A stretch of 64,000 bases of DNA from Microbacterium maritypicum (GTDB lineage: Bacteria; Actinomycetota; Actinomycetes; Actinomycetales; Microbacteriaceae): positions 3,720,001 to 3,784,000 of the forward strand of contig NZ_CP168030.1 of assembly GCF_041529975.1 (NCBI RefSeq). Direction: 5' to 3'. Under the pieces are notes generated by a model that had not been told where the DNA came from, searched no databases, and saw only the letters and a list, made by a program, of their open reading frames with translations. This document shows, piece by piece, positions 1-64,000 of this stretch. The translations under genes were made by a program, and so were the position numbers. Position 1 is the stretch's first letter. Each line of letters opens with the position of its first letter.

Positions 1-1730
1 GCCGCGTACTGGCCGCTCGGAGATGCGCACGCCTGCAGGATCGAATCCGCCGAGCTCACCTCGACCAGAGGGGTGGCCTTCCCGTCATCGTCGACACGGA
101 TCACGGCCTGTCCGATCGGCAGCCCCGCCTCGTCGCGCGAGACCACATGCCGGAGCGTGCCACCGGGGAACGGGGTGATCGAGGTGGCCGTGCCGTAGTC
201 GGGATCGGATGCCGCGAGCGGCTCCTCGGATCCGTCGGCGAGGTCGAGCTCGACCGCTGTGCCGTCGATCCGCTCGACGATCGCCGTGTACGTGCCACGG
301 GAGATGCCCTGGATGGTCGCCGCGAGTCCGAGGGACTGCACCCCCGCGTCGGTCGAGCGGTCGACGAGGGAGAGCGCACCGTCGAAGTCGATGAACAGCA
401 CGGCGGCGCTGTCGGGCACGAACTGCCAGACGAAAACGCTCGCCTCCTTGCCCGCGACCTCGATGATCTGAGGGTCGTCCTTGCCGTTCAGCGACTGGGT
501 GACCAGCACGCTCGCCCGACCTTCGTCGTCGCTCAGCTTGCGGTCGGAGTAGCTGTAGCCGACGAGGCCGCCGCGCTCGGAGACCTGGATCGCGCCCACG
601 TCGCCCTCACCGGGAAGCTTCAGCTCACGCTGATTCTTCCCATCACGATCCATCACGAGCAGCCGGGACCCTTCGCCCTCCTCGACCGCGACGACGAGCT
701 GGTTCGAGGTCGCCCGGAAGTCGTTGATCTTGTCGTGCTCGTAGACCGCCACCCCATCGCCCTTGAGGTCGGTGAGGAAGATCTTGTCCTTGCCGTCGAC
801 ATCGCGGCGCAGGATGAAGATGTGGGATGCCGGGGTTTCGAAGCTCGTCGTCAGGGTCGTCGAGGGACCCCCACCGGCACCGGTGACATCGGCGACACGC
901 ACGGTGTACTTCGTGGAGTCGTCGAGCGGAACGGTGAAGCGCACACCGACGCCCCGGCCGGAGGCATCGACGGTGAACGGCACGGCCGGCTCGACGGTGA
1001 CCTGCTCTGGATCGATGTCCGAGAGCGCCTGGTTCGCCGTGAGGATGACCCGGCTCCCGGACGATTCGATCGCCTGCGCGGTGTCGACCTGCACCTCGCT
1101 GATCCGTGGCCCCTGCAGGAGGCTCACGATCCCGAACGCGGTGCCGACGAGCACCAGGATGCCGAGGACCGCGCCGATCGTGAGGAGGAAGCGGCGCGAC
1201 GTCGCGGGGGTGCGGGCAGGTTCGCGTGCGGACGGCTCGCGGGAATCGGCCGGATCGAACGCCGCATCGCGCGGCTCAGCCTCGGCCTCGGCTTCGGCCT
1301 CGGCTTCGGCCTCGGTGTCGGCGGCATCGGAAGCGTCAGGGGACGCGACGAAAGGGGCCGCACCCACGACGACGGGCTCCGTGGGGAGAGGAACGGACGG
1401 AATCGCCGTCGCCTCGGCATCTTCCCGCGCAGCAGCCTCGAAGGCGGCCATCTTGCGGGCGGCGGCTTCCTGCTCCGCGACCTCGCGATCGCCCGCCTCA
1501 CGGACGGCGGCTTCGCGGGCAGCGGCCTCACGGGCGGCGGCCTCACGAGCAGCAGTCCCGCCCGCATCGGCACGCGGCTCCTCGGCGCTCGGCTCGGGCT
1601 CATGGTGCGTCGCGAGCGCGCGCTCGATCCGCTCGGCCTCGGCCGCCTCGGCTGCCTCTCTGGCCGCGCGCATCTCCGCACGAGTCTGCGGAACGGCGGG
1701 CACCTCGGGGCGATCGTCGTCAGTACTCAT
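1..1730 (-). CDS. Large membrane-anchored protein with extracytoplasmic beta-rich domain, partial (3' end beyond the left edge)
   Basis: An uninterrupted frame of 576 codons starts at ATG 1728-1730 and leaves the window without a stop. The first ~177 residues are charged and Ala/Glu-rich, with repeated AAREA units around residues 60-105 that look like a helix or coiled coil. One membrane segment follows at about 178-205 (LLTIGAVLGILVLVGTAFGI), then a long extracytoplasmic part with Ig/fibronectin-like and propeller-like strand patterns (for example FILRRDVDGKDKIFLTDLKG). No enzyme motif is recognised. The start overlaps the end of the TIGR03943-type gene by 11 bases, so it is probably the last known member of the zinc operon by translational coupling. 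A link to zinc is inference from position only. The two signals that fix the strand are the overlap and the coherent membrane-anchor design. Confidence 0.7.
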   Translation of the reverse strand, partial: MSTDDDRPEVPAVPQTRAEMRAAREAAEAAEAERIERALATHHEPEPSAEEPRADAGGTAAREAAAREAAAREAAVREAGDREVAEQEAAARKMAAFEAAAREDAEATAIPSVPLPTEPVVVGAAPFVASPDASDAADTEAEAEAEAEAEAEPRDAAFDPADSREPSAREPARTPATSRRFLLTIGAVLGILVLVGTAFGIVSLLQGPRISEVQVDTAQAIESSGSRVILTANQALSDIDPEQVTVEPAVPFTVDASGRGVGVRFTVPLDDSTKYTVRVADVTGAGGGPSTTLTTSFETPASHIFILRRDVDGKDKIFLTDLKGDGVAVYEHDKINDFRATSNQLVVAVEEGEGSRLLVMDRDGKNQRELKLPGEGDVGAIQVSERGGLVGYSYSDRKLSDDEGRASVLVTQSLNGKDDPQIIEVAGKEASVFVWQFVPDSAAVLFIDFDGALSLVDRSTDAGVQSLGLAATIQGISRGTYTAIVERIDGTAVELDLADGSEEPLAASDPDYGTATSITPFPGGTLRHVVSRDEAGLPIGQAVIRVDDDGKATPLVEVSSADSILQACASPSGQYA

Positions 1731-2532
1731 ACGGATCCCCCGGCTCGTCGATCGCGACGACATCGGTCGGCTCGACACGGAGCTTTCCGTCGGCATCCGC
1801 GCGCACGGTCCCGGTGATCTCGACCCACTGTCCGGTCGCGTAGTCATCCGGATCGACGTCGACCGGGAGTGCCGCGGTCTGCGCGTCGATCACGCAGTGC
1901 GTGATGACCAGTCGGGTGAGGTTCACGCCGTCATCGCCCGAGGAATCGGGTGTCACGAAGCCCGTGAGGGTCACCGGTGCGCCGTCATAGGCGGCGGTGT
2001 TCGTGGCCGCGGCGAAGACGCTCGCCCAGTCCCCCACGCCGAACGTGGAGGTGTCGGCGACGCCGAGCGCGACAGTGTCCGACCCCGCGAACAGCGCGCT
2101 CTGCTCCCCCGCGCGCGACATCGCCAGCTCGACCGACAGCGAGGCCGGCGGCAGCACGAGTGCGGCCGCGACGACGCCCGTGGCGATCACTCCGCCCGCG
2201 ACGGCACCGACACCCGCAAGAGAACGTCGAGGCGACGCGGGGTGCGAGCCGTGATCGGCATCATCCGAGCCCTCCGCGACCACCGGAGCGGGCCCGTGAT
2301 CGTGCCCGTGATCGCCCTCCTCGCCGAGCGGGAGCGTGCACGACCAGATCGCGCCGGCCAGTGTCACGACCGCGGCGGTGCACGCGAACCACACCGACTC
2401 GGGGCTGATGTAGAGGTTGAGACGCCCGGTGAGGCCGAGGCCGAGCGTGACCACCGAGATCACGGCGGCGAGCCCCACACCCAGCCAGCGGGTGCCGAGC
2501 GCGCGGGCGCGGATGGCGGTCTGCTCAGACAA
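1720..2532 (-). CDS. TIGR03943/DUF1980-type membrane protein (YcgQ-like), partner of the YraQ-type permease
   Basis: 270 residues from a TTG start that overlaps the stop of the permease gene by 8 bases. Two hydrophobic segments lie in the first ~60 residues, then a His/Asp-rich loop (GDHGHDHGP) that could bind metal, a third hydrophobic segment near residue 110, and an extracytoplasmic C-terminal half with the strand pattern typical of this family (VTLTGFV, LVITHCVIDAQTAALPV). Family members are normally encoded directly after a DUF318 permease, as here. The pair is thought to work in metal handling or export, but the substrate is not established. Position within the znu-zur operon supports zinc. 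Confidence 0.8.
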   Translation of the reverse strand: MSEQTAIRARALGTRWLGVGLAAVISVVTLGLGLTGRLNLYISPESVWFACTAAVVTLAGAIWSCTLPLGEEGDHGHDHGPAPVVAEGSDDADHGSHPASPRRSLAGVGAVAGGVIATGVVAAALVLPPASLSVELAMSRAGEQSALFAGSDTVALGVADTSTFGVGDWASVFAAATNTAAYDGAPVTLTGFVTPDSSGDDGVNLTRLVITHCVIDAQTAALPVDVDPDDYATGQWVEITGTVRADADGKLRVEPTDVVAIDEPGDPYEY

Positions 2533-3565
2533 GGACGTTCACCCCGATCCCGATGGCGAAGGCCGAGGCGAGCACGATGCCCACGATGCCCACGAGGGTG
2601 CGCGTCGTGAACGTGGTGCGCATGAGCGCGAGCATCTTGACGTCGACGAGCGGGCCCACCAGGAGGAAGGCGACGATGGCACCGGACGAGAACGTCGACG
2701 CGAACGACAGCGCGAAGAAGGCGTCGACGTTCGAGCAGATGGCGACGGTCATCGCGAGGATCATCATCGCGACGATCGACAGCACCGGGTTCGACCCGAT
2801 CGCCAGCAGCCATTCCCGCGGGATGAGCACCTGCACGGCTCCGGCGAGCGCCGAGCCGATCACCAGCGCGGGCATCACGGCGCGCAGCTCGACGAGGAAC
2901 TGCGTCAGGCTGCGGCGCACCGGCGTGCCCGGTTCGTGCGTCACGCGGTCGCACGTGTCGACGAAGCGCTGCGTGAGCATGCCGTCCGGGTCGGGGTGGC
3001 GGCTGTAGATCCAGCCGATCAGGTTCGCGATCAGGTAGCCGCCGACGAGGCGGGCGACCAGGATGCCGCCGTCCCAGCCGAACGCCGCGTGCGTGGTGAG
3101 GATCACGATCGGGTTCACGATCGGCGCCGCGATGAGGAAGGTCATCGCCTCGGCCGGAGCGAGCCCGCGCATCATCAGCCCGCGCGCGAAGGGCACGTTG
3201 CCGCACTCGCAGACCGGGATCAGCATGCCGAGCAGCGACAGCACGGCACGACGGGCCCAGGCGCGCCGAGGCAGCCAGCGGTGGATGACGTCGGGCGGCA
3301 GCCACACCTGCACCACGATCGACAGCAGCACGCCGAGGATCACGAACGGCAGCGCCTCGATGAGCACGCTCAGCGCGAGGGTGAGGCCGTCCTGCGCGCG
3401 GGTGGGGAGGGCTGCGGGGAAGAGCGTGGGCACGAAGGCGTCGATCAGGAACAGCGCCGCGATGATGACGACGCCGAGACCGACTCCGATCCAGGCCGAG
3501 CGCGCGGACGGCGCCGGGCGATGCGTGTGACCGTGACGGGTCGCCGTACCTGCCGAGGGGCTCAC
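2525..3565 (-). CDS. YraQ/DUF318-family permease
   Basis: 346 residues from GTG 3563-3565, which overlaps the zur stop as GTGA; a longer frame extends upstream but would run back through zur. About eight membrane segments are visible. The family hallmark motifs are present: PVCECGNVPFARG, with a Cys pair near the membrane, and the later AICSNVDAFFALSF repeat. DUF318 proteins resemble ArsP-type permeases and are thought to move metals or small organic metal compounds. The gene is sandwiched between zur and the TIGR03943 partner, so a zinc-related role is likely but inferred. Confidence 0.85.
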   Translation of the reverse strand: MSPSAGTATRHGHTHRPAPSARSAWIGVGLGVVIIAALFLIDAFVPTLFPAALPTRAQDGLTLALSVLIEALPFVILGVLLSIVVQVWLPPDVIHRWLPRRAWARRAVLSLLGMLIPVCECGNVPFARGLMMRGLAPAEAMTFLIAAPIVNPIVILTTHAAFGWDGGILVARLVGGYLIANLIGWIYSRHPDPDGMLTQRFVDTCDRVTHEPGTPVRRSLTQFLVELRAVMPALVIGSALAGAVQVLIPREWLLAIGSNPVLSIVAMMILAMTVAICSNVDAFFALSFASTFSSGAIVAFLLVGPLVDVKMLALMRTTFTTRTLVGIVGIVLASAFAIGIGVNVLV

Positions 3566-3978
3566 GGGTTCGCAGCCCTTTCGGCGTCTCGCTTGTTCGT
3601 GCACGGCGTGCACAGCCCGAAGATGTCGACCACGTGTGCGGCATCCGTGAATCCGTGCAGTGCCGCGGTGCGGTGCGCCCACTGCTCGACGTCCTTGGCC
3701 TCGATCTCGACCGTCAGGCCGCAGGACCGGCAGATGAGGTGGTGGTGGTGACCCTGCGTCGTGCAGGCGCGGTACAGCGCCTCACCCTCGGGGCTCTGCA
3801 ACGAATCGGCGTCACCGGAAGCGGCGAGGCCGGCGAGCGCGCGGTACACGGTGGCGAGGCCGATGCCGGTGTTGTCGTCACGCAGCGAGGCGTGGAGATT
3901 CTGCGCACTCACGAAACCGCGCGCGTCGGCGAGTGCTTCGCGCACGCGTTCGCGCTGCCAGGTGTTCCGCTGAGCCAT
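3562..3978 (-). CDS. zur: Zinc uptake regulator Zur (Fur family)
   Basis: 138 residues. An N-terminal winged helix (residues ~5-70, LATVYRALAGLA recognition region) is followed by the dimerisation domain with GHHHH (77-80), CRSC (83-86) and a C-terminal CTPC (123-126), i.e. the structural zinc Cys4 site plus the His-rich sensing site. Zur represses zinc uptake genes when zinc is plentiful. It lies directly downstream of znuACB and upstream of the permease pair, and the znuA promoter carries a matching inverted repeat, so Zur very likely represses its own operon. The other Fur-family member, at 46557, is catalase-linked and of the PerR type, which leaves this one as Zur. Confidence 0.92.
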   Translation of the reverse strand: MAQRNTWQRERVREALADARGFVSAQNLHASLRDDNTGIGLATVYRALAGLAASGDADSLQSPEGEALYRACTTQGHHHHLICRSCGLTVEIEAKDVEQWAHRTAALHGFTDAAHVVDIFGLCTPCTNKRDAERAANP

Positions 3979-4038
3979 GAGACGAGTCTAGGCCGCAGGG
4001 GTTGGCGAGGGCTGGGAGTGGACGCGCCCGCGCATGAC

Positions 4039-4899
4039 TCAGGCCCGGACGCGCTTCACCCGAGCCCGTGTCTTCTGCACGATCCAGCACACGACGTAGA
4101 TGGTGAACGACAGGGTCGTGATGTACGGGCTCACGGGCAGCGTGCCGGCGAGGGCGAGCAGGATGCCGCCGACGGCCGAGACGAATCCGAACAGGGCGGA
4201 CAGCAGTGGCACCGCGATGGGGCCGGCCGTGACCCGCATCGCCGCAGCGGCGGGTGTGACCAGCAGCGCCATCACCAGCAGCGCACCGATGATGTGCACG
4301 CTCACCGCGACGATGAGGCCGAGCAGCACCATGAACAGCAGGCTCACGGCACGGGTCGGCACTCCGCGCGCAGCAGCCGATTCCGGGTCGAGCGAGTCGA
4401 AGCGCAGCGGGTTCCACATCACGAGCAGCCCCAGCAGCACGACCATGCTGATGCCGATGAGCCAGCCGAGGTCGGGGCTCGACACCGACACGATCTGGCC
4501 GGTGAGCAGGCTGAACCGGTTGGCGCTGCGGCCGTCGTAGAGGGAGAGGAACAGGATGCCGAGGCCCAGGCCGAACGGCATCAGCACCCCGACGATCGAG
4601 TTGCGGTCCCTGGCCTTGGCGCCGAGGATGCCGATCAGGATCGCCGCGATCAGGGCGCCGGCCAACGACCCGAACACCACGCTGCCGCCGAACAGCAGGG
4701 CGGCGGCGGCACCCGCGAACGACAACTCGCTCACGCCGTGCACCGCGAACGCGAGGTCGCGCTGCATGACGAAGACGCCGATCAGTCCGCCGACGATGCC
4801 GAGGACGGCACCCGCGATGATCGAGTTCGACAGCAGGGCGACAAGCTCGCCGTAGTCCTGGAACGAGAAGACGTCGCTCCAGTCGACCAGGGGCCTCAT
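4039..4899 (-). CDS. znuB: Zinc ABC transporter permease ZnuB
   Basis: 286 residues with about eight to nine membrane segments. It belongs to the ABC-3 permease family (ZnuB/MntB/TroC). The family features AVHGVSELSFAGAAAALLFG and the late GALLVMALLVTPAAAA segment are clear. The start ATG overlaps the stop of znuC as ATGA (4896-4899). It forms the membrane channel for zinc imported by the ZnuA-ZnuC system. A gap of 60 bases separates its stop from zur; I see no strong terminator there, so read-through into zur is expected. Confidence 0.93.
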   Translation of the reverse strand: MRPLVDWSDVFSFQDYGELVALLSNSIIAGAVLGIVGGLIGVFVMQRDLAFAVHGVSELSFAGAAAALLFGGSVVFGSLAGALIAAILIGILGAKARDRNSIVGVLMPFGLGLGILFLSLYDGRSANRFSLLTGQIVSVSSPDLGWLIGISMVVLLGLLVMWNPLRFDSLDPESAAARGVPTRAVSLLFMVLLGLIVAVSVHIIGALLVMALLVTPAAAAMRVTAGPIAVPLLSALFGFVSAVGGILLALAGTLPVSPYITTLSFTIYVVCWIVQKTRARVKRVRA

Positions 4900-5717
4900 G
4901 CCGCTCCTCCGTGCTCGTGGTCGCCGTGGTCGTGGTGCGGCTCGGCATCCGGAACACCGACGACGACCAGCCGGTCGCCCGCGCGGAGCACGAACACCGG
5001 GGTGCCGTAGAGGTCGCTGAGCACGCGGGTCTGCAGCACCTCGTCGGGAGTGCCCAGGAGGAACCGGCCGCCCGCGATGTAGAGGATGCGGTCGACACGG
5101 CCGAGGATCGGGTTGATGTCGTGCGTGACGAACAGCACTGCGGCCTCGCGCTCACGGCGTTGGCGGTCGATGATGTCGGTCACGGCCAGCTGGTTGGCCA
5201 GGTCGAGGTTCGACAGTGGCTCGTCGCACAGCAGCAGCGCCGGCTCGTCGGCGAGGGCCTGACCGACCCGCAGCCGCTGCTGCTCGCCACCTGAGAGCAG
5301 GCCGACGCGACGATCGGCGAAGTGCGAGGCACCGACCGCGTCGAGCAGCCGGTCGACCTTGGCGCGGTCGCCGCGATGCGGGATCGGGAACCCGAACCGG
5401 CTTCCGCTGACGCCGAGGCCCACCAGGTCGCGGGCTCGCATGCTGGTGTCGGGGGCGAGGTTGCGCTGCTGCGGGATGTAGCCGATGCGGGAGTTCCCGC
5501 GGTGCACGGGCTCCCCCGCGACACGGATCGACCCTGAAGACAGCGGCTGCAGACCGAGGATGCTGCGCAGCAGCGTGGTCTTGCCCGACCCGGACGGGCC
5601 GAGCACCGCGATGAACTCGCCGGGCTGCACCGTCAGGTCGAGCCCTGACCAGAGTTCGCGATCCCCGCGCTGGAGCGCGGCGTCGGTGATCTCGAGGACC
5701 GGAGCGCCGCCGCTCAC
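4896..5717 (-). CDS. znuC: Zinc ABC transporter ATP-binding protein ZnuC
   Basis: 273 residues. Walker A is GPSGSGKTTLL (~39-49), the Q-loop is IGYIPQQRN, the signature is LSGGEQQRLRVGQAL and Walker B is LLLCDEPLSNLD. The C-terminal tail is His-rich (HHDHGDHEHGG), which may bind zinc. Translation starts at GTG overlapping the znuA stop (GTGA) and ends overlapping znuB, so the three transporter genes are translationally coupled. It powers zinc import from the cytoplasmic face. Confidence 0.93.
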   Translation of the reverse strand: MSGGAPVLEITDAALQRGDRELWSGLDLTVQPGEFIAVLGPSGSGKTTLLRSILGLQPLSSGSIRVAGEPVHRGNSRIGYIPQQRNLAPDTSMRARDLVGLGVSGSRFGFPIPHRGDRAKVDRLLDAVGASHFADRRVGLLSGGEQQRLRVGQALADEPALLLCDEPLSNLDLANQLAVTDIIDRQRREREAAVLFVTHDINPILGRVDRILYIAGGRFLLGTPDEVLQTRVLSDLYGTPVFVLRAGDRLVVVGVPDAEPHHDHGDHEHGGAA

Positions 5718-6712
5718 GGCTGGACAGCGGCGGCGAGGCTCTTGATCGCGTCACTCATCCACTCAGAGTACGACGATCCGTCCTCGAGCAGCTCCGTGAA
5801 GGCGACGACGGGGATGCCGGCGTCCTTCGCGGCCGCCTCGACGCGCTCGGTCTCCGCGCCACCGGTCTGCGCGTTGGTCAGCAAGGCCGTGGCCTGTCCG
5901 TCTTCGATCACCTTCAGCGCCTCGAGCAGCACGGCGGGAGCCACATCGGTACCTTCCTCGACCGACTCGGCGAACCCTTCGGGCGTGACGTCGGTGAGGC
6001 CGGCCGCGGCGGCGAGGTAGCCGGGCAGCGGCTCGGTCATGAAGACCGTGGCCCCTGCGGCATCCGTCTTGATGGTCTCGAGGTCGGCCTCGAAGCCCTC
6101 CAGGTCGGCGACGATCTCGTCGGCGTTGGCCGCGAACTCCTTCGCGCCGTCGGGGTCGAGCTCGGCCAGCTCGTCGGAGATCGCCTCGACGACATGGATC
6201 ATCGTGTGCGGGTCGAACCAGACGTGCTCGTTGAAGCCCTCGATGTGGTTATGGCCTTCGTGACCCTCTTCACCCTCGGCGTGATCGTGGTCGTGGGACT
6301 CGTCGTCGGCGTGGTCGTGCTCGGCCTCGTCGTGGCCTTCGTTGCCGGGGAAGTCGTGCGAGAACTCGACCGCCGTGACGACGTGCGGGTCCTTCGCGTC
6401 CTCGAGCAGCGTGTCGACGAAGGCGTCGTAGCCGCCGCCGTTCTCGATCACCAGGTCGGCCTTCTGCACGGTGAGGCGGTCTCGCGCGGTCGCCTCGTAG
6501 GAGTGCGGGTCCTGCGAGGCCGAGGTGATGAGCGACTCGACCTCTACGCGGTCGCCGCCGATCTGCGCGGCGATGTCGCCGTAGACGTTGGTGCTCGCGA
6601 CGACCGTGATGGTGCCGTCGTCGCCCTCTCCCGCTGCCGGGGTGGTGGAGCATCCGGCCAACGCGAGGGCGGCGACGGATGCGAGGGCGAGGGCGACGAC
6701 GGGCTTCTTCAT
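5714..6712 (-). CDS. znuA: Zinc-binding lipoprotein ZnuA (ABC transporter substrate-binding protein)
   Basis: 332 residues. The signal peptide ends in lipobox LAGC (C20), so the protein is a surface lipoprotein. It is a cluster A-I metal-binding protein: the first ligand is in the SQDPHSYEAT segment, then a long Asp/His-rich loop (about residues 125-160, HDEAEHDHADDESHDHDHAE), then NEHVWFDP. The acidic His loop is the hallmark of zinc- rather than manganese-specific members. It is the first gene of the zinc operon, and the -10 box TAGAGT sits 6 bases before the ATG. Confidence 0.94.
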   Translation of the reverse strand: MKKPVVALALASVAALALAGCSTTPAAGEGDDGTITVVASTNVYGDIAAQIGGDRVEVESLITSASQDPHSYEATARDRLTVQKADLVIENGGGYDAFVDTLLEDAKDPHVVTAVEFSHDFPGNEGHDEAEHDHADDESHDHDHAEGEEGHEGHNHIEGFNEHVWFDPHTMIHVVEAISDELAELDPDGAKEFAANADEIVADLEGFEADLETIKTDAAGATVFMTEPLPGYLAAAAGLTDVTPEGFAESVEEGTDVAPAVLLEALKVIEDGQATALLTNAQTGGAETERVEAAAKDAGIPVVAFTELLEDGSSYSEWMSDAIKSLAAAVQP

Positions 6713-6718
6713 GCCTTC

Positions 6719-6748
6719 ACTCTAAACGCTAATGAGAACCATTATCAA
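6719..6748 (-). promoter_or_regulatory. znuA promoter with Zur box
   Basis: On the minus strand TTGATA (6748-6743) and TAGAGT (6724-6719) form -35 and -10 boxes with an 18-base spacer. The 15-base inverted repeat TGATAATGGTTCTCA (6747-6733) covers the -35 box and spacer; its half-sites TGAnAA / TTnTCA match perfectly. This fits the known Zur-box style of AT-rich TGA...TCA dyads, so zinc-loaded Zur would block RNA polymerase. Confidence 0.8.
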
Positions 6749-6788
6749 GTTGGGCGGGATGCCGCGCCCCGGGCGCGACGCCGCGGGC

Positions 6789-8141
6789 TCACTCCACCAG
6801 CAACGCGGGCTCCTCGAGCACGGAGGCGACGTCGGCGATGAAGCGGCTCATGCCGTCGCCGTCGATCACGCGGTGGTCGAACGATCCGGCGACCGTGGTC
6901 ACCCAGCGCGGGCGCACCTCGCCGTCGACGACCCACGGCTTCTGGCTGATGGTGCCCATCGCCACGATGCCGGCCTCGCCGGGGTTGATGATCGGGGTGC
7001 CGGCATCCATCCCGAACACACCGATGTTGGTGATCGTGATCGTGCCGCCCTGCTGATCGGCCGGCGGCGTCTTGCCCTCGCGAGCCGTGAGCGTCAGGCG
7101 GTTCAGCGCCCGCGCCAGGTCCTTCATGCTCAGGTCCTGCGCGTCCTTGATGTTCGGCACGAGCAGGCCGCGCGGGGTGGCGGCGGCGATGCCGAGGTTC
7201 ACGTAGTGGCGCACGGCGATCTCGGCACCGGCATCCGTCTCGATCCAGGCGGCGTTCACCATCGGCGTGCGACGAGCCGCCCAGATCACGGCCCTGGCCA
7301 CGATGAGCAGCGGCGAGACCTTGATGTCGGCGTAGTCCGGCGAGGCCTTGAGCCGCTTCACGAGTTCCATCGTGCGGCTGGCGTCGACCTCTTTCCACAC
7401 CGTCACGTGCGGAGCCGAGTACGCGCTCTGCACCATGGCAGAGGAGGTGGCCTTGCGCACACCCTTGACCGGGATGGACTCGGTGCGGTCGTCGCCGGCG
7501 GCGGAAGGACGCGTGGCGGTGATGCCGCGGGCGAGTCCGGCCGGAGCGGCCTGCGGCGCGGGCACGGTCTCCTCGCGCACATCACCCCACTCGGGCGTCT
7601 CGATGTTGCGGAAGACGCTCGCCTGTGAGGCGTGCTTGACCACGTCGTCCCGGGTCACCTCGCCATCGGCACCGGTCGCGGCGACCGCCGTGAGATCGAC
7701 CCCGAGGTCGCGCGCGAGCTTGCGGATCGGCGGCTTCGCGATCACGCCCACCGAGGAGCGGACCGGACGCTCGGCCGCGCGCTTTCGACGCGAGGTCGCG
7801 CCGCCGCCCGTGCCGTAACCGACGAGCACCGAGCCGCCACCCTCCTCCGGGGCCGGGGTCTCGGCCGTGGCGACGACACCGGGGCCGGCGTCGTCACGCG
7901 CATCCGTGATGAAGGTGATGATGGGCGAACCGACCTCGACCGTCGCTCCTTCGGCGGCGAGCAGCTCGCCGACGACGCCCGCGTGCGGAGACGGCAGTTC
8001 CACGAGCGACTTGGCCGTCTCGATCTCGCACAACACGTCGTTGATCGCGACGGTGTCGCCCGGGGCGACCTTCCAGGCGACGATCTCCGCCTCGGTCAGG
8101 CCCTCCCCGACGTCGGGGAGGGTGAAGTTCTGCGTGTTCAT
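6789..8141 (-). CDS. bkdC: 2-oxoacid dehydrogenase E2 (dihydrolipoyl acyltransferase, branched-chain type)
   Basis: 450 residues from ATG 8141 with AGAGGA before it. One N-terminal lipoyl domain carries the lipoylated lysine in IETAKSLVE (~40-48). A peripheral E3/E1-binding domain follows ([14 protein letters not shown], ~145-180), then the catalytic domain, which ends with [10 protein letters not shown], the HxxxDG active site of acyltransferases. E2 moves the acyl group to CoA at the core of the complex. E1 subunits lie just upstream; no E3 gene is in this window. The branched-chain assignment is by resemblance and gene order; pyruvate cannot be excluded. Confidence 0.88.
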
Positions 8142-8166
8142 GATTGATCCTCTCGTGGACCGTGTG

Positions 8167-8246
8167 CACAACTCCTCAAAAGCGAGGCGAATCGCCCTGA
8201 CCCAGGCGCATCGGAGCCCCGCTCGCTGGATTTCTGAGGAGTTGTG
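8167..8246. repeat. Palindromic intergenic repeat, copy A
   Basis: CACAACTCCTCA (8167-8178) is matched by its exact inverse TGAGGAGTTGTG (8235-8246). Inside, AGCGAG (8181-8186) pairs with CTCGCT (8222-8227), so the whole element can fold into a long hairpin. It lies in the 120-base gap between the E1beta and E2 genes. The same arm sequence recurs in the repeat at 36851-36936, so this looks like a dispersed REP-like or miniature mobile element, not an operon-specific signal. Confidence 0.75.
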
Positions 8247-8261
8247 AACATGGAACGTCGG

Positions 8262-9242
8262 TCAGTAGGCCAGGGAGCGGTCGACGGCTTCGAGGATGCG
8301 GTCGGCATCCGGGAGGTACACGCCCTCGAGCTTCGCCGGCGGGAACGGGGTGTCGTAGCCGGAGACGCGAAGCACCGGCGCCTCGAGCGCGTAGAAGGCG
8401 CGCTCCATGACGGTGGCCGCGATCTCGCCGCCGATGCTGGCGAAGCCCTGGGCCTCCTGCGCGTAGACCATGCGCCCGGTCTTGCGGATCGAGTCCAGGA
8501 TGGGCTCGTAGTCGACCGGAGAGAGCGAGCGCACGTCGACGACCTCACAGCTCGTGCCCTCGGCTTCGGCGAGCGCGGCGGCCTGCAGCAGCGTGGTGAC
8601 CATCGCGCCGTGGCCGACGAGCGTCACGTCACTGCCGGTCCGCACGACGCGCGAGGAATGCAGCGGAACGGCGGAGGCGTCGAGCTCGACCTCGCCCTTC
8701 TGCCAGTACCGGCTCTTCGGCTCCATGAAGATCACGGGGTCGTTCGAGGCGATCGCCTCCTGGATCATCCAATACGCGTCGTTGGGCGTCGACGGCGACA
8801 CCACGCGCAGGCCGGGAGTGTGGGCGAAGTACGCCTCCGGACTCTCCTGGTGGTGCTCGACCGCGCCGATGTGCCCGCCATAAGGGATGCGGATCACGAT
8901 CGGCATGCTGAGCGCGCCCTCGTGCCGGTTGGTGAGCTTCGCGAGCTGCGTGGTGATCTGGTCGAACGCCGGGAACACGAAACCGTCGAACTGGATCTCG
9001 ATGACGGGACGGTAGCCGACCATCGCCATGCCGATCGCGGTGCCGACGATCCCGGACTCGGCGAGCGGGGTGTCGAGCACCCGACGGTCGCCGAAATCGC
9101 GCTGCAGGTGCTCGGTCACACGGAAGACGCCGCCGAGCTTGCCGATGTCCTCGCCCATGAGCAGGACCTTCGGGTCGTTCTCCATCGCCCTGCGCATCCC
9201 CGCGTTCAGCGCCTTGCTGAGCGGCATCGTCTCGAGGGTCAT
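8262..9242 (-). CDS. bkdB: 2-oxoacid dehydrogenase E1 beta subunit
   Basis: 326 residues, the usual length for an E1beta. It has the transketolase-like pyrimidine-binding start (LLMGEDIGKLGGVFRVTEHL), FDGFVFPAFDQITTQLAKL, and the C-terminal transketolase domain (EVVDVRSLSPVDYEPILDSI). With E1alpha it forms the thiamine-diphosphate decarboxylase that feeds acyl groups to the lipoyl domain of E2. Its ATG overlaps the E1alpha stop (ATGA, 9239-9242). Downstream, a palindromic repeat separates it from E2. Confidence 0.9.
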   Translation of the reverse strand: MTLETMPLSKALNAGMRRAMENDPKVLLMGEDIGKLGGVFRVTEHLQRDFGDRRVLDTPLAESGIVGTAIGMAMVGYRPVIEIQFDGFVFPAFDQITTQLAKLTNRHEGALSMPIVIRIPYGGHIGAVEHHQESPEAYFAHTPGLRVVSPSTPNDAYWMIQEAIASNDPVIFMEPKSRYWQKGEVELDASAVPLHSSRVVRTGSDVTLVGHGAMVTTLLQAAALAEAEGTSCEVVDVRSLSPVDYEPILDSIRKTGRMVYAQEAQGFASIGGEIAATVMERAFYALEAPVLRVSGYDTPFPPAKLEGVYLPDADRILEAVDRSLAY

Positions 9243-10366
9243 CGGGCTTCTCCTTCGAACGACGCCTCGTACTGCGCGTGCCAGGCCTTCTGCTGGTCGA
9301 TCAGCGGGTGCGGTTCGCTGTACACGTGGTCGAACATCTTGCCGACGCTGGGGGGTCCGAGTTCGACGCTGCGGGCGCGAAGGTCTTCCGCGGCATCCGC
9401 CGCCTCGGCCTCGACATCGGCGAACAGTTGCGCGGATGCACCGCGGTTCTCGAGGAACGCGCGCATCCGGACGATCGGGTCACGACCGGCCCAGTACTGC
9501 TCCTCGTCGCTGCCGCGGTATTTCGTCGGGTCGTCGCTCGTGGTGTGCGCGCCGAGGCGGTAGGTGACGGCCTCGATCGCCTGCGGGCCCTTGCCGCTGC
9601 GGGCCTCGTCGAGTGCCACCCGCGAGACGGCGTAGCTGGCGAGCACGTCGTTGCCGTCGACGCGGACGCTCGGGATGCCGTAGCCGGCGCTGCGCTGCAC
9701 GAGCGGCACACGCGACTGCGTCGACACCGGCACCGAGATCGCCCAGTGGTTGTTCTGCAGGAAGAAGACGGTCGGCGCCTGGTAGCTCGCGGCGAAGACC
9801 ATCGCCTCGTGCACGTCGCCCTGGCTGGAGGCGCCGTCGCCGTAGTAGACGATGACGGCCTCGTCGCGGTCGATCTCACCCATGCCGGTGCGCCCGTCGA
9901 ACACGAGCCCCATCCCGTAGCCGGCGGCGTGCAGCACCTGCGAGCCGAGCACGAGCGTGTAGAGCCGCGTGTTGCCGTTCTTCGGGTCGGTCGGGTCCCA
10001 CCCGCCGTGCGAGACGCCGCGCATCAGCTTGATGATGTCGACGGGGTCGACGCCGCGGATGCGGGTGACGGCGTGCTCGCGGTACGAGGGGAAGATCGTG
10101 TCCTGCGCGCGGGCCGCACGACCGGAACCGACCTGCGCCGCCTCCTGTCCGCGGCTCGGCGGCCACAGGGCGAGCTGGCCCTGTCGCTGCAGGTTGGTCG
10201 CCTGGGTGTCGATCGCGCGGATGACGACCATGTCACGGTAGAACTGCTCGAGCTCCGCATCGCTGATCGCCTCGATCAGGGGGAGATACGGCTCGGCGGC
10301 GGCGGACGGCGCGAACCGTCCGGTCTCGTCCAGAACGCTCACAAGGGGGGTCTCGGGGGTGGTCAC
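9239..10366 (-). CDS. bkdA: 2-oxoacid dehydrogenase E1 alpha subunit
   Basis: 375 residues from GTG 10366. The thiamine-diphosphate motif reads GDGASSQGDVHEAMVFAAS followed by FFLQNNHWAIS, the GDG-x(n)-NN signature. It begins with a ~35-residue extension before FYRDMVVIRAIDTQATNLQRQG. The two-chain E1 layout and an E2 with a single lipoyl domain favour a branched-chain 2-oxoacid dehydrogenase over the single-chain pyruvate E1 usual in actinobacteria. It is the first gene of the three-gene unit; a terminator from hisC lies just upstream. Confidence 0.9.
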   Translation of the reverse strand: MTTPETPLVSVLDETGRFAPSAAAEPYLPLIEAISDAELEQFYRDMVVIRAIDTQATNLQRQGQLALWPPSRGQEAAQVGSGRAARAQDTIFPSYREHAVTRIRGVDPVDIIKLMRGVSHGGWDPTDPKNGNTRLYTLVLGSQVLHAAGYGMGLVFDGRTGMGEIDRDEAVIVYYGDGASSQGDVHEAMVFAASYQAPTVFFLQNNHWAISVPVSTQSRVPLVQRSAGYGIPSVRVDGNDVLASYAVSRVALDEARSGKGPQAIEAVTYRLGAHTTSDDPTKYRGSDEEQYWAGRDPIVRMRAFLENRGASAQLFADVEAEAADAAEDLRARSVELGPPSVGKMFDHVYSEPHPLIDQQKAWHAQYEASFEGEAR

Positions 10367-10440
10367 GCTCTCACGCTACCCGCGTCGGCATGCCCGGTCA
10401 CGCATACCTAGGACGCCCTCGTAACTGCCCGGAAGCCGGA

Positions 10441-10461
10441 GAAAACCGCGGAAAGCCGCGG
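10441..10461 (-). terminator. Intrinsic terminator after hisC
   Basis: On the minus strand CCGCGG-CTTT-CCGCGG (10461-10446) is followed at once by TTTTC. A short GC stem with a U-tract is a classic factor-independent terminator, placed 11 bases beyond the hisC stop and ahead of the dehydrogenase operon. Confidence 0.65.
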
Positions 10462-10471
10462 CGAGCGCGGA

Positions 10472-11539
10472 TCAGCGAACTGCGGCGGCGACCTCGAGCA
10501 CGCGGTCGAGGGAGGCTTCCTCGCCGACGGAGATGCGGATGCCGTCGCCCGAGAAGGGACGCACGATGAGGTCGTTCTCGACGAACGCGGCAGCCACCTC
10601 GTCGGTGCGCTCGCCGGCCGGCAGCCACACGAAGTTGGACTGGGAGTCGGGGACGTCCCAGCCCTGCGCGCGGAGTCCTGCCACGAGACGGGTGCGCCGC
10701 TCGACGATGACGGCGACGCGCTCGAGCAGCTCGCCCTCGGCGTCGAGGCTCGCGATGGCGGCGTTCTCAGCAGCGGAGGTGACCGAGAGCGGGATGCCGG
10801 TGGTACGTGCGGCGTCCAGCACCTTCTCGTGGCCGATCGCGTACCCGATGCGGAGGCCGGCGAGACCGTAGGCCTTCGAGAAGGTGCGCAGCACCACGAC
10901 ATTCGGGTGCTGGTCGAACACGCGCTCGGCGAGACCGTCGACGGCATCCGGCGCGGTCACGAACTCGGCGTACGCCTCGTCGAGGATGATCAGGATGTCG
11001 CTCGGCACGCGCTCGACGAAGGCCGCGAACTCGGCCGACGTGATGATCGGCCCGGTCGGGTTGTTCGGGGTGCACAGGATGATCGCGCGGGTGCGCTCGG
11101 TGACGGCATCCGCCATCGCGTCGAGGTCGTGGCGGGAGTCGGCGGTGAGCGGCACCTGGACCCCGGTCGCACCGGCGACCAGCGGAAGGCTCGGGTACGC
11201 CTCGAAGGAGCGCCAGGCGTAGATGACCTCGTCGCCGACGGAGGCGGTCGCGAGGATCAGCTGGTGCAGGATCGAGACGCTGCCGGAGGCCACGTGCACC
11301 TGCTCGGGGTCGACGCCGTAACGCGCACCCAGGCGCTCGCGCAGACGACCGGCGGTCGCGTCGGGGTAACGGTTGATCGGGGTGGTGCGCTGCAGCGCCT
11401 CGAGCACCGACGGGAGCGGGTCGAACGGGTTCTCGTTGCTGGAGAGCTTGAACGCGTCGGGCCCCGCCTGCTTGCCCTGCCGGTACGGCGCGAGAGCGGC
11501 GATGGCGGGTCGGATACGGGGCAGGATCGGCTCGGTCAC
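10472..11539 (-). CDS. hisC: Histidinol-phosphate aminotransferase (HisC)
   Basis: 355 residues, a fold-type I PLP aminotransferase. Visible are SSNENPFDPLPSV (substrate and N-terminal region), ASGSVSILHQLI, CTPNNPTGPI, DEAYAEF, and the PLP lysine in TFSKAYGLAGLRIGYAIG. These fit the HisC/aromatic aminotransferase group that converts imidazole-acetol phosphate to histidinol phosphate. No other his genes are adjacent; a stand-alone paralogue acting on aromatic amino acids is the main alternative. Confidence 0.85.
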   Translation of the reverse strand: MTEPILPRIRPAIAALAPYRQGKQAGPDAFKLSSNENPFDPLPSVLEALQRTTPINRYPDATAGRLRERLGARYGVDPEQVHVASGSVSILHQLILATASVGDEVIYAWRSFEAYPSLPLVAGATGVQVPLTADSRHDLDAMADAVTERTRAIILCTPNNPTGPIITSAEFAAFVERVPSDILIILDEAYAEFVTAPDAVDGLAERVFDQHPNVVVLRTFSKAYGLAGLRIGYAIGHEKVLDAARTTGIPLSVTSAAENAAIASLDAEGELLERVAVIVERRTRLVAGLRAQGWDVPDSQSNFVWLPAGERTDEVAAAFVENDLIVRPFSGDGIRISVGEEASLDRVLEVAAAVR

Positions 11540-11614
11540 GCGTCGAGTCTACGAGGGAGCGGCACAGGTCAGGATGGCGCCGCAGGCCCCCTGTCGGGTA
11601 GAGAAGTGCAGTGG

Positions 11615-11627
11615 TACCATTTTGGTA
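11615..11627 (+). promoter_or_regulatory. Operator on the -10 box of the CopG-like/Doc toxin-antitoxin pair
   Basis: TACCA-TTT-TGGTA is a perfect 13-base inverted repeat ending on the A of the ATG start. Its left half forms the -10 box TACCAT (11615-11620), exactly 6 bases before the ATG, so the mRNA is probably leaderless and the antitoxin complex would shut transcription off by covering the -10 box. Confidence 0.7.
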
Positions 11628-11833
11628 TGGCGATGACGGTGCGGCTCCCGGAAGAACTCGATGCACAGCTCGAGGCGATCGCGCGTGCGCGGCACATGTC
11701 GAAGCACGCGGTGATCATCGAGGCGGCGACGCGATTCGCGAATGACACGAGCCGCTCGGCTCTCGTGGATTCCGCCGTCGACTTCGTGCTCGACAATGAC
11801 AAAGCCCTGCTCGAGCGCCTCGAAGACGCATGA
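11627..11833 (+). CDS. Ribbon-helix-helix antitoxin (CopG-like) of a Doc toxin
   Basis: 68 residues. The N-terminus MTVRLPEELDAQLEAIARA is a ribbon-helix-helix DNA-binding motif (beta strand, then two helices with MSKHAVIIEAA). The C-terminal half (DFVLDNDKALLERLEDA) is acidic and helical, as expected for a tail that wraps the toxin. The start at 11627 is chosen because it lies 6 bases after a -10 box; an in-frame ATG at 11633 is the alternative. The stop overlaps the toxin start (ATGA). Confidence 0.85.
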   Translation: MAMTVRLPEELDAQLEAIARARHMSKHAVIIEAATRFANDTSRSALVDSAVDFVLDNDKALLERLEDA

Positions 11834-12213
11834 CCGAGTACCTCACTCTGGCGGACGGCCTTCAGATCGTCGAACGACTCGGCTTCCATGTCCGCGACGC
11901 CGGACTGCTCGCTTCGGCTCTCGCTCGACCCTCCGCGTCACTCTTCGGCGACGACGCATACGCGACCATCGACCGAAAAGCTGCTGCTCTCCTCGAATCC
12001 TTGGCGCGCAATCACCCGCTCTTCGACGGGAACAAGCGGACGGCGTGGACGAGCCTCGTCGCGTTCCTGTGGATCAACGGATGGAAGCACCGCTTCACCA
12101 CCGACGACGCATTCGACCTCGTCGTCGGAGTGGCCTCCGGTGCGATCGATCTCGACGAGTCTGAGCGACGTATTCGCGCGAACCGCATTCCCGTGAGCAC
12201 CGCTCGCAGCTGA
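11830..12213 (+). CDS. doc: Doc-type toxin (Fic/Doc family, death-on-curing)
   Basis: 127 residues, the normal Doc length. The active-site motif NHPLFDGNKRTAW (~59-71) matches HxFx(D/N)(A/G)NKR; as in Doc, the motif ends at KR without the second Gly-x-Gly-Arg of AMP-transferring Fic proteins. Doc phosphorylates elongation factor EF-Tu with ATP and stops translation. Doc is usually paired with Phd; here the partner is a ribbon-helix-helix protein, a common combination in actinobacteria. Translation is coupled by a 4-base overlap. Confidence 0.88.
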   Translation: MTEYLTLADGLQIVERLGFHVRDAGLLASALARPSASLFGDDAYATIDRKAAALLESLARNHPLFDGNKRTAWTSLVAFLWINGWKHRFTTDDAFDLVVGVASGAIDLDESERRIRANRIPVSTARS

Positions 12214-12247
12214 CTCTCGCCGGCGTCCGTGCGACACTGGTCGGACT

Positions 12248-12652
12248 ATGCGCTTCATCATCCGCGTCGTCGTCAACGCCTTCGCCATCTGGGTCGTCAC
12301 GCTGATCCCCGCCCTCCAGGTCACGATCAGAGCGTTCCCGCCCGGCGAGACCCTGCAGGTGGTGCTGACGCTGCTGGCGGTGGCCGCGATCTTCGCCATC
12401 GTCAACACGATCATCGGCACGGTCGTGAAGATCGTCGCGTTCCCGCTCTACATCATCACGTTCGGCCTGATCGGCTTCCTGATCAACGGGTTCCTGCTGT
12501 GGCTGACCGCGTGGATCACGAGCGGCTTCGGCTGGGGCCTGACGGTCGGCGACTTCTGGTGGGGCGTGCTCGCCGCGCTCATCATCTCGGTGATCAACGG
12601 CATCTTCGGCTTCATCCTGCGCCCGCAGAAGAAGGCCGCCCGCCGCGACTGA
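12248..12652 (+). CDS. Four-helix membrane protein of the phage holin family 4 (PF04020)
   Basis: 134 residues with four membrane segments (about 5-25, 33-55, 60-85, 105-125). Sequence markers VNTIIGTVVKIVAFPLYIITFGLIGFLIN fit the mycobacterial four-helix holin-superfamily protein widespread in bacteria. Despite the name, most members are chromosomal and of unknown role; no lysis genes are nearby. A basic tail (RPQKKAARR) ends the protein, likely on the cytoplasmic side. Single gene between two toxin-antitoxin modules. Confidence 0.85.
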   Translation: MRFIIRVVVNAFAIWVVTLIPALQVTIRAFPPGETLQVVLTLLAVAAIFAIVNTIIGTVVKIVAFPLYIITFGLIGFLINGFLLWLTAWITSGFGWGLTVGDFWWGVLAALIISVINGIFGFILRPQKKAARRD

Positions 12653-12661
12653 GCCCGGCGA

Positions 12662-13063
12662 TCACGCCGGAACGTCGAGGCGAAGCGGACTGATCTCGGC
12701 GAGGAACTCGAAGTCGCGGTCGCCGTGCAGGAGCGGGATGTCACGGCGAATCGCGACGGCGGCGATCAGGCAGTCGATCATGCTGCGGATCGGGTGGCCG
12801 TTGGCCGCCGAGGCTCGGTAGAGCTCTGCCGCGTCTCGGAAGTCGGTGACCGCGTGCAGTGGTGCGAGCGGAAGCCCGTTCGCGAGCGCCTCCACCCTCG
12901 AGAGCTCCTGCGGTCGCCGCGCTCCGGCGAGCAGCTCCATGATCACCGGCTCGGTGATCGCGATGTCCGCGCCGGCGGCGATCAGTCCGTCGAGTCGCTC
13001 GACGACCGGTGCGTCGACCCCGCGAAGGTAGGCGATCCACGCGGAGGAGTCGACGAGGATCAC
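12662..13063 (-). CDS. vapC: VapC toxin (PIN-domain ribonuclease)
   Basis: 133 residues from GTG 13063, overlapping the vapB stop (GTGA). All PIN-domain acidic residues are present: D in ILVDSSAWI near the N-terminus, E in [12 protein letters not shown] in [10 protein letters not shown], and D in [10 protein letters not shown]. VapC enzymes cut tRNA or rRNA when freed from VapB. It converges on the holin-like gene (10 bases apart). Confidence 0.9.
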
Positions 13064-13278
13064 GCGTCGCCCCACGGCGACGGCGGATCGTCGCGGATCG
13101 CATCGAGGTCTCCGCTCCAGCCCGTGCCCTTCAGGCCGAGGAGGAAGTCCTTCGTGAGAGGCACGCCGACGAGCCTGCGGAGGGCGAGATCGACCGCCTC
13201 CTTCTTCGTGGAGAGGTCGTACCTGCGCATGACCTCCCGGACGAGTTCTTCGTCGATGTCGATGTTCGTGCGAGCCAT
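13060..13278 (-). CDS. vapB: VapB antitoxin
   Basis: 72 residues from ATG 13278. [20 protein letters not shown] is the start typical of VapB of the ribbon-helix-helix (VapB type 2) class; [16 protein letters not shown] completes the DNA-binding fold. The C-terminal part ([15 protein letters not shown]) is the toxin-wrapping tail. The gene starts 6 bases after a -10 box, so the mRNA is probably leaderless, and the vapC start overlaps its stop. Confidence 0.9.
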
Positions 13279-13284
13279 ACACGC

Positions 13285-13305
13285 ACGGTACACCTCGGAT
13301 ACACC
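13285..13305 (-). promoter_or_regulatory. vapBC promoter with operator repeats
   Basis: On the minus strand TACCGT (13290-13285) is a -10 box placed 6 bases before the vapB ATG. Direct repeats TACACC (plus-strand reading) at 13289-13294 and 13300-13305 are one helical turn apart and touch the -10 box, a fitting site for VapB dimers. Confidence 0.55.
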
Positions 13306-13316
13306 AGCCGTCGCGA

Positions 13317-14603
13317 TCACCGCTTCACCCGCTCGGCATGGAACTCGGTGCGTTCAATCTCGACGGCATCGCCGAGCTCCCGCCAGTACGCGTCGAGCGC
13401 CTCGGCACGCGGATCGGACGAGTCGTCCACCATCTGTGCGGTCTCGATGTAAGCCTCGAGCGCGTGCGGCTGCAGCGACAGGTCGTACAGGCCGTCCTGC
13501 GGGTCGACTTCGCGTGTCGCGGTGAAGCTGTCGGGAGAACCGGTGCCCGTGGCCGATCCTCCCGCAGCGAGCTTCGCGACGACGTCGTCGGAGTGCGAGA
13601 GCTGGATGCGAGTCTGGCCGTCACCGAGCGACGACTCCTGCGGGCTTCCCGCCGTCAGCTGCATCGCGACGTCGTAGTCGCTCTCCATCGCGAGGTGCGC
13701 CGCGATCATCCCGCCCTGCGAGTAGCCCACGATGTCCACCCGGTCTCCGGGCTCCGCGCCCGCGGCGGCCAGCGCGTCGACGGTCGCCTGATACGACGCC
13801 GACCGCTGCCCCTGATAGAGCTCCAGGTTCGACTTCATGTCCCACGGATCCTCTTCGCCACCCTCCCAGGGCACGGAGTTCTGCGTCCCTTTGACGTAGG
13901 TCACGTAGCGGGTCGCGCCGTCGGCCATGGTGTACTTCTCGACCGCCACCTGCGCACTCGACGACGGCATGCGCCTCAGCGCACCGGCCACGCCCTTCGG
14001 CGCACCGGCCGGGGTCGATGTGGCGGTCGGAGTCACCCGCACGGGATCTGCGGCCCCCGTGAGCCGGGCTCCCGACGGCACCTTCCCGAGTGTGGACGTG
14101 AGGCCGGCGAACGCCCCGGCCAGGAGCAGTGACGGCAGCAGTCCGAAGACACCCATCGGCTCGGGCACGCCTCCGTGGCGTCGCCCCGCCCAGTCGGCAA
14201 CCAGCCAGTCGGCCATCACTCCGACGCGCGCGTCGCCGTCGAGGAGTCGATGGATACGCGCCCGAAGGGCACTCGCGCCCGCGCGATCCCCCAGGGCGAG
14301 AGCTTCGGCCTCCGCCCGAAGCTCCACCACTTCGAACGCGTCCGCCATCAGGAGGGTGCCCGCGCAGGCATCCTCGAGTTCGGCACGCAGCTCTCCGACA
14401 CGCTCCCCGCTGCGATGCAGCGCACGAATATCGACCTGCGAAGCGGCCTCCGGCGCAGAGGCCAGGAGCGCACCCGCGCGGGCGATCGCGGCCCGAGCCT
14501 CCTCGCACTGCGTCGCCACCGTCTGCATCCGGGAACCGACATCGCGCAGCTGCTGGGTGTCGACGGCGATCACCCCGCCGTGCCCGATCTCCAGGCCGCT
14601 CAT
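13317..14603 (-). CDS. Lipase/esterase-like alpha/beta hydrolase with N-terminal helical (WXG-like) region
   Basis: 428 residues from ATG 14603 with GGAGGAG before it. Residues 1-145 are almost all helical and resemble ESX/WXG100-type carriers. A hydrophobic stretch at 151-172 could be a membrane helix. The catalytic half has the nucleophile elbow GYSQGG (Ser295), DD339-340 and His380, a plausible triad, and lies in the range of class-3 lipases and PE-PPE-like esterases. It is coupled by ATGA to a small WXG-like gene upstream. A secreted or surface-acting lipase is inferred; a type VII effector is possible. No secretion genes are in this window. Confidence 0.65.
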
Positions 14604-14863
14604 TCCGCTCCTCCGGCGTTCAGCTCCCACTGACGCACGTGGAGATGCCCGATCTCGGCGCCGCAGTCTTCACGCAGTCGCGCCAGCCGCTCATGTAGGG
14701 CGCGGAACCCCTCGGACTGCCAATCCGACGCATCGACGAGCGACACCAGCACGGCTCCCGCGTCTTCGATCAGCGAGATCGCCGAACCGATCTCGCGACT
14801 GGTCAGCATCCAGACCCAGCTGGCCTCGGAGGCGATGGCATGATTCTGCGCGATGGAGTACAT
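14600..14863 (-). CDS. Small WXG-like helical protein, partner of the lipase-like protein
   Basis: 87 residues from ATG 14863. It is predicted to be mostly helical, with W58-Q-S-E-G in DWQSEGFRALHERL, close to the W-x-G turn of WXG100 proteins and about the right length. Its stop overlaps the start of the lipase-like gene (ATGA, 14600-14603). Two-gene pairs of a small WXG protein and a large effector are typical for type VII secretion. The assignment is by pattern, not by a strong family match. An internal Met further downstream is an alternative start. Confidence 0.55.
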   Translation of the reverse strand: MYSIAQNHAIASEASWVWMLTSREIGSAISLIEDAGAVLVSLVDASDWQSEGFRALHERLARLREDCGAEIGHLHVRQWELNAGGAE

Positions 14864-15011
14864 GGCCCTCAGCCTCTGCGTTCGACGGGTCCGGGCTCGA
14901 CCGGATTCTCGCGGTCGGTGGAGAGAGGAAACCCGGATCTCGGTGTGCAGAGAGGGCGCGCCTGAGCACTCCGCGCTGTGCAGGATCGTCGGAGGCGGGC
15001 AGAATGTATCT

Positions 15012-15551
15012 GTGACATCCCCGGATCCCTTCCGCGTGATCTTCGTCTGCACGGGGAACATCTGCCGCTCTCCCATGGCCGAGGTCGTCTTCCGCGACCT
15101 CGCCGAGCGGCAGGGACTCGGCTCGCGTATCGTCTCGCGCAGCGCCGGCACCGGCGACTGGCATCTGGGCGAGCGCGCCGACGACCGCACGATCGACTCC
15201 CTCGCCCGGCGCGGATACGACGGCTCTCGGCACCGCGCGCGCCAGTTCACCGCCGCGGCCTTCGCCGACAACGACCTCGTGGTCGCGCTCGACCGCACCC
15301 ACGAGCGCATCCTGCGGGAGTGGGCGCACGACGAGGACGAGGAGGGCAAGGTCACGCTGCTCCTCGCGTTCGACCCGGACGCCTCCACCCATGACGTCCC
15401 CGACCCGTACTACGCGGGGGCGGCGATGTTCGATTCGGTGCTCGGTATGATTGAGGCGGCGACTCGGGGCCTGTTCCGCCAGCTCGAACCCGCTCTCCGT
15501 CTCCCCCGCTCGCCCCGAACCTTCGGGGCCTCATCAGGAGGACTCCCCTGA
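15012..15551 (+). CDS. Low-molecular-weight protein tyrosine phosphatase
   Basis: 179 residues from GTG 15012. The P-loop VCTGNICRSPMAE near residue 10 has the CX5R(S) signature of LMW phosphatases, and the general-acid loop is DVPDPYYAG (the usual DP-Y motif). It dephosphorylates tyrosine, or arginine in some family members. It runs directly into purB: its TGA overlaps the purB start codon (CTGA). The C-terminal ~20 residues (LRLPRSPRTFGASSGG) are extra. Confidence 0.88.
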   Translation: MTSPDPFRVIFVCTGNICRSPMAEVVFRDLAERQGLGSRIVSRSAGTGDWHLGERADDRTIDSLARRGYDGSRHRARQFTAAAFADNDLVVALDRTHERILREWAHDEDEEGKVTLLLAFDPDASTHDVPDPYYAGAAMFDSVLGMIEAATRGLFRQLEPALRLPRSPRTFGASSGGLP

Positions 15552-16930
15552 CTTTCCAGCCTTCGCTCCCGCCGCAGCCCCTGAGCCCTCTCGACGGTCG
15601 CTACCGCGGCGCCGTCACCGGTCTCGCCGACTTCCTCTCCGAGGCGGGACTCAACCGCGCACGGGTCGAGGTCGAGGTGGAGTGGCTGATCGCCCTCACC
15701 GACCGCTCGCTGTTCGAGACGACCCCGCTGTCGGATGCCGACAAGGAACGCCTGCGTGCGCTGTACCGCGACTTCGGGCAGGCCGAGATCGACTGGCTCG
15801 CCGAGAAGGAAGCCGTCACCCAGCACGACGTGAAGGCCATCGAGTACCTCGTGCGCGACCGCCTCTCGACGCTCGGACTCGACGCCATCGCCGAGCTCAC
15901 GCACTTCGCCGCCACCAGCGAGGACATCAACTCCGCCTCCTACGCGCTCACCGTGAAGCGCGCCGTGGAGGAGGTCTGGCTGCCGGCCCTGGACACCGTG
16001 ATCGCGAAGCTCCGCGAACTCGCGGTCGAGCACGCCGACGCCGCGATGCTCTCCCGCACGCACGGCCAGCCCGCGACGCCCTCGACCATGGGCAAGGAGA
16101 TCGCGGTCTTCGCGTGGCGCCTCGAGCGCGTGCGCGGCCAGATCGCGGCATCCGAGTACCTTGCCAAGTTCTCGGGCGCGACCGGCACCTGGTCGGCGCA
16201 CCTGGCGGCCGACCCCGACGCCGACTGGCCGACCATCGCCCGCGAGTACATCGAGGGCCTCGGACTCGGCTTCAACATCCTCACCACCCAGATCGAGTCG
16301 CACGATTGGCAGGTCGAGCTCTACGACCGCGTGCGCCACGCCGGCGGCATCCTGCACAACCTCGCCACCGACATCTGGACCTACATCTCGCTCGGCTACT
16401 TCGCGCAGATCCCGGTCGCCGGGGCCACCGGCTCGTCGACGATGCCGCACAAGATCAACCCGATCCGCTTCGAGAACGCCGAGGCGAACCTCGAGATCTC
16501 GGGTGCCCTGCTCGCCTCGCTCGGTCAGACCCTGGTCACCAGCCGCCTGCAGCGCGACCTCACCGACTCCACCACGCAGCGCAACATCGGCGTCGCGTTC
16601 GGGCACTCGCTGCTCGCCCTCGACAACCTGCGCCGCGGCCTCAATGCGATCTCGCTCTCGCGCGACGTGCTGCTGGCCGACCTCGACGTGAACTGGGAGG
16701 TGCTCGCCGAGGCCATCCAGACCGTCATCCGTGCCGAGGTCGTCGCCGGTCGGTCCACGATCACCGACCCGTACGCCCTGCTCAAGGAGCTGACGCGCGG
16801 CCACCGGGTGGGCGCCGCCGACCTCGCCGAGTTCGTGCAGGGGCTCGAGATCGGCGATGCCGCGAAGCAGCGCCTCCTCGCGCTGACTCCGGCCACGTAC
16901 ACCGGCATCGCCGAGCGCCTCGCCCGCTAA
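15548..16930 (+). CDS. purB: Adenylosuccinate lyase (PurB), apparent CTG start
   Basis: 460 residues if begun at CTG 15548. AGGAGGA (15536-15542) precedes this codon, and only from here is the conserved N-terminus SPLDGRYRGAVTGLADFLSE included; the first ATG (15677) would lose 43 conserved residues. The fumarase/ASL signature SSTMPHKINPIRFENAE and the active-site segment SRTHGQPATPSTMGKE are present. It performs two purine steps: SAICAR to AICAR and adenylosuccinate to AMP. No other pur gene is adjacent; it is translationally coupled to the phosphatase gene. Confidence 0.92.
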   Translation: MTFQPSLPPQPLSPLDGRYRGAVTGLADFLSEAGLNRARVEVEVEWLIALTDRSLFETTPLSDADKERLRALYRDFGQAEIDWLAEKEAVTQHDVKAIEYLVRDRLSTLGLDAIAELTHFAATSEDINSASYALTVKRAVEEVWLPALDTVIAKLRELAVEHADAAMLSRTHGQPATPSTMGKEIAVFAWRLERVRGQIAASEYLAKFSGATGTWSAHLAADPDADWPTIAREYIEGLGLGFNILTTQIESHDWQVELYDRVRHAGGILHNLATDIWTYISLGYFAQIPVAGATGSSTMPHKINPIRFENAEANLEISGALLASLGQTLVTSRLQRDLTDSTTQRNIGVAFGHSLLALDNLRRGLNAISLSRDVLLADLDVNWEVLAEAIQTVIRAEVVAGRSTITDPYALLKELTRGHRVGAADLAEFVQGLEIGDAAKQRLLALTPATYTGIAERLAR

Positions 16931-16944
16931 CACGCGCACCCGTA

Positions 16945-16984
16945 CCCGGTCCCGGTCCCGGTCCCGGTCCCGGTCCCGGTCCCG
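16945..16984. repeat. Hexamer tandem repeat downstream of purB
   Basis: Six exact copies of CCCGGT plus CCCG. It begins 15 bases after the purB stop and codes for nothing I can support. Such a short perfect array would be prone to slippage and copy-number change. Confidence 0.85.
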
Positions 16985-16996
16985 CCACGCAGGATC

Positions 16997-17078
16997 GCCG
17001 AGTGCACGGCTTGTTGCCGAGTACACCGCCGATCCACGCAGGGTTCCCGTGCAGTCGACACGATCCCGTGCACTCGGC
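16997..17078. repeat. Inverted repeat between purB and the MFS gene
   Basis: GCCGAGTGCACGG (16997-17009) and its exact inverse CCGTGCACTCGGC (17066-17078) bracket 56 bases that contain degenerate versions of the same word (GCCGAGTACACC at 17016, CCGTGCAGTCGAC at 17047). It lies between convergent genes, so it may serve as a two-way terminator or be a small repeated element. No U-tract is present. Confidence 0.6.
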
Positions 17079-17128
17079 GACGGATGGCGGGAGCGGGCGC
17101 GGGGGAGCGGGAACGGACGCGCAGCGGG

Positions 17129-18562
17129 CTAGGAGGCGGGCTCGCCGGAGTGGTCCTCGACCTTGTCCTTCGGCATGAAAGCGGCGGCGAGCAGCGTGAG
17201 CAGGGCGGTCACGGCGACCGCGACGAACACCCAGACCGATGCGTGGATGATCGTGTCGGGGTCATCGGGGCCGGCGCCCTGCGCGATGGCCGCGTTCGAG
17301 ATCGCCCCGAACACCGCAACTCCCACGGCGCTGCCCGCTGAGCGCGCGAACGCATTCATGCCCGTCACAGCTCCGCGCTCGCCCCACCCCACGGAGGACT
17401 GGGCGGCGATGAGGGTCGGCGCGGCGCTCCACCCGAGCCCGAACCCGAGGACGAACGCGATCAGCGACAGCACCCAGGGGTTCGGCCACGAAGACACCGA
17501 CGCGAGGACGATCGCCGCGACCGAGGCGATGCTCATACCGATCAGAGTGGTGCGACGGAATCCGATGCGCAGATACAGGCGCCCCACGTTCGCTGCGGCG
17601 ATCGGCCACCCGAGCGTCAACGCGGCGACGGCCAGACCCGACAGCAGCGGCGCGATGCCCAGCGAGCCCTCGAGGTAGGCGGGCGCGAAGCTGGTGACGC
17701 CGATCATGAGGGCACCCACCCCGAGCGAGACGAGGGTGGTGGTCAGGATCAGCGGCCTGGCCGCAAGGCGGAGGTCGACGATGGGCTCCGCGACCCGGCG
17801 TTCGACCATCGCGAAGAGGGCGAGAGCCACGATGCCGATCCCGAAGCACAGCGCGCTCTGGACGGAGATCCACGCCCAGGCGTTGCCCCCCTCGAGCATC
17901 CCGAGGATCAAGCCCGTCAACCCGACTGTGAGCAGCACGGCTCCGGCGTAGTCGATCCGGTGCCGCTCGGTCTGCTTCTGCTCCTTGTACTTGAGTTGCA
18001 GCATCCAGGCCGCGATCAGACACAGCGGGATGTTGACCCAGAAGATCCAGCGCCACGCGTCGAGCTGAGCGAAGATGCCGCCGAGCGCCGGGCCGACGAC
18101 GGAGGAGATCGCCCACACACTCGCGATGTACCCCTGCACCTTGGCGCGCTCGGCGACGGTGTAGATGTCTCCGACGATCGTCATGGCCATCGGCGCGACC
18201 GCGCCCGCGCCGAGCCCCTGGATGATGCGGAAGACGATCAGCGCGGGCATGCTCCACGCGAAGCCGCAGAGGATCGAGCCGAGGAGGAACAGGGCGATGC
18301 CGAGCAGGATGATCGGCTTGCGGCCGACCGTGTCGGCGAACCGGGAGTAGATGGGGACGCTCACGGCCTGCGCCAGCAGATACACCGAGAACAACCACGG
18401 GAACTGCTGATAGCTGCCGAGATCGCGGACGATGCTGGGCACCGCGGTGGCGAGGATCGTGGCATCGATCGCGATGAGCCCGGTCGCGAGCATCAACGCG
18501 CCGAGGATGGGGCCTCTCGGCGACCGGAGTCCGATGGAGGCGCGGTCGACGGAGGCAGTCAC
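17129..18562 (-). CDS. MFS multidrug exporter (DHA2/EmrB-like)
   Basis: 477 residues from a GTG start. About 14 membrane segments are visible. Motif A reads RFADTVGRKPI after helix 2, and motif C is the VVGPALGGIFAQ segment of helix 5, both marks of drug-proton antiporters. The N-terminal LMLATGLIAIDATILATAVPSIV matches motif D1 of the 14-helix DHA2 family. The substrate cannot be read from the sequence. No regulator is adjacent. A proline-free acidic tail (KVEDHSGEPAS) ends it. Confidence 0.85.
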   Translation of the reverse strand: MTASVDRASIGLRSPRGPILGALMLATGLIAIDATILATAVPSIVRDLGSYQQFPWLFSVYLLAQAVSVPIYSRFADTVGRKPIILLGIALFLLGSILCGFAWSMPALIVFRIIQGLGAGAVAPMAMTIVGDIYTVAERAKVQGYIASVWAISSVVGPALGGIFAQLDAWRWIFWVNIPLCLIAAWMLQLKYKEQKQTERHRIDYAGAVLLTVGLTGLILGMLEGGNAWAWISVQSALCFGIGIVALALFAMVERRVAEPIVDLRLAARPLILTTTLVSLGVGALMIGVTSFAPAYLEGSLGIAPLLSGLAVAALTLGWPIAAANVGRLYLRIGFRRTTLIGMSIASVAAIVLASVSSWPNPWVLSLIAFVLGFGLGWSAAPTLIAAQSSVGWGERGAVTGMNAFARSAGSAVGVAVFGAISNAAIAQGAGPDDPDTIIHASVWVFVAVAVTALLTLLAAAFMPKDKVEDHSGEPAS

Positions 18563-18632
18563 TTCAGGGACAAGCCCCGTGGCGCCGGGACTATTCCGAC
18601 GAGTGCCGTGAAAGGCGCGGCTCCCTCGCCCG

Positions 18633-18986
18633 TCACGAGGACGACGTGCGGCCGGGCTCGTCGCCCTCCGCCTCGCCCTCGGGCTCCGGGTCGTACAGCA
18701 CCGGACGGTCGATGGTCTTGGTGACGTCGGCGGGGTCGACCGCGAGGATCAGCATCGCCAGGATCAGCAGAGTGATGATGAACGCCCCTCCGCCGACGAC
18801 GAGCCCGAGCGCGATCGGCGTGAGCCCGTCGTAGGTGCCGTTCGCGATCGCCGTGTTCACGCGCGTGGTGAAAGCGCCGGTGGAGACGAGCGTGACAACC
18901 ATGGCGAACACGCCGCAGCCCAGCGCGATCAGCAGCAGGTGCAGCGGGCGCAGGATGTCCCGACGGGTGGGCTTCTCGTCGCTCAT
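18633..18986 (-). CDS. Small two-helix membrane protein, unknown function
   Basis: 117 residues with two membrane segments (about 14-35 and 58-82) and an acidic C-terminal tail (DPEPEGEAEGDEPG). Its ATG overlaps the stop of the next upstream gene by 4 bases (18983-18986), so the two membrane proteins are co-translated. No known family is recognised; it looks like an actinobacterial amino-acid-transporter-style or accessory subunit, but this is not supported by motifs. Confidence 0.7.
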   Translation of the reverse strand: MSDEKPTRRDILRPLHLLLIALGCGVFAMVVTLVSTGAFTTRVNTAIANGTYDGLTPIALGLVVGGGAFIITLLILAMLILAVDPADVTKTIDRPVLYDPEPEGEAEGDEPGRTSSS

Positions 18987-19633
18987 CGCTCTCCTCCGTG
19001 CTCCGCAGGGGCGGTGCTGTCGTTCGATTCGGTGGCCGCGGCGGCGGCATCCACCCGCTTCGGGGTGAGCCCGGCGATGCCGAGGAAGACCGCGACGATC
19101 GCCGCGTAGCCGCCGAACATGCCGACACCGAGGATGATGCCGGACAGGACGAACGTTCCGGCCTTCTCGATCGTGTACTCCTGCAGGAATCCGGCCGGGA
19201 TCAGCAGCAGGACGATGCCCAACAGCACGCCCAACGCGCCGACGGTGATCGCGTCGCGCGAGAGCGGATCAGCGGTACGACGCGAGCGGATGCCGGCGAG
19301 GATCTCGATGCCGCCGCTCACGATCGCCCAGGAGGACACGACGATGAAGAACAGGTCGTCGGATCGCCAGGCCGGGATGCCGCTCACGCCACCGGCGACG
19401 ACGCCGAGCGCGGCGAGCAGGATGTACGACCAGCGCGAGCCTGGCGGGAGCACCAGCCAGGCCGCGAGCAGCTGCACGAGCGCGGTGGTGAAGACGAAGC
19501 CGCTGAAGACCGAGAGGCCGACAGGGGCGGAGTGGTCCGACGAGAACGTGATCATCAGAGCCGCGACGGCGGCGAACAGCGCGCGCAGCAATTGCACGTG
19601 GCGCATGGTGAATGCGCGAACAGGGGCAGACAT
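18983..19633 (-). CDS. HdeD/DUF308-like membrane protein
   Basis: 216 residues from ATG 19633; GGAGGA lies 12 bases upstream. Six membrane segments are spaced in two sets of three (LLRALFAAVAALMITF; WAIVSGGIEILAGIR; VLLGIVLLLIPAGF), the internal duplication of HdeD-family proteins, which in enterobacteria support acid resistance. The GGIEILAGI and GVLLGIVLLL segments are typical. The downstream partner is an unknown two-helix protein. Function here is inferred from fold only. Confidence 0.6.
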   Translation of the reverse strand: MSAPVRAFTMRHVQLLRALFAAVAALMITFSSDHSAPVGLSVFSGFVFTTALVQLLAAWLVLPPGSRWSYILLAALGVVAGGVSGIPAWRSDDLFFIVVSSWAIVSGGIEILAGIRSRRTADPLSRDAITVGALGVLLGIVLLLIPAGFLQEYTIEKAGTFVLSGIILGVGMFGGYAAIVAVFLGIAGLTPKRVDAAAAATESNDSTAPAEHGGER

Positions 19634-19718
19634 GACGGTCCAGAGTCCTCCGGGGTGTTCCTCCCAGTCTACGCGGGGGCGCGGAGTCGCAGCGCCCGCG
19701 GGCGTGCGGAGGAGGATT

Positions 19719-19763
19719 CGTGAAGCCCGGCTGATCTCCCCAGATCGATTGCCGGGCTTCACG
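19719..19763. repeat. Strong nested hairpin in a divergent intergenic region
   Basis: CGTGAAGCCCGGC (19719-19731) is inverted exactly at 19751-19763; between them GATCT-CCCC-AGATC forms an inner stem. The element sits in the 304-base gap between two divergent genes, so it is not a terminator for either. The remainder of the gap shows no gene I can support. Confidence 0.7.
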
Positions 19764-19937
19764 ACGTACGCAGCAAGGGGGGCATCACTGCGTCAGGCCG
19801 GTCTTCGCAGGGTCGGGCACCCTGCCTGCGATGACGGCCAAGTGACCCCACATGCCCACCCGGTCCCCTGAGGTGCGCGCGTGCGGTCGTATGCTCACTT
19901 TAGGGCGGTGGTCTTCACATACCGGACGGGGGCTGTG

Positions 19938-20861
19938 ATGAGTTACGAGTATGACGAACGCAGGTCCGTATCCGATGCCTTCGCGGCGGCCCTGCGCGAC
20001 GCGATCAACGCGCGGCACGTGACCCTGTCCTGGCTGCATCAGCAGCTCAACATGCGCGGGAACCGCGTGTCGATGGCCACGCTGAGCTATTGGCGCTCGG
20101 GCGCGCGACGCCCGGAAGGTGCGCAGTCGCTCGCCGCGCTGGTCGACATCGAAGACCTCCTCGGCCTCGACGCCGGAGCGCTGCGCCGACACCTCGGGCC
20201 CACGAACCGGACCGGTCCCCTCGGACCGAACCGGTTCCCCCTCGACGAGGAGGAACTGGAACGTGCCGTCATGGTCGCCTTCGAGGCGCTGGGCGCGTCG
20301 TACCCCGACACCTCGCGCGAGCTGACGACGCACTCCGTGACCGACGTCGACGCCGACGGCAACGTCGCGTACAGCATCACCCGCAGCATCGTGCAGTCCA
20401 CGATCGGCACGATCACGGCCATCCCGTTCCTCGAGATCACGCCGGGCGTGAGCACACCGGCACCGGTCCTGAGCGCCGTCTCGGGCGGACGCATCACCGC
20501 CCGGTACTCGCACCCCGACGGCGAGGTGCACGGGGTGCTCTTCGAGCTCGACGTGCCCCTGACCGCACCGGACACGGCGATGGTCGAGTGGTCGGTGACG
20601 TATCCGCCCGACTACCCGCCGATGCGGGACACCGGTCACGCCCTGGCACAGAAGGCCAGAGAGCTGCTGGTGTGGACGCGGTTCCACCCGGATGCCGTGC
20701 CGGACTGGTGCGAGGAGCGGGTCGAGACCCCGGAGGGCGTCACCGTGACCGCGGTGCCGCTCACCCGCGGGACGTCGGTGCACCTGGTGCGGCGCGCGTT
20801 CGGTCCCGGCGCGCTCGGGCTGCACTGGGGGTACGGCACACGGGAGGATCAGCCGGGCTGA
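19938..20861 (+). CDS. HTH (XRE-like) protein with large C-terminal domain of unknown function
   Basis: 307 residues from ATG 19938. Residues ~5-60 form a helix-turn-helix domain (FAAALRDAINARHVTLSWLHQQLN, then TLSYWRSGARRPEGAQSLAALVDIEDLLGL), the style of a phage-repressor-like or HTH-containing regulator. The remaining ~230 residues are beta-rich with no enzyme motif; they may be a ligand-binding part. The final 13 bases overlap the convergent rhodanese gene. Similar single regulators occur in Microbacterium, but I do not know their targets. Confidence 0.7.
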   Translation: MSYEYDERRSVSDAFAAALRDAINARHVTLSWLHQQLNMRGNRVSMATLSYWRSGARRPEGAQSLAALVDIEDLLGLDAGALRRHLGPTNRTGPLGPNRFPLDEEELERAVMVAFEALGASYPDTSRELTTHSVTDVDADGNVAYSITRSIVQSTIGTITAIPFLEITPGVSTPAPVLSAVSGGRITARYSHPDGEVHGVLFELDVPLTAPDTAMVEWSVTYPPDYPPMRDTGHALAQKARELLVWTRFHPDAVPDWCEERVETPEGVTVTAVPLTRGTSVHLVRRAFGPGALGLHWGYGTREDQPG

Positions 20862-21688
20862 TCTCCCGTGGCGACCGGCCGGCCCGGAGTGTTGGACCAC
20901 TGGCTCCACGAGCCGGGGAAGACCCGGGCGTCGATGCCGACCTCGTGCAGGACGAGTGCGGTGTGGGCGGCCGTGACGCCGGACCCGCAGTAGGCGGCGA
21001 CCGGCGTGCCGGGTGTCACCCCGATCTCGGCGAAGGACGCCAGGATCGTCTCGCGGTCGAGGATCCGGCCCGCCGCATCGAAGTGCACGGATTCGGGGAG
21101 GTTCCGCGCGCCGGGGATGTGTCCGGCGACCGGGTCGTACGGCTCCGACTCGCCGCGGTACCGGTCGGCCGCTCGCGCGTCGATCAGCACGCCAGACTGC
21201 GGGAATGCGGCCGTCTCGTCGATCGACAGCGCGTCGCCGCCGATCTCGTCGAGCACGACATCGCCGGGCTCGGGCACCACATCATCGGTCGCGACCTCGA
21301 AGCCTTCGGCCTGCCAGCCCCGGATGCCGCCGTCGAGCACACGCACATCGACACCGCCCTGGCGCAGCAGCCACCAGGCGCGTGCCGCCGAGATGCCCGT
21401 GAAGTCGTCGTAGGCCACGACCGTGTCGCCCGCCCGGACGCCCCAGCGACGGGCCGCGGCCTGCAGCGTCGCCGTCGAGGGCAGCGGATGCCGCCCCTCC
21501 GAGGGATCGCCGTGGGTGGCGAGCTCCGTGTCCAGCGCGGCGAACACGGCACCGGGGATGTGGCCCGTCAGGTAATCGTCATGCCCGGCCTCGGGTCGAT
21601 CCAGCCGCCACCGCACGTCGATCACACGCACGGGCGCATCGGCGTTCAGCAGGTCGTTCAGCTCGGATGCACTCACGAAGTCACTCAT
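20849..21688 (-). CDS. Thiosulfate/3-mercaptopyruvate sulfurtransferase (two-domain rhodanese)
   Basis: 279 residues with two rhodanese domains. The N-terminal domain is inactive (no active-site Cys); the C-terminal domain has the catalytic loop YCGSGVTAAH, whose Cys carries the persulfide. CGSGVT is the 3-mercaptopyruvate-type loop, as opposed to CRxGx[R/T] of thiosulfate rhodaneses. Cytoplasmic sulfur transfer and cyanide or cysteine breakdown are the known roles. The gene overlaps the end of the convergent HTH gene by 13 bases. Confidence 0.88.
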   Translation of the reverse strand: MSDFVSASELNDLLNADAPVRVIDVRWRLDRPEAGHDDYLTGHIPGAVFAALDTELATHGDPSEGRHPLPSTATLQAAARRWGVRAGDTVVAYDDFTGISAARAWWLLRQGGVDVRVLDGGIRGWQAEGFEVATDDVVPEPGDVVLDEIGGDALSIDETAAFPQSGVLIDARAADRYRGESEPYDPVAGHIPGARNLPESVHFDAAGRILDRETILASFAEIGVTPGTPVAAYCGSGVTAAHTALVLHEVGIDARVFPGSWSQWSNTPGRPVATGDQPG

Positions 21689-21794
21689 CCTGCGAGGCTA
21701 CCGAGTCTGCGGCAGCATCCGGGTCGGGGCCGTCTTCTCCCGTCACGATCCGCGCGACTATGCTCGATCCGGCAACGTCGAGAAAGGGCCAGCG

Positions 21795-22721
21795 ATGCCC
21801 TCTCGTCTTCGGTGGATGCGGCTCCGCCCCCAAGAGGCCGCACTCATCGCGATCACCGCGGTGTGGGGCGGCACGTTCCTGCTCGTGCACTGGGCGATGG
21901 AGCACTCGGGGCCCTGGTTCTTCGTCGGCATCCGGTTCCTGATCGCGGGACTGATCAGCGTCGTCATCTTCCGCCGCGTGCTGCGCGGCATCCGCTGGCG
22001 TGATGTCGGCGCCGGCGTCGCGATCGGCGTCATGATCTACCTCGGCTACGGGCTGCAGACGCTCGGGCTGCAGACCATCGACAGCAGCACCTCGGCCTTC
22101 ATCACCGCGATGTACGTGCCGCTGGTTCCGTTCGCGCAGTGGGCCGTGTTCCGCAAGCGACCGCCGGCCATGGCCTTCGCGGGTGCCGGGCTGGCGTTCG
22201 TGGGGCTGCTGCTGATCGCCGGGCCCGACGCCTTCGCCCTCACCCTCGGCGCCGGCGAGATCGCGACCATGATCAGCACTCTGCCCATCGCGGCCGAGAT
22301 CATCCTGATCAGCCTGTTCGCCGGGAAGATCGACCTCGGCCGCATCACCGTCATCCAGCTGCTGACCGCCGGAGTGCTGGGGCTGCTCACGATGCCGGTG
22401 GTGGGTGAGGGCGTGCCGGAGTTCTCATGGATCTGGGTCGGCTGCGCGGTGGGGCTGGGCGCGGCGAGCTGCCTGATCCAGCTGACCATGAACTGGGCGC
22501 AGAAGTCGGTCTCCCCCACCCGCGCGACCATCATCTACGCCGGCGAGCCGGTGTGGGCAGGGGTCATCGGGCGCATCGCCGGTGAGCGACTGCCCGCGAC
22601 CGCGCTCATCGGCGGAGCGCTCGTCGTGCTCGGGATCCTCGCGAGCGAGCTGAAGCTCGTGCGGCGGCGAGCCGAGAGCGGCGGCTCGCCGCCGCCGCCG
22701 CTCGACGACGTCAGACCGTGA
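21795..22721 (+). CDS. EamA/DMT-family transporter
   Basis: 308 residues with ten predicted membrane helices in two EamA repeats. The first repeat has AVWGGTFLLVHWAM and the second contains the WIWVGCAVGLGAASCLIQL and TIIYAGEPVWAGVIG segments typical of drug/metabolite exporters such as RhaT/YdcZ-like amino-acid exporters. RBS GAAAGGGCC precedes the ATG. The last 11 bases overlap the convergent alcohol dehydrogenase gene. Substrate unknown. Confidence 0.85.
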   Translation: MPSRLRWMRLRPQEAALIAITAVWGGTFLLVHWAMEHSGPWFFVGIRFLIAGLISVVIFRRVLRGIRWRDVGAGVAIGVMIYLGYGLQTLGLQTIDSSTSAFITAMYVPLVPFAQWAVFRKRPPAMAFAGAGLAFVGLLLIAGPDAFALTLGAGEIATMISTLPIAAEIILISLFAGKIDLGRITVIQLLTAGVLGLLTMPVVGEGVPEFSWIWVGCAVGLGAASCLIQLTMNWAQKSVSPTRATIIYAGEPVWAGVIGRIAGERLPATALIGGALVVLGILASELKLVRRRAESGGSPPPPLDDVRP

Positions 22722-23730
22722 GCAGCACCTTGGTGGCGCGACGCTCGTCCATCGCGCGATATCCCTCGGCGGCATCCTCGAGTGGGAGGGTGAGGTCGAA
22801 CACCTTGCCGGGGTCGATCTTGCGGTCCCAGATGAGCTGGATCAGCTGGGGCAGGAAACGCCGCACCGGAGCGGGCCCTCCGTGCAGATGCACGCCGGAG
22901 AAGAACAGCTCTTCACCGGGCAGTGCCACGTCGTGCGAGACGCCGACGTAGCCGACGTGTCCGCCGGGGCGGGTCGAACGGATCGCCTGCATCATCGACT
23001 CCTGCGTGCCGACCGCCTCGATCACCGAGTGCGCGCCGAGCCCGTTCGTGAGCTCCTTGATGCGCGCCACCCCCTCGTCTCCGCGCTCTTCGACGATGTC
23101 GGTGGCGCCGAACTCGCGTGCCAGCGCCTGCCGGTCGGCGTGCCGGCTCATCGCGATGATGCGCTCGGCCCCGAGTTCGCGGGCGGCGAGGATGCCGAGC
23201 AGCCCCACGGCTCCATCACCGACGACGGCGACGGTCTTCCCCGGTCCGGCCTCGGCGGCGACCGCCGCGAACCAGCCCGTGCCGAGCACGTCGGATGCCG
23301 CGAGCAGCGAGGGGATCAGGTCGGCGTCGGGCTGCCCGGGGGTGACGACGAGCGTGCCGTCGGCGTGCGGGATGAGCGAGTACTCGGCCTGGGTGCCGTA
23401 CTTCCCCATCGGGACGACGTGCACACAGCGGGACTGGTAGCCCGCCTGGCAGATCTCGCAGGTGTTGTCCGAGGCCATGAACGAGCCGACCACGAAGTCG
23501 CCGACCTTCAGGGTCTGCACCGCGTCGCCGATCTCCTCGACGACGCCGACGTACTCGTGCCCCATCGGGGTGTGTTCGACGTTGTCATCACCGCGGTACG
23601 GCCACAGGTCCGACCCGCAGATGCAGGTCGCGGCGAGCCGGATGACGGCATCCGTCGGTCGGCTGATCGTCGGCTTCTCGCGCTCCTCGACCCGGACGTC
23701 GCCGGGGGCGTACATGACTACTCCACGCAT
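22711..23730 (-). CDS. Zinc-dependent alcohol dehydrogenase (MDR family)
   Basis: 339 residues from ATG 23730. The catalytic zinc site is CICGSDLWPYRG with GHEYVGVVEEIG; the structural zinc lobe is degenerate (NTCEICQAGYQSRC keeps three cysteines). The Rossmann motif is VVGDGAVGLLGILAARELGA, suited to NADP(H) by its following basic residues. Members of this group (glutathione-independent, often annotated as zinc-binding dehydrogenases) oxidise alcohols or reduce aldehydes. The exact substrate is unknown. The promoter region is shared with divergent ribA. Confidence 0.88.
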   Translation of the reverse strand: MRGVVMYAPGDVRVEEREKPTISRPTDAVIRLAATCICGSDLWPYRGDDNVEHTPMGHEYVGVVEEIGDAVQTLKVGDFVVGSFMASDNTCEICQAGYQSRCVHVVPMGKYGTQAEYSLIPHADGTLVVTPGQPDADLIPSLLAASDVLGTGWFAAVAAEAGPGKTVAVVGDGAVGLLGILAARELGAERIIAMSRHADRQALAREFGATDIVEERGDEGVARIKELTNGLGAHSVIEAVGTQESMMQAIRSTRPGGHVGYVGVSHDVALPGEELFFSGVHLHGGPAPVRRFLPQLIQLIWDRKIDPGKVFDLTLPLEDAAEGYRAMDERRATKVLLTV

Positions 23731-23858
23731 TCGTATTGCTCCTTCTCTCGCGTGAATCCAGTCAACGCCGATTCCGTCACGGGTGGGAGGCTCTCTCATG
23801 GCACCCCTCGGATCGCTGCGGACGGGAATAGTTCGACGGGCCGCGCGTTGCACCCGGC

Positions 23859-24518
23859 ATGATTGAAACTTCAACCGTCGCTCCGGTCGCCACGGAACGC
23901 ACCCGCGTCCGCGTGCCGCTGCGCTTCGGGGACGGCTTCTCCACCACCGCCGACGTCGTCACCTTCGACGGCCTGATCGACGGCCGCGAGCACCTGCTGC
24001 TCGGCCTCGGCGACTGGCGCGCGGCGCTCGAGCGCGCAGCCGACGGGGGCGCCGCACCCCTCGTGCGCCCGCACAGCGAGTGCCTGACCGGTGACGTCTT
24101 CGGCTCGGAGCGCTGCGACTGCGGCCCCCAGCTCCGCGAGGCTGTGGAGCGCATCGCCGACGAGGGCGGCTTCCTGCTGTATCTGCGCCAGGAGGGTCGC
24201 GGCATCGGCCTGTACGCCAAGCTCGACGCGTACGCGCTGCAGGACGCCGGACTCGACACGTATGAGGCCAACGTCGCCCTGGGCCACGGTGAAGACGAGC
24301 GCGACTACACCGTCGCCGCGCAGATGCTGAACGCGATCGGCGTCGACGGCATCCGTCTGCTGAGCAACAACCCCGACAAGGCCGTGCAGCTCGAGGCCCT
24401 CGGCATCCGCGTCTCCGAGCGCGTGCCCACCGAGGTGCACCTGTCGGAGGCGAACACCCGCTACCTGCAGGCCAAGCGGGACCACACCGCCCACACGCTC
24501 GACCTGTCGGCGGCGTGA
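23859..24518 (+). CDS. ribA: GTP cyclohydrolase II (RibA), stand-alone
   Basis: 219 residues, the size of a single-domain RibA. The zinc cysteines C75, C86 and C88 sit in CLTGDVFGSERCDCG, and the GTP-binding segment RQEGRGIGLYAKLDAYALQ follows; the C-terminal ITERVP-like segment reads RVSERVPTEVHLSEAN. It opens GTP to start riboflavin synthesis. No other rib gene is adjacent and no FMN riboswitch is visible upstream. The next gene is a MarR regulator 28 bases away. A role as an extra copy is likely, since most actinobacteria also carry a RibBA fusion in a rib operon. Confidence 0.9.
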   Translation: MIETSTVAPVATERTRVRVPLRFGDGFSTTADVVTFDGLIDGREHLLLGLGDWRAALERAADGGAAPLVRPHSECLTGDVFGSERCDCGPQLREAVERIADEGGFLLYLRQEGRGIGLYAKLDAYALQDAGLDTYEANVALGHGEDERDYTVAAQMLNAIGVDGIRLLSNNPDKAVQLEALGIRVSERVPTEVHLSEANTRYLQAKRDHTAHTLDLSAA

Positions 24519-24546
24519 CACCGACGTGACACTCGAGGAGGGCACC

Positions 24547-25020
24547 ATGACCGCGGCAGGACAGCATCCGCGTCGACTCGACGACGGAGAGATGGCGACA
24601 TGGCTTCCCGTCATCCGGTTCGTCCAGCTGCTGCCGCAGGTGCTCGATCGCACCTTGAAGGAAGAGGTCGGGCTCAATCACGCCCGCTACGCCATCCTCG
24701 TCACGCTGGCCGGGCAGGGCGAAGGCACCGTGACGATGACGGAGCTCGCGCGCATCGCCGGCCTCAGCCGCTCACGCCTGAGCCACGCCCTCGACTCGCT
24801 CGAGGAGCGCGGCTGGGTGGAGCGCACCTCGTGCAGCTCCGACAAGCGCACGCTCTCGGCCACCCTGACCGCCGAAGGCCGCGAGATGCTGCGCACGGCC
24901 GCTCCGGTGCACGTCGAGCAGGTGCGGGAACTGGTGCTCGATCCACTCACGGCGGAGGAGCGCGCGCAGCTCGAAGCGATCCTCAGCAAGCTCCTGCCCG
25001 GCGTGACCGCGGCGCTGTAG
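24547..25020 (+). CDS. MarR-family transcriptional regulator
   Basis: 157 residues from ATG 24547, preceded by GAGGAGG. A winged helix spans ~45-110: TMTELARIAGLSRSRLSHALDSLEERGWVER with wing residues SSDKRTLSATLTAEG. A Cys in the wing (RTSCSSDKR) might sense oxidants, but this is only a suggestion. It lies 28 bases behind ribA on the same strand, so the two may be co-transcribed. Target and ligand unknown. Confidence 0.87.
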   Translation: MTAAGQHPRRLDDGEMATWLPVIRFVQLLPQVLDRTLKEEVGLNHARYAILVTLAGQGEGTVTMTELARIAGLSRSRLSHALDSLEERGWVERTSCSSDKRTLSATLTAEGREMLRTAAPVHVEQVRELVLDPLTAEERAQLEAILSKLLPGVTAAL

Positions 25021-25066
25021 CCCGATCACCCGCGGCGAGGTGCGCGAGTTCCTCTCCTCAACAGGC

Positions 25067-25093
25067 AGCTGTTCTGCTCTGAGCAGAACAGCT
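25067..25093. promoter_or_regulatory. 27-base palindrome, PopR-type operator before the XRE regulator
   Basis: AGCTGTTCTGCTC (25067-25079), a central T, then the exact inverse GAGCAGAACAGCT (25081-25093). Its core TTCTGC-N5-GCAGAA resembles the Streptomyces PopR site as I recall it (TTCTGCC-N3-GGCAGAA). A probable -10 box TATCGT lies at 25117-25122 and the regulator's ATG at 25128, so the palindrome sits just upstream of the -35 region, the place of an activator. The same 15-base core recurs in front of the clpP pair. Confidence 0.75.
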
Positions 25094-25127
25094 CGAACCC
25101 GCAGGATGCCGCGGTTTATCGTGAGGC

Positions 25128-25499
25128 ATGGCCGACCTGATCTCGTTCCCGCGCACCCCTCGCCCCGACCGCCCGAAGTCGAGCGGGCCCGAGCCGCTGT
25201 GGCGTCAGATGCTGGGCGACCAGCTGCGCCGCCGCCGTCACGACCGCGAAGAGACCCTCACCGAGACTGCGGAGATGGCGGGCGTCTCGCCCCAGTACCT
25301 CTCCGAGGTCGAGCGGGGGCTGAAGGAGCCGTCGAGCGAGATGATCGCCGCCATCGCCGGCGCACTCGACACGAGCCTGATCGAGCTCACGAGCGCCGTG
25401 GCCGATGACCTGCGCTCGGCCGCGGTGCCGGCATCCGCTGCGGTGTCGGTGTCCGCTGCGGTGTCGGTGTCGCGCGGCTCCTTCGCCCTCGCCGCCTGA
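25128..25499 (+). CDS. popR: PopR/ClgR-type XRE regulator of the neighbouring clpP genes
   Basis: 123 residues. The HTH domain spans ~25-78 and contains RRRRHDREETLTETAEMAGVS and the family-typical QYLSEVERGLKEPSSEM. ClgR and PopR of actinobacteria share this YLSEVERGxKE block and activate clp genes. The protein ends in FALAA; two C-terminal alanines are the known degron by which PopR and ClgR are destroyed by ClpP. It is tail-to-tail with the two clpP genes (one base apart) and both promoters carry the same operator, so it most likely activates the clpP pair and itself. The linker before the degron has a VSVSAAVSVS repeat. Confidence 0.8.
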   Translation: MADLISFPRTPRPDRPKSSGPEPLWRQMLGDQLRRRRHDREETLTETAEMAGVSPQYLSEVERGLKEPSSEMIAAIAGALDTSLIELTSAVADDLRSAAVPASAAVSVSAAVSVSRGSFALAA

Positions 25500-25500
25500 C

Positions 25501-26094
25501 TCACAGCCCCCGCGGTCCGAGCACCGTGTCGATCAGTCCGTAGTCCAGGGCAGCGGATGCCGTGAACACCCGGTCGCGGTCGGTGTCGGCGCGGAGCTCC
25601 GCAACCGTGCGCCCGCTGTGCCTCGCGAGGATCTCCTCCATGTCGGACCGCACCCGCACCACCTCGTCGGCCGCGAGGATCAGATCGGGGATCGCACCGC
25701 GCGACTGGCCGGCCGGCTGATGCAGGACGATGCGGGCGTGCGCGAGCGCGGCGCGCTGGCCCGATGCTCCGGCGGCGACGAGCAGCGCAGCGGGACCGAT
25801 CGCCTGTCCGACGCAGGTCGTCGCGATGGCCGGACGGATGTGCTGCATGGTGTCGTAGATCGCCAGGGCCGCGCCGGGGTCGCCGCCCTCGCTGTTGATG
25901 TAGAACTGGATGCCGCTCTCCGGACTGTCCGCGTCGAGGTGCAGCAGCTGCGCGATGAGCGCGTTCGCCACACCCGCGTCGATGCCGGTACCGAGATAGA
26001 TAACGCGCTCGGCGAGCAGGTGGGAGTAGACGTCCATGATGCGCTCGCCCCGCGGATGCTGCGCGATGACGTTGGGGATCGAGTACGTGCTCAT
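25501..26094 (-). CDS. ClpP-family protein lacking the catalytic serine (probable pseudo-protease subunit)
   Basis: 197 residues of clear ClpP fold (FYINSEGGDPGAALAIYDTM, RIVLHQPAG). The loop that normally reads GQAASMG is GQAIGP here: Gly100 replaces the nucleophilic Ser, while His125 and Asp170 remain. It is thus probably inactive by itself and, like ClpR of plants and cyanobacteria, may work as a structural partner in a mixed ring. Its start overlaps the stop of the serine-bearing ClpP gene (ATGA), which suggests one-to-one synthesis. Confidence 0.85.
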   Translation of the reverse strand: MSTYSIPNVIAQHPRGERIMDVYSHLLAERVIYLGTGIDAGVANALIAQLLHLDADSPESGIQFYINSEGGDPGAALAIYDTMQHIRPAIATTCVGQAIGPAALLVAAGASGQRAALAHARIVLHQPAGQSRGAIPDLILAADEVVRVRSDMEEILARHSGRTVAELRADTDRDRVFTASAALDYGLIDTVLGPRGL

Positions 26095-26708
26095 GCGTTC
26101 ACCCCCAGTCCGACGCGCGCGCGTTGTCGCGGCATCACCTCGGCGATCGAGGCCACGATCCCGTCGATGAAGCCGTAGTCCTGCGCCTGGGTCGCGGTGT
26201 ACCAGCGGTCGTGCAGCGAGTCCTCGAAGATGCGCTCGAGGGGTTGGCCCGTGTCGGCCGAGATGAGGCCCAGGACCGTGTCACGCGTGTGCCGCAGGTC
26301 GTCGGCCTGCGTCTCGATCTCGCCCGCGGACCCGCCGATGCCCGCCGAGCCCTGATGCATGAGGATGCGCGCGTGCGGCAGGGCCCGCCGCTTGCCCGGG
26401 GTGCCCGCGGAGAGCAGGAACTGCCCCGCGCTGCAGGCGAGCCCGAGGGCGAGGGTCGCCACGTCGTTGGGGATGAGCCGCATGATGTCGCGGATCGCGA
26501 GCATCGACGGCACCGAGCCGCCGGGCGAGTGGATCCAGAGGGCGATGTCGGCGGCGGGATCCTCCGCCGACAGGGCGAGCAGCTGCGTCATCAGCAGCGT
26601 GCCGTTGTCGTCGTCGAGCGCACCGTCGAGCACGAGCACGCGCTCGTGGAACAGTGCGCGCCGGGCCTCAGGGCCGAACTGCGGGATGGAGGGGTTGTCT
26701 TCGCTCAT
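26091..26708 (-). CDS. clpP: ATP-dependent Clp protease proteolytic subunit (active-site complete)
   Basis: 205 residues from ATG 26708. The catalytic triad is Ser93 (GLACSAGQF), His118 (ARILMHQ) and Asp163 (FEDSLHDRW). HSPGGSVPSMLAIRDIM and GKRRALPHARILMHQ are typical ClpP segments. The housekeeping clpP1P2 of actinobacteria normally sits next to clpX or tig; neither is here, so this is an extra pair comparable to Streptomyces clpP3P4, which is under PopR control. The first gene of the two-gene unit. Confidence 0.9.
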   Translation of the reverse strand: MSEDNPSIPQFGPEARRALFHERVLVLDGALDDDNGTLLMTQLLALSAEDPAADIALWIHSPGGSVPSMLAIRDIMRLIPNDVATLALGLACSAGQFLLSAGTPGKRRALPHARILMHQGSAGIGGSAGEIETQADDLRHTRDTVLGLISADTGQPLERIFEDSLHDRWYTATQAQDYGFIDGIVASIAEVMPRQRARVGLGVNA

Positions 26709-26748
26709 GCCCCCAGCATCCGTCGCCACTTCGCGCTACGGGCCGGAT

Positions 26749-26778
26749 TCTGCCGTGAGCGGCTCTGCCCTGAGCAGA
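26749..26778. promoter_or_regulatory. Two adjoining PopR-type operators before the clpP pair
   Basis: TCTGCCCTGAGCAGA (26764-26778) matches 14 of 15 bases of the operator core at 25073-25087. Directly next to it lies a weaker copy, TCTGCCGTGAGCGGC (26749-26763), so the spacing is 15 bases. They lie 41-70 bases before the clpP start codon, where an activator would bind. Confidence 0.75.
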
Positions 26779-26795
26779 TACGTCCTGACGCTGTC

Positions 26796-27302
26796 TCAGC
26801 GCAAGCCGTCTTCGCAGTTGCTGCCCGCGCGCGCTTCCCACCACAGCGCGTACTCGTCCCCCTCCCCCGCATCGATCAGCCACGGGGGGAACGTGACGTA
26901 CTTCTCCATCGCGAGCCCCCAGGACGCATCAGCCCGGGTCGACTCGGGGTCGTCTGCGGGCAGCTCATCCTCGGTCGTCCAGTGCTCGGCCGGATGGCTC
27001 TTCGCCCATTCGTAAATCTCCTGGCCGGTTTGCGACCAGTCGCGGGAGTTCATGCTCTCGGCGATGTCGGCGGGCATCGGCAGCCGGTCCGGAGTGCTGT
27101 AGTCGTAGGTGCAGGAGTATTTCTGCCCGTCATCGGCAACGTAGCTCAGCGAGATCGTCACGTTCGTGGTGAAACCGGGCTTCGAATCCAGGATGGCCAT
27201 GGCGACGAGGACGAGGGCGACGAGGGCACCCGCCACGATCCCGATGACCCACCATGCGCGGCGACGCGGCCGAGTCGATCCTGCGGGCGCGTGACCAGCC
27301 AC
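26796..27302 (-). CDS. Single-pass membrane protein, extracytoplasmic domain of unknown function
   Basis: 168 residues from GTG 27302, chosen because AAGGA lies 7 bases before it. A short basic N-terminus (PAGSTRPRRRAWW) precedes one membrane helix (~18-40), then an exported domain of ~125 residues with one Cys pair (YSCTYDYS and GSNCEDGLR) that may form a disulfide, and a Trp-rich segment (EYALWWEARAG). No family is recognised. It is near the clpP promoter region but transcribed in the same direction from upstream, ending 18 bases before the operators. Confidence 0.6.
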   Translation of the reverse strand: MAGHAPAGSTRPRRRAWWVIGIVAGALVALVLVAMAILDSKPGFTTNVTISLSYVADDGQKYSCTYDYSTPDRLPMPADIAESMNSRDWSQTGQEIYEWAKSHPAEHWTTEDELPADDPESTRADASWGLAMEKYVTFPPWLIDAGEGDEYALWWEARAGSNCEDGLR

Positions 27303-27515
27303 GAACAGATCCTTCCCCGATTGCGGACGGGCGAGGGGCCTCTTCCCGGGACACGACCGCATCGGATCCTGGTCGGGAAACTCCCCCGCATTCCATCGTG
27401 CCCGTTCCGGATGCGACGCGCCAATCGCGGTGGATCGCAGCGGGTGCGGGTGCGCCCTGAGCGGATGCCGGTGGGGCGGCACCCGCTCAGGTCAGGGGGA
27501 TGGGTGGGGTGGGGG

Positions 27516-28943
27516 TCAGGCGGCCAGCGCCAGGGATCGACGGTGGCTGACGCGGTGGCCGACCCAGAAGCCGATCGCGACGAGTCCGGCCAACGCGATG
27601 CCGAGGATCCAGGGCAGGATCGACGGCGCGGCTCCGGCCGTCGCGGTGGCGAGCGTCCCGGATCCTTCCGCGATCAGGCCGTTGCCCTCGGCGAGGTCGG
27701 CGGCTCCGGCTTCGAGCTTGTCGCCACCCGCGGCGAGGTCTCCCGACCCCTGCGCCACGGCATCGGCTCCGACGGCCAGCTTTCCGATGCCCGCGTCGAG
27801 ATCACCGGCTCCGGACTGCAGCGTGCCGATACCGGTGGCCAGCGTGGTCGCGCCGTCGTTCAGCCGGGTCGCACCGGCGCTGAGGTTCGAGGTTCCGGCG
27901 TACAGCGAGGAGGCTCCGGAAGAGAGCGTCTGCAGTCCCGATGCCAGCTTGGCGGCACCCGCCGAGAGCTGCGTGGTGCCGGACTTCAGGGTCTGCGCGC
28001 CGGCGGCGAGCGCAGGGGCCCCCGTCGGGGCGACGAGGGCGACCGTTCCGGGCCACCCCTTCGACGGATCACCGTTCACGATCGCCCCGACTCCGGCCGT
28101 GACGCGCGTCGCACCGTCTGCGGCGCCGACGAGTCCCTGCGCGAGCGCGGGGGCCGCCGCCGTCGGTGCCGCCATCGCATCCACCTGCCTGTCGACACCG
28201 TCGGCGAGAGCAGCGAGCCCCTTCAGCTGCGCGTTGTCCGGGTCCGCCGCCGACATCGCGGCGAGGGCATCACGGAGCTGCTGGGAGTTGCCGGGGGCGG
28301 TAGCGGCCAGACCCTGGAGGGCAGTCTTCGTGTCGGGGTGGGCGAGGGTGCGCACCGAGGGGGTCACGCCGGCGGTCAACGTGTCGCTCAGGGTGGCCGC
28401 ACCGGCGAGCACGGCGTTCGTGTATCGATGCGCACCGTCGACGCCGGCCGCGAGCTTCGCTGCTCCCGTCGCGACGGTCTGCGCTCCGGCATCCGCCTTC
28501 GCCATCTTCGACGCGAGCTCCTGGGCTCCGGTGAACGCGGTCTGCGCTCCCCCGCTGACCCTGCCCGCGCCGTCCACGGCCGAGGCCGCGCCTGTGGCGA
28601 GACTTCCGGCGCCCTCCGCGAGAGTCGTCGCGCCGGTCGCCGCCTTCGTGGCCCCGTCGCTCACCTTCTGCGACCCGTCCTGCGCGCTGGCCGCACCGGA
28701 TGCGAGGTCTTCGCTGCCTTCCGCGAGCTGATCGGCACCGTCCGAGAGGTCGGCGGCACCCGCGGCGAGCTCGGACGAACCGCTCTTCGCCGATGTGGTC
28801 CCTTCGGCGAGTTCGGAGGCGCCGGCGGCGATCTTGTTCGTCACCACGAAGAACAGGATCACCATCGTGGCCAACAGCAGGCTGAGCACGATCACGGCGA
28901 TGCGCATGCCGTTGCCGTGCGCGTGGGGTTTCGTACTCGTCAT
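27516..28943 (-). CDS. YhgE/Pip-like repeat protein with terminal membrane helices
   Basis: 475 residues from ATG 28943. One helix near the N-terminus (IAVIVLSLLLATMVILFFVV) and one near the C-terminus (PSILPWILGIALAGLVAIGF) flank ~380 extracytoplasmic residues built of Ala/Gly-rich heptad repeats such as LAEGAGSLATGA and LSAGATRLNDGA. Such repeats form long coiled coils in YhgE/phage-infection-protein-like and ESAT-6-linked (EsaA) proteins. It is shorter than full YhgE proteins and lacks the six-helix ABC-2-type domain, so it is a reduced relative. Role unknown. Confidence 0.7.
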   Translation of the reverse strand: MTSTKPHAHGNGMRIAVIVLSLLLATMVILFFVVTNKIAAGASELAEGTTSAKSGSSELAAGAADLSDGADQLAEGSEDLASGAASAQDGSQKVSDGATKAATGATTLAEGAGSLATGAASAVDGAGRVSGGAQTAFTGAQELASKMAKADAGAQTVATGAAKLAAGVDGAHRYTNAVLAGAATLSDTLTAGVTPSVRTLAHPDTKTALQGLAATAPGNSQQLRDALAAMSAADPDNAQLKGLAALADGVDRQVDAMAAPTAAAPALAQGLVGAADGATRVTAGVGAIVNGDPSKGWPGTVALVAPTGAPALAAGAQTLKSGTTQLSAGAAKLASGLQTLSSGASSLYAGTSNLSAGATRLNDGATTLATGIGTLQSGAGDLDAGIGKLAVGADAVAQGSGDLAAGGDKLEAGAADLAEGNGLIAEGSGTLATATAGAAPSILPWILGIALAGLVAIGFWVGHRVSHRRSLALAA

Positions 28944-29158
28944 CGAGGACTCCCGGGGGTCAGTGGCGTCGTTGCCACGGGCGACTGTATGGGCGCGCCG
29001 GTACGCGACCCACGGATTTGCCGGTCGAAACCAAGTCTCAGAGTCGCTGGGACTCAGTTTCTTGTCGTGAGTCCACAAACGCGCCCTGGCGGCCCCTGTC
29101 GCTCCCCGGAAAACCAGCCGTAACACCGCCGACTCACTGCCCGCCTACCCTCATGCTC

Positions 29159-29644
29159 ATGGCGAAGCAGAAGACACCCGCGAACGAGAAGCCACCGGCG
29201 TGGTCGGAAGACGGACTCAACTTCCGCACCCGCAAGTGGGTGCGCCCCGAAGATCTCAACGCGAACGGCTCGCTGTTCGGCGGGAGCCTGCTGAAGTGGA
29301 TCGACGAGGAGGCGGCGATCTACGCGATCGTCCAGCTGGGCAACTACCGCGCGGTCACCAAGCACATCTCGGAGATCAACTTCGAAGCGTCGGCGGTGCA
29401 GGGCGACCTGATCGAGATCGGCCTGCAGGCCACGCATTTCGGCACGACGTCATTGACGATGCGCGCGGTCGCCCGCAACATGATCACGCGCAGGCGCATC
29501 CTCACGATCGAGAAGATCGTGTTCGTCAGCCTCGATGACGACGGAGTGCCGACCCCGCACGGCTACCGCGAGATCACCTACGACCGCGACCGGATGCCCA
29601 CCGAGCGCATCGCGACCGGGACGATCAGGCTTCCCTCGCTCTGA
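29159..29644 (+). CDS. Acyl-CoA thioesterase (YciA-like hotdog protein)
   Basis: 161 residues. The start at ATG 29159 is favoured because a -10 box TACCCT (29146-29151) lies 7 bases upstream; ATG 29153 is also in frame. The hotdog core reads LNANGSLFGGSLLKWIDEEAA, the HDOT motif around the active-site Asn/Asp, then GDLIEIGLQATHFGTTSLTM. It hydrolyses acyl-CoA to free acid and CoA in the cytosol. Its last 67 bases overlap the convergent PLP-enzyme gene, a long overlap for this window. Confidence 0.87.
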   Translation: MAKQKTPANEKPPAWSEDGLNFRTRKWVRPEDLNANGSLFGGSLLKWIDEEAAIYAIVQLGNYRAVTKHISEINFEASAVQGDLIEIGLQATHFGTTSLTMRAVARNMITRRRILTIEKIVFVSLDDDGVPTPHGYREITYDRDRMPTERIATGTIRLPSL

Positions 29645-30819
29645 GCGGCGACCGCCGCGAACGCCTGAGACAGATCGGCGATCAGATCGTCGACGTCTTC
29701 GAGGCCGATCGACAGACGCAGCACATCGGCGGCAGGACGTGCCTCGGGCGGCACCGGGCGGTGCGTGAGCGCGGCCGGATGCTGGATCAGCGAGTCGACC
29801 CCGCCGAGCGAGACCGCATGCGTGAACAGCGTCGTCGCCGTCGTGACGGCGGAGGCCGCGGCGAACCCGCCCCGCATCCGCATCGCGATCATCGCGCCCG
29901 TGCCGCGCATCTGCCGCTCGAGGATGCCGCGCGGGTCTCCGTCGAGCCCCGGATAGAAGACCTCGGCGACCTCGGGACGATCGATCAACCACTGCACCAC
30001 CCGCCGCGCACTCTCCTGCTGGTGCCGCACCCGCACCGGCAGGGTGGTGAGACCGCGGTGCAGCAGGTACGCCCCGAGCGGATGCAGGAGCCCCCCGGTC
30101 ACCGCCCGCACGCGGCGCAGCGCCTCCGCGGTCTCTTCGCTGCAGGCGACGACGCCGGCGATGACATCGCCGTGGCCGCCGAGGTATTTGGTCGCGCTGT
30201 GCAGTGACATCGCGGCGCCCAGGTCGATCGGGTTCTGCAGGATCGGGGTCGCGAACGTGTTGTCGACCACCACCGGCACGGAACCCGCCTGGCGCACCAC
30301 GTCGGCGATGTCGGCGATGTCGAGCGTGGGGTTCGCGGGGGTCTCGACGACCACGAGCCCGGTGTCGGACCGCATGGACGCGGCCACCTCGTCGGGGTGG
30401 CAGTACGTCGTCTCGACGCCGAGCAGCCCGGAACCGAGCAGGTGGTCGGTTCCACCGTAGAGCGGACGCACCGCGACGACGTGGCGTGCGCCGGTCGCCC
30501 CCGTATGCGCGAGGATCACGGCCGTCATCGCCGCCATGCCCGAGGCGAAGGCCACCGCAGCCTCGGCATGCTCGAGCTCGGCGAGCGCCTCTTCGAAGCG
30601 GGCGACCGTCGGGTTCCACAGTCGCGCGTAGACCATGCTGCCGTCGGCGGGCGGGCGGCCTCCGGTGGCCATCGCCTCGTAGGAGTCGCCACCGCGCTCG
30701 ATGTCGGGCAGCGGGTTCGTGGTCGACAGGTCGATCGGCAGCGCGTGGACCCCGAGACCCTCGAGATCGGAGCGCCCGCTGTGGACGGCGACGGTGTCGG
30801 GATGCAGCGGTGCAGTCAT
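29578..30819 (-). CDS. Cys/Met metabolism PLP-dependent lyase (cystathionine/methionine gamma-lyase type)
   Basis: 413 residues, fold-type I PLP enzyme of PF01053. Key segments: SMVYARLWNPTVARFEEALAELE, FASGMAAMTAV, RPLYGGTDHLL (substrate-ring Tyr), ETPANPTLDIADI, DNTFATPILQNP and the PLP lysine in LHSATKYLGGHGD. The family contains cystathionine gamma-synthase, gamma-lyase and methionine gamma-lyase; the residues visible do not decide. The divergent Lrp-type regulator suggests induction by an amino acid, which favours a breakdown role. Confidence 0.83.
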   Translation of the reverse strand: MTAPLHPDTVAVHSGRSDLEGLGVHALPIDLSTTNPLPDIERGGDSYEAMATGGRPPADGSMVYARLWNPTVARFEEALAELEHAEAAVAFASGMAAMTAVILAHTGATGARHVVAVRPLYGGTDHLLGSGLLGVETTYCHPDEVAASMRSDTGLVVVETPANPTLDIADIADVVRQAGSVPVVVDNTFATPILQNPIDLGAAMSLHSATKYLGGHGDVIAGVVACSEETAEALRRVRAVTGGLLHPLGAYLLHRGLTTLPVRVRHQQESARRVVQWLIDRPEVAEVFYPGLDGDPRGILERQMRGTGAMIAMRMRGGFAAASAVTTATTLFTHAVSLGGVDSLIQHPAALTHRPVPPEARPAADVLRLSIGLEDVDDLIADLSQAFAAVAAQSEGSLIVPVAMRSVGIRSRS

Positions 30820-30838
30820 GCCTCTACGTTGCCGGAAT

Positions 30839-30902
30839 CACAGAATCCGCGCAGGAACTCGACAGAACATGCAGTCATTTCGGCGTTGAACGCTATTCTG
30901 TG
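30839..30902. promoter_or_regulatory. Shared control region of the PLP lyase and Lrp genes
   Basis: CACAGAAT (30839-30846) and its inverse ATTCTGTG (30895-30902) bracket the divergent promoter region, with a third related word ACAGAACA at 30863. The right arm overlaps a -10 box TATTCT (30894-30899) pointing to the Lrp gene. Several related half-sites around 50 bases apart are typical for Lrp-type regulators. Confidence 0.5.
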
Positions 30903-30931
30903 CAGCATACGGCATCCGAAAGGCGCGCACA

Positions 30932-31399
30932 TTGGCGAAAGCACAACTCGACGAGATCGACCTCGAGCTGCTGGCGATCCTCACCCGTGACGCCGAGACG
31001 ACCAACAAGGCCCTGGCGCACCGTCTCGGCCTCGCCGAGTCGACCTGCGCACACCGCGTGCGGGCGCTGCGCGAGCGGGGCGTGATCCGCGACACCCGCA
31101 TCCGCATCGACGGGGCGGCCCTCGGCTTCCCCCTGCAGGCGATCATCAAGGTGCGCCTCGCCAATCACACCGGCGCCAAGGTGACCGCGCTGTTCGACGC
31201 ACTCGCGAGCGTCCCGCGGGTGCTGCAGGTCTTCCATGTGGCAGGAGTCGACGACTTCCTGGTGCACGTGGCGGTGCAGGACGCGACCGCCCTCCGGGAC
31301 ATCGTGCTGGAGCACATCACGGTGCACCCGGTCGTGCGCGGCACCGAGACCCAGCTCGTGTTCGAGCTGCGCGACGGTCCGGGCGTCCTGCCGCGGTGA
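30932..31399 (+). CDS. Lrp/AsnC-family regulator
   Basis: 155 residues from TTG 30932, with GAAAGG 8 bases before. N-terminal HTH (LDEIDLELLAILTRDAETTNKALAHRLGLAESTCAHRVRALRERG) and a C-terminal RAM ligand-binding domain (FPLQAIIKVRLANHTGAKVTALFDALASV). Lrp proteins bind amino acids and often control the divergent catabolic gene, here the Cys/Met PLP lyase, so this is likely its specific regulator. Confidence 0.88.
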   Translation: MAKAQLDEIDLELLAILTRDAETTNKALAHRLGLAESTCAHRVRALRERGVIRDTRIRIDGAALGFPLQAIIKVRLANHTGAKVTALFDALASVPRVLQVFHVAGVDDFLVHVAVQDATALRDIVLEHITVHPVVRGTETQLVFELRDGPGVLPR

Positions 31400-31463
31400 C
31401 CCCGGGATCCGGGTGACCTGCGCGAAGATGGAATGCACGTCCGCACCGGAGCAAGGGAGCACC

Positions 31464-33173
31464 ATGAGCCGCAGCGCCACCGCCGCCACGCACACCATTC
31501 GCGAGATGCGGGACTTCCTCTTCGCGAACGCCACCGACTACGCCGCGGCCCGTGCGGGGTTCGCCTGGCCTGAGGTCGACGAGTTCAACTTCGCACTCGA
31601 GTGGTTCGACGTGATCGCCGGCGAGAACCCCGACCGGCCGGCCGTGCAGATCGTCGAGGCCGACCTGAGCCTGCGCACCTGGACCTACGGCGAGCTTTCG
31701 ACACGCTCCGATCAGGTCGCGGCCTGGCTCACCGGTCTCGGCATCCGCCGCGGCGACCACGTGATCGTGATGCTGAACAACACGATCGAGCTGTGGGAGG
31801 TGATGCTGGCGATCACGAAGATCGGCGCCGTGTCGATCCCGACCTCCACTCTGCTCTCCGCCTCCGATCTCGCGTACCGCGTCGAACACGGTCGTGCCGG
31901 CGCAGTCGTCACCCTCGGCCCGCTCGCCGATCGGCTCGCGGACATCGACCCCGGCATCCTCCGCATCGGCGTCGGCGACGGCATCCCCTCCGAGTGGGCA
32001 CGCTTCACCGACTCGACCACCGGACCGACCGTCTTCGAGCCCGATGGCCCGACCCCCGCGACCGACACCGCCCTGCTCTACTTCACCTCGGGCACCACGA
32101 ACCGGCCGAAGCTCGTGCAGCACACCCACGTCTCGTACCCGGTCGGGCACCTGTCGACCATGTGGTGGCTCGGCGTGCGACCCGACGATGTGCACCTCAA
32201 CATCTCGTCCCCCGGCTGGGCGAAGCACGCGTGGTCGAGCTTCTACTCCCCCTTCCTGGCCGAGGCGACCGTGTTCGTCTACAACTACGACCGCTTCGAC
32301 GCGAACACCCTCATGCAGGTCATGGACACCCACCACGTGTCCACCTTCTGCGCGCCGCCGACCGTGTGGCGGATGCTGATCCAGGCCGACCTCGCGCGCC
32401 TCACCCACCCGCCGCGCGAGCTCGTCGGCGCCGGCGAGCCGCTGAACCCCGAGGTCATCGACCGCGTGCGCGACGCCTGGGGCGGCACGATCCGCGATGG
32501 CTTCGGACAGACCGAGATGACGGCCTGCATCGGCAACTCCCCCGGCCAGCCCGTCAAGGTCGGGTCGATGGGACGCCCGCTGCCCGGCTACCCGGTCGTG
32601 CTGCTCGACCCGGTCACCGGAGACGTCGTCGAGAGCGAGGGGGAGATCGCGCTCGACCTGTCGCAGCCGCCGCTCGGGCTCATGGCCGGGTACTACGAAG
32701 ACCAGGCGAAGACGGCCGAGTCCCGGGCGGGCGGCTTCCACCACACCGGCGACATCGCGGTGCGCGACGACGACGGCTACCTCACGTACATCGGTCGCTC
32801 GGACGACGTGTTCAAGGCCTCCGACTACAAGATCTCCCCGTTCGAACTCGAGTCGGTGCTGCTCGAGCACGACCTGGTGATCGAGGCGGCCGTGATCCCG
32901 AGCCCCGACCCCACGCGTCTGGCCGTGCCGAAGGCGTACGTCTGCCTGACCCCGGATGCCACCGAGGGCGCGGAAGACGCGGCTCGCGCGATCTTCACCT
33001 ACGCGCACGAGCGACTGTCGTCGCACCTGTGGGTGCGGATCATCGAGTTCGTCCCCGAGCTGCCGAAGACGATCTCCGGGAAGATCCGCCGCGTCGAGCT
33101 GCGTGCGCGGGAAGCGGCACGGGTCGGATCCGGCGACGAGACCGGACAGCACCGCGACCGCGACTACCGCTGA
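31464..33173 (+). CDS. Acyl-CoA synthetase (AMP-forming, medium-chain type)
   Basis: 569 residues from ATG 31464 with AAGGGAG before it. ANL-family motifs: A3 LLYFTSGTTNRPKLVQH, A5 RDGFGQTEMTACI, A8 region FHHTGDIAVRDDDGYLTYIGRSDDVFKASDYKISPFE, and the adenylating lysine in PKTISGKIRR. The Trp-rich PGWAKHAWSSFYSPFL segment is typical for medium-chain acyl-CoA synthetases (ACSM-like). It activates a fatty acid to acyl-CoA via acyl-AMP. Neighbours do not reveal the substrate. Confidence 0.9.
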   Translation: MSRSATAATHTIREMRDFLFANATDYAAARAGFAWPEVDEFNFALEWFDVIAGENPDRPAVQIVEADLSLRTWTYGELSTRSDQVAAWLTGLGIRRGDHVIVMLNNTIELWEVMLAITKIGAVSIPTSTLLSASDLAYRVEHGRAGAVVTLGPLADRLADIDPGILRIGVGDGIPSEWARFTDSTTGPTVFEPDGPTPATDTALLYFTSGTTNRPKLVQHTHVSYPVGHLSTMWWLGVRPDDVHLNISSPGWAKHAWSSFYSPFLAEATVFVYNYDRFDANTLMQVMDTHHVSTFCAPPTVWRMLIQADLARLTHPPRELVGAGEPLNPEVIDRVRDAWGGTIRDGFGQTEMTACIGNSPGQPVKVGSMGRPLPGYPVVLLDPVTGDVVESEGEIALDLSQPPLGLMAGYYEDQAKTAESRAGGFHHTGDIAVRDDDGYLTYIGRSDDVFKASDYKISPFELESVLLEHDLVIEAAVIPSPDPTRLAVPKAYVCLTPDATEGAEDAARAIFTYAHERLSSHLWVRIIEFVPELPKTISGKIRRVELRAREAARVGSGDETGQHRDRDYR

Positions 33174-33177
33174 GCGC

Positions 33178-33594
33178 TCAGGACACGACCGGGATCGAGG
33201 CCGTCGCCGCGGACTTCGTCGCGAGCGACGGCTTCGACACGACTGCCGGCGCGGTCGGGGAGACCGCCCGGGGCAGTGCATCGGCCGCCGCATCGTTCGT
33301 CCGCCCGGCTCCGGCCGCACTCATGATGGCCCGCACGACCCCGCCGATGAGGAGCATGCCCACGAGCGAGGCGCACGCCAATATCAACGGCAGCCACTGC
33401 TGCGCGAACGACGCGGTGAAGCTCATCAGCGCGCCCACGATCCATACGCCGACCGCACCCCCGACGAGCCCTCCAGAGCTCCGGATGACCGCGACCGCAG
33501 CGACGATCGCACAGGCACCGGCGATGGCCGCACCCACGTACCCGATCGGCACCATCACCTCGGCCAAATCGTTGGCCACTCTCATTGTCGTCAT
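33178..33594 (-). CDS. Four-helix membrane protein of unknown function
   Basis: 138 residues from ATG 33594 (GGGGGG upstream; an alternative start is Met4). Three to four membrane segments (VPIGYVGAAIAGACAIVAAV, LVGGAVGVWIVGALMSF, LPLILACASLVGMLLIGGVV) are followed by a 35-residue Ala/Ser-rich tail. It resembles conjugal-transfer TrbC/VirB2-like or ESX-accessory small membrane proteins only in layout; no family motif is seen. It ends five bases from the convergent acyl-CoA synthetase stop. Confidence 0.6.
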   Translation of the reverse strand: MTTMRVANDLAEVMVPIGYVGAAIAGACAIVAAVAVIRSSGGLVGGAVGVWIVGALMSFTASFAQQWLPLILACASLVGMLLIGGVVRAIMSAAGAGRTNDAAADALPRAVSPTAPAVVSKPSLATKSAATASIPVVS

Positions 33595-33731
33595 GACGAC
33601 CCCCCGGTCCAGCGGAAACTCCGCTACCTCGACACTAGAAGTGTGTCGCGGAAAGGCCATCCGTCTCAAGTCCCATCCGCATCATCCTGCAGACGGAGAT
33701 CTCGCGGCGCCGATTCGGACGGGACGAGAGT

Positions 33732-35204
33732 TCAGCGGCGGCTCGGCCACCGCAGACGACGGGGGCGGACGACGCGCAACGGCTGGGTGACGACGGCATC
33801 CACGACCATCGAGCCGTCGGTCGGTCCGACGATCGCGATCGCCGAGGTCTCGGTGGCCTCGGCCGGTGCGACCGGAAGCCGTCCGAGCTCGCGGTGTGCC
33901 CGCACGTAGGCCGGGACCAGCAGCACGATCGCGCCCACCCAGGCGAGCGGGTTGCTCAGCGCGACGCCGTCGAACCCGATCCACGCGCCCAGCACGATGG
34001 CCGCGCCCACACGCATCACCAGCTCGATCACCCCGGTCACGGTGGGCACGAGTGTGTGGCCGAGTCCCTGCAGCGCGCCGCGCAGCACGAACAGCATGCC
34101 CAGCGCCCAGTAGCCGCAGCCGTTGATGATGAGCATCCGGTGAGCCATGTCGACGACGTCGTCCGACCCCGCACCGATGAACAGCCGCACCATGGGCGCG
34201 CCGAACGCGATCAGCAGGCCACCGAGCACCACACCGGCGGCGACCGCCATCCAGGTCGCCTCGACGACTCCGCGACGGATGCGGTCGGGGCGGCGGCCGC
34301 CGTGGTTCTGCGCGGCGTACATCGAGACCGCGAGGCCCAGCGACGACAGCAGCGCGACCGCGAGGCTGTCGACCCGGGAACCGGTCGTGTAAGCGGCGAC
34401 GGCGTCGGCCCCGAGGGTGTTCAGCGCGACCTGCACCGTGAGTGTGCCGATCGCGATGATCGACGCCTGGAAGCCCATGGGCAGGCCGAGGCGCAGGTGC
34501 TCGGCGATGTCGTCCCCGGTGATCCGCCAGTCGGCACGACGCAGGTGCAGCATCGGCAGGCGCCGGCGGACGAACTCGAGGCAGAGCGCCACCGAGACGG
34601 CCTGCGCGACCACGGTCGCGAGAGCGGCACCACCCACGCCCCATTCGAGAGGACCGACCATCAGCACGACGAGCCCGACGTTCAGCGCGCACGAGACGGT
34701 GAGGAACACCAGCGGCGTCTTGGAGTCGCCGATCGCGCGGATGATCGCGGAGAGGTAGTTGAAGAACATCGTCGCGCTGGCACCGAGGAAGCTGATCTGC
34801 GTGAAGATCGTGGCTTCGGCCATCAGCTCCGGAGGTGTCTGCAGCAGGGTGAGGATCGGGCCGGCGAGGAGGGGGGCTGCGACCGTCAGGATCACGCTCG
34901 TGATGGCACTGAGGAACACACCCGTGGCCACCGAGCGGCGCACGGCCGCATCGTCCCGCGCACCGAAGGCCTGCGCGATGGGGATCGCGAATCCGCTCGT
35001 CAGACCCCAGGCGAAGCCGAGCAGCAGGAACAGCAGGCTGCCGGTCGCGCCCACCGCCGCGAGGGAGGTGACGCCGAGGTGCCGTCCGACGACGATCGCA
35101 TCGGCGAACTGGTACAGCTGCTGCACCACGTTGCCGAGGAGCAGCGGGATGGAGAAGGCGAGGATGACGCGCCACGGGCGGCCCGTGGTGAGGGAGGTGG
35201 CCAT
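33732..35204 (-). CDS. MATE-family efflux transporter
   Basis: 490 residues with twelve membrane segments in two halves. The NorM/DinF-type elements PLLLGNVVQQLYQFADAIVVGRHLG in helix 1-2 and LLSSLGLAVSMYAAQNHGG in helix 7-8 are clear. MATE proteins expel cationic drugs against sodium or protons. It lies divergent to the amino-acid permease gene, with a 12-base palindrome between them. Substrate unknown. Confidence 0.88.
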   Translation of the reverse strand: MATSLTTGRPWRVILAFSIPLLLGNVVQQLYQFADAIVVGRHLGVTSLAAVGATGSLLFLLLGFAWGLTSGFAIPIAQAFGARDDAAVRRSVATGVFLSAITSVILTVAAPLLAGPILTLLQTPPELMAEATIFTQISFLGASATMFFNYLSAIIRAIGDSKTPLVFLTVSCALNVGLVVLMVGPLEWGVGGAALATVVAQAVSVALCLEFVRRRLPMLHLRRADWRITGDDIAEHLRLGLPMGFQASIIAIGTLTVQVALNTLGADAVAAYTTGSRVDSLAVALLSSLGLAVSMYAAQNHGGRRPDRIRRGVVEATWMAVAAGVVLGGLLIAFGAPMVRLFIGAGSDDVVDMAHRMLIINGCGYWALGMLFVLRGALQGLGHTLVPTVTGVIELVMRVGAAIVLGAWIGFDGVALSNPLAWVGAIVLLVPAYVRAHRELGRLPVAPAEATETSAIAIVGPTDGSMVVDAVVTQPLRVVRPRRLRWPSRR

Positions 35205-35256
35205 GAAGGGGCGGCTCGCAGAACTGGGGGACGGATCGGGGCTCGAACAAGCCTAT

Positions 35257-35268
35257 CGAATCGATTCG
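35257..35268. promoter_or_regulatory. 12-base palindrome between MATE and amino-acid permease genes
   Basis: CGAATCGATTCG is a perfect palindrome 53 bases before the MATE start and 92 bases before the permease start. It could be a regulator site for either. No regulator gene is adjacent, so this stays tentative. Confidence 0.4.
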
Positions 35269-35359
35269 GCGGAGCGGTATCCCCGATCTCGATTCTGTTG
35301 GTCGGGGAGGCGAAAGGTACCGTCGGACCCAAACCGTCGACGGAGACCGGAGGACGAGA

Positions 35360-36835
35360 GTGACGAAGCAGCACCCGGGGGGAACCGGAAGCACGCCCGA
35401 TGTCGATGCCGATGGGGAGGAGCAGCACCTGCGGCGCGCGCTGAGCAACCGCCACATCCAGCTGCTCGCGATCGGCGGCGCGATCGGAACCGGCCTGTTC
35501 ATGGGCAGCGGCAAGACGATCTCGGTGGCGGGACCATCGGTGATCTTCGTCTACATGATCATCGGCTTCATGCTGTTCTTCGTCATGCGGGCGATGGGCG
35601 AACTGCTGCTGTCGAACCTCAAGTACAAGTCGTTCAGCGACTTCGCGAGCGATCTGCTCGGGCCGTGGGCCGGATTCTTCACCGGGTGGACCTACTGGTT
35701 CTGCTGGGTGGTCACCGGCGTCGCCGACGTGATCGCGATCGCGGGCTACACGGATGCGCTCATCCCCGGCGTCCCGCTGTGGATCCCGGGCGTCCTCGTG
35801 ATCGTGATCCTGCTCGCCCTGAACCTGCCGACCGTCGCCGCGTTCGGCGAGATGGAGTTCTGGTTCGCGCTGATCAAGATCGTCGCGATCGTCGCCCTCA
35901 TCGTCACCGGCCTGGTGATGATCTTCACCGGCTTCCAGCACGACGCGGGGACCGCCAGCTTCTCGAACCTGTGGGATCACGGCGGCATGTTCCCGCACGG
36001 CTTCATGGGCTTCGTCGCGGGATTCCAGATCGCGGTGTTCGCGTTCGTCGGCGTCGAGCTGGTCGGCACCGCGGCCGCCGAGACCAAGGACCCGAAGCGC
36101 AATCTGCCGAAGGCGATCAACGCGATCCCGATCCGCATCCTGCTGTTCTACGTGGGCGCACTCATCGTGCTGATGGCGGTGACCCCGTGGACGGAGTACG
36201 TCGCCGGGGAGAGCCCGTTCATCGCGATGTTCGCCCTCGCCGGACTCGGCATCGCGGCGACGGTCGTGAACCTGGTCGTGCTGACCTCGGCGATGTCGAG
36301 CGCCAACTCCGGCATCTACTCGACCTCTCGCATGGTGTTCGGCCTCGCGCAGGACGGGGATGCCCCGCGGATGTTCGGCCGACTCTCGCGCCGCCGCGTG
36401 CCGCAGAACGCCCTGTTCCTGTCGTGCATCCTGCTGCTGTCCGGCGTCGTGCTGCTGTACGCGGGCAAGGACATCGGCACGGCCTTCGACATGGTGACCA
36501 CGGTCTCGGCGCTGTGCTTCATGTTCGTGTGGACGATCTTCCTCTGCAGCTACCTCGTGTACCGACGCACCCGCAAGGACAAGGTCGCCGCATCGACGTT
36601 CCGGATGCCGGGCGGGGTGTTCATGGTCTACGTGGTGCTCGCGTTCTTCGTCTTCGTCCTGTGGGCGCTGACGACCCAGCCCGACACGCTGACCGCGCTG
36701 CTGGTGACGCCGATCTGGTTCGTGCTGTTGTTCGTGGCGTGGCTGTTCGTGCGGAAGTCGCCGAACCATCTCGCCCGGCACGCGGCGCACATCGCCCACC
36801 TCCGCGACGACTCGGTCGAGGCGGACACGGACTGA
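35360..36835 (+). CDS. Amino-acid permease of the APC superfamily (CycA/AroP group)
   Basis: 491 residues from GTG 35360 with GGAGGACGA before it. Twelve membrane segments. The group signature LSNRHIQLLAIGGAIGTGLFMGSGKTIS matches the amino-acid transporter family (AAT) that includes CycA, AroP and GabP; FVGVELVGTAAAETKDPKRNLPKAIN is the second. CycA (D-serine/D-alanine/glycine) is the closest match by eye (for example WTYWFCWVVTGVADV), but substrate assignment needs comparison. Confidence 0.87.
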   Translation: MTKQHPGGTGSTPDVDADGEEQHLRRALSNRHIQLLAIGGAIGTGLFMGSGKTISVAGPSVIFVYMIIGFMLFFVMRAMGELLLSNLKYKSFSDFASDLLGPWAGFFTGWTYWFCWVVTGVADVIAIAGYTDALIPGVPLWIPGVLVIVILLALNLPTVAAFGEMEFWFALIKIVAIVALIVTGLVMIFTGFQHDAGTASFSNLWDHGGMFPHGFMGFVAGFQIAVFAFVGVELVGTAAAETKDPKRNLPKAINAIPIRILLFYVGALIVLMAVTPWTEYVAGESPFIAMFALAGLGIAATVVNLVVLTSAMSSANSGIYSTSRMVFGLAQDGDAPRMFGRLSRRRVPQNALFLSCILLLSGVVLLYAGKDIGTAFDMVTTVSALCFMFVWTIFLCSYLVYRRTRKDKVAASTFRMPGGVFMVYVVLAFFVFVLWALTTQPDTLTALLVTPIWFVLLFVAWLFVRKSPNHLARHAAHIAHLRDDSVEADTD

Positions 36836-36850
36836 GCTCCGGCGGTCTCG

Positions 36851-36936
36851 GTTCACAACTCCTCAAGAACCGGCTTCGTGACTCGGGAATCGGCCGATTC
36901 CGGATCGTCAGCCCATGTTCTTGAGGAGTTGTGAAC
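36851..36936. repeat. Palindromic intergenic repeat, copy B
   Basis: The 20-base arm GTTCACAACTCCTCAAGAAC (36851-36870) is inverted without a mismatch at 36917-36936, and the interior holds a 16-base palindrome GGAATCGGCCGATTCC. It sits between the convergent permease and DUF2871 genes. Its arm contains the 12-base CACAACTCCTCA of copy A (8167-8246) in the same position, so both are members of one repeat family. Confidence 0.8.
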
Positions 36937-36940
36937 GCCC

Positions 36941-37396
36941 TCAGGCGGCGACGGCGGAACCGACGGCTACGGCGGACGCGGCGGGCTTCGCGACGAACAG
37001 GCGCTTGCGCAGGGCGAGGAACAGCAGCACCATCCCGGCACTGAGCAGGATGTGCCCGAGGCCCGCGATGCCGGCGATCATCGCGGAGGACTCCTGGCCG
37101 AGCACCGTGAGCGAGCCGTGCCAGACCATCATGGCCGACGTCAGCACGACGCCCGCGTTGTACAGCCAGAAGAACCAGCCGAACAGGCGGCTCTCGGAGA
37201 GCGCGAACGCCTTCTCCAGCAGCAGGACGATCAGCAGCACGACGAAGCCCAAGACGAGCAGGTGCGTGTGCACGAGCCCCAGCTGTGTGGCTCCCCCCTC
37301 GGGGAAGTCGTTGATCTTGGTGAACTCCCGGTAGAAGAGTCCGGAGGCGACGCCGACGATCATGTAGGCGAACGCGACGGAGAAGAGGCGGCGCAT
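36941..37396 (-). CDS. DUF2871-type four-helix membrane protein
   Basis: 151 residues from ATG 37396 with AAAGGA before it. Four to five membrane segments. Conserved-looking VHTHLLVLGFVVLLIVLLLE has two histidines within the membrane plane, and MMVWHGSLTVLG and GLGHILLSAGMVLLFLAL add two more, a layout like cytochrome-oxidase-related NnrS/DUF2871 proteins that may bind haem or metal. Function not known. The tail is Ala/Val-rich. Confidence 0.7.
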   Translation of the reverse strand: MRRLFSVAFAYMIVGVASGLFYREFTKINDFPEGGATQLGLVHTHLLVLGFVVLLIVLLLEKAFALSESRLFGWFFWLYNAGVVLTSAMMVWHGSLTVLGQESSAMIAGIAGLGHILLSAGMVLLFLALRKRLFVAKPAASAVAVGSAVAA

Positions 37397-37546
37397 CGGG
37401 TTCCTTTCGGTCTGATTCCAGCCTCGGCGCAGTGGCCTCGGCAGGGATCCATCGAACGGTTGAGATGCGCGGCGCTCGACGTGACCACCAGGCGCGCAGA
37501 GGGCCGACACTGCTATCAGCGCCGGCCCTCAGAGCAAACGATTCCC

Positions 37547-37678
37547 TTACTTGAATCGGTCATCCTGCTGACTGCGAGAGCCAACCAGCCGCCGGAGGGT
37601 GGCACCGACAAACCACAGCAGCGCTGCGACGATCACCACAGATCCGAGAAGGGTGGGGATGGAGAATCCGACGACCAT
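37547..37678 (-). CDS. 43-residue single-helix membrane protein
   Basis: Starts at ATG 37678 after AGGAG with 9-base spacing. VGFSIPTLLGSVVIVAALLWFVGATLRRLVG is one membrane helix followed by a basic then mixed tail (SRSQQDDRFK). The spaced Shine-Dalgarno and positive-inside charge pattern support translation. A relatively AT-rich stretch upstream (37690-37760) may hold the promoter. The region 37679-37849 otherwise shows only a short hairpin (GGTGCT-CGAT-AGCACC, 37782-37797) downstream of the response-regulator gene. Confidence 0.6.
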   Translation of the reverse strand: MVVGFSIPTLLGSVVIVAALLWFVGATLRRLVGSRSQQDDRFK

Positions 37679-37849
37679 CTGCTCAGCTCCTACGAGTGAA
37701 TTTGGAACGACCCGCCCCTGTAGCTGAAAGTGGCGTCCGCAGTAACATGACACATTCTATTCCCCCAGGCAGATCTCCGCCGGTGCTCGATAGCACCACG
37801 ATGTGGGATCTCCGCCCGCTGCGGCCGTCCTAGGACTGAGGACGACGGC

Positions 37850-38473
37850 TCAGAGGAGCCCGGTGTCGCGGGCGATCGCGATGGCGCGGGCACGGCTGTC
37901 GGCGCCGAGCTTCTCGAACACGTGCACGAGGTGCGTCTTCACGGTGGCCTCGGTGACGAACAGGGTCTTCGCGATCTCGCGGTTCGATGCGCCGGTATCG
38001 AGCAGCCGGAGTACGTCGAGCTCGCGGTCGGTGAGCCGCACCCGCGGCGCGCGCATGACCTGCACGACCCGCTCGCTGAGCTCGGGGGTGAGCACGAGTC
38101 CGCCGGAAGCGGCCTGGCGGATCGCCCGCACGATGTCGTCCGGCGCGACATCCTTGAGCAGGTACCCCGCCGCTCCCGCCTCGATCGCACCGAGGATCTC
38201 GGCGTCGCGGTCGAACGTCGTCAGGATCAGCACGGCGGGTGCCGGATGCTGGGCACGAAGCGCGGCGGTCGTCTGCACGCCGTCCATGCCCGCGCCGAGC
38301 CGCAGATCGCAGAGCACGACGTCAGGATGCAGGTGCCGTGCGAGAACCACGGCCTCCTCTCCGGAAGCCGCCTCGCCGATCACCTCGACGTCGTCGCGGT
38401 TATCGAACAGCGAGCGCACCCCGGCCCGGACGATGGGGTGATCGTCGACGAGCAGCACACGCACGGCGGTCAT
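37850..38473 (-). CDS. NarL/LuxR-type response regulator
   Basis: 207 residues. Receiver domain: acidic pair DD10-11, phosphorylated Asp56 in VVLCDLRLG, the Thr in LILTTFD and Lys in GYLLKDV. The C-terminal LuxR HTH is LTDRELDVLRLLDTGASNREIAKTLFVTEATVKTHLVHVFEKLG. Its start overlaps the end of the sensor kinase gene (ATGA). It is the output of the two-component system that follows the MMPL gene. Confidence 0.93.
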   Translation of the reverse strand: MTAVRVLLVDDHPIVRAGVRSLFDNRDDVEVIGEAASGEEAVVLARHLHPDVVLCDLRLGAGMDGVQTTAALRAQHPAPAVLILTTFDRDAEILGAIEAGAAGYLLKDVAPDDIVRAIRQAASGGLVLTPELSERVVQVMRAPRVRLTDRELDVLRLLDTGASNREIAKTLFVTEATVKTHLVHVFEKLGADSRARAIAIARDTGLL

Positions 38474-39775
38474 GCCTCACCCTCCGTTCCACGCCTCACC
38501 GATGCGGCACCGCCGAGCGGAACGTGCGCCGAGAGCGCGGTGCCGTCGCCCGGGGCACTCTCCACGTCGAGCCCTCCGCCGAGTTCCCGCAGCCGTGCCC
38601 GCATCGAGCGCAGTCCGTAGCCGCCACCCTGGCCGCCGACGCCGCCCTGCGCGTCCCAGTGCCTCGCGTCGAACCCGATGCCGTCGTCGACGATGTCGAG
38701 CCTCACCGCGTCGCCGGCATCGGCCAGGGTCACCACGACGCGCGACGCGGATGCGTGCGAGCGGACGTTCGCGAGGGCCGACTGCGCCGTCCGCAGCAGG
38801 GCGACCTCGACGTCGATGCCGAGCGCCGGCAGGTCGTCATCGGCGTGCAGGGTCGCCTCGATCCCGGTCTCGTCGGCCAGGCGCTCCAGCATCCGGGCGA
38901 GGGCGTCGCCGAGGGCCGTGGACTCCAGCTCGGCCGGCATCAGCGCGTTCACGATGCGTCGCGCATCCGCCAACCCCTCCGCGGCGAGCGCCCCGATCTG
39001 CTCGAGGGCACGGGTGCGCTGCGCGGGATCGTCCGCCTCCAGGGCCGAGCGCGCCAGCATCCCGATCGACGACACGCTCTGGGCCACGGTGTCGTGGATG
39101 TCGCGCGACACCCGGGTGCGCTCCTCACTCGCGCCGGACTCGCGCTGGGTGCGGGCGAGCTCGTCCTGGAGCGCCGACATCTCCTCCTGGGTCGCGACGA
39201 GCGAGGCGATCAGTCGACGGCGCTCCCGCCCGTCGCGGACGAGCTCGAGGTACCCGCGCGAGATCCCCAGCGCGAAGACGCCGCCCACGAGGGGCCCGAT
39301 CACGTTCGCATAGGTCGTGGTGCCGGTGTGCAGCAGCGGGGCGGTCACCACGACCGCGAGGATCGCCGCGCTCAGCAGCAGTGCCCACCGCAGTCGCATC
39401 ACGAATCCGGCCAGCAGCCACAGCGGGAAGGCGAGCCACACGAACTCGGGCGAGACGACGACCGCTCCGAGCCAGATGAGCGTCAGCCCGAGCAGCCACC
39501 AGGTCGCCAGACGGCGGTCGGACGTGCGCTCGCTGAGCAGCAGCCCGCCGCCGTACCAGCCGAGGAACACGAGCGACACGGCGAGCACCCACGGCAGCGG
39601 AACCCCATCGACTGCCGCGCGCCAGGCGCCGATCACGAGCAGCACGACCGTGATGACGGCCTGGCCGATGCGGATGGATCCGACCAGGCTCGCCCACGTG
39701 CGCGGGGTGCGGAATCCGTCCGCCCGCTCGTCCCGGCCGGCACGTCCGGTTCGCGTCGGCTCAGTTCGCATCGGT

Positions 39776-43098
<3,323 letters not shown>

Positions 43099-43128
43099 GC
43101 CGCCGACGGCCTCGGTATCGTGAGGCGG

Positions 43129-43782
43129 GTGACCTCCGCCCGCAGCTACCCCGCGACCATCGCGGCCGCGGTCGAGCACGAGACGGTCATCCGCAAGTCG
43201 CGCTTCCTCACCCGCGTCGAACCCGTCTCGTCGGTCGAGCAGGCCGAAGCGGTGATCGCCGGCATCCGCAAGCGGGCCTGGGACGCGAACCACAACTGCA
43301 CCGCGATGATCACCGGTCTGCTCGGTGATCAGGCGCGATCGTCGGATGACGGAGAGCCCTCGGGCACCGCGGGCATCCCGATGCTGGAGGTGCTGCGGCG
43401 CCGGGAGCTGACCGACGTGGTCGCGGTGGTGACACGGTACTTCGGCGGTGTGAAGCTCGGAGCGGGCGGTCTCGTGCGCGCGTACTCCTCGGCGGTGTCC
43501 GAGACGCTCGACCTGGCGACCCTGGTGCGGCGTGCGGCGCTCCGACAGGTGACGCTCGAGGTGCCGCATGCGGATGCCGGGCGCTACGACAACCTGCTGC
43601 GCGACTGGGCGGTGCATCACGGTGCGACGCTGGGCGAGCCGACCTACGCGGCGATTGCCACGCTCGAGCTGTGGGCGCCCGAGGCGGAGCTTCCGAGGCT
43701 CACCGATGACCTGGCCGCAGCATCCGCCGGTGCGGTCGTCCCCGTGCTGGGCGTCGAGCGCATCGTCGACGTCCCCGACTGA
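43129..43782 (+). CDS. YigZ/IMPACT-family protein
   Basis: 217 residues. Start at GTG 43129 is preferred because the -10 box TATCGT (43116-43121) lies 7 bases before it; GTG 43120 in the same frame overlaps that box. The IMPACT domain has the KSRF and DDGEPSGTAGIPMLEVL motifs and RYFGGVKLGAGGLVRAYSSAV. A second ferredoxin-like domain follows. The family is conserved from bacteria to man; a role in translation stress is suggested, but the biochemical activity is unknown. Confidence 0.88.
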   Translation: MTSARSYPATIAAAVEHETVIRKSRFLTRVEPVSSVEQAEAVIAGIRKRAWDANHNCTAMITGLLGDQARSSDDGEPSGTAGIPMLEVLRRRELTDVVAVVTRYFGGVKLGAGGLVRAYSSAVSETLDLATLVRRAALRQVTLEVPHADAGRYDNLLRDWAVHHGATLGEPTYAAIATLELWAPEAELPRLTDDLAAASAGAVVPVLGVERIVDVPD

Positions 43783-43860
43783 ACCATCGACGCCGGCGGG
43801 ATCGGCGAAACCACAAGGATCGGCGGATATCCTGGATGCCGCGGTCGCGGAGGGAGAGCG

Positions 43861-44781
43861 ATGTTCGACAGTCCGCTCTCGGCTTCGGCCTACGAGATCC
43901 TCGAGGTCGACCCCGGCGTCGACGACGTCGAGCTGCGCCGCGCCTACCGTCTGCGCCTGCGTCAGACCCACCCCGACACCGGTGGCGACGCGGCGATCTT
44001 CATCCAGGTGCAGCGCGCCTGGGAGCTGATCGGCACCGCCGAGGGTCGCGCCGCCTACGACCGCCGGACCGGTGTGACCCACGAGGCGGGCTCCGAGTGG
44101 AGCGGGTGGCGTCCGCCGCCGACCCGCACCGACACGCGCCCGCGGGCCCGGTCGTACGGTCACCCCGGCGGCTGGCGCCGCGAGCGCTACCTCGACCTCA
44201 TCCGCGAATGGGCCGGCCGTGGCGTCGAGGTCCCCGATCCCTACGACCCCGCGCTCGTGCGCTCGGCACCGCGTGACCTGCGCCGGCTCCTCGCCGACGC
44301 CCTGGCGGAGGAGGCCACCGCACGCACGGTGTCCGACCTGGGCATGGGCTTCACGGTGTGGCATGACGTCGCCGCGGGAGCCGATGCCGACGACAAGCTC
44401 GACCACGTGGTGCTGGGCCCCTCGGGCCTGTACGGCGTGATGTCCGAGGACTTCGGCGGGGTCGTCGGCTTCCGTCGCGGCGAGATCACGGGACCGAGCC
44501 TCGGCACCCGCGCGCCCGTGACCGCCGCGCTCGGGCGGATGCGCACGGTCGCCAAGGCCGCGAAGGTGCGCTTCGGCGGTGCGATCATCGTGCTGCCCGA
44601 CGACGACCTCTCCCAGGCGGTCACCCCGCTCGGCACGACCCGGGGCGTTCCGGTCGTGGTGGTGCGGCGCAGTGCGCTCGCCATGGTGCTGCGCCAGGGA
44701 GTTCCGCAGGCGCGGGCCATCGGCGGCAACGAGCTGTTCGACGTGCGCACCCGACTGCAGCAGACCGTGCGCTTCGTCTGA
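43861..44781 (+). CDS. J-domain protein with C-terminal nuclease-like (NERD-like) region
   Basis: 306 residues from ATG 43861 after GGAGGGAGA. The J domain occupies ~8-68 with the HPD signature in RQTHPDTGGDAA, so it can stimulate a DnaK chaperone. A proline/arginine-rich linker follows. The C-terminal ~170 residues read DKLDHVVLGPSGLYGVMSEDFGG and AAKVRFGGAIIVLPDDD, the order of a NERD domain (nuclease-related), although the catalytic residues are not complete by eye. No DnaK or GrpE is nearby. Confidence 0.72.
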   Translation: MFDSPLSASAYEILEVDPGVDDVELRRAYRLRLRQTHPDTGGDAAIFIQVQRAWELIGTAEGRAAYDRRTGVTHEAGSEWSGWRPPPTRTDTRPRARSYGHPGGWRRERYLDLIREWAGRGVEVPDPYDPALVRSAPRDLRRLLADALAEEATARTVSDLGMGFTVWHDVAAGADADDKLDHVVLGPSGLYGVMSEDFGGVVGFRRGEITGPSLGTRAPVTAALGRMRTVAKAAKVRFGGAIIVLPDDDLSQAVTPLGTTRGVPVVVVRRSALAMVLRQGVPQARAIGGNELFDVRTRLQQTVRFV

Positions 44782-44810
44782 CCCGGGCCGGCGGGGGTTA
44801 CGGTGTCGTT

Positions 44811-45467
44811 GTGGCTGCACGCGAACCGATACTCGAACACCCCATCTCCGAAGCACCGGCCGGAAAGCTGGTGCTCCTGCGCCACGGCGAGACCGAATGG
44901 TCGCGGACCGGCAGGCACACGGGGCTCACCGACATCCCCCTCACGGGGCGCGGCGAGGATCTGGCCCGTCGCGCGGGTGCGCTCGTGGCGGACTACGACT
45001 TCTCGCTCGTTCTGACGTCTCCGCTCGTGCGGGCGCAGCGCACCGCGGAGCTCGCGGGCCTGCACGCCGAGATCGATCCGCTGCTCGTCGAGTGGGACTA
45101 CGGCGGATACGAGGGTCGCACCACGAAGGACATCCGTGCGGACCTCGGCTACGGCTGGAGCACCTTCACCCACGGCGTGATCCCCGGGCGCACCCCCGGC
45201 GAGACCGTGGAAGAGGTCGCCGCGCGGGCGTCGCGGGTGCTCACGCGGGTCCTGCCGGCGATGTCGCAGGGAGACGTCGCGCTGGTCGCGCACGGCCACT
45301 TCCTGCGCATCCTGACGGCGGTGTACCTGCGGCTCGCTCCGCGCTTCGGCGCCCAGATCAGCCTGGATGCCGGGTCGGTGTCGGTTCTCGGCTTCGCGCG
45401 CGAGCAGCCCGCCATCCTGTCGTGGAACTACGGTCCGGAGCTGCCTTCGGCACCCGCCGAATCCTGA
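44811..45467 (+). CDS. Histidine phosphatase family protein (phosphoglycerate-mutase-like)
   Basis: 218 residues from GTG 44811; -10 box TACGGT (44799-44804) is 6 bases upstream, so the mRNA is likely leaderless. The RHG motif LVLLRHGETEWSRTGRHTG carries the phospho-accepting His, and VALVAHGHFLRIL the second catalytic His. Members range from phosphoglycerate mutase to broad acid phosphatases; the short fold and GRHTGLTDIPLT suggest a phosphatase (GpmB/CobC-like) role. Confidence 0.87.
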   Translation: MAAREPILEHPISEAPAGKLVLLRHGETEWSRTGRHTGLTDIPLTGRGEDLARRAGALVADYDFSLVLTSPLVRAQRTAELAGLHAEIDPLLVEWDYGGYEGRTTKDIRADLGYGWSTFTHGVIPGRTPGETVEEVAARASRVLTRVLPAMSQGDVALVAHGHFLRILTAVYLRLAPRFGAQISLDAGSVSVLGFAREQPAILSWNYGPELPSAPAES

Positions 45468-45511
45468 CGCGACAGGTATGCGCGCGCCGCACCGAGGAGT
45501 AGCGTGCCCGC

Positions 45512-46477
45512 ATGGCGATCGCGACGGAGACGATGCAGTGGCTGCTCGACGGTGACCCCGCGCTGCGCTGGCAGGTGGAGCGCGACCTGCTGCGGGAGCC
45601 CGAGCAGGTGTGGCAGGCGACGCGCGCTCGGGTGGCGACCGAGGGCTTCGGTGCCGCTCTCCTCGCCCGGCAGGACGCTGATGGCCAGTGGGCCGGCGGC
45701 GCCTTCTTCCCGGCGGGCTTCTTCGGCAGCCCGGAGGCCGAGGAGCCGGGGCAGCCGTGGACGGCCACGACCTGGTCCCTGAACGATCTGCGCGAGTGGG
45801 GCGTGGAGGCCGCCGTGCTCGGCGACACCGCGGACCGCCTGTCGCAGAACAGCCGGTGGGAGTACGACGACCTGCCCTATTGGGGCGGCGAGGTCGACGT
45901 GTGCATCAACGCCTACACGCTGGCGAACGGCGCCTGGCTGGGGGCGGACGTGGCCGCCCTCGCCCGATGGTTCCCCGCTCACCGCCTCGAGGACGGCGGG
46001 TGGAACTGCGAGGCGGAGGAGGGCGACTCGGTGCGGTCGTCGTTCCACTCCACGCTCAACGCCCTGCGCGGGATGCTCGCCTATGAGCGGCTCACCGGCG
46101 ACACGTCGCTGCGCGAGGCGCGGCACTCGGGCGAGGAGTATCTGCTGCGACGTCGGCTGCTGTACCGCGAGTCGACCGGCGAACAGGTCGGCCCGTTCGT
46201 GGGGCGCTTCGTGTATCCGAGTCGTCATCGGTTCAGCGCGCTCACCGCCCTGGACCATTTCCGCGAGGCATCGCTCGTCGAGGGCGGCGCACCCGACGAC
46301 CGGATCGCGGATGCCGTCGAGCTGGTCCGCGCCGCGCGACGGGCGGACGGCACGTGGACGCAGACCACTCCGCTCGCCGGTCGCACCTGGTTCCCGGTCG
46401 ATGCCGGGGAGGGTCATCCCTCCCGCTGGCTGACACTCATCGGCACCCGCGTGCTCGACTGGGCCGGACGCGCCTGA
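45512..46477 (+). CDS. Squalene-cyclase-like (alpha/alpha-barrel) protein
   Basis: 321 residues from ATG 45512, 6 bases after a TAGCGT -10 box. QW-type repeats of the terpenoid cyclase/prenyltransferase fold are present (QDADGQWAGGAFFPAG, HRLEDGGWNCEAEEGDSVRSSFHSTLNALRG). It is half the length of squalene-hopene cyclase and lacks the DxDD protonating motif, so it is not a full cyclase. Relatives are annotated as squalene cyclase but have no proven activity. It stands alone. Confidence 0.72.
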   Translation: MAIATETMQWLLDGDPALRWQVERDLLREPEQVWQATRARVATEGFGAALLARQDADGQWAGGAFFPAGFFGSPEAEEPGQPWTATTWSLNDLREWGVEAAVLGDTADRLSQNSRWEYDDLPYWGGEVDVCINAYTLANGAWLGADVAALARWFPAHRLEDGGWNCEAEEGDSVRSSFHSTLNALRGMLAYERLTGDTSLREARHSGEEYLLRRRLLYRESTGEQVGPFVGRFVYPSRHRFSALTALDHFREASLVEGGAPDDRIADAVELVRAARRADGTWTQTTPLAGRTWFPVDAGEGHPSRWLTLIGTRVLDWAGRA

Positions 46478-46522
46478 GTCGACGTCGCACCGCCGCGGCG
46501 CAGCATCCTGATATGCGTTCTT

Positions 46523-46550
46523 TTGAGTTATTCAAATAACGGGGTACACT
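46523..46550 (+). promoter_or_regulatory. fur-katA promoter with operator
   Basis: TTGAGT (46523-46528) and TACACT (46545-46550) form a promoter with a 16-base spacer. GTTATT-CA-AATAAC (46527-46540) is a perfect inverted repeat in the spacer. The ATG lies 6 bases after the -10 box. The site fits self-repression by the Fur/PerR protein encoded next. Confidence 0.75.
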
Positions 46551-46556
46551 CGAGGC

Positions 46557-46979
46557 ATGGAGACAGAACTCGACTCGGCGCTTCGCGTTGCCGGGCTGCG
46601 TGCGACCGCGGGCCGCGTCGCCGTTCTCGAGGCTCTCGACTCCATGGCCCATACCGATGCGGAGCGGGTCTACCGCGCCGTGTCCGAAGTGCTGCCGACC
46701 ACGTCGATCCAGTCGGTGCACAACATCCTCGCGGACCTGACGACGGCGGGTCTCATCCGCCGGATCGAACCGGCAGGTTCCGCGGCGCTCTATGAGCGGC
46801 GCATCGACGACAACCACCACCACGTCGTCTGCACCTCCTGCGGTGCGGTCGGCGATGTGGACTGCGTCGTCGGCGAAGCGCCGTGTCTCACCCCGTCCTC
46901 GACGGGTGGATTCACCGTCCAGACCGCCGAGGTCACCTTCTGGGGCCTCTGCCCCAGCTGCCAGAACGCCGCGCAATAG
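46557..46979 (+). CDS. Fur-family peroxide-type regulator (PerR/CatR/FurA-like)
   Basis: 140 residues. N-terminal winged helix (LRATAGRVAVLEALDSMAHTD, ~14-70), then HHH87-89, C92-x2-C95 and C132-x2-C135 for the structural zinc. It lies 66 bases before a catalase gene, the arrangement of catR-catA in Streptomyces and furA-katG in mycobacteria, so it likely derepresses the catalase when peroxide oxidises it. Transcription is probably leaderless and self-controlled through the palindrome in its promoter. Confidence 0.88.
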   Translation: METELDSALRVAGLRATAGRVAVLEALDSMAHTDAERVYRAVSEVLPTTSIQSVHNILADLTTAGLIRRIEPAGSAALYERRIDDNHHHVVCTSCGAVGDVDCVVGEAPCLTPSSTGGFTVQTAEVTFWGLCPSCQNAAQ

Positions 46980-47045
46980 CCGACCGACGGACACCCATCC
47001 ACGGATGGGGGTATTCGTCGCGCCTGCGCGGAGAAGGAGAGAACC

Positions 47046-48515
47046 ATGACGAAACCTGCCGATTCGTACCGTCCGTCCACCACCACGCAGGCCGGAGCCC
47101 CGATCGCGAGCGACGCGCATTCGCTCACCGTCGGCGCCGATGGCCCCACCGTGCTGCATGACCACTACCTGGTCGAGAAGATCGCGGCGTTCAACCGCGA
47201 GCGTGTGCCGGAGCGCAACCCGCACGCGAAGGGCGGCGGCGCCTTCGGCGAGTTCGTCGTCACGGAGGACGTGTCGGCGTACACCCAGGCTGCGGTCTTC
47301 CAGAAGGGCGCGAAGAGCGAGGCGCTGATCCGCTTCTCCTCCGTCGCCGGAGAGCAGGGCTCGCCCGACACCTGGCGCGACGTGCGCGGGTTCTCGCTGC
47401 GGCTCTATTCGGAAGAGGGCAACCTCGACATCGTCGGCAACAACACCCCGACCTTCTTCCTGCGCGACGCGATCAAGTTCCCGGACTTCATCCACTCGCA
47501 GAAGCGCCTCGGCGACTCGGGTCTGCGCGACCCCGACATGCAGTGGGACTTCTGGACCCTCTCGCCCGAGACCGCGCACCAGGTGACCTACCTCATGGGC
47601 GACCGCGGCCTCCCGCGCAGCTGGCGGCACATGAACGGCTACGGCTCGCACACCTTCTCGTGGGTGAACGAAGCCGGTGAACTCTTCTGGATGCGCTACC
47701 ACTTCGTGTCGAACCAGGGTGTCGAGGCGATGGGTGCCGACGAAGCGCAGCAGCTCGCCGGATCCGACGCCGACCACTACCGCCGTGATCTGTTCGAGGC
47801 GATCGCCCGCGGCGACCACCCGTCGTGGGATCTGTACGTGCAGATCATGCCGTACGACGAGGCCAAGACCTACCGGTTCAACCCGTTCGACCTCACCAAG
47901 ACGATCTCGCTGAAGGACTACCCGCGCATCAAGGTCGGCACGCTCACCCTGAACCGCAACCCGGAGAACTTCTTCACGCAGATCGAGCAGGCCGGCTTCT
48001 CACCGGGGAACCAGGTGCGCGGCACCGGGATCTCACCCGACAAGATGCTGATGGGCCGCATCTTCGCGTACCCCGACGCGCAGCGTCACCGCATCGGCGC
48101 GAACTACAACCAGCTGCCGGTGAACCAGCCACACGCAGCCGAGGCACGCAACTACCAGCACGAAGGAGCGATGCGGTACCAGCACAACGACGCCGCGCAC
48201 CGCACCTACCAGCCGAACTCGTTCGGACCTGCCGGCGGACCCGAAGCGGATCCGTCGAAGGGCATCGAGGCGAACTGGGAGGCCGACGGCGAACTCGTGC
48301 GTTCCGCCGCCACGCTGCACGCCGAGGACGACGACTTCGGGCAGGCGGGCACGCTCTACCGCGAGGTCTTCGACGGCGAGCAGCGGGCGCGGTTCCTCGA
48401 GACCCTCACCGGTCAGGGCCGCTCCATCACCATCGACGACATCCGCGAGCGGTTCTTCCAGTACTGGACGAACGTGGATGCCGAGCTCGGCGCAGCCCTG
48501 CGGGATCGGGTCTGA
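47046..48515 (+). CDS. katA: Catalase (monofunctional haem catalase)
   Basis: 489 residues, small-subunit clade, with AAGGAGA before the ATG. The active-site His60 is in [15 protein letters not shown], the Asn in [20 protein letters not shown], and the haem-ligand Tyr in [35 protein letters not shown] is the catalase signature. It turns hydrogen peroxide into water and oxygen in the cytosol. It follows the Fur/PerR gene; the gap has a short hairpin (CCCATC-CACG-GATGGG) but no terminator, so both are probably one transcript. Confidence 0.96.
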
Positions 48516-48546
48516 TCCGCGCCATCCGCTGAGACCCCGTCTTCGC

Positions 48547-48590
48547 GCCGAGACCCCCTCCTGCCCACGTCGGCAGGAGGGGGTCTCGGC
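48547..48590. terminator. Perfect long hairpin downstream of katA
   Basis: A 19-base arm (48547-48565, GCCGAGACCCCCTCCTGCC) is inverted exactly at 48572-48590 with a 6-base loop. It starts 32 bases after the katA stop. The stem is very stable but no U-tract follows, so it may end transcription in a factor-assisted way or protect the 3' end of the mRNA. Confidence 0.65.
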
Positions 48591-48688
48591 GTTACGGCGG
48601 GGTCTCGGGGTTGGAGGCCGGGTCTCGGGGTTGGAGGCCGGGTCTCGGGGTTGGAGGCGGGGTCTCGGGGTTGGAGGCGGGGTCTCGG
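48582..48688. repeat. 20-base tandem repeat behind katA
   Basis: Four 20-base units at 48601-48680 that begin GGTCTCGGGGTTGGAGGC and differ at only one position, preceded by a diverged 19-base unit (48582-48600) and followed by a partial GGTCTCGG. The word GGTCTCGG also forms the base of the hairpin just upstream, so the array seems to have grown from the hairpin arm. Confidence 0.88.
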
Positions 48689-48740
48689 CACAGGGCCGTG
48701 GAGCAGCGCCGCTGACGCGGAACAGGGCCAAGATGGAAGG

Positions 48741-49541
48741 GTGGCCACCCCCCTCTCCGACCTGACCGGCATGCCCGACCCGCAGCACGTGTACGCCGCC
48801 GACGGCACACGCCTGGCGACGTACACCTGGGGCGACCCGGATGCTCCCGTCGTCGTGATCGTGCACGGATTCGCGTCGAGCGCCCGCGACAACTGGGTCC
48901 TCACCGGCTGGGTGCGCGAGCTCGACCGCGCCGGCTACCGGGTGCTCGCGCTCGATCAGCGTGGGCATGGGCGCAGCGAGAAGCCGCACGATCCGGAGGG
49001 GTACCGCATCCGGACGCTGGTGACCGATGTCGAGACCGTGATGGACACATACCTCGTGGACGACGCGTTCTACGTCGGCTACTCGCTCGGAGCCCGCGTG
49101 GGCTGGGAAGTGGTGCGCGAGCTGCCCCACCGCATCGGCCGGGCGGTGCTCGGCGGAGTGCCGGACGGCATCCCCCTGGCCCGCCTCGACCTGGACCAGG
49201 TGCGGGCGTACATCGCCGACGGCACCCCGGTCGCCGACCCCACGACGCAGAACTACATCGCGCTGACGGAGCGGGTACCCGGCAACGACCTGCGGGCACT
49301 GGTCGCGCTCGCGGAAGGGATGCGGTCGTCAGGGATGATCGACCCCGATCCATCGGATGCGCCGACGCGCCCGATCCTGTTCGCCACGGGTTCGAAGGAT
49401 GCCATCATCGAGGGTTCACGGGCACTGGCGTCCGCGGCCCCCGACGGTCGCTTCTTCGAGATCCCGAACCGGAACCACTTCAACGCTCCGGGATCGCGGG
49501 ACTTCAAAGAGGCGGCGCTGGCGTTCCTCTCCGAGGCGTAG
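48741..49541 (+). CDS. Alpha/beta hydrolase
   Basis: 266 residues from GTG 48741; ATG 48771 is the alternative. The oxyanion segment is VIVHGFASSARDNW, the nucleophile elbow is YVGYSLGARVG (Ser), the acid is in FATGSKDAIIEG and the His in IPNRNHFN. The ALDQRGHGRSEKP segment is typical for epoxide-hydrolase/haloperoxidase-like hydrolases; substrate unknown. The gene follows the tandem repeat and converges on msrA with a hairpin between. Confidence 0.87.
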   Translation: MATPLSDLTGMPDPQHVYAADGTRLATYTWGDPDAPVVVIVHGFASSARDNWVLTGWVRELDRAGYRVLALDQRGHGRSEKPHDPEGYRIRTLVTDVETVMDTYLVDDAFYVGYSLGARVGWEVVRELPHRIGRAVLGGVPDGIPLARLDLDQVRAYIADGTPVADPTTQNYIALTERVPGNDLRALVALAEGMRSSGMIDPDPSDAPTRPILFATGSKDAIIEGSRALASAAPDGRFFEIPNRNHFNAPGSRDFKEAALAFLSEA

Positions 49542-49579
49542 CCGCTCGCCCGCTCGCCCACTCGCTCGCCCGCCCATTG

Positions 49580-49648
49580 CGAAGGAGTTCTCACGGATTG
49601 AAGGAGCGGATGCCGCATCCGGTCCTTCATTCCGTGATTTCTCCTTCG
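49580..49648. terminator. Long imperfect palindrome between convergent genes
   Basis: Three nested pairs: CGAAGGAG (49580) with CTCCTTCG (49641); TCACGGATTGAAGGA (49591) with TCCTTCATTCCGTGA (49623), one mismatch; CGGATG (49607) with CATCCG (49616) around a CCG loop. It lies between the hydrolase and msrA stops, so a two-way terminator is likely. A repeat element is the alternative. Confidence 0.65.
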
Positions 49649-49685
49649 TTCCGTGCGAGCGAGGTGAGGGGCGCGGGCCCCCGGC

Positions 49686-50231
49686 CTAGACGGCGGAGCT
49701 CTCCGCGCGCTGGGGCAGCACCCATCCCGCGCGCGGGAAGTGGCAGGTGTAGCCGTTGGGGTACTTGATCAGGTAGTCCTGGTGCTCTTCCTCGGCCTCC
49801 CAGAACGGGCCCGCGGCCTCGATCGTGGTGACGGCCTTGCCCGGCCACAGGCCCGAGGCGTCGACGTCGGCGATCGTGTCGCGCGCGACCGTTTCCTGCT
49901 CGGGAGAGAGCGGGAAGATCGCCGAGCGGTAGCTCGAGCCGATGTCGTTGCCCTGACGGTCCTTCGTGGACGGGTCGTGGATCTGGAAGAAGAACGCGAG
50001 GATGTCGCGGTACGTCGTCTTGGTCGGGTCGAACACGATCTCCACGGCCTCGGCGTGGCCGGGGTGATTGCGGTAGGTCGCGTGGTCGTTCGATCCGCCG
50101 GTGTAGCCGACGCGCGTGCCGATCACGCCGGGCTGGCGGCGGATCAGGTCTTCCATGCCCCAGAAACAACCGCCGGCGAGAACGGCCGTCTCGGTCCCGG
50201 GCGTGCGCGTGATGGTTCCGGTGTCGGTCAT
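49686..50231 (-). CDS. msrA: Peptide methionine-S-sulfoxide reductase MsrA
   Basis: 181 residues. The active Cys22 is in [10 protein letters not shown], followed by [26 protein letters not shown], all MsrA hallmarks. It repairs the S-epimer of oxidised methionine in proteins using thioredoxin. Its start overlaps the msrB stop (ATGA, 50228-50231), so the two enzymes are made together, covering both epimers. Being close to the catalase pair suggests a small oxidative-stress cluster, though on the other strand. Confidence 0.95.
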
Positions 50232-50716
50232 GACTGCTCCTCAGAGGTGTCGGTGGTGGGGGTGTTCGGCGTCTTCGCGAAGAGGGGACTGTAGCGACCG
50301 TACCCCTCCTCCTCCAGCCTGTCAGCCGGGACGAAGCGGAGGGCCGCCGAGTTCATGCAGTAGCGGAGCCCGCCCTCATCGCGGGGGCCGTCGTCGAAGA
50401 CGTGGCCGAGGTGGCTGTCGGCGTTCGCGGAGCGCGCTTCGGTGCGCTTCATGAACAACGAGCGGTCGGTGCGCGTGGTGACGGCATCCGCCTCGATGGG
50501 CTTGGTGAAGCTGGGCCATCCGGTTCCGCTGTCGAACTTGTCGGTCGACGAGAACAGCGGCTCGCCCGAGACGACGTCGACGTAGATGCCGTCGTCGTGG
50601 TTGTTCCAGTACGCGTTGCGGAACGGCGGTTCGGTCGCGTCCTGCTGCGTCACCTCGTACTGCAGGTTCGTGAGGCCGCTGACGGCCTCGGGGGTCTTGC
50701 CGTAGTCGTTCGACAT
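50228..50716 (-). CDS. msrB: Peptide methionine-R-sulfoxide reductase MsrB
   Basis: 162 residues from ATG 50716 with AAGGAG before it; a longer frame upstream lacks support. The catalytic Cys is in [13 protein letters not shown]. The usual resolving Cys in the FDSGxGWPSF segment is Thr here, and the two CxxC zinc sites are absent (GIYVDVVSG), so it is a non-zinc MsrB that probably uses a different recycling route. It reduces the R-epimer of methionine sulfoxide. Confidence 0.94.
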
Positions 50717-50873
50717 GATCTGACTCCTTAGTCCGACGTCGCTGGCTGCGGCGTCATAGGGAAGAACCGTGGACTGCGCCTTTTTGGTCCCTCGGGGCTG
50801 GGAGCGCGCTGTGAGTTTCTGCGAACTCGATAGAGTTGCCTCCGCACTGCACACCGCCCGAGGGGAACCGCCC

Positions 50874-51791
50874 ATGTCCGTAGGACTGCTCGCCGTCGTC
50901 GACGACATCCTGAGCGCCGCGATGAAGGCCTCGGCCAAGGCAGCGGGTGTCGTGATCGACGACGCCGCGGTCACCCCGCAGTACGTGCAGGGCATCACGC
51001 CCGCGCGCGAGCTGCCCGTGGTCGGCAAGATCGCGCTCGGTTCGCTCGCGAACAAGTTCCTCATCATCATCCCGGCGGCACTGCTCCTCACCGCTTTCGC
51101 GCCGTGGGTGCTGCCGTATCTGCTGATCCTGGGTGGCGCGTACCTGTGCTTCGAGGGGGCCGAGAAGGTGCTCGAGTGGTTCGGCGTGCAGCACGGCCAT
51201 GCCGACGAGGGCGCTCGCGACGAGAAGAAGCTGGTCCTGGGCGCGGTGCGCACCGACCTGATCCTCTCGACCGAGATCATGCTCATCTCGCTGGCGAGCC
51301 TGGAGAAGGGGCTCGACATCTGGGCGACGCTCGCGATCCTCGCCGTGATCGCACTCCTGATGACGGGCGTCGTGTACGGCGCCGTCGCCCTGCTGGTGAA
51401 GATCGACGACATCGGTCTGAAGATGGCGAAGAACCCGGTGCGGCGCGTGCGTCACACCGGAACCCGGATCGTGCGATCGATGCCCGCGGTGTTCCGCTTC
51501 ATCAGCATCCTGGGCACGGTCGCGATGCTGTGGGTCGGTGGACACCTGGTGCTCGTGAACCTCGGCGAGGTCGGCTGGCACTTCCCGGTCGACGTGCTGC
51601 ACGGCGTGGAGCACGCGCTCCACAACCTCGGCCCGGTCGTCGTCTGGATCGTCGACACCATCATCTCCGCGATCGCCGGTCTCATCCTCGGGCTGCTCAT
51701 CGTCGGGATCGTGCTGGGCATCGCGAAGCTGTTCGGCAAGACGCCGAACTTCCACGAGGGCGAGGAATCCCCCGCCGACGTGCACGTCTGA
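50874..51791 (+). CDS. DUF808 (YedI-like) membrane protein
   Basis: 305 residues from ATG 50874, after GAGGGGAACC. It begins with the family start [38 protein letters not shown], then six membrane segments with [19 protein letters not shown] and [18 protein letters not shown]808 proteins are widespread, but their role is unknown. A -10-like TAGAGT is seen at 50831. The region between msrB and this gene (157 bases) holds only the two divergent promoters. Confidence 0.9.
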
Positions 51792-51815
51792 GTCGGGAAG
51801 AGAGACCACCCGCCG

Positions 51816-52343
51816 ATGACAGACGTCCGAATCAGGGATGCGGAGACCGCAGACCTCGAGACGATCACCGCGATCCACAACCACGCGGTGCTGCACACCA
51901 CCGCGATCTGGAACGAGGATGCGGTCGACCTCGCCGACCGCATCGCCTGGCTCGCCGATCGCACCTCGCACGGCTATCCGGTGATCGTCGCGGTCGACGA
52001 CTCCGGCGTGCTGGGCTATGCGTCGTACGCGCAGTGGCGTCCACACAGCGGCTACCGGCACACGGTCGAGCACTCCGTCTACGTCCTCGGCGGTCAGCAC
52101 GGCCGCGGGATCGGCACCGCGCTGATGGCCGCACTCGTCGAGCGCGCCCGCGCCGCGGGGATGCACGTCATGATCGCCGGAATCGAGAGCGGGAACGCCG
52201 CTTCCATCGCCCTGCACGAGCGCCTCGGCTTCACCGAGGTCGGGCGGATGCCGCAGGTCGGGGCCAAGTTCGGGCGCTGGCTCGACCTGAGCATGCTCCA
52301 GCTCGTGCTCGACGACCGCGCCGAACCCGGCGCCGCATCCTGA
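51816..52343 (+). CDS. GNAT acetyltransferase (phosphinothricin-acetyltransferase-like)
   Basis: 175 residues. DVRIRDAETADLETITAIHNHAVLHTTAIWNEDAVDL is the start typical for Pat/MnaT; the acetyl-CoA loop is YVLGGQHGRGIGTALMAALVE, and MIAGIESGNAASIALHERLGFTEVG follows. Such enzymes acetylate phosphinothricin, methionine sulfoximine/sulfone or related amino acids. It lies 24 bases behind the DUF808 gene and two bases before pnuC, possibly one operon. Confidence 0.87.
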   Translation: MTDVRIRDAETADLETITAIHNHAVLHTTAIWNEDAVDLADRIAWLADRTSHGYPVIVAVDDSGVLGYASYAQWRPHSGYRHTVEHSVYVLGGQHGRGIGTALMAALVERARAAGMHVMIAGIESGNAASIALHERLGFTEVGRMPQVGAKFGRWLDLSMLQLVLDDRAEPGAAS

Positions 52344-52345
52344 CC

Positions 52346-53059
52346 ATGGACCTGCTGCAGTGGTTCGTCGATGCCTTCAACTCGAACTGGACGCTGCCCG
52401 GCGGGCAGACGCTCCTCGTCCGTGAGGTCGTCGGCAACGCATTCGGCCTGGCGAGCGCGCTCGGCGGCATGCGCCGGAAGATCTGGGCATGGCCGGTCGG
52501 CATCATCGGCAACCTGCTGCTGCTCACCGTCTTCCTCGGATCCGCGCTCAGCCCCGACCCCTCGCTGCCGCACCTGCTCGGCCAGGCCGGCCGGCAGATC
52601 ATGTTCATCGCCGTCGCGATCTACGGATGGATGCGTTGGCGCAACGCCGAGGGTGGACAGATCGTGCCGAAGTGGGCGCCGACCGGGGCCCGCATCGGCC
52701 TGGTGATCGTGATGGTCGTCGGCACCGTCGCGCTGACCCCGCTGTTCCGCGCGCTGGGCTCGTGGGAGCCGGTGTGGGCCGACGCCTGGACCTTCGTCGG
52801 CTCGCTGCTCGCCACCTACGGCATGGCCAAGGGCTGGACCGAGTTCTGGCTCATCTGGATCGCGGTCGACGTGGTCGGCGTGCCCCTGCTCTTCAGCTCC
52901 GGCTACTACGCGACTGGCTTCATGTACGTCTTCTACGGCATCTTCACCGCGGTCGGATTCGTCATCTGGTGGCGGGCGCAGCGCACCGCCGCGCAGCCGG
53001 TCGTGATCCTGCCGCCGGACCCCAATCCGAGGCGCCCCGAGGACGACGAGCTCGCCTGA
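52346..53059 (+). CDS. pnuC: Nicotinamide riboside transporter PnuC
   Basis: 237 residues from ATG 52346. Seven membrane segments; PnuC features [30 protein letters not shown], and [38 protein letters not shown] near the end. It imports nicotinamide riboside by facilitated diffusion for NAD synthesis. No NadR or NAD riboswitch is visible. The tail is Pro/Asp-rich. Confidence 0.92.
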
Positions 53060-53092
53060 GCGCGCCGCTGCCGGATCCGCCGTCGGCCGAGC

Positions 53093-53830
53093 TCAGTGCC
53101 GCACGCGCGCGAGGAACTCCGCAGTCGCGGCCTGCTGCGGCGCATCGAACACCTGCGACGGCGGCCCCTGCTCGACGACCACGCCGTGCTCGAGGAACAC
53201 GATGCGGTCGGCGACCTCGCGGGCGAACGACATCTCGTGCGTCGCCATCACGATGGTCGCACCCTGCTGCTTGAGCTGACGCACCAGGTCGAGCACCTCG
53301 CCGACCAGCTGCGGGTCGAGCGCACTGGTGATCTCGTCGAGCAGCAGCACCTCGGGCTGCGTGAGGATCGCGCGCACGATCGCGACGCGCTGCTGCTGCC
53401 CGCCCGAGAGCCGGTCGGGGTATTCGTCGGCCTTGGCACCGAGGCCGAGCGTCTCGAGCAGCTCGCGCGCCTTGGTGCGGGCCTCGGTCTTGCGCATGCC
53501 GTGCACGCGGACGGCTGCGAGCGTGACGTTGTCGAGCACGGTCAGGTGCGGGAACAGGTTGAAGTGCTGGAACACGACGCCGATCCGGGCGCGCACGCCG
53601 TCGGCATCCACCCGCGGGTCGGTGATGTCCTCGCCCGACAGGAAGATCTGCCCGTCGTCGATGCCCTCGATGAGGTTCATCGTCTTGAGCAGCGTCGACT
53701 TGCCCGAGCCGGAGGCGCCGATCAGCACGACCACCTCGTGCGTGCCGACGGCGAGGTCGATGCCGCGCAGCACGTCGTGGTCGCCGAAGCGCTTGCGCAC
53801 TCCCCTGGCCTCGATCACCGGAACGCTCAT
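53093..53830 (-). CDS. Polar amino-acid ABC transporter, ATP-binding protein
   Basis: 245 residues from ATG 53830. Walker [17 protein letters not shown]-loop [15 protein letters not shown], signature [15 protein letters not shown] and Walker [16 protein letters not shown], all of the GlnQ/HisP type. The start overlaps the permease stop (53827-53830, ATGA). It powers import of a polar amino acid; which one cannot be told. Confidence 0.94.
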
Positions 53831-54693
53831 ACGACCCCTCCGGCCTGCTCGCGCTTGTTCATCCGCGCGGTGACGACGTCGGTCAGGCGGATCATCGGCC
53901 AGCTGAGGATGATGAACATGAGCCCGGCGACGATGTACGGCGTGTAGTTGTAGGTGTCGGCGACCATCAGCTGAGCCGCGCGGACGGCGTCGACCACGCC
54001 GAGCACCGAGATCAGGCCGACGTCTTTCTGCATCGACACGAAGTCGTTCATGAGCGCGGGCACGACCTTGCGCACACCCTGCGGGATCACGACGATGCGG
54101 AGCGTCTGGCCATGGGTCAGTCCGAGCGACCGTGCGGCGATGCGCTGCGATGGGTGCACGGCCTCCATGCCGGCGCGGAGCACCTCGGCGACGTACGCGG
54201 AGTACGTGAGGACGAGGGCGATCGTGCCCCAGAACATCGCGGGCATGCGCGGGAAGATCATCAGCGCGGGGATGCCGAAGCCGATCAGATACAGCACGAT
54301 CAGCAGGGGGATGCCGCGGAAGAAGTCGGTGTAGGCCGCCGCGAGCGCGCGCAGCGGGAAGAACACCGGACCGCGCAGCGAGCGCATGGTGGCCAGGGTG
54401 GTTCCGAAGATCGCGACGCAGACCGCGGCGATCACCAGCACCAGGAGATTGACGAGCAGCCCCTGGAAGATCGGGCCGATGCTGTCGAGCGCGACCTGCG
54501 GGTCGAAGAAGGTCTGGCTGACGACTGCCCAGCCGGGGGTGTTGACGACGACGATGACCAGCACCGCCGCGACGACGAGGCTGCTGATCAGTGCGATCAG
54601 GACGGACCGGGTGGTCGCCCGGCGCCGCAGGACGCGGCGCGACAGCTCGAGCTCGCTCGGCTGCCACGCCGTGTCGACGGGCTGTGAGGTCAT
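53827..54693 (-). CDS. Polar amino-acid ABC transporter, permease
   Basis: 288 residues from ATG 54693, overlapping the stop of the binding-protein gene. Five to six membrane segments; the EAA loop reads [43 protein letters not shown], typical for HisM/GlnP permeases. An ~30-residue charged N-terminus precedes the first helix. It forms the membrane channel with the adjacent ATPase, probably as a homodimer since only one permease gene is present. Confidence 0.93.
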
Positions 54694-55544
54694 TTGAAGA
54701 CGGGGACGTCGACCGCGTCGCTGAGCCACTTCTGCTGCAGCTCGTCGAGCGTTCCGTCTTCACGCAGGGCGTCGACCGCGTCGGTCACGTCCGAGGTGAG
54801 CGCCGAGCCCTTGGGCAGCACGATGCCGAACTCCTCGCCGCCGTCGGCCCCGGCGAACTGTCCGGTGACCACGCCGTCGTCGAGCTGTGCACCGACGACG
54901 TAGAACGCACCGGGGAGGTCAGTGATCATGGCGTCGATCTGGCCACCCTTGAGGGCGAGCACGACGTCGTCGACCGAGTTGAACACGCTGAGGTTCGCCT
55001 CACCGAGCTCGGCCTTGGCGACCGTGTAGCTGGTGGTGCCGCTGGCGACGCCGACCTTGGTGGCCTTGAGCTCGTCGATGGTCGTGGCCGATGCCGCGGG
55101 CGAGTCGCCGACCGCGACCACGGCCTGCGTGGTCGTGTAGTACGGCGACGAGAAGTCGACGGCCTTCTTACGGTCATCCGTGATGGAGAACTGCTGCAGG
55201 TTGATGTCCCAGTCCTTCGGGCCCGGCGCGATGGCGCCGTCGAAGGTCGTGCGCACCCAGACGATGTCGTCGGCCTTGTAGCCGAGCTGCTCGGCGACCG
55301 CGTTCGCGACCGCACCCTCGAAGCCCTCACCGTTGGAGGGGTCGTCGTCGACGAACCACGGCTCGTAGTTGGGCTCGCCGGTCGCGATCGTGAGCTTGCC
55401 CTCGGTCACGGTCTGCAGGCCCGAATCGTCACCGCTGCCGGATCCGGTCTCGGCAGCGGGAGCGCTGCAGGCGGCGAGGGTGATGGCGAGGGCGGCGGCA
55501 GCGGCAGCGGCTGCCGCGCGGCGGAGGGAGGGAGCGAAGGGCAC
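54690..55544 (-). CDS. Polar amino-acid ABC transporter, substrate-binding lipoprotein
   Basis: 284 residues from GTG 55544, with TGGAG 6 bases before it. A long Ala-rich signal peptide ends in lipobox LAAC. SBP_bac_3 features: LTIATGEPNYEPWFVDDD, DINLQQFSITDDRKKAVDFSSPYYTTTQAVV and VGVASGTTSYTVAKAE. The ligand loop carries no decisive residues. It delivers an amino acid to the permease encoded directly downstream. Ligand unknown; glutamine/glutamate or a related amine is plausible. Confidence 0.92.
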   Translation of the reverse strand: MPFAPSLRRAAAAAAAAALAITLAACSAPAAETGSGSGDDSGLQTVTEGKLTIATGEPNYEPWFVDDDPSNGEGFEGAVANAVAEQLGYKADDIVWVRTTFDGAIAPGPKDWDINLQQFSITDDRKKAVDFSSPYYTTTQAVVAVGDSPAASATTIDELKATKVGVASGTTSYTVAKAELGEANLSVFNSVDDVVLALKGGQIDAMITDLPGAFYVVGAQLDDGVVTGQFAGADGGEEFGIVLPKGSALTSDVTDAVDALREDGTLDELQQKWLSDAVDVPVFK

Positions 55545-55620
55545 GATGACTCCAGTGCGAGGAAGGGTGTGGAGGAGACGGCGAGGCAGGCGGGTCTGCT
55601 TCTGCAGAGACGGTCTGCCT

Positions 55621-56049
55621 CTACAGAGTAGGCGATTCGGCGAGACGCCAATCGGCGAAATCGAAACCTGGAGACACGAAGCACGAGACCAGGACCTCGT
55701 CGGCATCGAGCGGGCGGGCGGCCTGCCAGACACCGGCGGGAACCAGCACCTGGGCGGCATCGTCGGGGCCGAGCACGACCGTGGTCGCCGTGCCCGGTTC
55801 CGCACCGTCGCCGCCGAGGCGGAGTTCGAGTCGGCCCGGACCATGCCAGAGCCAGAGCTCATCGCTGGTCACGACGTGCCATTCGCTGCGCTCAGAGGGC
55901 AGCAGCAGGTAGTGGATGCAGGTGGCCGCCGGGCGCGGGCCGTTCGGCGTCTCGACGGGCAGCGGGCTCGTCCACGTGCGGCGGAACCAACCGCCTTCGG
56001 GATGCGCGGCGAGGTCGAGCCGCTCGGCGGTCGCGGGGCGCTGTGTCAT
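55621..56049 (-). CDS. DUF985 cupin-fold protein
   Basis: 142 residues from ATG 56049, overlapping the stop of the amidohydrolase gene (ATGA). Hallmarks: LDLAAHPEGGWFRRTWTS, CIHYLLLPSERSEWHVVTSDELWLWHGPG and LVPAGVWQAARPL, FVSPGFDFADWRLAE. DUF985 proteins are small double-stranded beta-helix proteins whose role is unknown; they often accompany sugar- or nucleotide-acting enzymes. As the third gene of a coupled trio it may take part in the same path. Confidence 0.87.
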   Translation of the reverse strand: MTQRPATAERLDLAAHPEGGWFRRTWTSPLPVETPNGPRPAATCIHYLLLPSERSEWHVVTSDELWLWHGPGRLELRLGGDGAEPGTATTVVLGPDDAAQVLVPAGVWQAARPLDADEVLVSCFVSPGFDFADWRLAESPTL

Positions 56050-57389
56050 GCGGAACCTCCGGATGCGGGTTCGACGGGTCGGGATTCGGCGGGTACGGAT
56101 TCGACAGCGGCGCGCCCGAAGGACTCGATCGCGAAGCGCACCTCGCCGGAGACGATCGTCGCGGCGGCGCGGCCTGCCCCGTGCTCGACGAGTTCGGCGA
56201 CGGCATCCGGGCCGGCCGGGATATCGAAGAAGGTGAGATCCGCGAGCGCGCCGACGGCGAGGTATCCGGTGCGGTCGGGGCCGACGTCGATCCCCATGGC
56301 GTGCGCGCCACCGAGGGTCGCGGCGCCGAGCAGTCGCGCGTGCAGGTCGCGGTCGGTGTAGCCCTGCGAGCGGGCGATGCGGGCGAGCTCCGCCACATCG
56401 GCGAGCACGTCGAGCGAGGGGCTGGACGACAGGGAGTCGGTGCCGACGGCGATCGGGCTGCCTTCGCGCAGGTACGCGGCGATGGGCGGCTCCTCGAGTC
56501 CGATGACGGCGTTCGAGCGCGGGCACAGTGCCACGGTGGTGCGGCGCTCCCGCAGGATGGCACGGTCTCGGGCGCTCATGTACACGCCGTGCGCGATGTG
56601 ACAGTCGGGCCCGAGCACGCCGAGCTGGTCGACGAACTCGGTGGCGCTGGTGCCGAATCCGGCCTTGCGCAGCTCCTGGAAGCTGGCGAGCCCGGCGGTG
56701 TGCCAGGCCTGCGGATGCTCGTGCGCGAACTCGCTCTCGAACGCGGCCTCACCGAGGTGGATGTGGATGCGTCCGCCGCGCTCACGCACGATGTCGGGGA
56801 TCTCGAGGAGCGGCTCGATGTCGAGCGAGTAGGGGGCGTGCGGCGAGAGGCCGGTGCCGGGCGGGGTGGGCAATGCGTCGAGGGCCTGCTCGACCTGCGC
56901 GCGTCCGGTGCGCGCCCAGTCGGCGTTGGTCCAGCTCATCACCTCCCAGTAGGTGATGCCGTGCAGTCGGGCGTCGTGCAAGGCGCTCGCCGCCGCGCGG
57001 TCGGTGACCACGTCGGCCACCGCGGTCGTGCCCGAGCGCAGCGCCTGTGCCGCGCCGTCGGCGGCATCCGCGGCCCAGTCGCACCCGCCCTCGTAGACCG
57101 GGTCGAACGCCCGCACCCAGTCGTCGAACCCGTCGTACTGTCCGCGGCCGACCGAGGCCATGCCGGTGTACTGCAGGTGGGAGTGCGCGTTCACGAGGCC
57201 CGGGGTCAGCACGCCGGGCCAGTGCACCTCGTCGGCGTCGATCCCGCGCTCGGACAGCGACCGCAGCACCCACTCGCGCTCGCCCACGTGCATGATGCGG
57301 CCGTCGCGCACGGCGACCGCGCCGTCGACGATCGGTGGAGCGGTGATCGGCACCACGAGCCCGGCGGAGTAGACGGAGACGGCGGTCAT
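56046..57389 (-). CDS. Amidohydrolase (TRZ/ATZ or S-adenosylhomocysteine-deaminase-like)
   Basis: 447 residues from ATG 57389. Metal ligands: H69 and H71 in GLVNAHSHLQYTGM, His in RIHIHLGEAAFE with catalytic Glu, His in HIAHGVYMSARD, and Asp in GTDSLSSSPSLDVLAD. The class includes cytosine, guanine, 5'-methylthioadenosine and S-adenosylhomocysteine deaminases. The coupled neighbour is an adenosylhomocysteinase-like protein (4-base overlap), so deamination of an adenosine compound is a natural guess, not a proof. Confidence 0.85.
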   Translation of the reverse strand: MTAVSVYSAGLVVPITAPPIVDGAVAVRDGRIMHVGEREWVLRSLSERGIDADEVHWPGVLTPGLVNAHSHLQYTGMASVGRGQYDGFDDWVRAFDPVYEGGCDWAADAADGAAQALRSGTTAVADVVTDRAAASALHDARLHGITYWEVMSWTNADWARTGRAQVEQALDALPTPPGTGLSPHAPYSLDIEPLLEIPDIVRERGGRIHIHLGEAAFESEFAHEHPQAWHTAGLASFQELRKAGFGTSATEFVDQLGVLGPDCHIAHGVYMSARDRAILRERRTTVALCPRSNAVIGLEEPPIAAYLREGSPIAVGTDSLSSSPSLDVLADVAELARIARSQGYTDRDLHARLLGAATLGGAHAMGIDVGPDRTGYLAVGALADLTFFDIPAGPDAVAELVEHGAGRAAATIVSGEVRFAIESFGRAAVESVPAESRPVEPASGGSA

Positions 57390-58828
57390 GCGGATGCTCC
57401 CCGGAATCGCGGCGAGCGCCACTCGCGCAGGGCGTCGACCTGGGCGGGGCTGCGCTCGTCGATGTGCTCACCGCGGGCGGCGAGTGCGGCCGTGCCGATC
57501 GTGGTGTCGGCCTCGGGCGGGAGCGGATGCACGCCGGCGGGCAGGTCGTGCGTGAGCAGATGCTCGACGGCGAAGAGCTGCACCGCGAACGACAGATCCA
57601 TGATCTCGATCGGGTTTCCCTCACCGGCCGACAGGTTCACGCAGCCGCCTCGGGCGATGACGAGGGCCCCGTCTCCGGCGCGTTCGACGAACGGAGAGGC
57701 TTCGCCGTTCTCACCCGCATACGGTCGCAGCGTCGAGGGGTCGAGGTCGATCTCGTGCGGAACGCCGCCCGCGACCGTGACGACCGCCGCCGTGCGCAGC
57801 ACCTCGGCGTCGACCGTGTGCGGAGCGCCCGTGGCCGAGACGACGAGCGCGCCCGGGGCGAGGTCATGCAGCCGGCCGATGCGGTGGCCGTCGTGGGCGG
57901 CCCGCAGTGCGCGGACGGAGTCGGTCTCGGTGACCGCCACCTGCACGCCGAGTGCCCGCAGGTGCGCGGCGACGCCCTCGCCGACGGGGCCGTATCCGAC
58001 CACGACCGCGGGCTGGTCGCGGATGTCGATGCCCGCGGCATCCAGCGCATCGGCGATCGCGAACACGCACGACTGGCCGGTGCCGTAGCGGTTGTCGAAG
58101 GAGGTCTTGGTGAGGGCGTCGTTCACGGCGATGACGGGGATCTGGAGCACGCCTTCACGCTGCATGAGCCGAAGCGGAGTGAGCCCGCTCGTGGTCTCCT
58201 CGGCCGCACCCTTCAGTTCTGTGGCGATCCCCTCCTCATGCGCGAGGCGGATCAGGTGCGAACCGTCGTCGAGCAGCAGGTCGAACCCGCGGCGCAGGAA
58301 CGACACGGCGGCAGTGCGTTCGGCAGCACCCGAGAGGGTCGGGTCGCCGTCGACGGGGATGCCCCGAGCACGCAGCACCGCCGCGACCTCGACGTCGATC
58401 TCATCGGGGTGCGCGTAGACGGCGACCGTGGCGCCGGCATCCCGCAGCAGCAGGGCGAGTTGGGCGGTCTTGGGTTCGAGCACCATCGCGATGCCGATGC
58501 GGACCCCGCGCACCGTCCCCTTCTCGCCGAGGCGCCGGGCGAGGTCGGAAGAGACGGGCATGTGACGTCCGGCCGCATCCACGCGGTCCTCGGCCGTCTT
58601 CCGCACGGGAAGCGGGTGGCCGTCGAGCAGGATCTCGGGCGCCTCGCCCGTCACGAACGTCACGCCGCCGTCGCCGAGGTGCGCACCGAGCGCCGGCAGC
58701 AGCTGACGCAGCGCCTCGGCCACGGCATCCGTCCCGACGACCGAGAAGTCCCGACCCGACACGAGCAGGTTGGTCTCGCGGGCGAAGCGGCGCACCAGAC
58801 GCTGGGCGGTCACGGTCTCGTCGGTCAC
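57386..58828 (-). CDS. Adenosylhomocysteinase-family protein, divergent
   Basis: 480 residues. AHCY landmarks are kept: Asp in LLLDDGSHL, EETTSGLTPL (Glu156 of the human enzyme), NDALTKTSFDNRYG (Lys186, Asp190 and Asn191 equivalents) and NAD-binding VVVGYGPVGEGVA. Differences are marked: YGTGQS replaces YGCRES, so the conserved Cys195 is lost; the SCNxFSTQD block is absent; the lid is rewritten (KTAQLALLLRDAGATVAVYAH). It therefore probably acts on a different substrate than standard SAH, for instance a deaminated form. Coupled by ATGA to the amidohydrolase gene. Confidence 0.78.
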   Translation of the reverse strand: MTDETVTAQRLVRRFARETNLLVSGRDFSVVGTDAVAEALRQLLPALGAHLGDGGVTFVTGEAPEILLDGHPLPVRKTAEDRVDAAGRHMPVSSDLARRLGEKGTVRGVRIGIAMVLEPKTAQLALLLRDAGATVAVYAHPDEIDVEVAAVLRARGIPVDGDPTLSGAAERTAAVSFLRRGFDLLLDDGSHLIRLAHEEGIATELKGAAEETTSGLTPLRLMQREGVLQIPVIAVNDALTKTSFDNRYGTGQSCVFAIADALDAAGIDIRDQPAVVVGYGPVGEGVAAHLRALGVQVAVTETDSVRALRAAHDGHRIGRLHDLAPGALVVSATGAPHTVDAEVLRTAAVVTVAGGVPHEIDLDPSTLRPYAGENGEASPFVERAGDGALVIARGGCVNLSAGEGNPIEIMDLSFAVQLFAVEHLLTHDLPAGVHPLPPEADTTIGTAALAARGEHIDERSPAQVDALREWRSPRFRGASA

Positions 58829-58871
58829 CTGTCAAGGGTAGAGCCCGCGGGGGTGGAAGATGAGCACGTCA

Positions 58872-58906
58872 TGTACATCTCAGACTTCAAAATGTACAAT
58901 TTGCCC
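58872..58906 (+). promoter_or_regulatory. yefM-relE promoter with two TGTACA operators
   Basis: TGTACA at 58872-58877 and again at 58893-58898, 21 bases apart (two helical turns). The first takes the -35 position, the second overlaps the -10 box TACAAT (58895-58900), and the ATG is 6 bases further. TGTACA is the known core of the YefM-YoeB operator in E. coli, so the site and the antitoxin type agree. Confidence 0.82.
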
Positions 58907-59155
58907 ATGTCCACGATCAGCGTCGCCGACGCGCGCAACAACCTCTCGACGGTCATCGCCCGCTCCCAGGAGGAGGCCGTGTTCATCGAGCGACGCGGTC
59001 AGCGTGCCGCCGTCGTGGTCAGCCCGGAGCAGTACGAACGGATGATCGAGGCACTTGAAGATGCCGAAGACGTGGCCGCGTTCGACGAGGCGATGGCAGA
59101 AGAAGGCCCGGACATCCCCTGGGATCAGGTGAAGGCCGACCTGGGCTGGACGTGA
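58907..59155 (+). CDS. yefM: Phd/YefM-family antitoxin
   Basis: 82 residues from ATG 58907, leaderless by the -10 position. MSTISVADARNNLSTVIARSQEEAVFIERRGQRAAVVVSPEQYERM is the YefM/Phd fold that binds DNA; the C-terminal region (DEAMAEEGPDIPWDQVKADLG) is acidic and toxin-binding. The stop overlaps the GTG of the toxin gene (GTGA). The operator in front carries the YefM core TGTACA twice. Confidence 0.9.
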   Translation: MSTISVADARNNLSTVIARSQEEAVFIERRGQRAAVVVSPEQYERMIEALEDAEDVAAFDEAMAEEGPDIPWDQVKADLGWT

Positions 59156-59409
59156 GTTATCGGATCGAACTGCGCCCCGCTGCGGTTCGAGCATTGAAGA
59201 AGGTCGACCATCAGGATCGCGACCGGATCCGCGGTGCCATCGCCCTGCTCGGCGAGAACCCCCGCCCGCCGGGAGCGAAGGCGCTGCAGGGACGCGACGG
59301 ACTCCGCGTCCGCGTCGGGAACTACCGCATCATCTACACGATCGACGACGACGTGCTCATCGTCGCGGTCGTGACGCTGGGTCATCGGCGGGACGTCTAC
59401 GAGCAGTAG
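59152..59409 (+). CDS. relE: RelE/ParE-superfamily toxin
   Basis: 85 residues from GTG 59152. The RelE fold is clear: YRIELRPAAVRALKKVDHQDRDRIRGAI, then GRDGLRVRVGNYRIIYTID and the C-terminal VVTLGHRRDVYEQ with the Arg/His/Tyr set used by ribosome-dependent mRNA endonucleases. Co-translated with YefM. After its stop, 160 bases (59410-59568) hold nothing I can support. Confidence 0.9.
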   Translation: MSYRIELRPAAVRALKKVDHQDRDRIRGAIALLGENPRPPGAKALQGRDGLRVRVGNYRIIYTIDDDVLIVAVVTLGHRRDVYEQ

Positions 59410-59568
59410 CGAAGCCGGAGTGCTGGACGTCGCCGCCTAAAGCGAAGCCGATCCGATGCTTGCGGGGGCATCGACAACACAACGTAAGCCCCAATCGGTT
59501 CACGGGCTGCGGCGTCACGGATGAGGGGCACCGGACGTTGGTGAACCTCACCCACAGCAGCGCACGAA

Positions 59569-59688
59569 TCAGTCGCGCCGTTTGCCGCCGCGCTTGACGC
59601 GAAGGACCAGGTAACCGACGAGTGCGACGACGGCGATGAGCACGATCACCGTGATGACGAGGTGCAGGGGTGCGATACCGGAAGTCAT
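59569..59688 (-). CDS. 39-residue single-helix membrane protein
   Basis: MTSGIAPLHLVITVIVLIA, then VVALVGYLVLRVKRGGKRRD: one membrane helix with a strongly basic tail. Its ATG overlaps the stop of the 77-residue protein upstream (ATGA, 59685-59688), a coupling that supports it being real despite the small size. Function unknown. The pair is divergent from the Abi_2 gene. Confidence 0.6.
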   Translation of the reverse strand: MTSGIAPLHLVITVIVLIAVVALVGYLVLRVKRGGKRRD

Positions 59689-59918
59689 GCGTGAGACGAC
59701 CCTTCGTGTCGTGCCGGTTCCGCCCGGCGCCGGCGACGCACCCTCGCCCCGCCGAGGACCCCGCCGACAGTAAGGACCATGATTGCCGCGGAGACGTAGC
59801 CGTTCACGAAGAACGCAAGGACACCCACACCAACGACAATCAGGAGATCGGTCAGGGAACGCAGCCCGGTGTGGCTTCGTCGGGTGCTTCCAGGCCTCTG
59901 GATCACGTCGGTCCTCAC
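59685..59918 (-). CDS. 77-residue two-helix membrane protein
   Basis: Starts at GTG 59918 after GGAAGGA. Residues ~22-38 (LTDLLIVVGVGVLAFFVNGY) and ~42-58 (SAAIMVLTVGGVLGGARV) are hydrophobic; the tail is Arg-rich. It heads a two-gene unit with the 39-residue protein. Its promoter region contains the 14-base palindrome at 59962-59975. No known family; a holin-like or stress-induced membrane peptide is possible but unproven. Confidence 0.6.
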   Translation of the reverse strand: MRTDVIQRPGSTRRSHTGLRSLTDLLIVVGVGVLAFFVNGYVSAAIMVLTVGGVLGGARVRRRRRAEPARHEGSSHA

Positions 59919-59961
59919 TGTTCCTTCCGCGGCTCACTGGCGGCAGCAAGGGGTTCCTTCA

Positions 59962-59975
59962 GGTAACATGTTACC
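59962..59975. promoter_or_regulatory. 14-base palindrome between the small membrane-protein pair and the Abi_2 gene
   Basis: GGTAACATGTTACC is a perfect palindrome. Being symmetric it offers a TAACAT -10-like hexamer in both directions, so it could be an operator or a shared divergent promoter for the small membrane-protein genes (minus) and the Abi RNA (plus). Confidence 0.55.
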
Positions 59976-59997
59976 CGCCGAATCGGGCTTAGGGCCC

Positions 59998-60078
59998 TCC
60001 TCGCATGGGCTCGAGGATGCTAGTCTTGGAACATCACGATCAGCCCGCTCGCCTCACGGCTCGGGCTGATTTTCTTTT
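59998..60078 (+). ncRNA. Candidate structured RNA preceding the Abi_2 gene
   Basis: Two hairpins follow each other: TCCTCG (59998) with CGAGGA (60012), then ATCAGCCCG (60039-60047) with CGGGCTGAT (60062-60070). A -10-like TAGTCT lies at 60021-60026, and the symmetric TAACAT at 59964 is an alternative start. Transcription would give an RNA of about 50 or 100 bases ending at the U-tract. Abi_2/AbiF proteins are known to be accompanied by a conserved non-coding RNA (the abiF RNA motif); whether this RNA matches that motif is not tested. Confidence 0.5.
60039..60078 (+). terminator. U-tract terminator between the RNA and the Abi_2 start
   Basis: ATCAGCCCG and CGGGCTGAT form a 9-pair stem, topped by GCC-TCAC-GGC, followed by TTTCTTTT. 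Such a complete intrinsic terminator is rare in this GC-rich window. It lies just ahead of the Shine-Dalgarno GGGGAG of the Abi_2 gene, so most transcripts would end here and only read-through would express the protein. Confidence 0.72.
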
Positions 60079-60088
60079 GGGGAGACAC

Positions 60089-61090
60089 GTGGTCGAGTAC
60101 ACCAAGCCTTGGATGTCTATAAAGCAGCAGATTGCGCAACTCCAGGGCAGAGGTCTGATCGTCGACGACGAATCGGCCGCTGAACAGTTGCTCGAAGAGG
60201 TTGGCTACTACCGCCTCACGGGGTATCTCTATCCATCTCGCGAGTCGGAGAAGTTCATTGATGACCGCGGTCGCCAGTCGACTCGTATTCTGAGTTCGTA
60301 TCGGAAGGACACCCGTCTGGAGCATGCTGCGGCGCTGATCGCATTCGATCGCGCGCTACGCCTGCTCGTTCTCGAGGCCGTCGAACGCATCGAGGTTTCG
60401 CTTCGTACTCAAGTCGGCTACATCCTCGGCCAGACTTCGGCCTTCGCGCACCTCGATCAACGATGCTTCACTCCGGCCTTCACCGCGCCATCCATCGATA
60501 CGGGCGCTGGCGTGATGACGAGCAAACATGCCGAGTGGATCAGCCGCGTGGACGAAAGGCGAGCCAGCTCGAAGGAAGCCTTCGTCGAGCACTTTCGACG
60601 GAAATACGACGATCGAATGCCGATTTGGGCACTGACCGAGATTCTTGAACTCGGCCACCTCGCCAAGCTCTACCGCGGGCTGCAGAACGATCTCGCCACT
60701 CGGATCGCCCTTCATTACTCAGTACCCAGCAAGACTGTCCTGGCCAGCTGGATCGCGAGCACCAACTATGTACGGAACGTCGCGGCACACCAGGCGCGCT
60801 TGTTCAACAGAAAGCTCGTCGATGCGCCCACCAGACCAAAGAACAATGCGATTCCCGTGTTGGCGCACCTGCGTGAAGACACAGCGCCGAAGCAGGACTT
60901 CGGCCTCTACAACTCGTTGGCCGTAATCGCGTATCTGCTGCGCAGCATCGGTGGTTACGCCGATTGGACGCGGCGCCTCAAGGAATTGGTAGCCACCTTT
61001 CCGAGTGTCCCCCACGTGAGGATCGACAGCATGGGCTTCCCCGACGGGTGGGCTCAGCAAGGCCTCTGGAAAACCAGCGGATCGAGCTAG
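60089..61090 (+). CDS. Abi_2 (AbiD/AbiF) family abortive-infection protein with HEPN motif
   Basis: 333 residues from GTG 60089, with GGGGAG 5 bases before it. PF07751 landmarks in order: YYRLTGYLYP (40-49), AFDRALRLLVLEAVERIEVSLRTQ (85-107), MPIWALTEILELGHLAKLY (177-195) and RNVAAHQARLFNRKL (229-243). R229-x4-H234 is the Rx4-6H catalytic motif of HEPN ribonucleases, so RNA cleavage in response to phage is the likely action. Base composition is visibly lower in GC than neighbours, a sign of transfer. A structured RNA with terminator precedes it, and no partner antitoxin protein is present. Confidence 0.87.
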   Translation: MVEYTKPWMSIKQQIAQLQGRGLIVDDESAAEQLLEEVGYYRLTGYLYPSRESEKFIDDRGRQSTRILSSYRKDTRLEHAAALIAFDRALRLLVLEAVERIEVSLRTQVGYILGQTSAFAHLDQRCFTPAFTAPSIDTGAGVMTSKHAEWISRVDERRASSKEAFVEHFRRKYDDRMPIWALTEILELGHLAKLYRGLQNDLATRIALHYSVPSKTVLASWIASTNYVRNVAAHQARLFNRKLVDAPTRPKNNAIPVLAHLREDTAPKQDFGLYNSLAVIAYLLRSIGGYADWTRRLKELVATFPSVPHVRIDSMGFPDGWAQQGLWKTSGSS

Positions 61091-61174
61091 ACCCATCGAC
61101 CAGCATCCCCCGGAATGTGTCCGCGCATTTCGGCGGCCCTGGACCGCCCCGCGCCGTTCGCCTTTCATGGGGGC

Positions 61175-62560
61175 ATGACCCGTCAGATCCGCTTCAACGC
61201 CTTCGACATGAACTGCGTCGCCCATCAGTCGTCCGGCCTGTGGCGGCACCCCGACGACCGGTCGCGGCAGTACAACACGATCTCGTACTGGACGGATCTG
61301 GCGAAGCTGCTGGAGAGCGCGACCTTCGACGGCATCTTCATCGCCGACGTGCTCGGCACCTACGACGTCTACGGCGGCACGAACGAGGCCGCGATCCGCA
61401 ACGGCGCCCAGGTGCCCGTGAACGACCCGATCCTGCTGGTGAGCGCGATGGCCGCGGTCACCGAGAACCTCGGCTTCGGCATCACCGCGGGCACCGCATT
61501 CGAGCACCCCTACCCCTTCGCGCGCCGGCTGAGCACCCTCGACCACCTCACCCAGGGCCGGATCGGCTGGAACGTCGTGACCGGATACCTGCCCAGCGCC
61601 GCCCGCAACATGGGCCAGGAGGATCAGCTCGCGCACGACGACCGCTATGACCGCGCGGACGAGTACGTCGAGGTGCTCTACAAGCTCTGGGAGGGCTCGT
61701 GGGAAGACGACGCCGTGGTCGAGGACCGCGAGCGCGGCATCTTCACCGACCCGTCGAAGGTGCACCCGATCGGGCATGAGGGGAAGCACTTCAGCGTTCC
61801 CGGCATCCACATCTCAGAGCCGTCGCCGCAGCGCACGCCGGTGATCTACCAGGCCGGTGCGAGCCCGCGCGGAGTGAAGTTCGCGGCCGAGAACGCCGAG
61901 GCCATCTTCGTCGCCGCCCCCTCGAAGGAGGTGCTCGCCGGCACCGTGAAGCGCATCCGCGATGCCCTGGAAGCCGCCGGACGCGACCGGTACGACGCCC
62001 GCATCTACACACTGCTCACGGTGATCACTGCCGCGACGAGCGAGGAAGCGACCGCGAAGCACGCCGAGTACCTCTCCTATGCGAGCCCCGAGGGCGCGCT
62101 CACCTTCATGTCGGGCTGGATGGGCGTCGACCTCTCTCAGTACGCAGAGGACGAGCCGGTCGGGAACGTCGAGTCGAACGCGATCCAGTCGGTGCTGCAG
62201 CACTTGAAGGAAGAGGCCGACCTCGGCCGCGAATGGACCGTCGGCGACTTCGGACGCCACAACGCGATCGGCGGCCTCGGCCCCACGGTCGTGGGCTCTG
62301 GTGTCGAGATCGCCGACGAGCTGCAGTCCTGGGTGGAGGAGACCGACATCGACGGCTTCAACCTCGCCTACGCGGTCACACCCGGCACGTGGCAGGACGT
62401 CATCGAGCACGTGATCCCGGTGCTGCGCGAGCGCGGCGTCTACCCGAATGAGTACACGCCCGGCACCTTGCGCAACAAGTTGCAGGGCAAGGGAGACCGC
62501 GTGCAGGACACGCACCGCGCCGCGAAGTACCGCGTCGGGGCGTTCGCGCCGAGCGTCTGA
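61175..62560 (+). CDS. FMN-dependent LLM monooxygenase (NtaA/SnaA/DszA group)
   Basis: 461 residues from ATG 61175. The NtaA-type beginning RQIRFNAFDMNCVAHQSSGLWRHPDDRS is followed by the bacterial-luciferase fold (YWTDLAKLLESATFDGIFIADVLG, GRIGWNVVTGYLPSAARNMG, PVIYQAGASPRGVKFAAENAEAIF). The group uses reduced FMN to oxidise sulfonates, chelators or sulfones. No flavin reductase lies next to it, so a shared one must supply FMNH2. It separates Abi_2 from HicAB and has normal GC. Confidence 0.87.
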   Translation: MTRQIRFNAFDMNCVAHQSSGLWRHPDDRSRQYNTISYWTDLAKLLESATFDGIFIADVLGTYDVYGGTNEAAIRNGAQVPVNDPILLVSAMAAVTENLGFGITAGTAFEHPYPFARRLSTLDHLTQGRIGWNVVTGYLPSAARNMGQEDQLAHDDRYDRADEYVEVLYKLWEGSWEDDAVVEDRERGIFTDPSKVHPIGHEGKHFSVPGIHISEPSPQRTPVIYQAGASPRGVKFAAENAEAIFVAAPSKEVLAGTVKRIRDALEAAGRDRYDARIYTLLTVITAATSEEATAKHAEYLSYASPEGALTFMSGWMGVDLSQYAEDEPVGNVESNAIQSVLQHLKEEADLGREWTVGDFGRHNAIGGLGPTVVGSGVEIADELQSWVEETDIDGFNLAYAVTPGTWQDVIEHVIPVLRERGVYPNEYTPGTLRNKLQGKGDRVQDTHRAAKYRVGAFAPSV

Positions 62561-62591
62561 GTGCAGTACTCCGGAATAGAACAAGTAGTAT

Positions 62592-62621
62592 TTGTACTCG
62601 TGGTACAAGCATCATTAGCAT
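62592..62621 (+). promoter_or_regulatory. hicAB promoter with operator
   Basis: TTGTAC-TCGTG-GTACAA (62592-62608) is a perfect inverted repeat over the -35 region; TAGCAT (62616-62621) is the -10 box, 6 bases before ATG 62628. The stretch is strikingly AT-rich for this genome. The HicB protein with its HTH is the likely binder. Confidence 0.75.
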
Positions 62622-62624
62622 AGA

Positions 62625-62837
62625 ATGATGACCAAGCCGCAGAGGTACCGGGATGTCTCGCGATTCCTCCGCGGGCAAGGCTGGCAGAACACCCGCACAC
62701 GCGGCAGCCACCACATCTGGCAGTCCGGAGACCGGACGCAGACGCTGTCCATCCCGGTCCACGGTGACACAGTAAAAGCCGGAATCGTCCGCCAGGTGCA
62801 GACCGCGTTCCCGAACACTCCGAGCGCATGGAATTGA
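62625..62837 (+). CDS. hicA: HicA toxin (mRNA interferase)
   Basis: 70 residues from ATG 62625 (ATG 62628 fits the leaderless -10 spacing better). The dsRBD-like HicA fold with catalytic His in TRGSHHIWQSG and SIPVHGDTVKAGIVRQV, as in all HicA. It cuts mRNA until HicB binds it. Here hicA precedes hicB, the usual order. Confidence 0.9.
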   Translation: MMTKPQRYRDVSRFLRGQGWQNTRTRGSHHIWQSGDRTQTLSIPVHGDTVKAGIVRQVQTAFPNTPSAWN

Positions 62838-62848
62838 AGGGCAGGGAC

Positions 62849-63256
62849 ATGACGACCAGACTCAGTGCCCGCGCCTCCCGCGATGACGACGGATCGTGGA
62901 CGATCGAGATTCCGGAGCTCACCTCCGAGACGCCCAGCGGCGCAACGATCGTGGCGACGGGCAGCGCGCTCACTTTCCGCGGAATCAAGAAAGCCGCCTC
63001 CGACCTTGCGTCCGTCTGGCTCGATGTCGAGCCCACTGATGTCGAGGTCGACATCGTCATCGATGCGCCCAGCCGAGTTATGCAGTTGCTCGCGGAGAGC
63101 AATGACGCGACGGCCGCCGGAGAGGCGGCGATAGAACGAGCGGACAGGCTCCGGCGCGAAGCAGCTCGTGCGCTCCGCGCCGATGGCTACCCTCTCGAAG
63201 CAGCCGGCGCTATCCTCGGCGTCACGTACCAGCGGGTGCAGCAGCTCGCCAGCTAG
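62849..63256 (+). CDS. hicB: HicB antitoxin with C-terminal HTH
   Basis: 135 residues from ATG 62849 (AGGG upstream); ATG 62828, which overlaps the hicA end, is the alternative. The N-terminal partial RNase-H-like fold reads RLSARASRDDDGSWTIEIPELTSETPSGATIV. The C-terminal residues AARALRADGYPLEAAGAILGVTYQRVQQL form a helix-turn-helix that should bind the palindrome before hicA. The middle (VEPTDVEVDIVIDAP) is typical of actinobacterial HicB. Confidence 0.87.
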   Translation: MTTRLSARASRDDDGSWTIEIPELTSETPSGATIVATGSALTFRGIKKAASDLASVWLDVEPTDVEVDIVIDAPSRVMQLLAESNDATAAGEAAIERADRLRREAARALRADGYPLEAAGAILGVTYQRVQQLAS

Positions 63257-63368
63257 TACGCGCACGTTCTTGAGGCGCCTGCCGGGGGCGAGTTGGATCA
63301 CCAGCACTCCGACGACGCAAGTCGCTCGACGCAAGTCACCTGACTCACCTCTACGGAAGGAGCAGATC

Positions 63369-63911
63369 ATGGCTCGAGTGATCGTCCACGCGACGGTGAC
63401 CCTCGACGGGTTCCTGGCGGATGCGGACGGCGGAGTCGGCTGGATGTTCGGCCGCCCCTCCGCTCCCGAAGACGATGTCGTCGTCGAGAACGTCATGAAG
63501 AACATCGGCGCCATCGTCGGCGGGGCGAACAAGACGCAGACCATCGACGAAGGAGAGATCCCCTACGGCGGCATGCTCAAGGTGCCGGTCTACCTCATGA
63601 CCCACAGCGAGCACGAGCCGATCGAACGCGACGGGATCACCTACACCTTCGTGGTCGACGACATCGCGCAGGCGGTCGAGTCCGCCACACAGGCGGCGGG
63701 CGACAAGTGGGTCAGCCTGCTCGGCGGGAGCATCTCGCGACAGTGCCTCCAGCTCGAACTCGTCGACGAACTCCACCTAGACGTCGCGCCGGTCCTGCTG
63801 GGCGACGGCATCTCGCTGTTCGCCGGTCTCGGGCAGCGCATCGAGTTGGAACGCCTCGAGACCTCGGCCTTCGCGAGCGAGACCCACCTTCGCTACCGCG
63901 TGCTCCGCTAG
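63369..63911 (+). CDS. Dihydrofolate-reductase-like protein (RibD C-terminal domain family)
   Basis: 180 residues from ATG 63369 with GGAAGGAG before it. ARVIVHATVTLDGFLADADGGVGWMFG is the family start, and VSLLGGSISRQCLQLELVDELHLDVAPVLLGDGISLF the NADPH-binding and end part. Members (YwjB/YyaP-like) are reductases with unknown substrates; it has no cytidine-deaminase domain, so it is not RibD. Between hicB and this gene, 112 bases hold nothing else. Confidence 0.85.
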   Translation: MARVIVHATVTLDGFLADADGGVGWMFGRPSAPEDDVVVENVMKNIGAIVGGANKTQTIDEGEIPYGGMLKVPVYLMTHSEHEPIERDGITYTFVVDDIAQAVESATQAAGDKWVSLLGGSISRQCLQLELVDELHLDVAPVLLGDGISLFAGLGQRIELERLETSAFASETHLRYRVLR

Positions 63912-63952
63912 GACCTCTCGCCGAGAACGCGTCCGACGAGGGGGCCGCGCCG

Positions 63953-64000
63953 TCAGTCGTCGCTGCGGCTGAAGATCCCGCGCAGAACGAGGAACACCAC
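63953..64000 (-). CDS. C-terminal end of a protein entering from the right edge
   Basis: Fifteen codons before a TGA: VVFLVLRGIFSRSDD. The hydrophobic then polar pattern looks like the end of a membrane protein. Too short to identify; the main part lies beyond the window. Confidence 0.4.
   Translation of the reverse strand: MVFLVLRGIFSRSDD

Follow-up and report, generated by a model that had tools for sequence, protein, structure and literature searches.

The window, by which we mean the whole 64,000-nucleotide stretch of Microbacterium maritypicum DNA analyzed here, lies in a genome of 3.9 Mb assembled as one contig. The features relevant to this work are the following:

58857–61109: 2253-bp insertion relative to the same-genus genome G782, holding the AbiF unit, a Phd/ParE pair and small ORFs
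58907–59155, plus strand: Phd/YefM antitoxin gene, a neighbor outside the AbiF unit (PF02604, E 2.2e-15)
59152–59409, plus strand: ParE-family toxin gene, a neighbor outside the AbiF unit (PF05016, E 8e-13)
60018–60026, plus strand: putative extended −10 promoter element of the RNA, TGC-TAGTCT (TAnnnT spacing kept in 24/24 class-A loci)
60033–60078, plus strand: class-A AbiF-associated RNA, predicted from alignment and fold to be ~45 nt long and to start at A60033, with a 5' leader AUCAC, a 10-bp stem, an inner 3-bp hairpin and a U tail
60038–60047, plus strand: 5' arm of the stem, GATCAGCCCG
60062–60071, plus strand: 3' arm of the stem, CGGGCTGATT, leading into the T tract at 60070–60078 (predicted terminator)
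60079–60084, plus strand: Shine-Dalgarno-like GGGGAG, recognized from its sequence, abutting the T tract
60089–61090, plus strand: predicted AbiF/Abi_2 HEPN toxin gene (333 aa, GTG start, R229-x4-H234), assigned through Pfam, PADLOC, homology to 8vz6 and a structural model

The product of 60089–61090 has PF07751 (Abi_2) as its sole Pfam domain (E 3.5e-46) and is named AbiD by PADLOC (1.6e-61), with zero matches in NCBIfam. Residues 229–234 read RNVAAH, in agreement with the preliminary description, which had proposed an Abi_2 gene with R229-x4-H234, and both R229 and H234 of this HEPN R-x4-H motif are invariant across 24 aligned proteins. A phmmer comparison with PbAbiF (PDB 8vz6, entitled 'PbAbiF dimer bound to ncRNA') gave 8.2e-30 over residues 3–328, with R229 and H234 aligned to the R and H of that protein. 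An AlphaFold2 model built from 21 sequences reached a pLDDT of 91.4, and Foldseek searches with this model returned a single PDB entry at E≤0.001, namely 8vz6 (E 1.1e-16, TM 0.75/0.83). By sequence and predicted fold, the AbiF of the window is a full-length homologue of PbAbiF. Its GTG start at 60089 lies 4 nt past GGGGAG and 10 nt past the T tract; an alternative start at ATG 60005 was considered unlikely, as the longer frame would run across the hairpin. The nearest named relative at the locus is Microbacterium sp. MYb45 (L001), whose AbiF is 100% identical. The lower GC content reported earlier for the unit was also found here, with 0.59 over 60033–61090 versus 0.69 for the whole window.

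Folding of 60032–60077 yielded −21.7 kcal/mol (z −5.27), a value equalled by none of 200 shuffles, which upholds the earlier observation of a strong hairpin with a T tail just before the Shine-Dalgarno sequence. The proposal that a two-hairpin structured RNA spans the whole upstream stretch had to be abandoned, as the folding of 59962–60085 (z −1.10; 25/200 shuffles equally good) is no better than chance and the predicted RNA consists of one ~45-nt hairpin. The palindrome at 59962–59975, taken earlier as part of this structure, does exist, but the window has 11 perfect 14-bp palindromes, and a search of 400 nt upstream in 25 class-A loci, allowing up to 2 mismatches, recovered it only in L011 (the window copy) and in MYb45 (L001), where its outer pair is broken. 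Likewise, the first of the two hairpins (~59998–60017) shares positions with the promoter and is not included in the predicted transcript, and in L001 one of its pairs is lost.

In all 24 class-A loci compared (near-copy L001 excluded), a TAnnnT box ends 6 nt (21 loci) or 7 nt (3 loci) before the conserved A of AUCA, the predicted transcription start, and it is preceded at one base by TG in 22 of them. A −10-like box was also detected within ~20 nt before the stem in 90 of 99 hairpin loci of all classes, mostly 11–13 nt away, versus 90 of 1980 positions in a random control. A scan with the sigma-70 consensus found no promoter with a −35 box and also missed the terminator, as the scan allows loops of at most 8 nt. 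In the 19 class-A loci measured, 8–29 nt separate the conserved RNA tail from the first codon. As read from these features, the RNA is a single hairpin whose U tail doubles as a terminator, lying upstream of the toxin gene on the same strand and behind a putative promoter of its own. As the hairpin itself would be the terminator, toxin transcription should need read-through, and the short interval from the T tract to the start codon, with little space for another promoter, likewise suggests that the toxin mRNA comes from read-through.

To place this RNA, 396 genomes of the order were surveyed, of which 71 contained an AbiF relative at E≤1e-20, together with plasmid and phage records. The same block precedes the gene in 9/9 genome loci with AbiF relatives (52–100% identical), and class A amounts in total to 25 loci with 19 distinct RNAs. 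These RNAs were extracted by a pattern that requires the stem foot and the tail, and selection thus explains in part why those letters are constant, but all 25 loci with a protein identity of 50% or more to the window AbiF were captured by the pattern. In the alignment of distinct RNAs, all 190 cells of the outer 10-bp stem are paired and 3 pairs have changes on both sides, so the search for compensatory changes proposed in the preliminary description revealed a conserved and covarying stem in the terminator hairpin. The 46-nt RNA of the window recurs unchanged in Specibacter, Subtercola and a Microbacterium plasmid, the AbiF proteins of which are 58, 55 and 74% identical, respectively. The RNA is better conserved than the DNA next to it, with a mean pairwise identity of 0.868 versus 0.599 over the 50 nt ahead of the promoter and 0.425 at third codon positions (276 pairs from 24 loci); because these alignments are gapped, an identity of 0.6 is near chance.

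The Rfam model for abiF RNA (RF03085, cut-off 37 bits) gave no match in the window at its gathering threshold, was not among the matches up to E 10 on 59850–60200, and gave no match in 15 further class-A loci (L012–L020, L094–L098, L106). Thus, the earlier statement that the gene is accompanied by the conserved abiF RNA does not hold literally, as the window RNA fails that model. Another Rfam candidate, the sX5 sRNA (RF02224), scored 16.7 bits against a cut-off of 50 at 60037–60073, on the CCUCACGGCU core, and was set aside as probably a chance match; according to the accessible part of PMC4652430, sX5 was detected in all X. campestris genomes of that study, a distribution that does not point to sX5 as a mobile partner of AbiF.

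A hairpin with a T-rich tail was detected within 150 nt upstream in 100 of 106 Abi_2 loci, versus 38/2000 random stretches and 37/318 shuffles, at the best of five settings and in loci that are related rather than independent. The other settings gave 99 (random 124; shuffle 45), 95 (56; 14), 96 (14; 12) and 70 (14; 2) of the 106, and under a strict T-tail rule the hairpin was found in 48/106 loci, 14/3000 random stretches and 0/49 long ORFs. Loci L042, L044 and L066 fail the rule at the best setting yet were found by covariance models R1 or R2 (below), and hairpin-less L033 and L091 encode toxins without the N-terminus. The rule also detected no hairpin with T tail before the open Abi_2 genes of L105 (Xanthomonas plasmid), L151 (Streptococcus phage) and L155 (Methylomonas plasmid), which are from other phyla, so the RNA in its hairpin-T-tail form is not universal in the wider protein family.

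Model R1, derived from class A, produced 23 matches at E≤5 in 75 other loci. Eight of them, at E≤0.1, correspond to classes B, C, D and K and lie on the gene strand 7–68 nt before the first codon. Among the 15 weaker matches, 4 fall on the opposite strand. In an alignment of 16 RNAs from the classes found in this way, 8/10 pairs were changed on both sides (0/500 shuffles as high) and the covariation score was 0.542, compared to ≤0.170 for slid partners, with the reservation that rows found through R1 favor R1's stem. Model R2, built from this alignment, yielded 39 matches at E≤0.1 in 74 loci (168,194 bases) that lie outside its building set, many of them being close kin of the rows used. All 39 are on the gene strand; 37 lie directly before Abi_2, and the other two are extra RNA copies further upstream. 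In the 15 class-E loci R2 found none, which indicates that its family is apart from, or far from, RF03085; the Rfam abiF model matched 9/15 class-E loci and 0/77 other labelled loci in a scan that left out 14 loci (L001–L009, L037, L091–L093, L105). On the evidence of these models, the window RNA belongs to a wider RNA family preceding Abi_2 genes. In L026 (2582–2632, minus strand) and L027 (2584–2637, minus strand) a second, toxin-less AbiF-type RNA was observed ~160 nt further upstream, that of L027 being a class-B-like RNA ahead of a class-M system.

The RNAs had been sorted by eye into 13 classes, and these labels were left unedited after a protein tree was computed by a quick method, with SH-aLRT as sole support, for 103 proteins (without the window near-copy L001 and without L020 and L066, whose matched stretches are below 150 aa). 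Class A forms one clade of 23 rows with support 100, and the 13 classes require 12 changes on the tree, which is the minimum, when the hairpin-less rows L033, L091 and L105 are left out; with them included, 15 changes were counted for 14 groups, versus 70.1 in shuffles. Support for some class groupings is weak (36 for E, 0 for I). Because the labels were assigned by eye, raw upstream DNA was also compared with protein identity, giving a Spearman coefficient of 0.394 (0/200 permutations; 5275 pairs below 60% identity), compared to 0.086 for a control stretch 220–330 nt upstream. Several classes can coexist in single genomes, G304 holding A, C and E. As judged from the tree, RNA class is tightly paired with protein clade.

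Across the 396 genomes of the order R1 gave 17 matches: 10 before Abi_2 genes (8 open; L019 and L020 broken), 3 strong orphans, 1 decayed RNA (L123) and 3 chance-like cases (L125–L127) that resemble ordinary terminators. Within ~1.5 kb of context, the strong orphans retain ~23 toxin codons (L113), a ~10-codon stub recognized by eye (L122) or none (L121), and the plasmid copy L098 has an intact RNA with a broken toxin gene behind it. No toxin of the class-A clade without RNA was found among the 23 tree rows. Such one-sided decay is what should be expected of a toxin with a trans-acting antidote, the numbers being small (3 strong orphans). A pattern search also revealed an intact class-A RNA at a contig edge of the viral record IMGVR_UViG_2824195264_000002 (L128:15–57), with a transposase-like gene nearby and no Abi_2 gene found; this RNA may mark the boundary of a provirus or else be a carried decoy. 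A protein search of viral contigs detected no AbiF relative. Searches across the phylum (396 genomes with R1, 392 with R2), run with stricter filters and with scoring limited to 15 candidates per genome, returned a true match only in the window's own genome, so outside the order the RNA is either rare or was missed. Weak matches in these searches, three with R1 and three with R2 (L158, L159, L110; L110 in both), were discarded as ordinary hairpins with no convincing Abi_2 gene, L158 showing one 33-residue Abi_2 match at E 0.006.

Type III toxin-antitoxin systems such as ToxIN, CptIN and TenpIN also have an RNA antitoxin before an RNase toxin, with a terminator between them, and in these systems the toxin processes an antitoxin RNA made of tandem repeats. 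The window differs from them in its toxin family and in the lack of tandem repeats, as R1 gave one full-length sense-strand match in each of the 18 class-A loci searched whole. A closer parallel is PbAbiF with its RNA (PDB 8vz6; Zilberzwige-Tal et al. 2025), described as an RNA antitoxin in the accessible parts of PMC12373285 and PMC12737573; its HEPN protein is homologous over the full length and has the same R/H pair, the present comparison being at the level of the proteins and not of the RNA letters. For AbiF-Cd/RCd22 of C. difficile, toxicity, RNA-protein binding and neutralization have been shown experimentally, the HEPN R/H pair is essential, and the order promoter, RNA, terminator, toxin is like that of the window (PMC12373285, from its accessible text). 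The same text describes RCd22 as an RNA in which the Rfam abiF motif occurs twice and the terminator is a separate element, 98 nt long in its major form and 132 nt in full, whereas the window has one ~45-nt hairpin that would itself be the terminator. RF03085 recognizes the copy in phage phiC2 (L107, 37.6 bits) but not the window RNA. RF03085 and the window RNA are both short hairpins before Abi_2, and the RF03085 copies of the order also run into a T tract, but their internal loops and conserved letters differ.

The interpretation that we regard as very probable is that the locus encodes an AbiF toxin-antitoxin unit in which the RNA antitoxin is fused with the terminator and belongs to an RNA family unlisted in Rfam. 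The core of the preliminary description, that is, an AbiF toxin with a short RNA antitoxin, a leaky terminator and horizontal movement, is retained on the strength of PbAbiF homology, covariation, co-diversification and RNAs outlasting the toxin. According to this model, the extended −10 promoter would start transcription at A60033 and most transcripts would stop ~45 nt on, at the U tail of the hairpin, giving an abundant free RNA that would bind the AbiF HEPN dimer and hold its RNase site inactive. The toxin mRNA would be made only by polymerases reading through the hairpin, so that the toxin would always be scarce with respect to the antitoxin and its message would bear the same hairpin in its leader. 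A drop in free RNA, through takeover of transcription by a phage or loss of the element, would then free AbiF to cut RNA and stop growth, by which the unit may act in phage defense.

The closeness of the conserved tail to the first codon would also fit a hairpin that acts only in cis as an attenuator limiting Abi_2 expression, with no free antitoxin RNA, and the C. difficile RNA does have a terminator that lowers toxin transcription in cis (PMC12373285, accessible text). We consider this unlikely, as letters beyond the needs of a terminator are kept (the AUCA leader), the same 46-nt RNA is found in genera with AbiF proteins only 55–58% identical, RNAs outlast the loss of the toxin, and RCd22 works in trans by direct binding (PMC12373285, same text). 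That the RNA is a guide-like partner for target finding, as crRNA is for Cas13, would accord with the description of AbiF as the ancestor of Cas13 in the accessible part of PMC12737573, where AbiF is however also described as a toxin kept inactive by its RNA; as no variable or spacer-like stretch was found in the class-A alignment, in which the RNA is near-constant across genera outside the short inner loop, a guide role is highly improbable. The hairpin does fold like an ordinary GC-rich terminator, and three weak matches of R1 in other genomes resemble such terminators, but a chance terminator or one of an upstream gene, unrelated to Abi_2, is hardly credible given that the likely small ORFs next upstream sit on the opposite strand, that the nearest plus-strand gene with a family match, ParE, ends ~620 nt before the hairpin, that a −10 box lies at a fixed distance in the gap, and that the R2 matches outside its building set concentrate immediately before Abi_2 and on its strand.

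Beyond the toxin-antitoxin unit itself, we lean slightly in favor of a broader reading, in which this would be a second family of AbiF antitoxin RNAs whose hairpin is both antitoxin and leaky terminator, the read-through toxin mRNA would bear its own antidote, the RNA classes would be cognate to their lineages, and toxin-free copies would persist as immunity to related AbiF elements. Among the titles and abstract openings searched, which mostly leave out subscription papers, we found no AbiF RNA in Actinomycetes and no terminator-fused AbiF antitoxin, so that novelty is provisional. The words 'Actinomycet' and 'Actinobacteri' are absent from the main text of PMC12373285. As Rfam lacks the class-A RNA, units carrying it are unannotated on the RNA side. 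How an AbiF RNA antitoxin became a guide is an open question according to the accessible part of PMC12737573, and RNA-protein pairs that vary by clade offer material on the letters read, on the orthogonality of the pairs and on the route from antidote to guide. In addition, the terminator-fused form suggests a simple dose rule, with one promoter and the toxin as the read-through fraction of the antidote.

Regarding mobility, G782 joins the positions corresponding to 58856 and 61110 of the window with 29 bp between them, so the 2253-bp piece is an insertion relative to that genome. Within the genus, matches were restricted to G000 and G289, the latter (L074) of another class, and 16 same-genus genomes had no match. 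Plasmids of Rhodococcus, Cellulosimicrobium and Microbacterium also carry class-A units, as does an unverified phage scaffold. The claim that no protein antitoxin is present is consistent with what is seen for AbiF itself; a short way upstream, however, there is a distinct protein pair, Phd/ParE, whose genes (58907–59409) overlap by 4 bases and are part of the same insertion as the AbiF unit. In two Rhodococcus conjugative plasmids, Fic family genes lie directly before the class-A AbiF units (L095:439–1395 and L096:440–1396). A tmRNA gene and three tRNA genes, which are common integration sites, adjoin Abi_2 loci of other classes (L040:2736–3105, minus strand; L074:21–335, plus strand). With respect to the window, MYb45 (L001) is longer by ~650 bases at the left border of the insertion (58857–58868) and lacks ~180 bases (62617–62794) just downstream of a luciferase-like monooxygenase gene.
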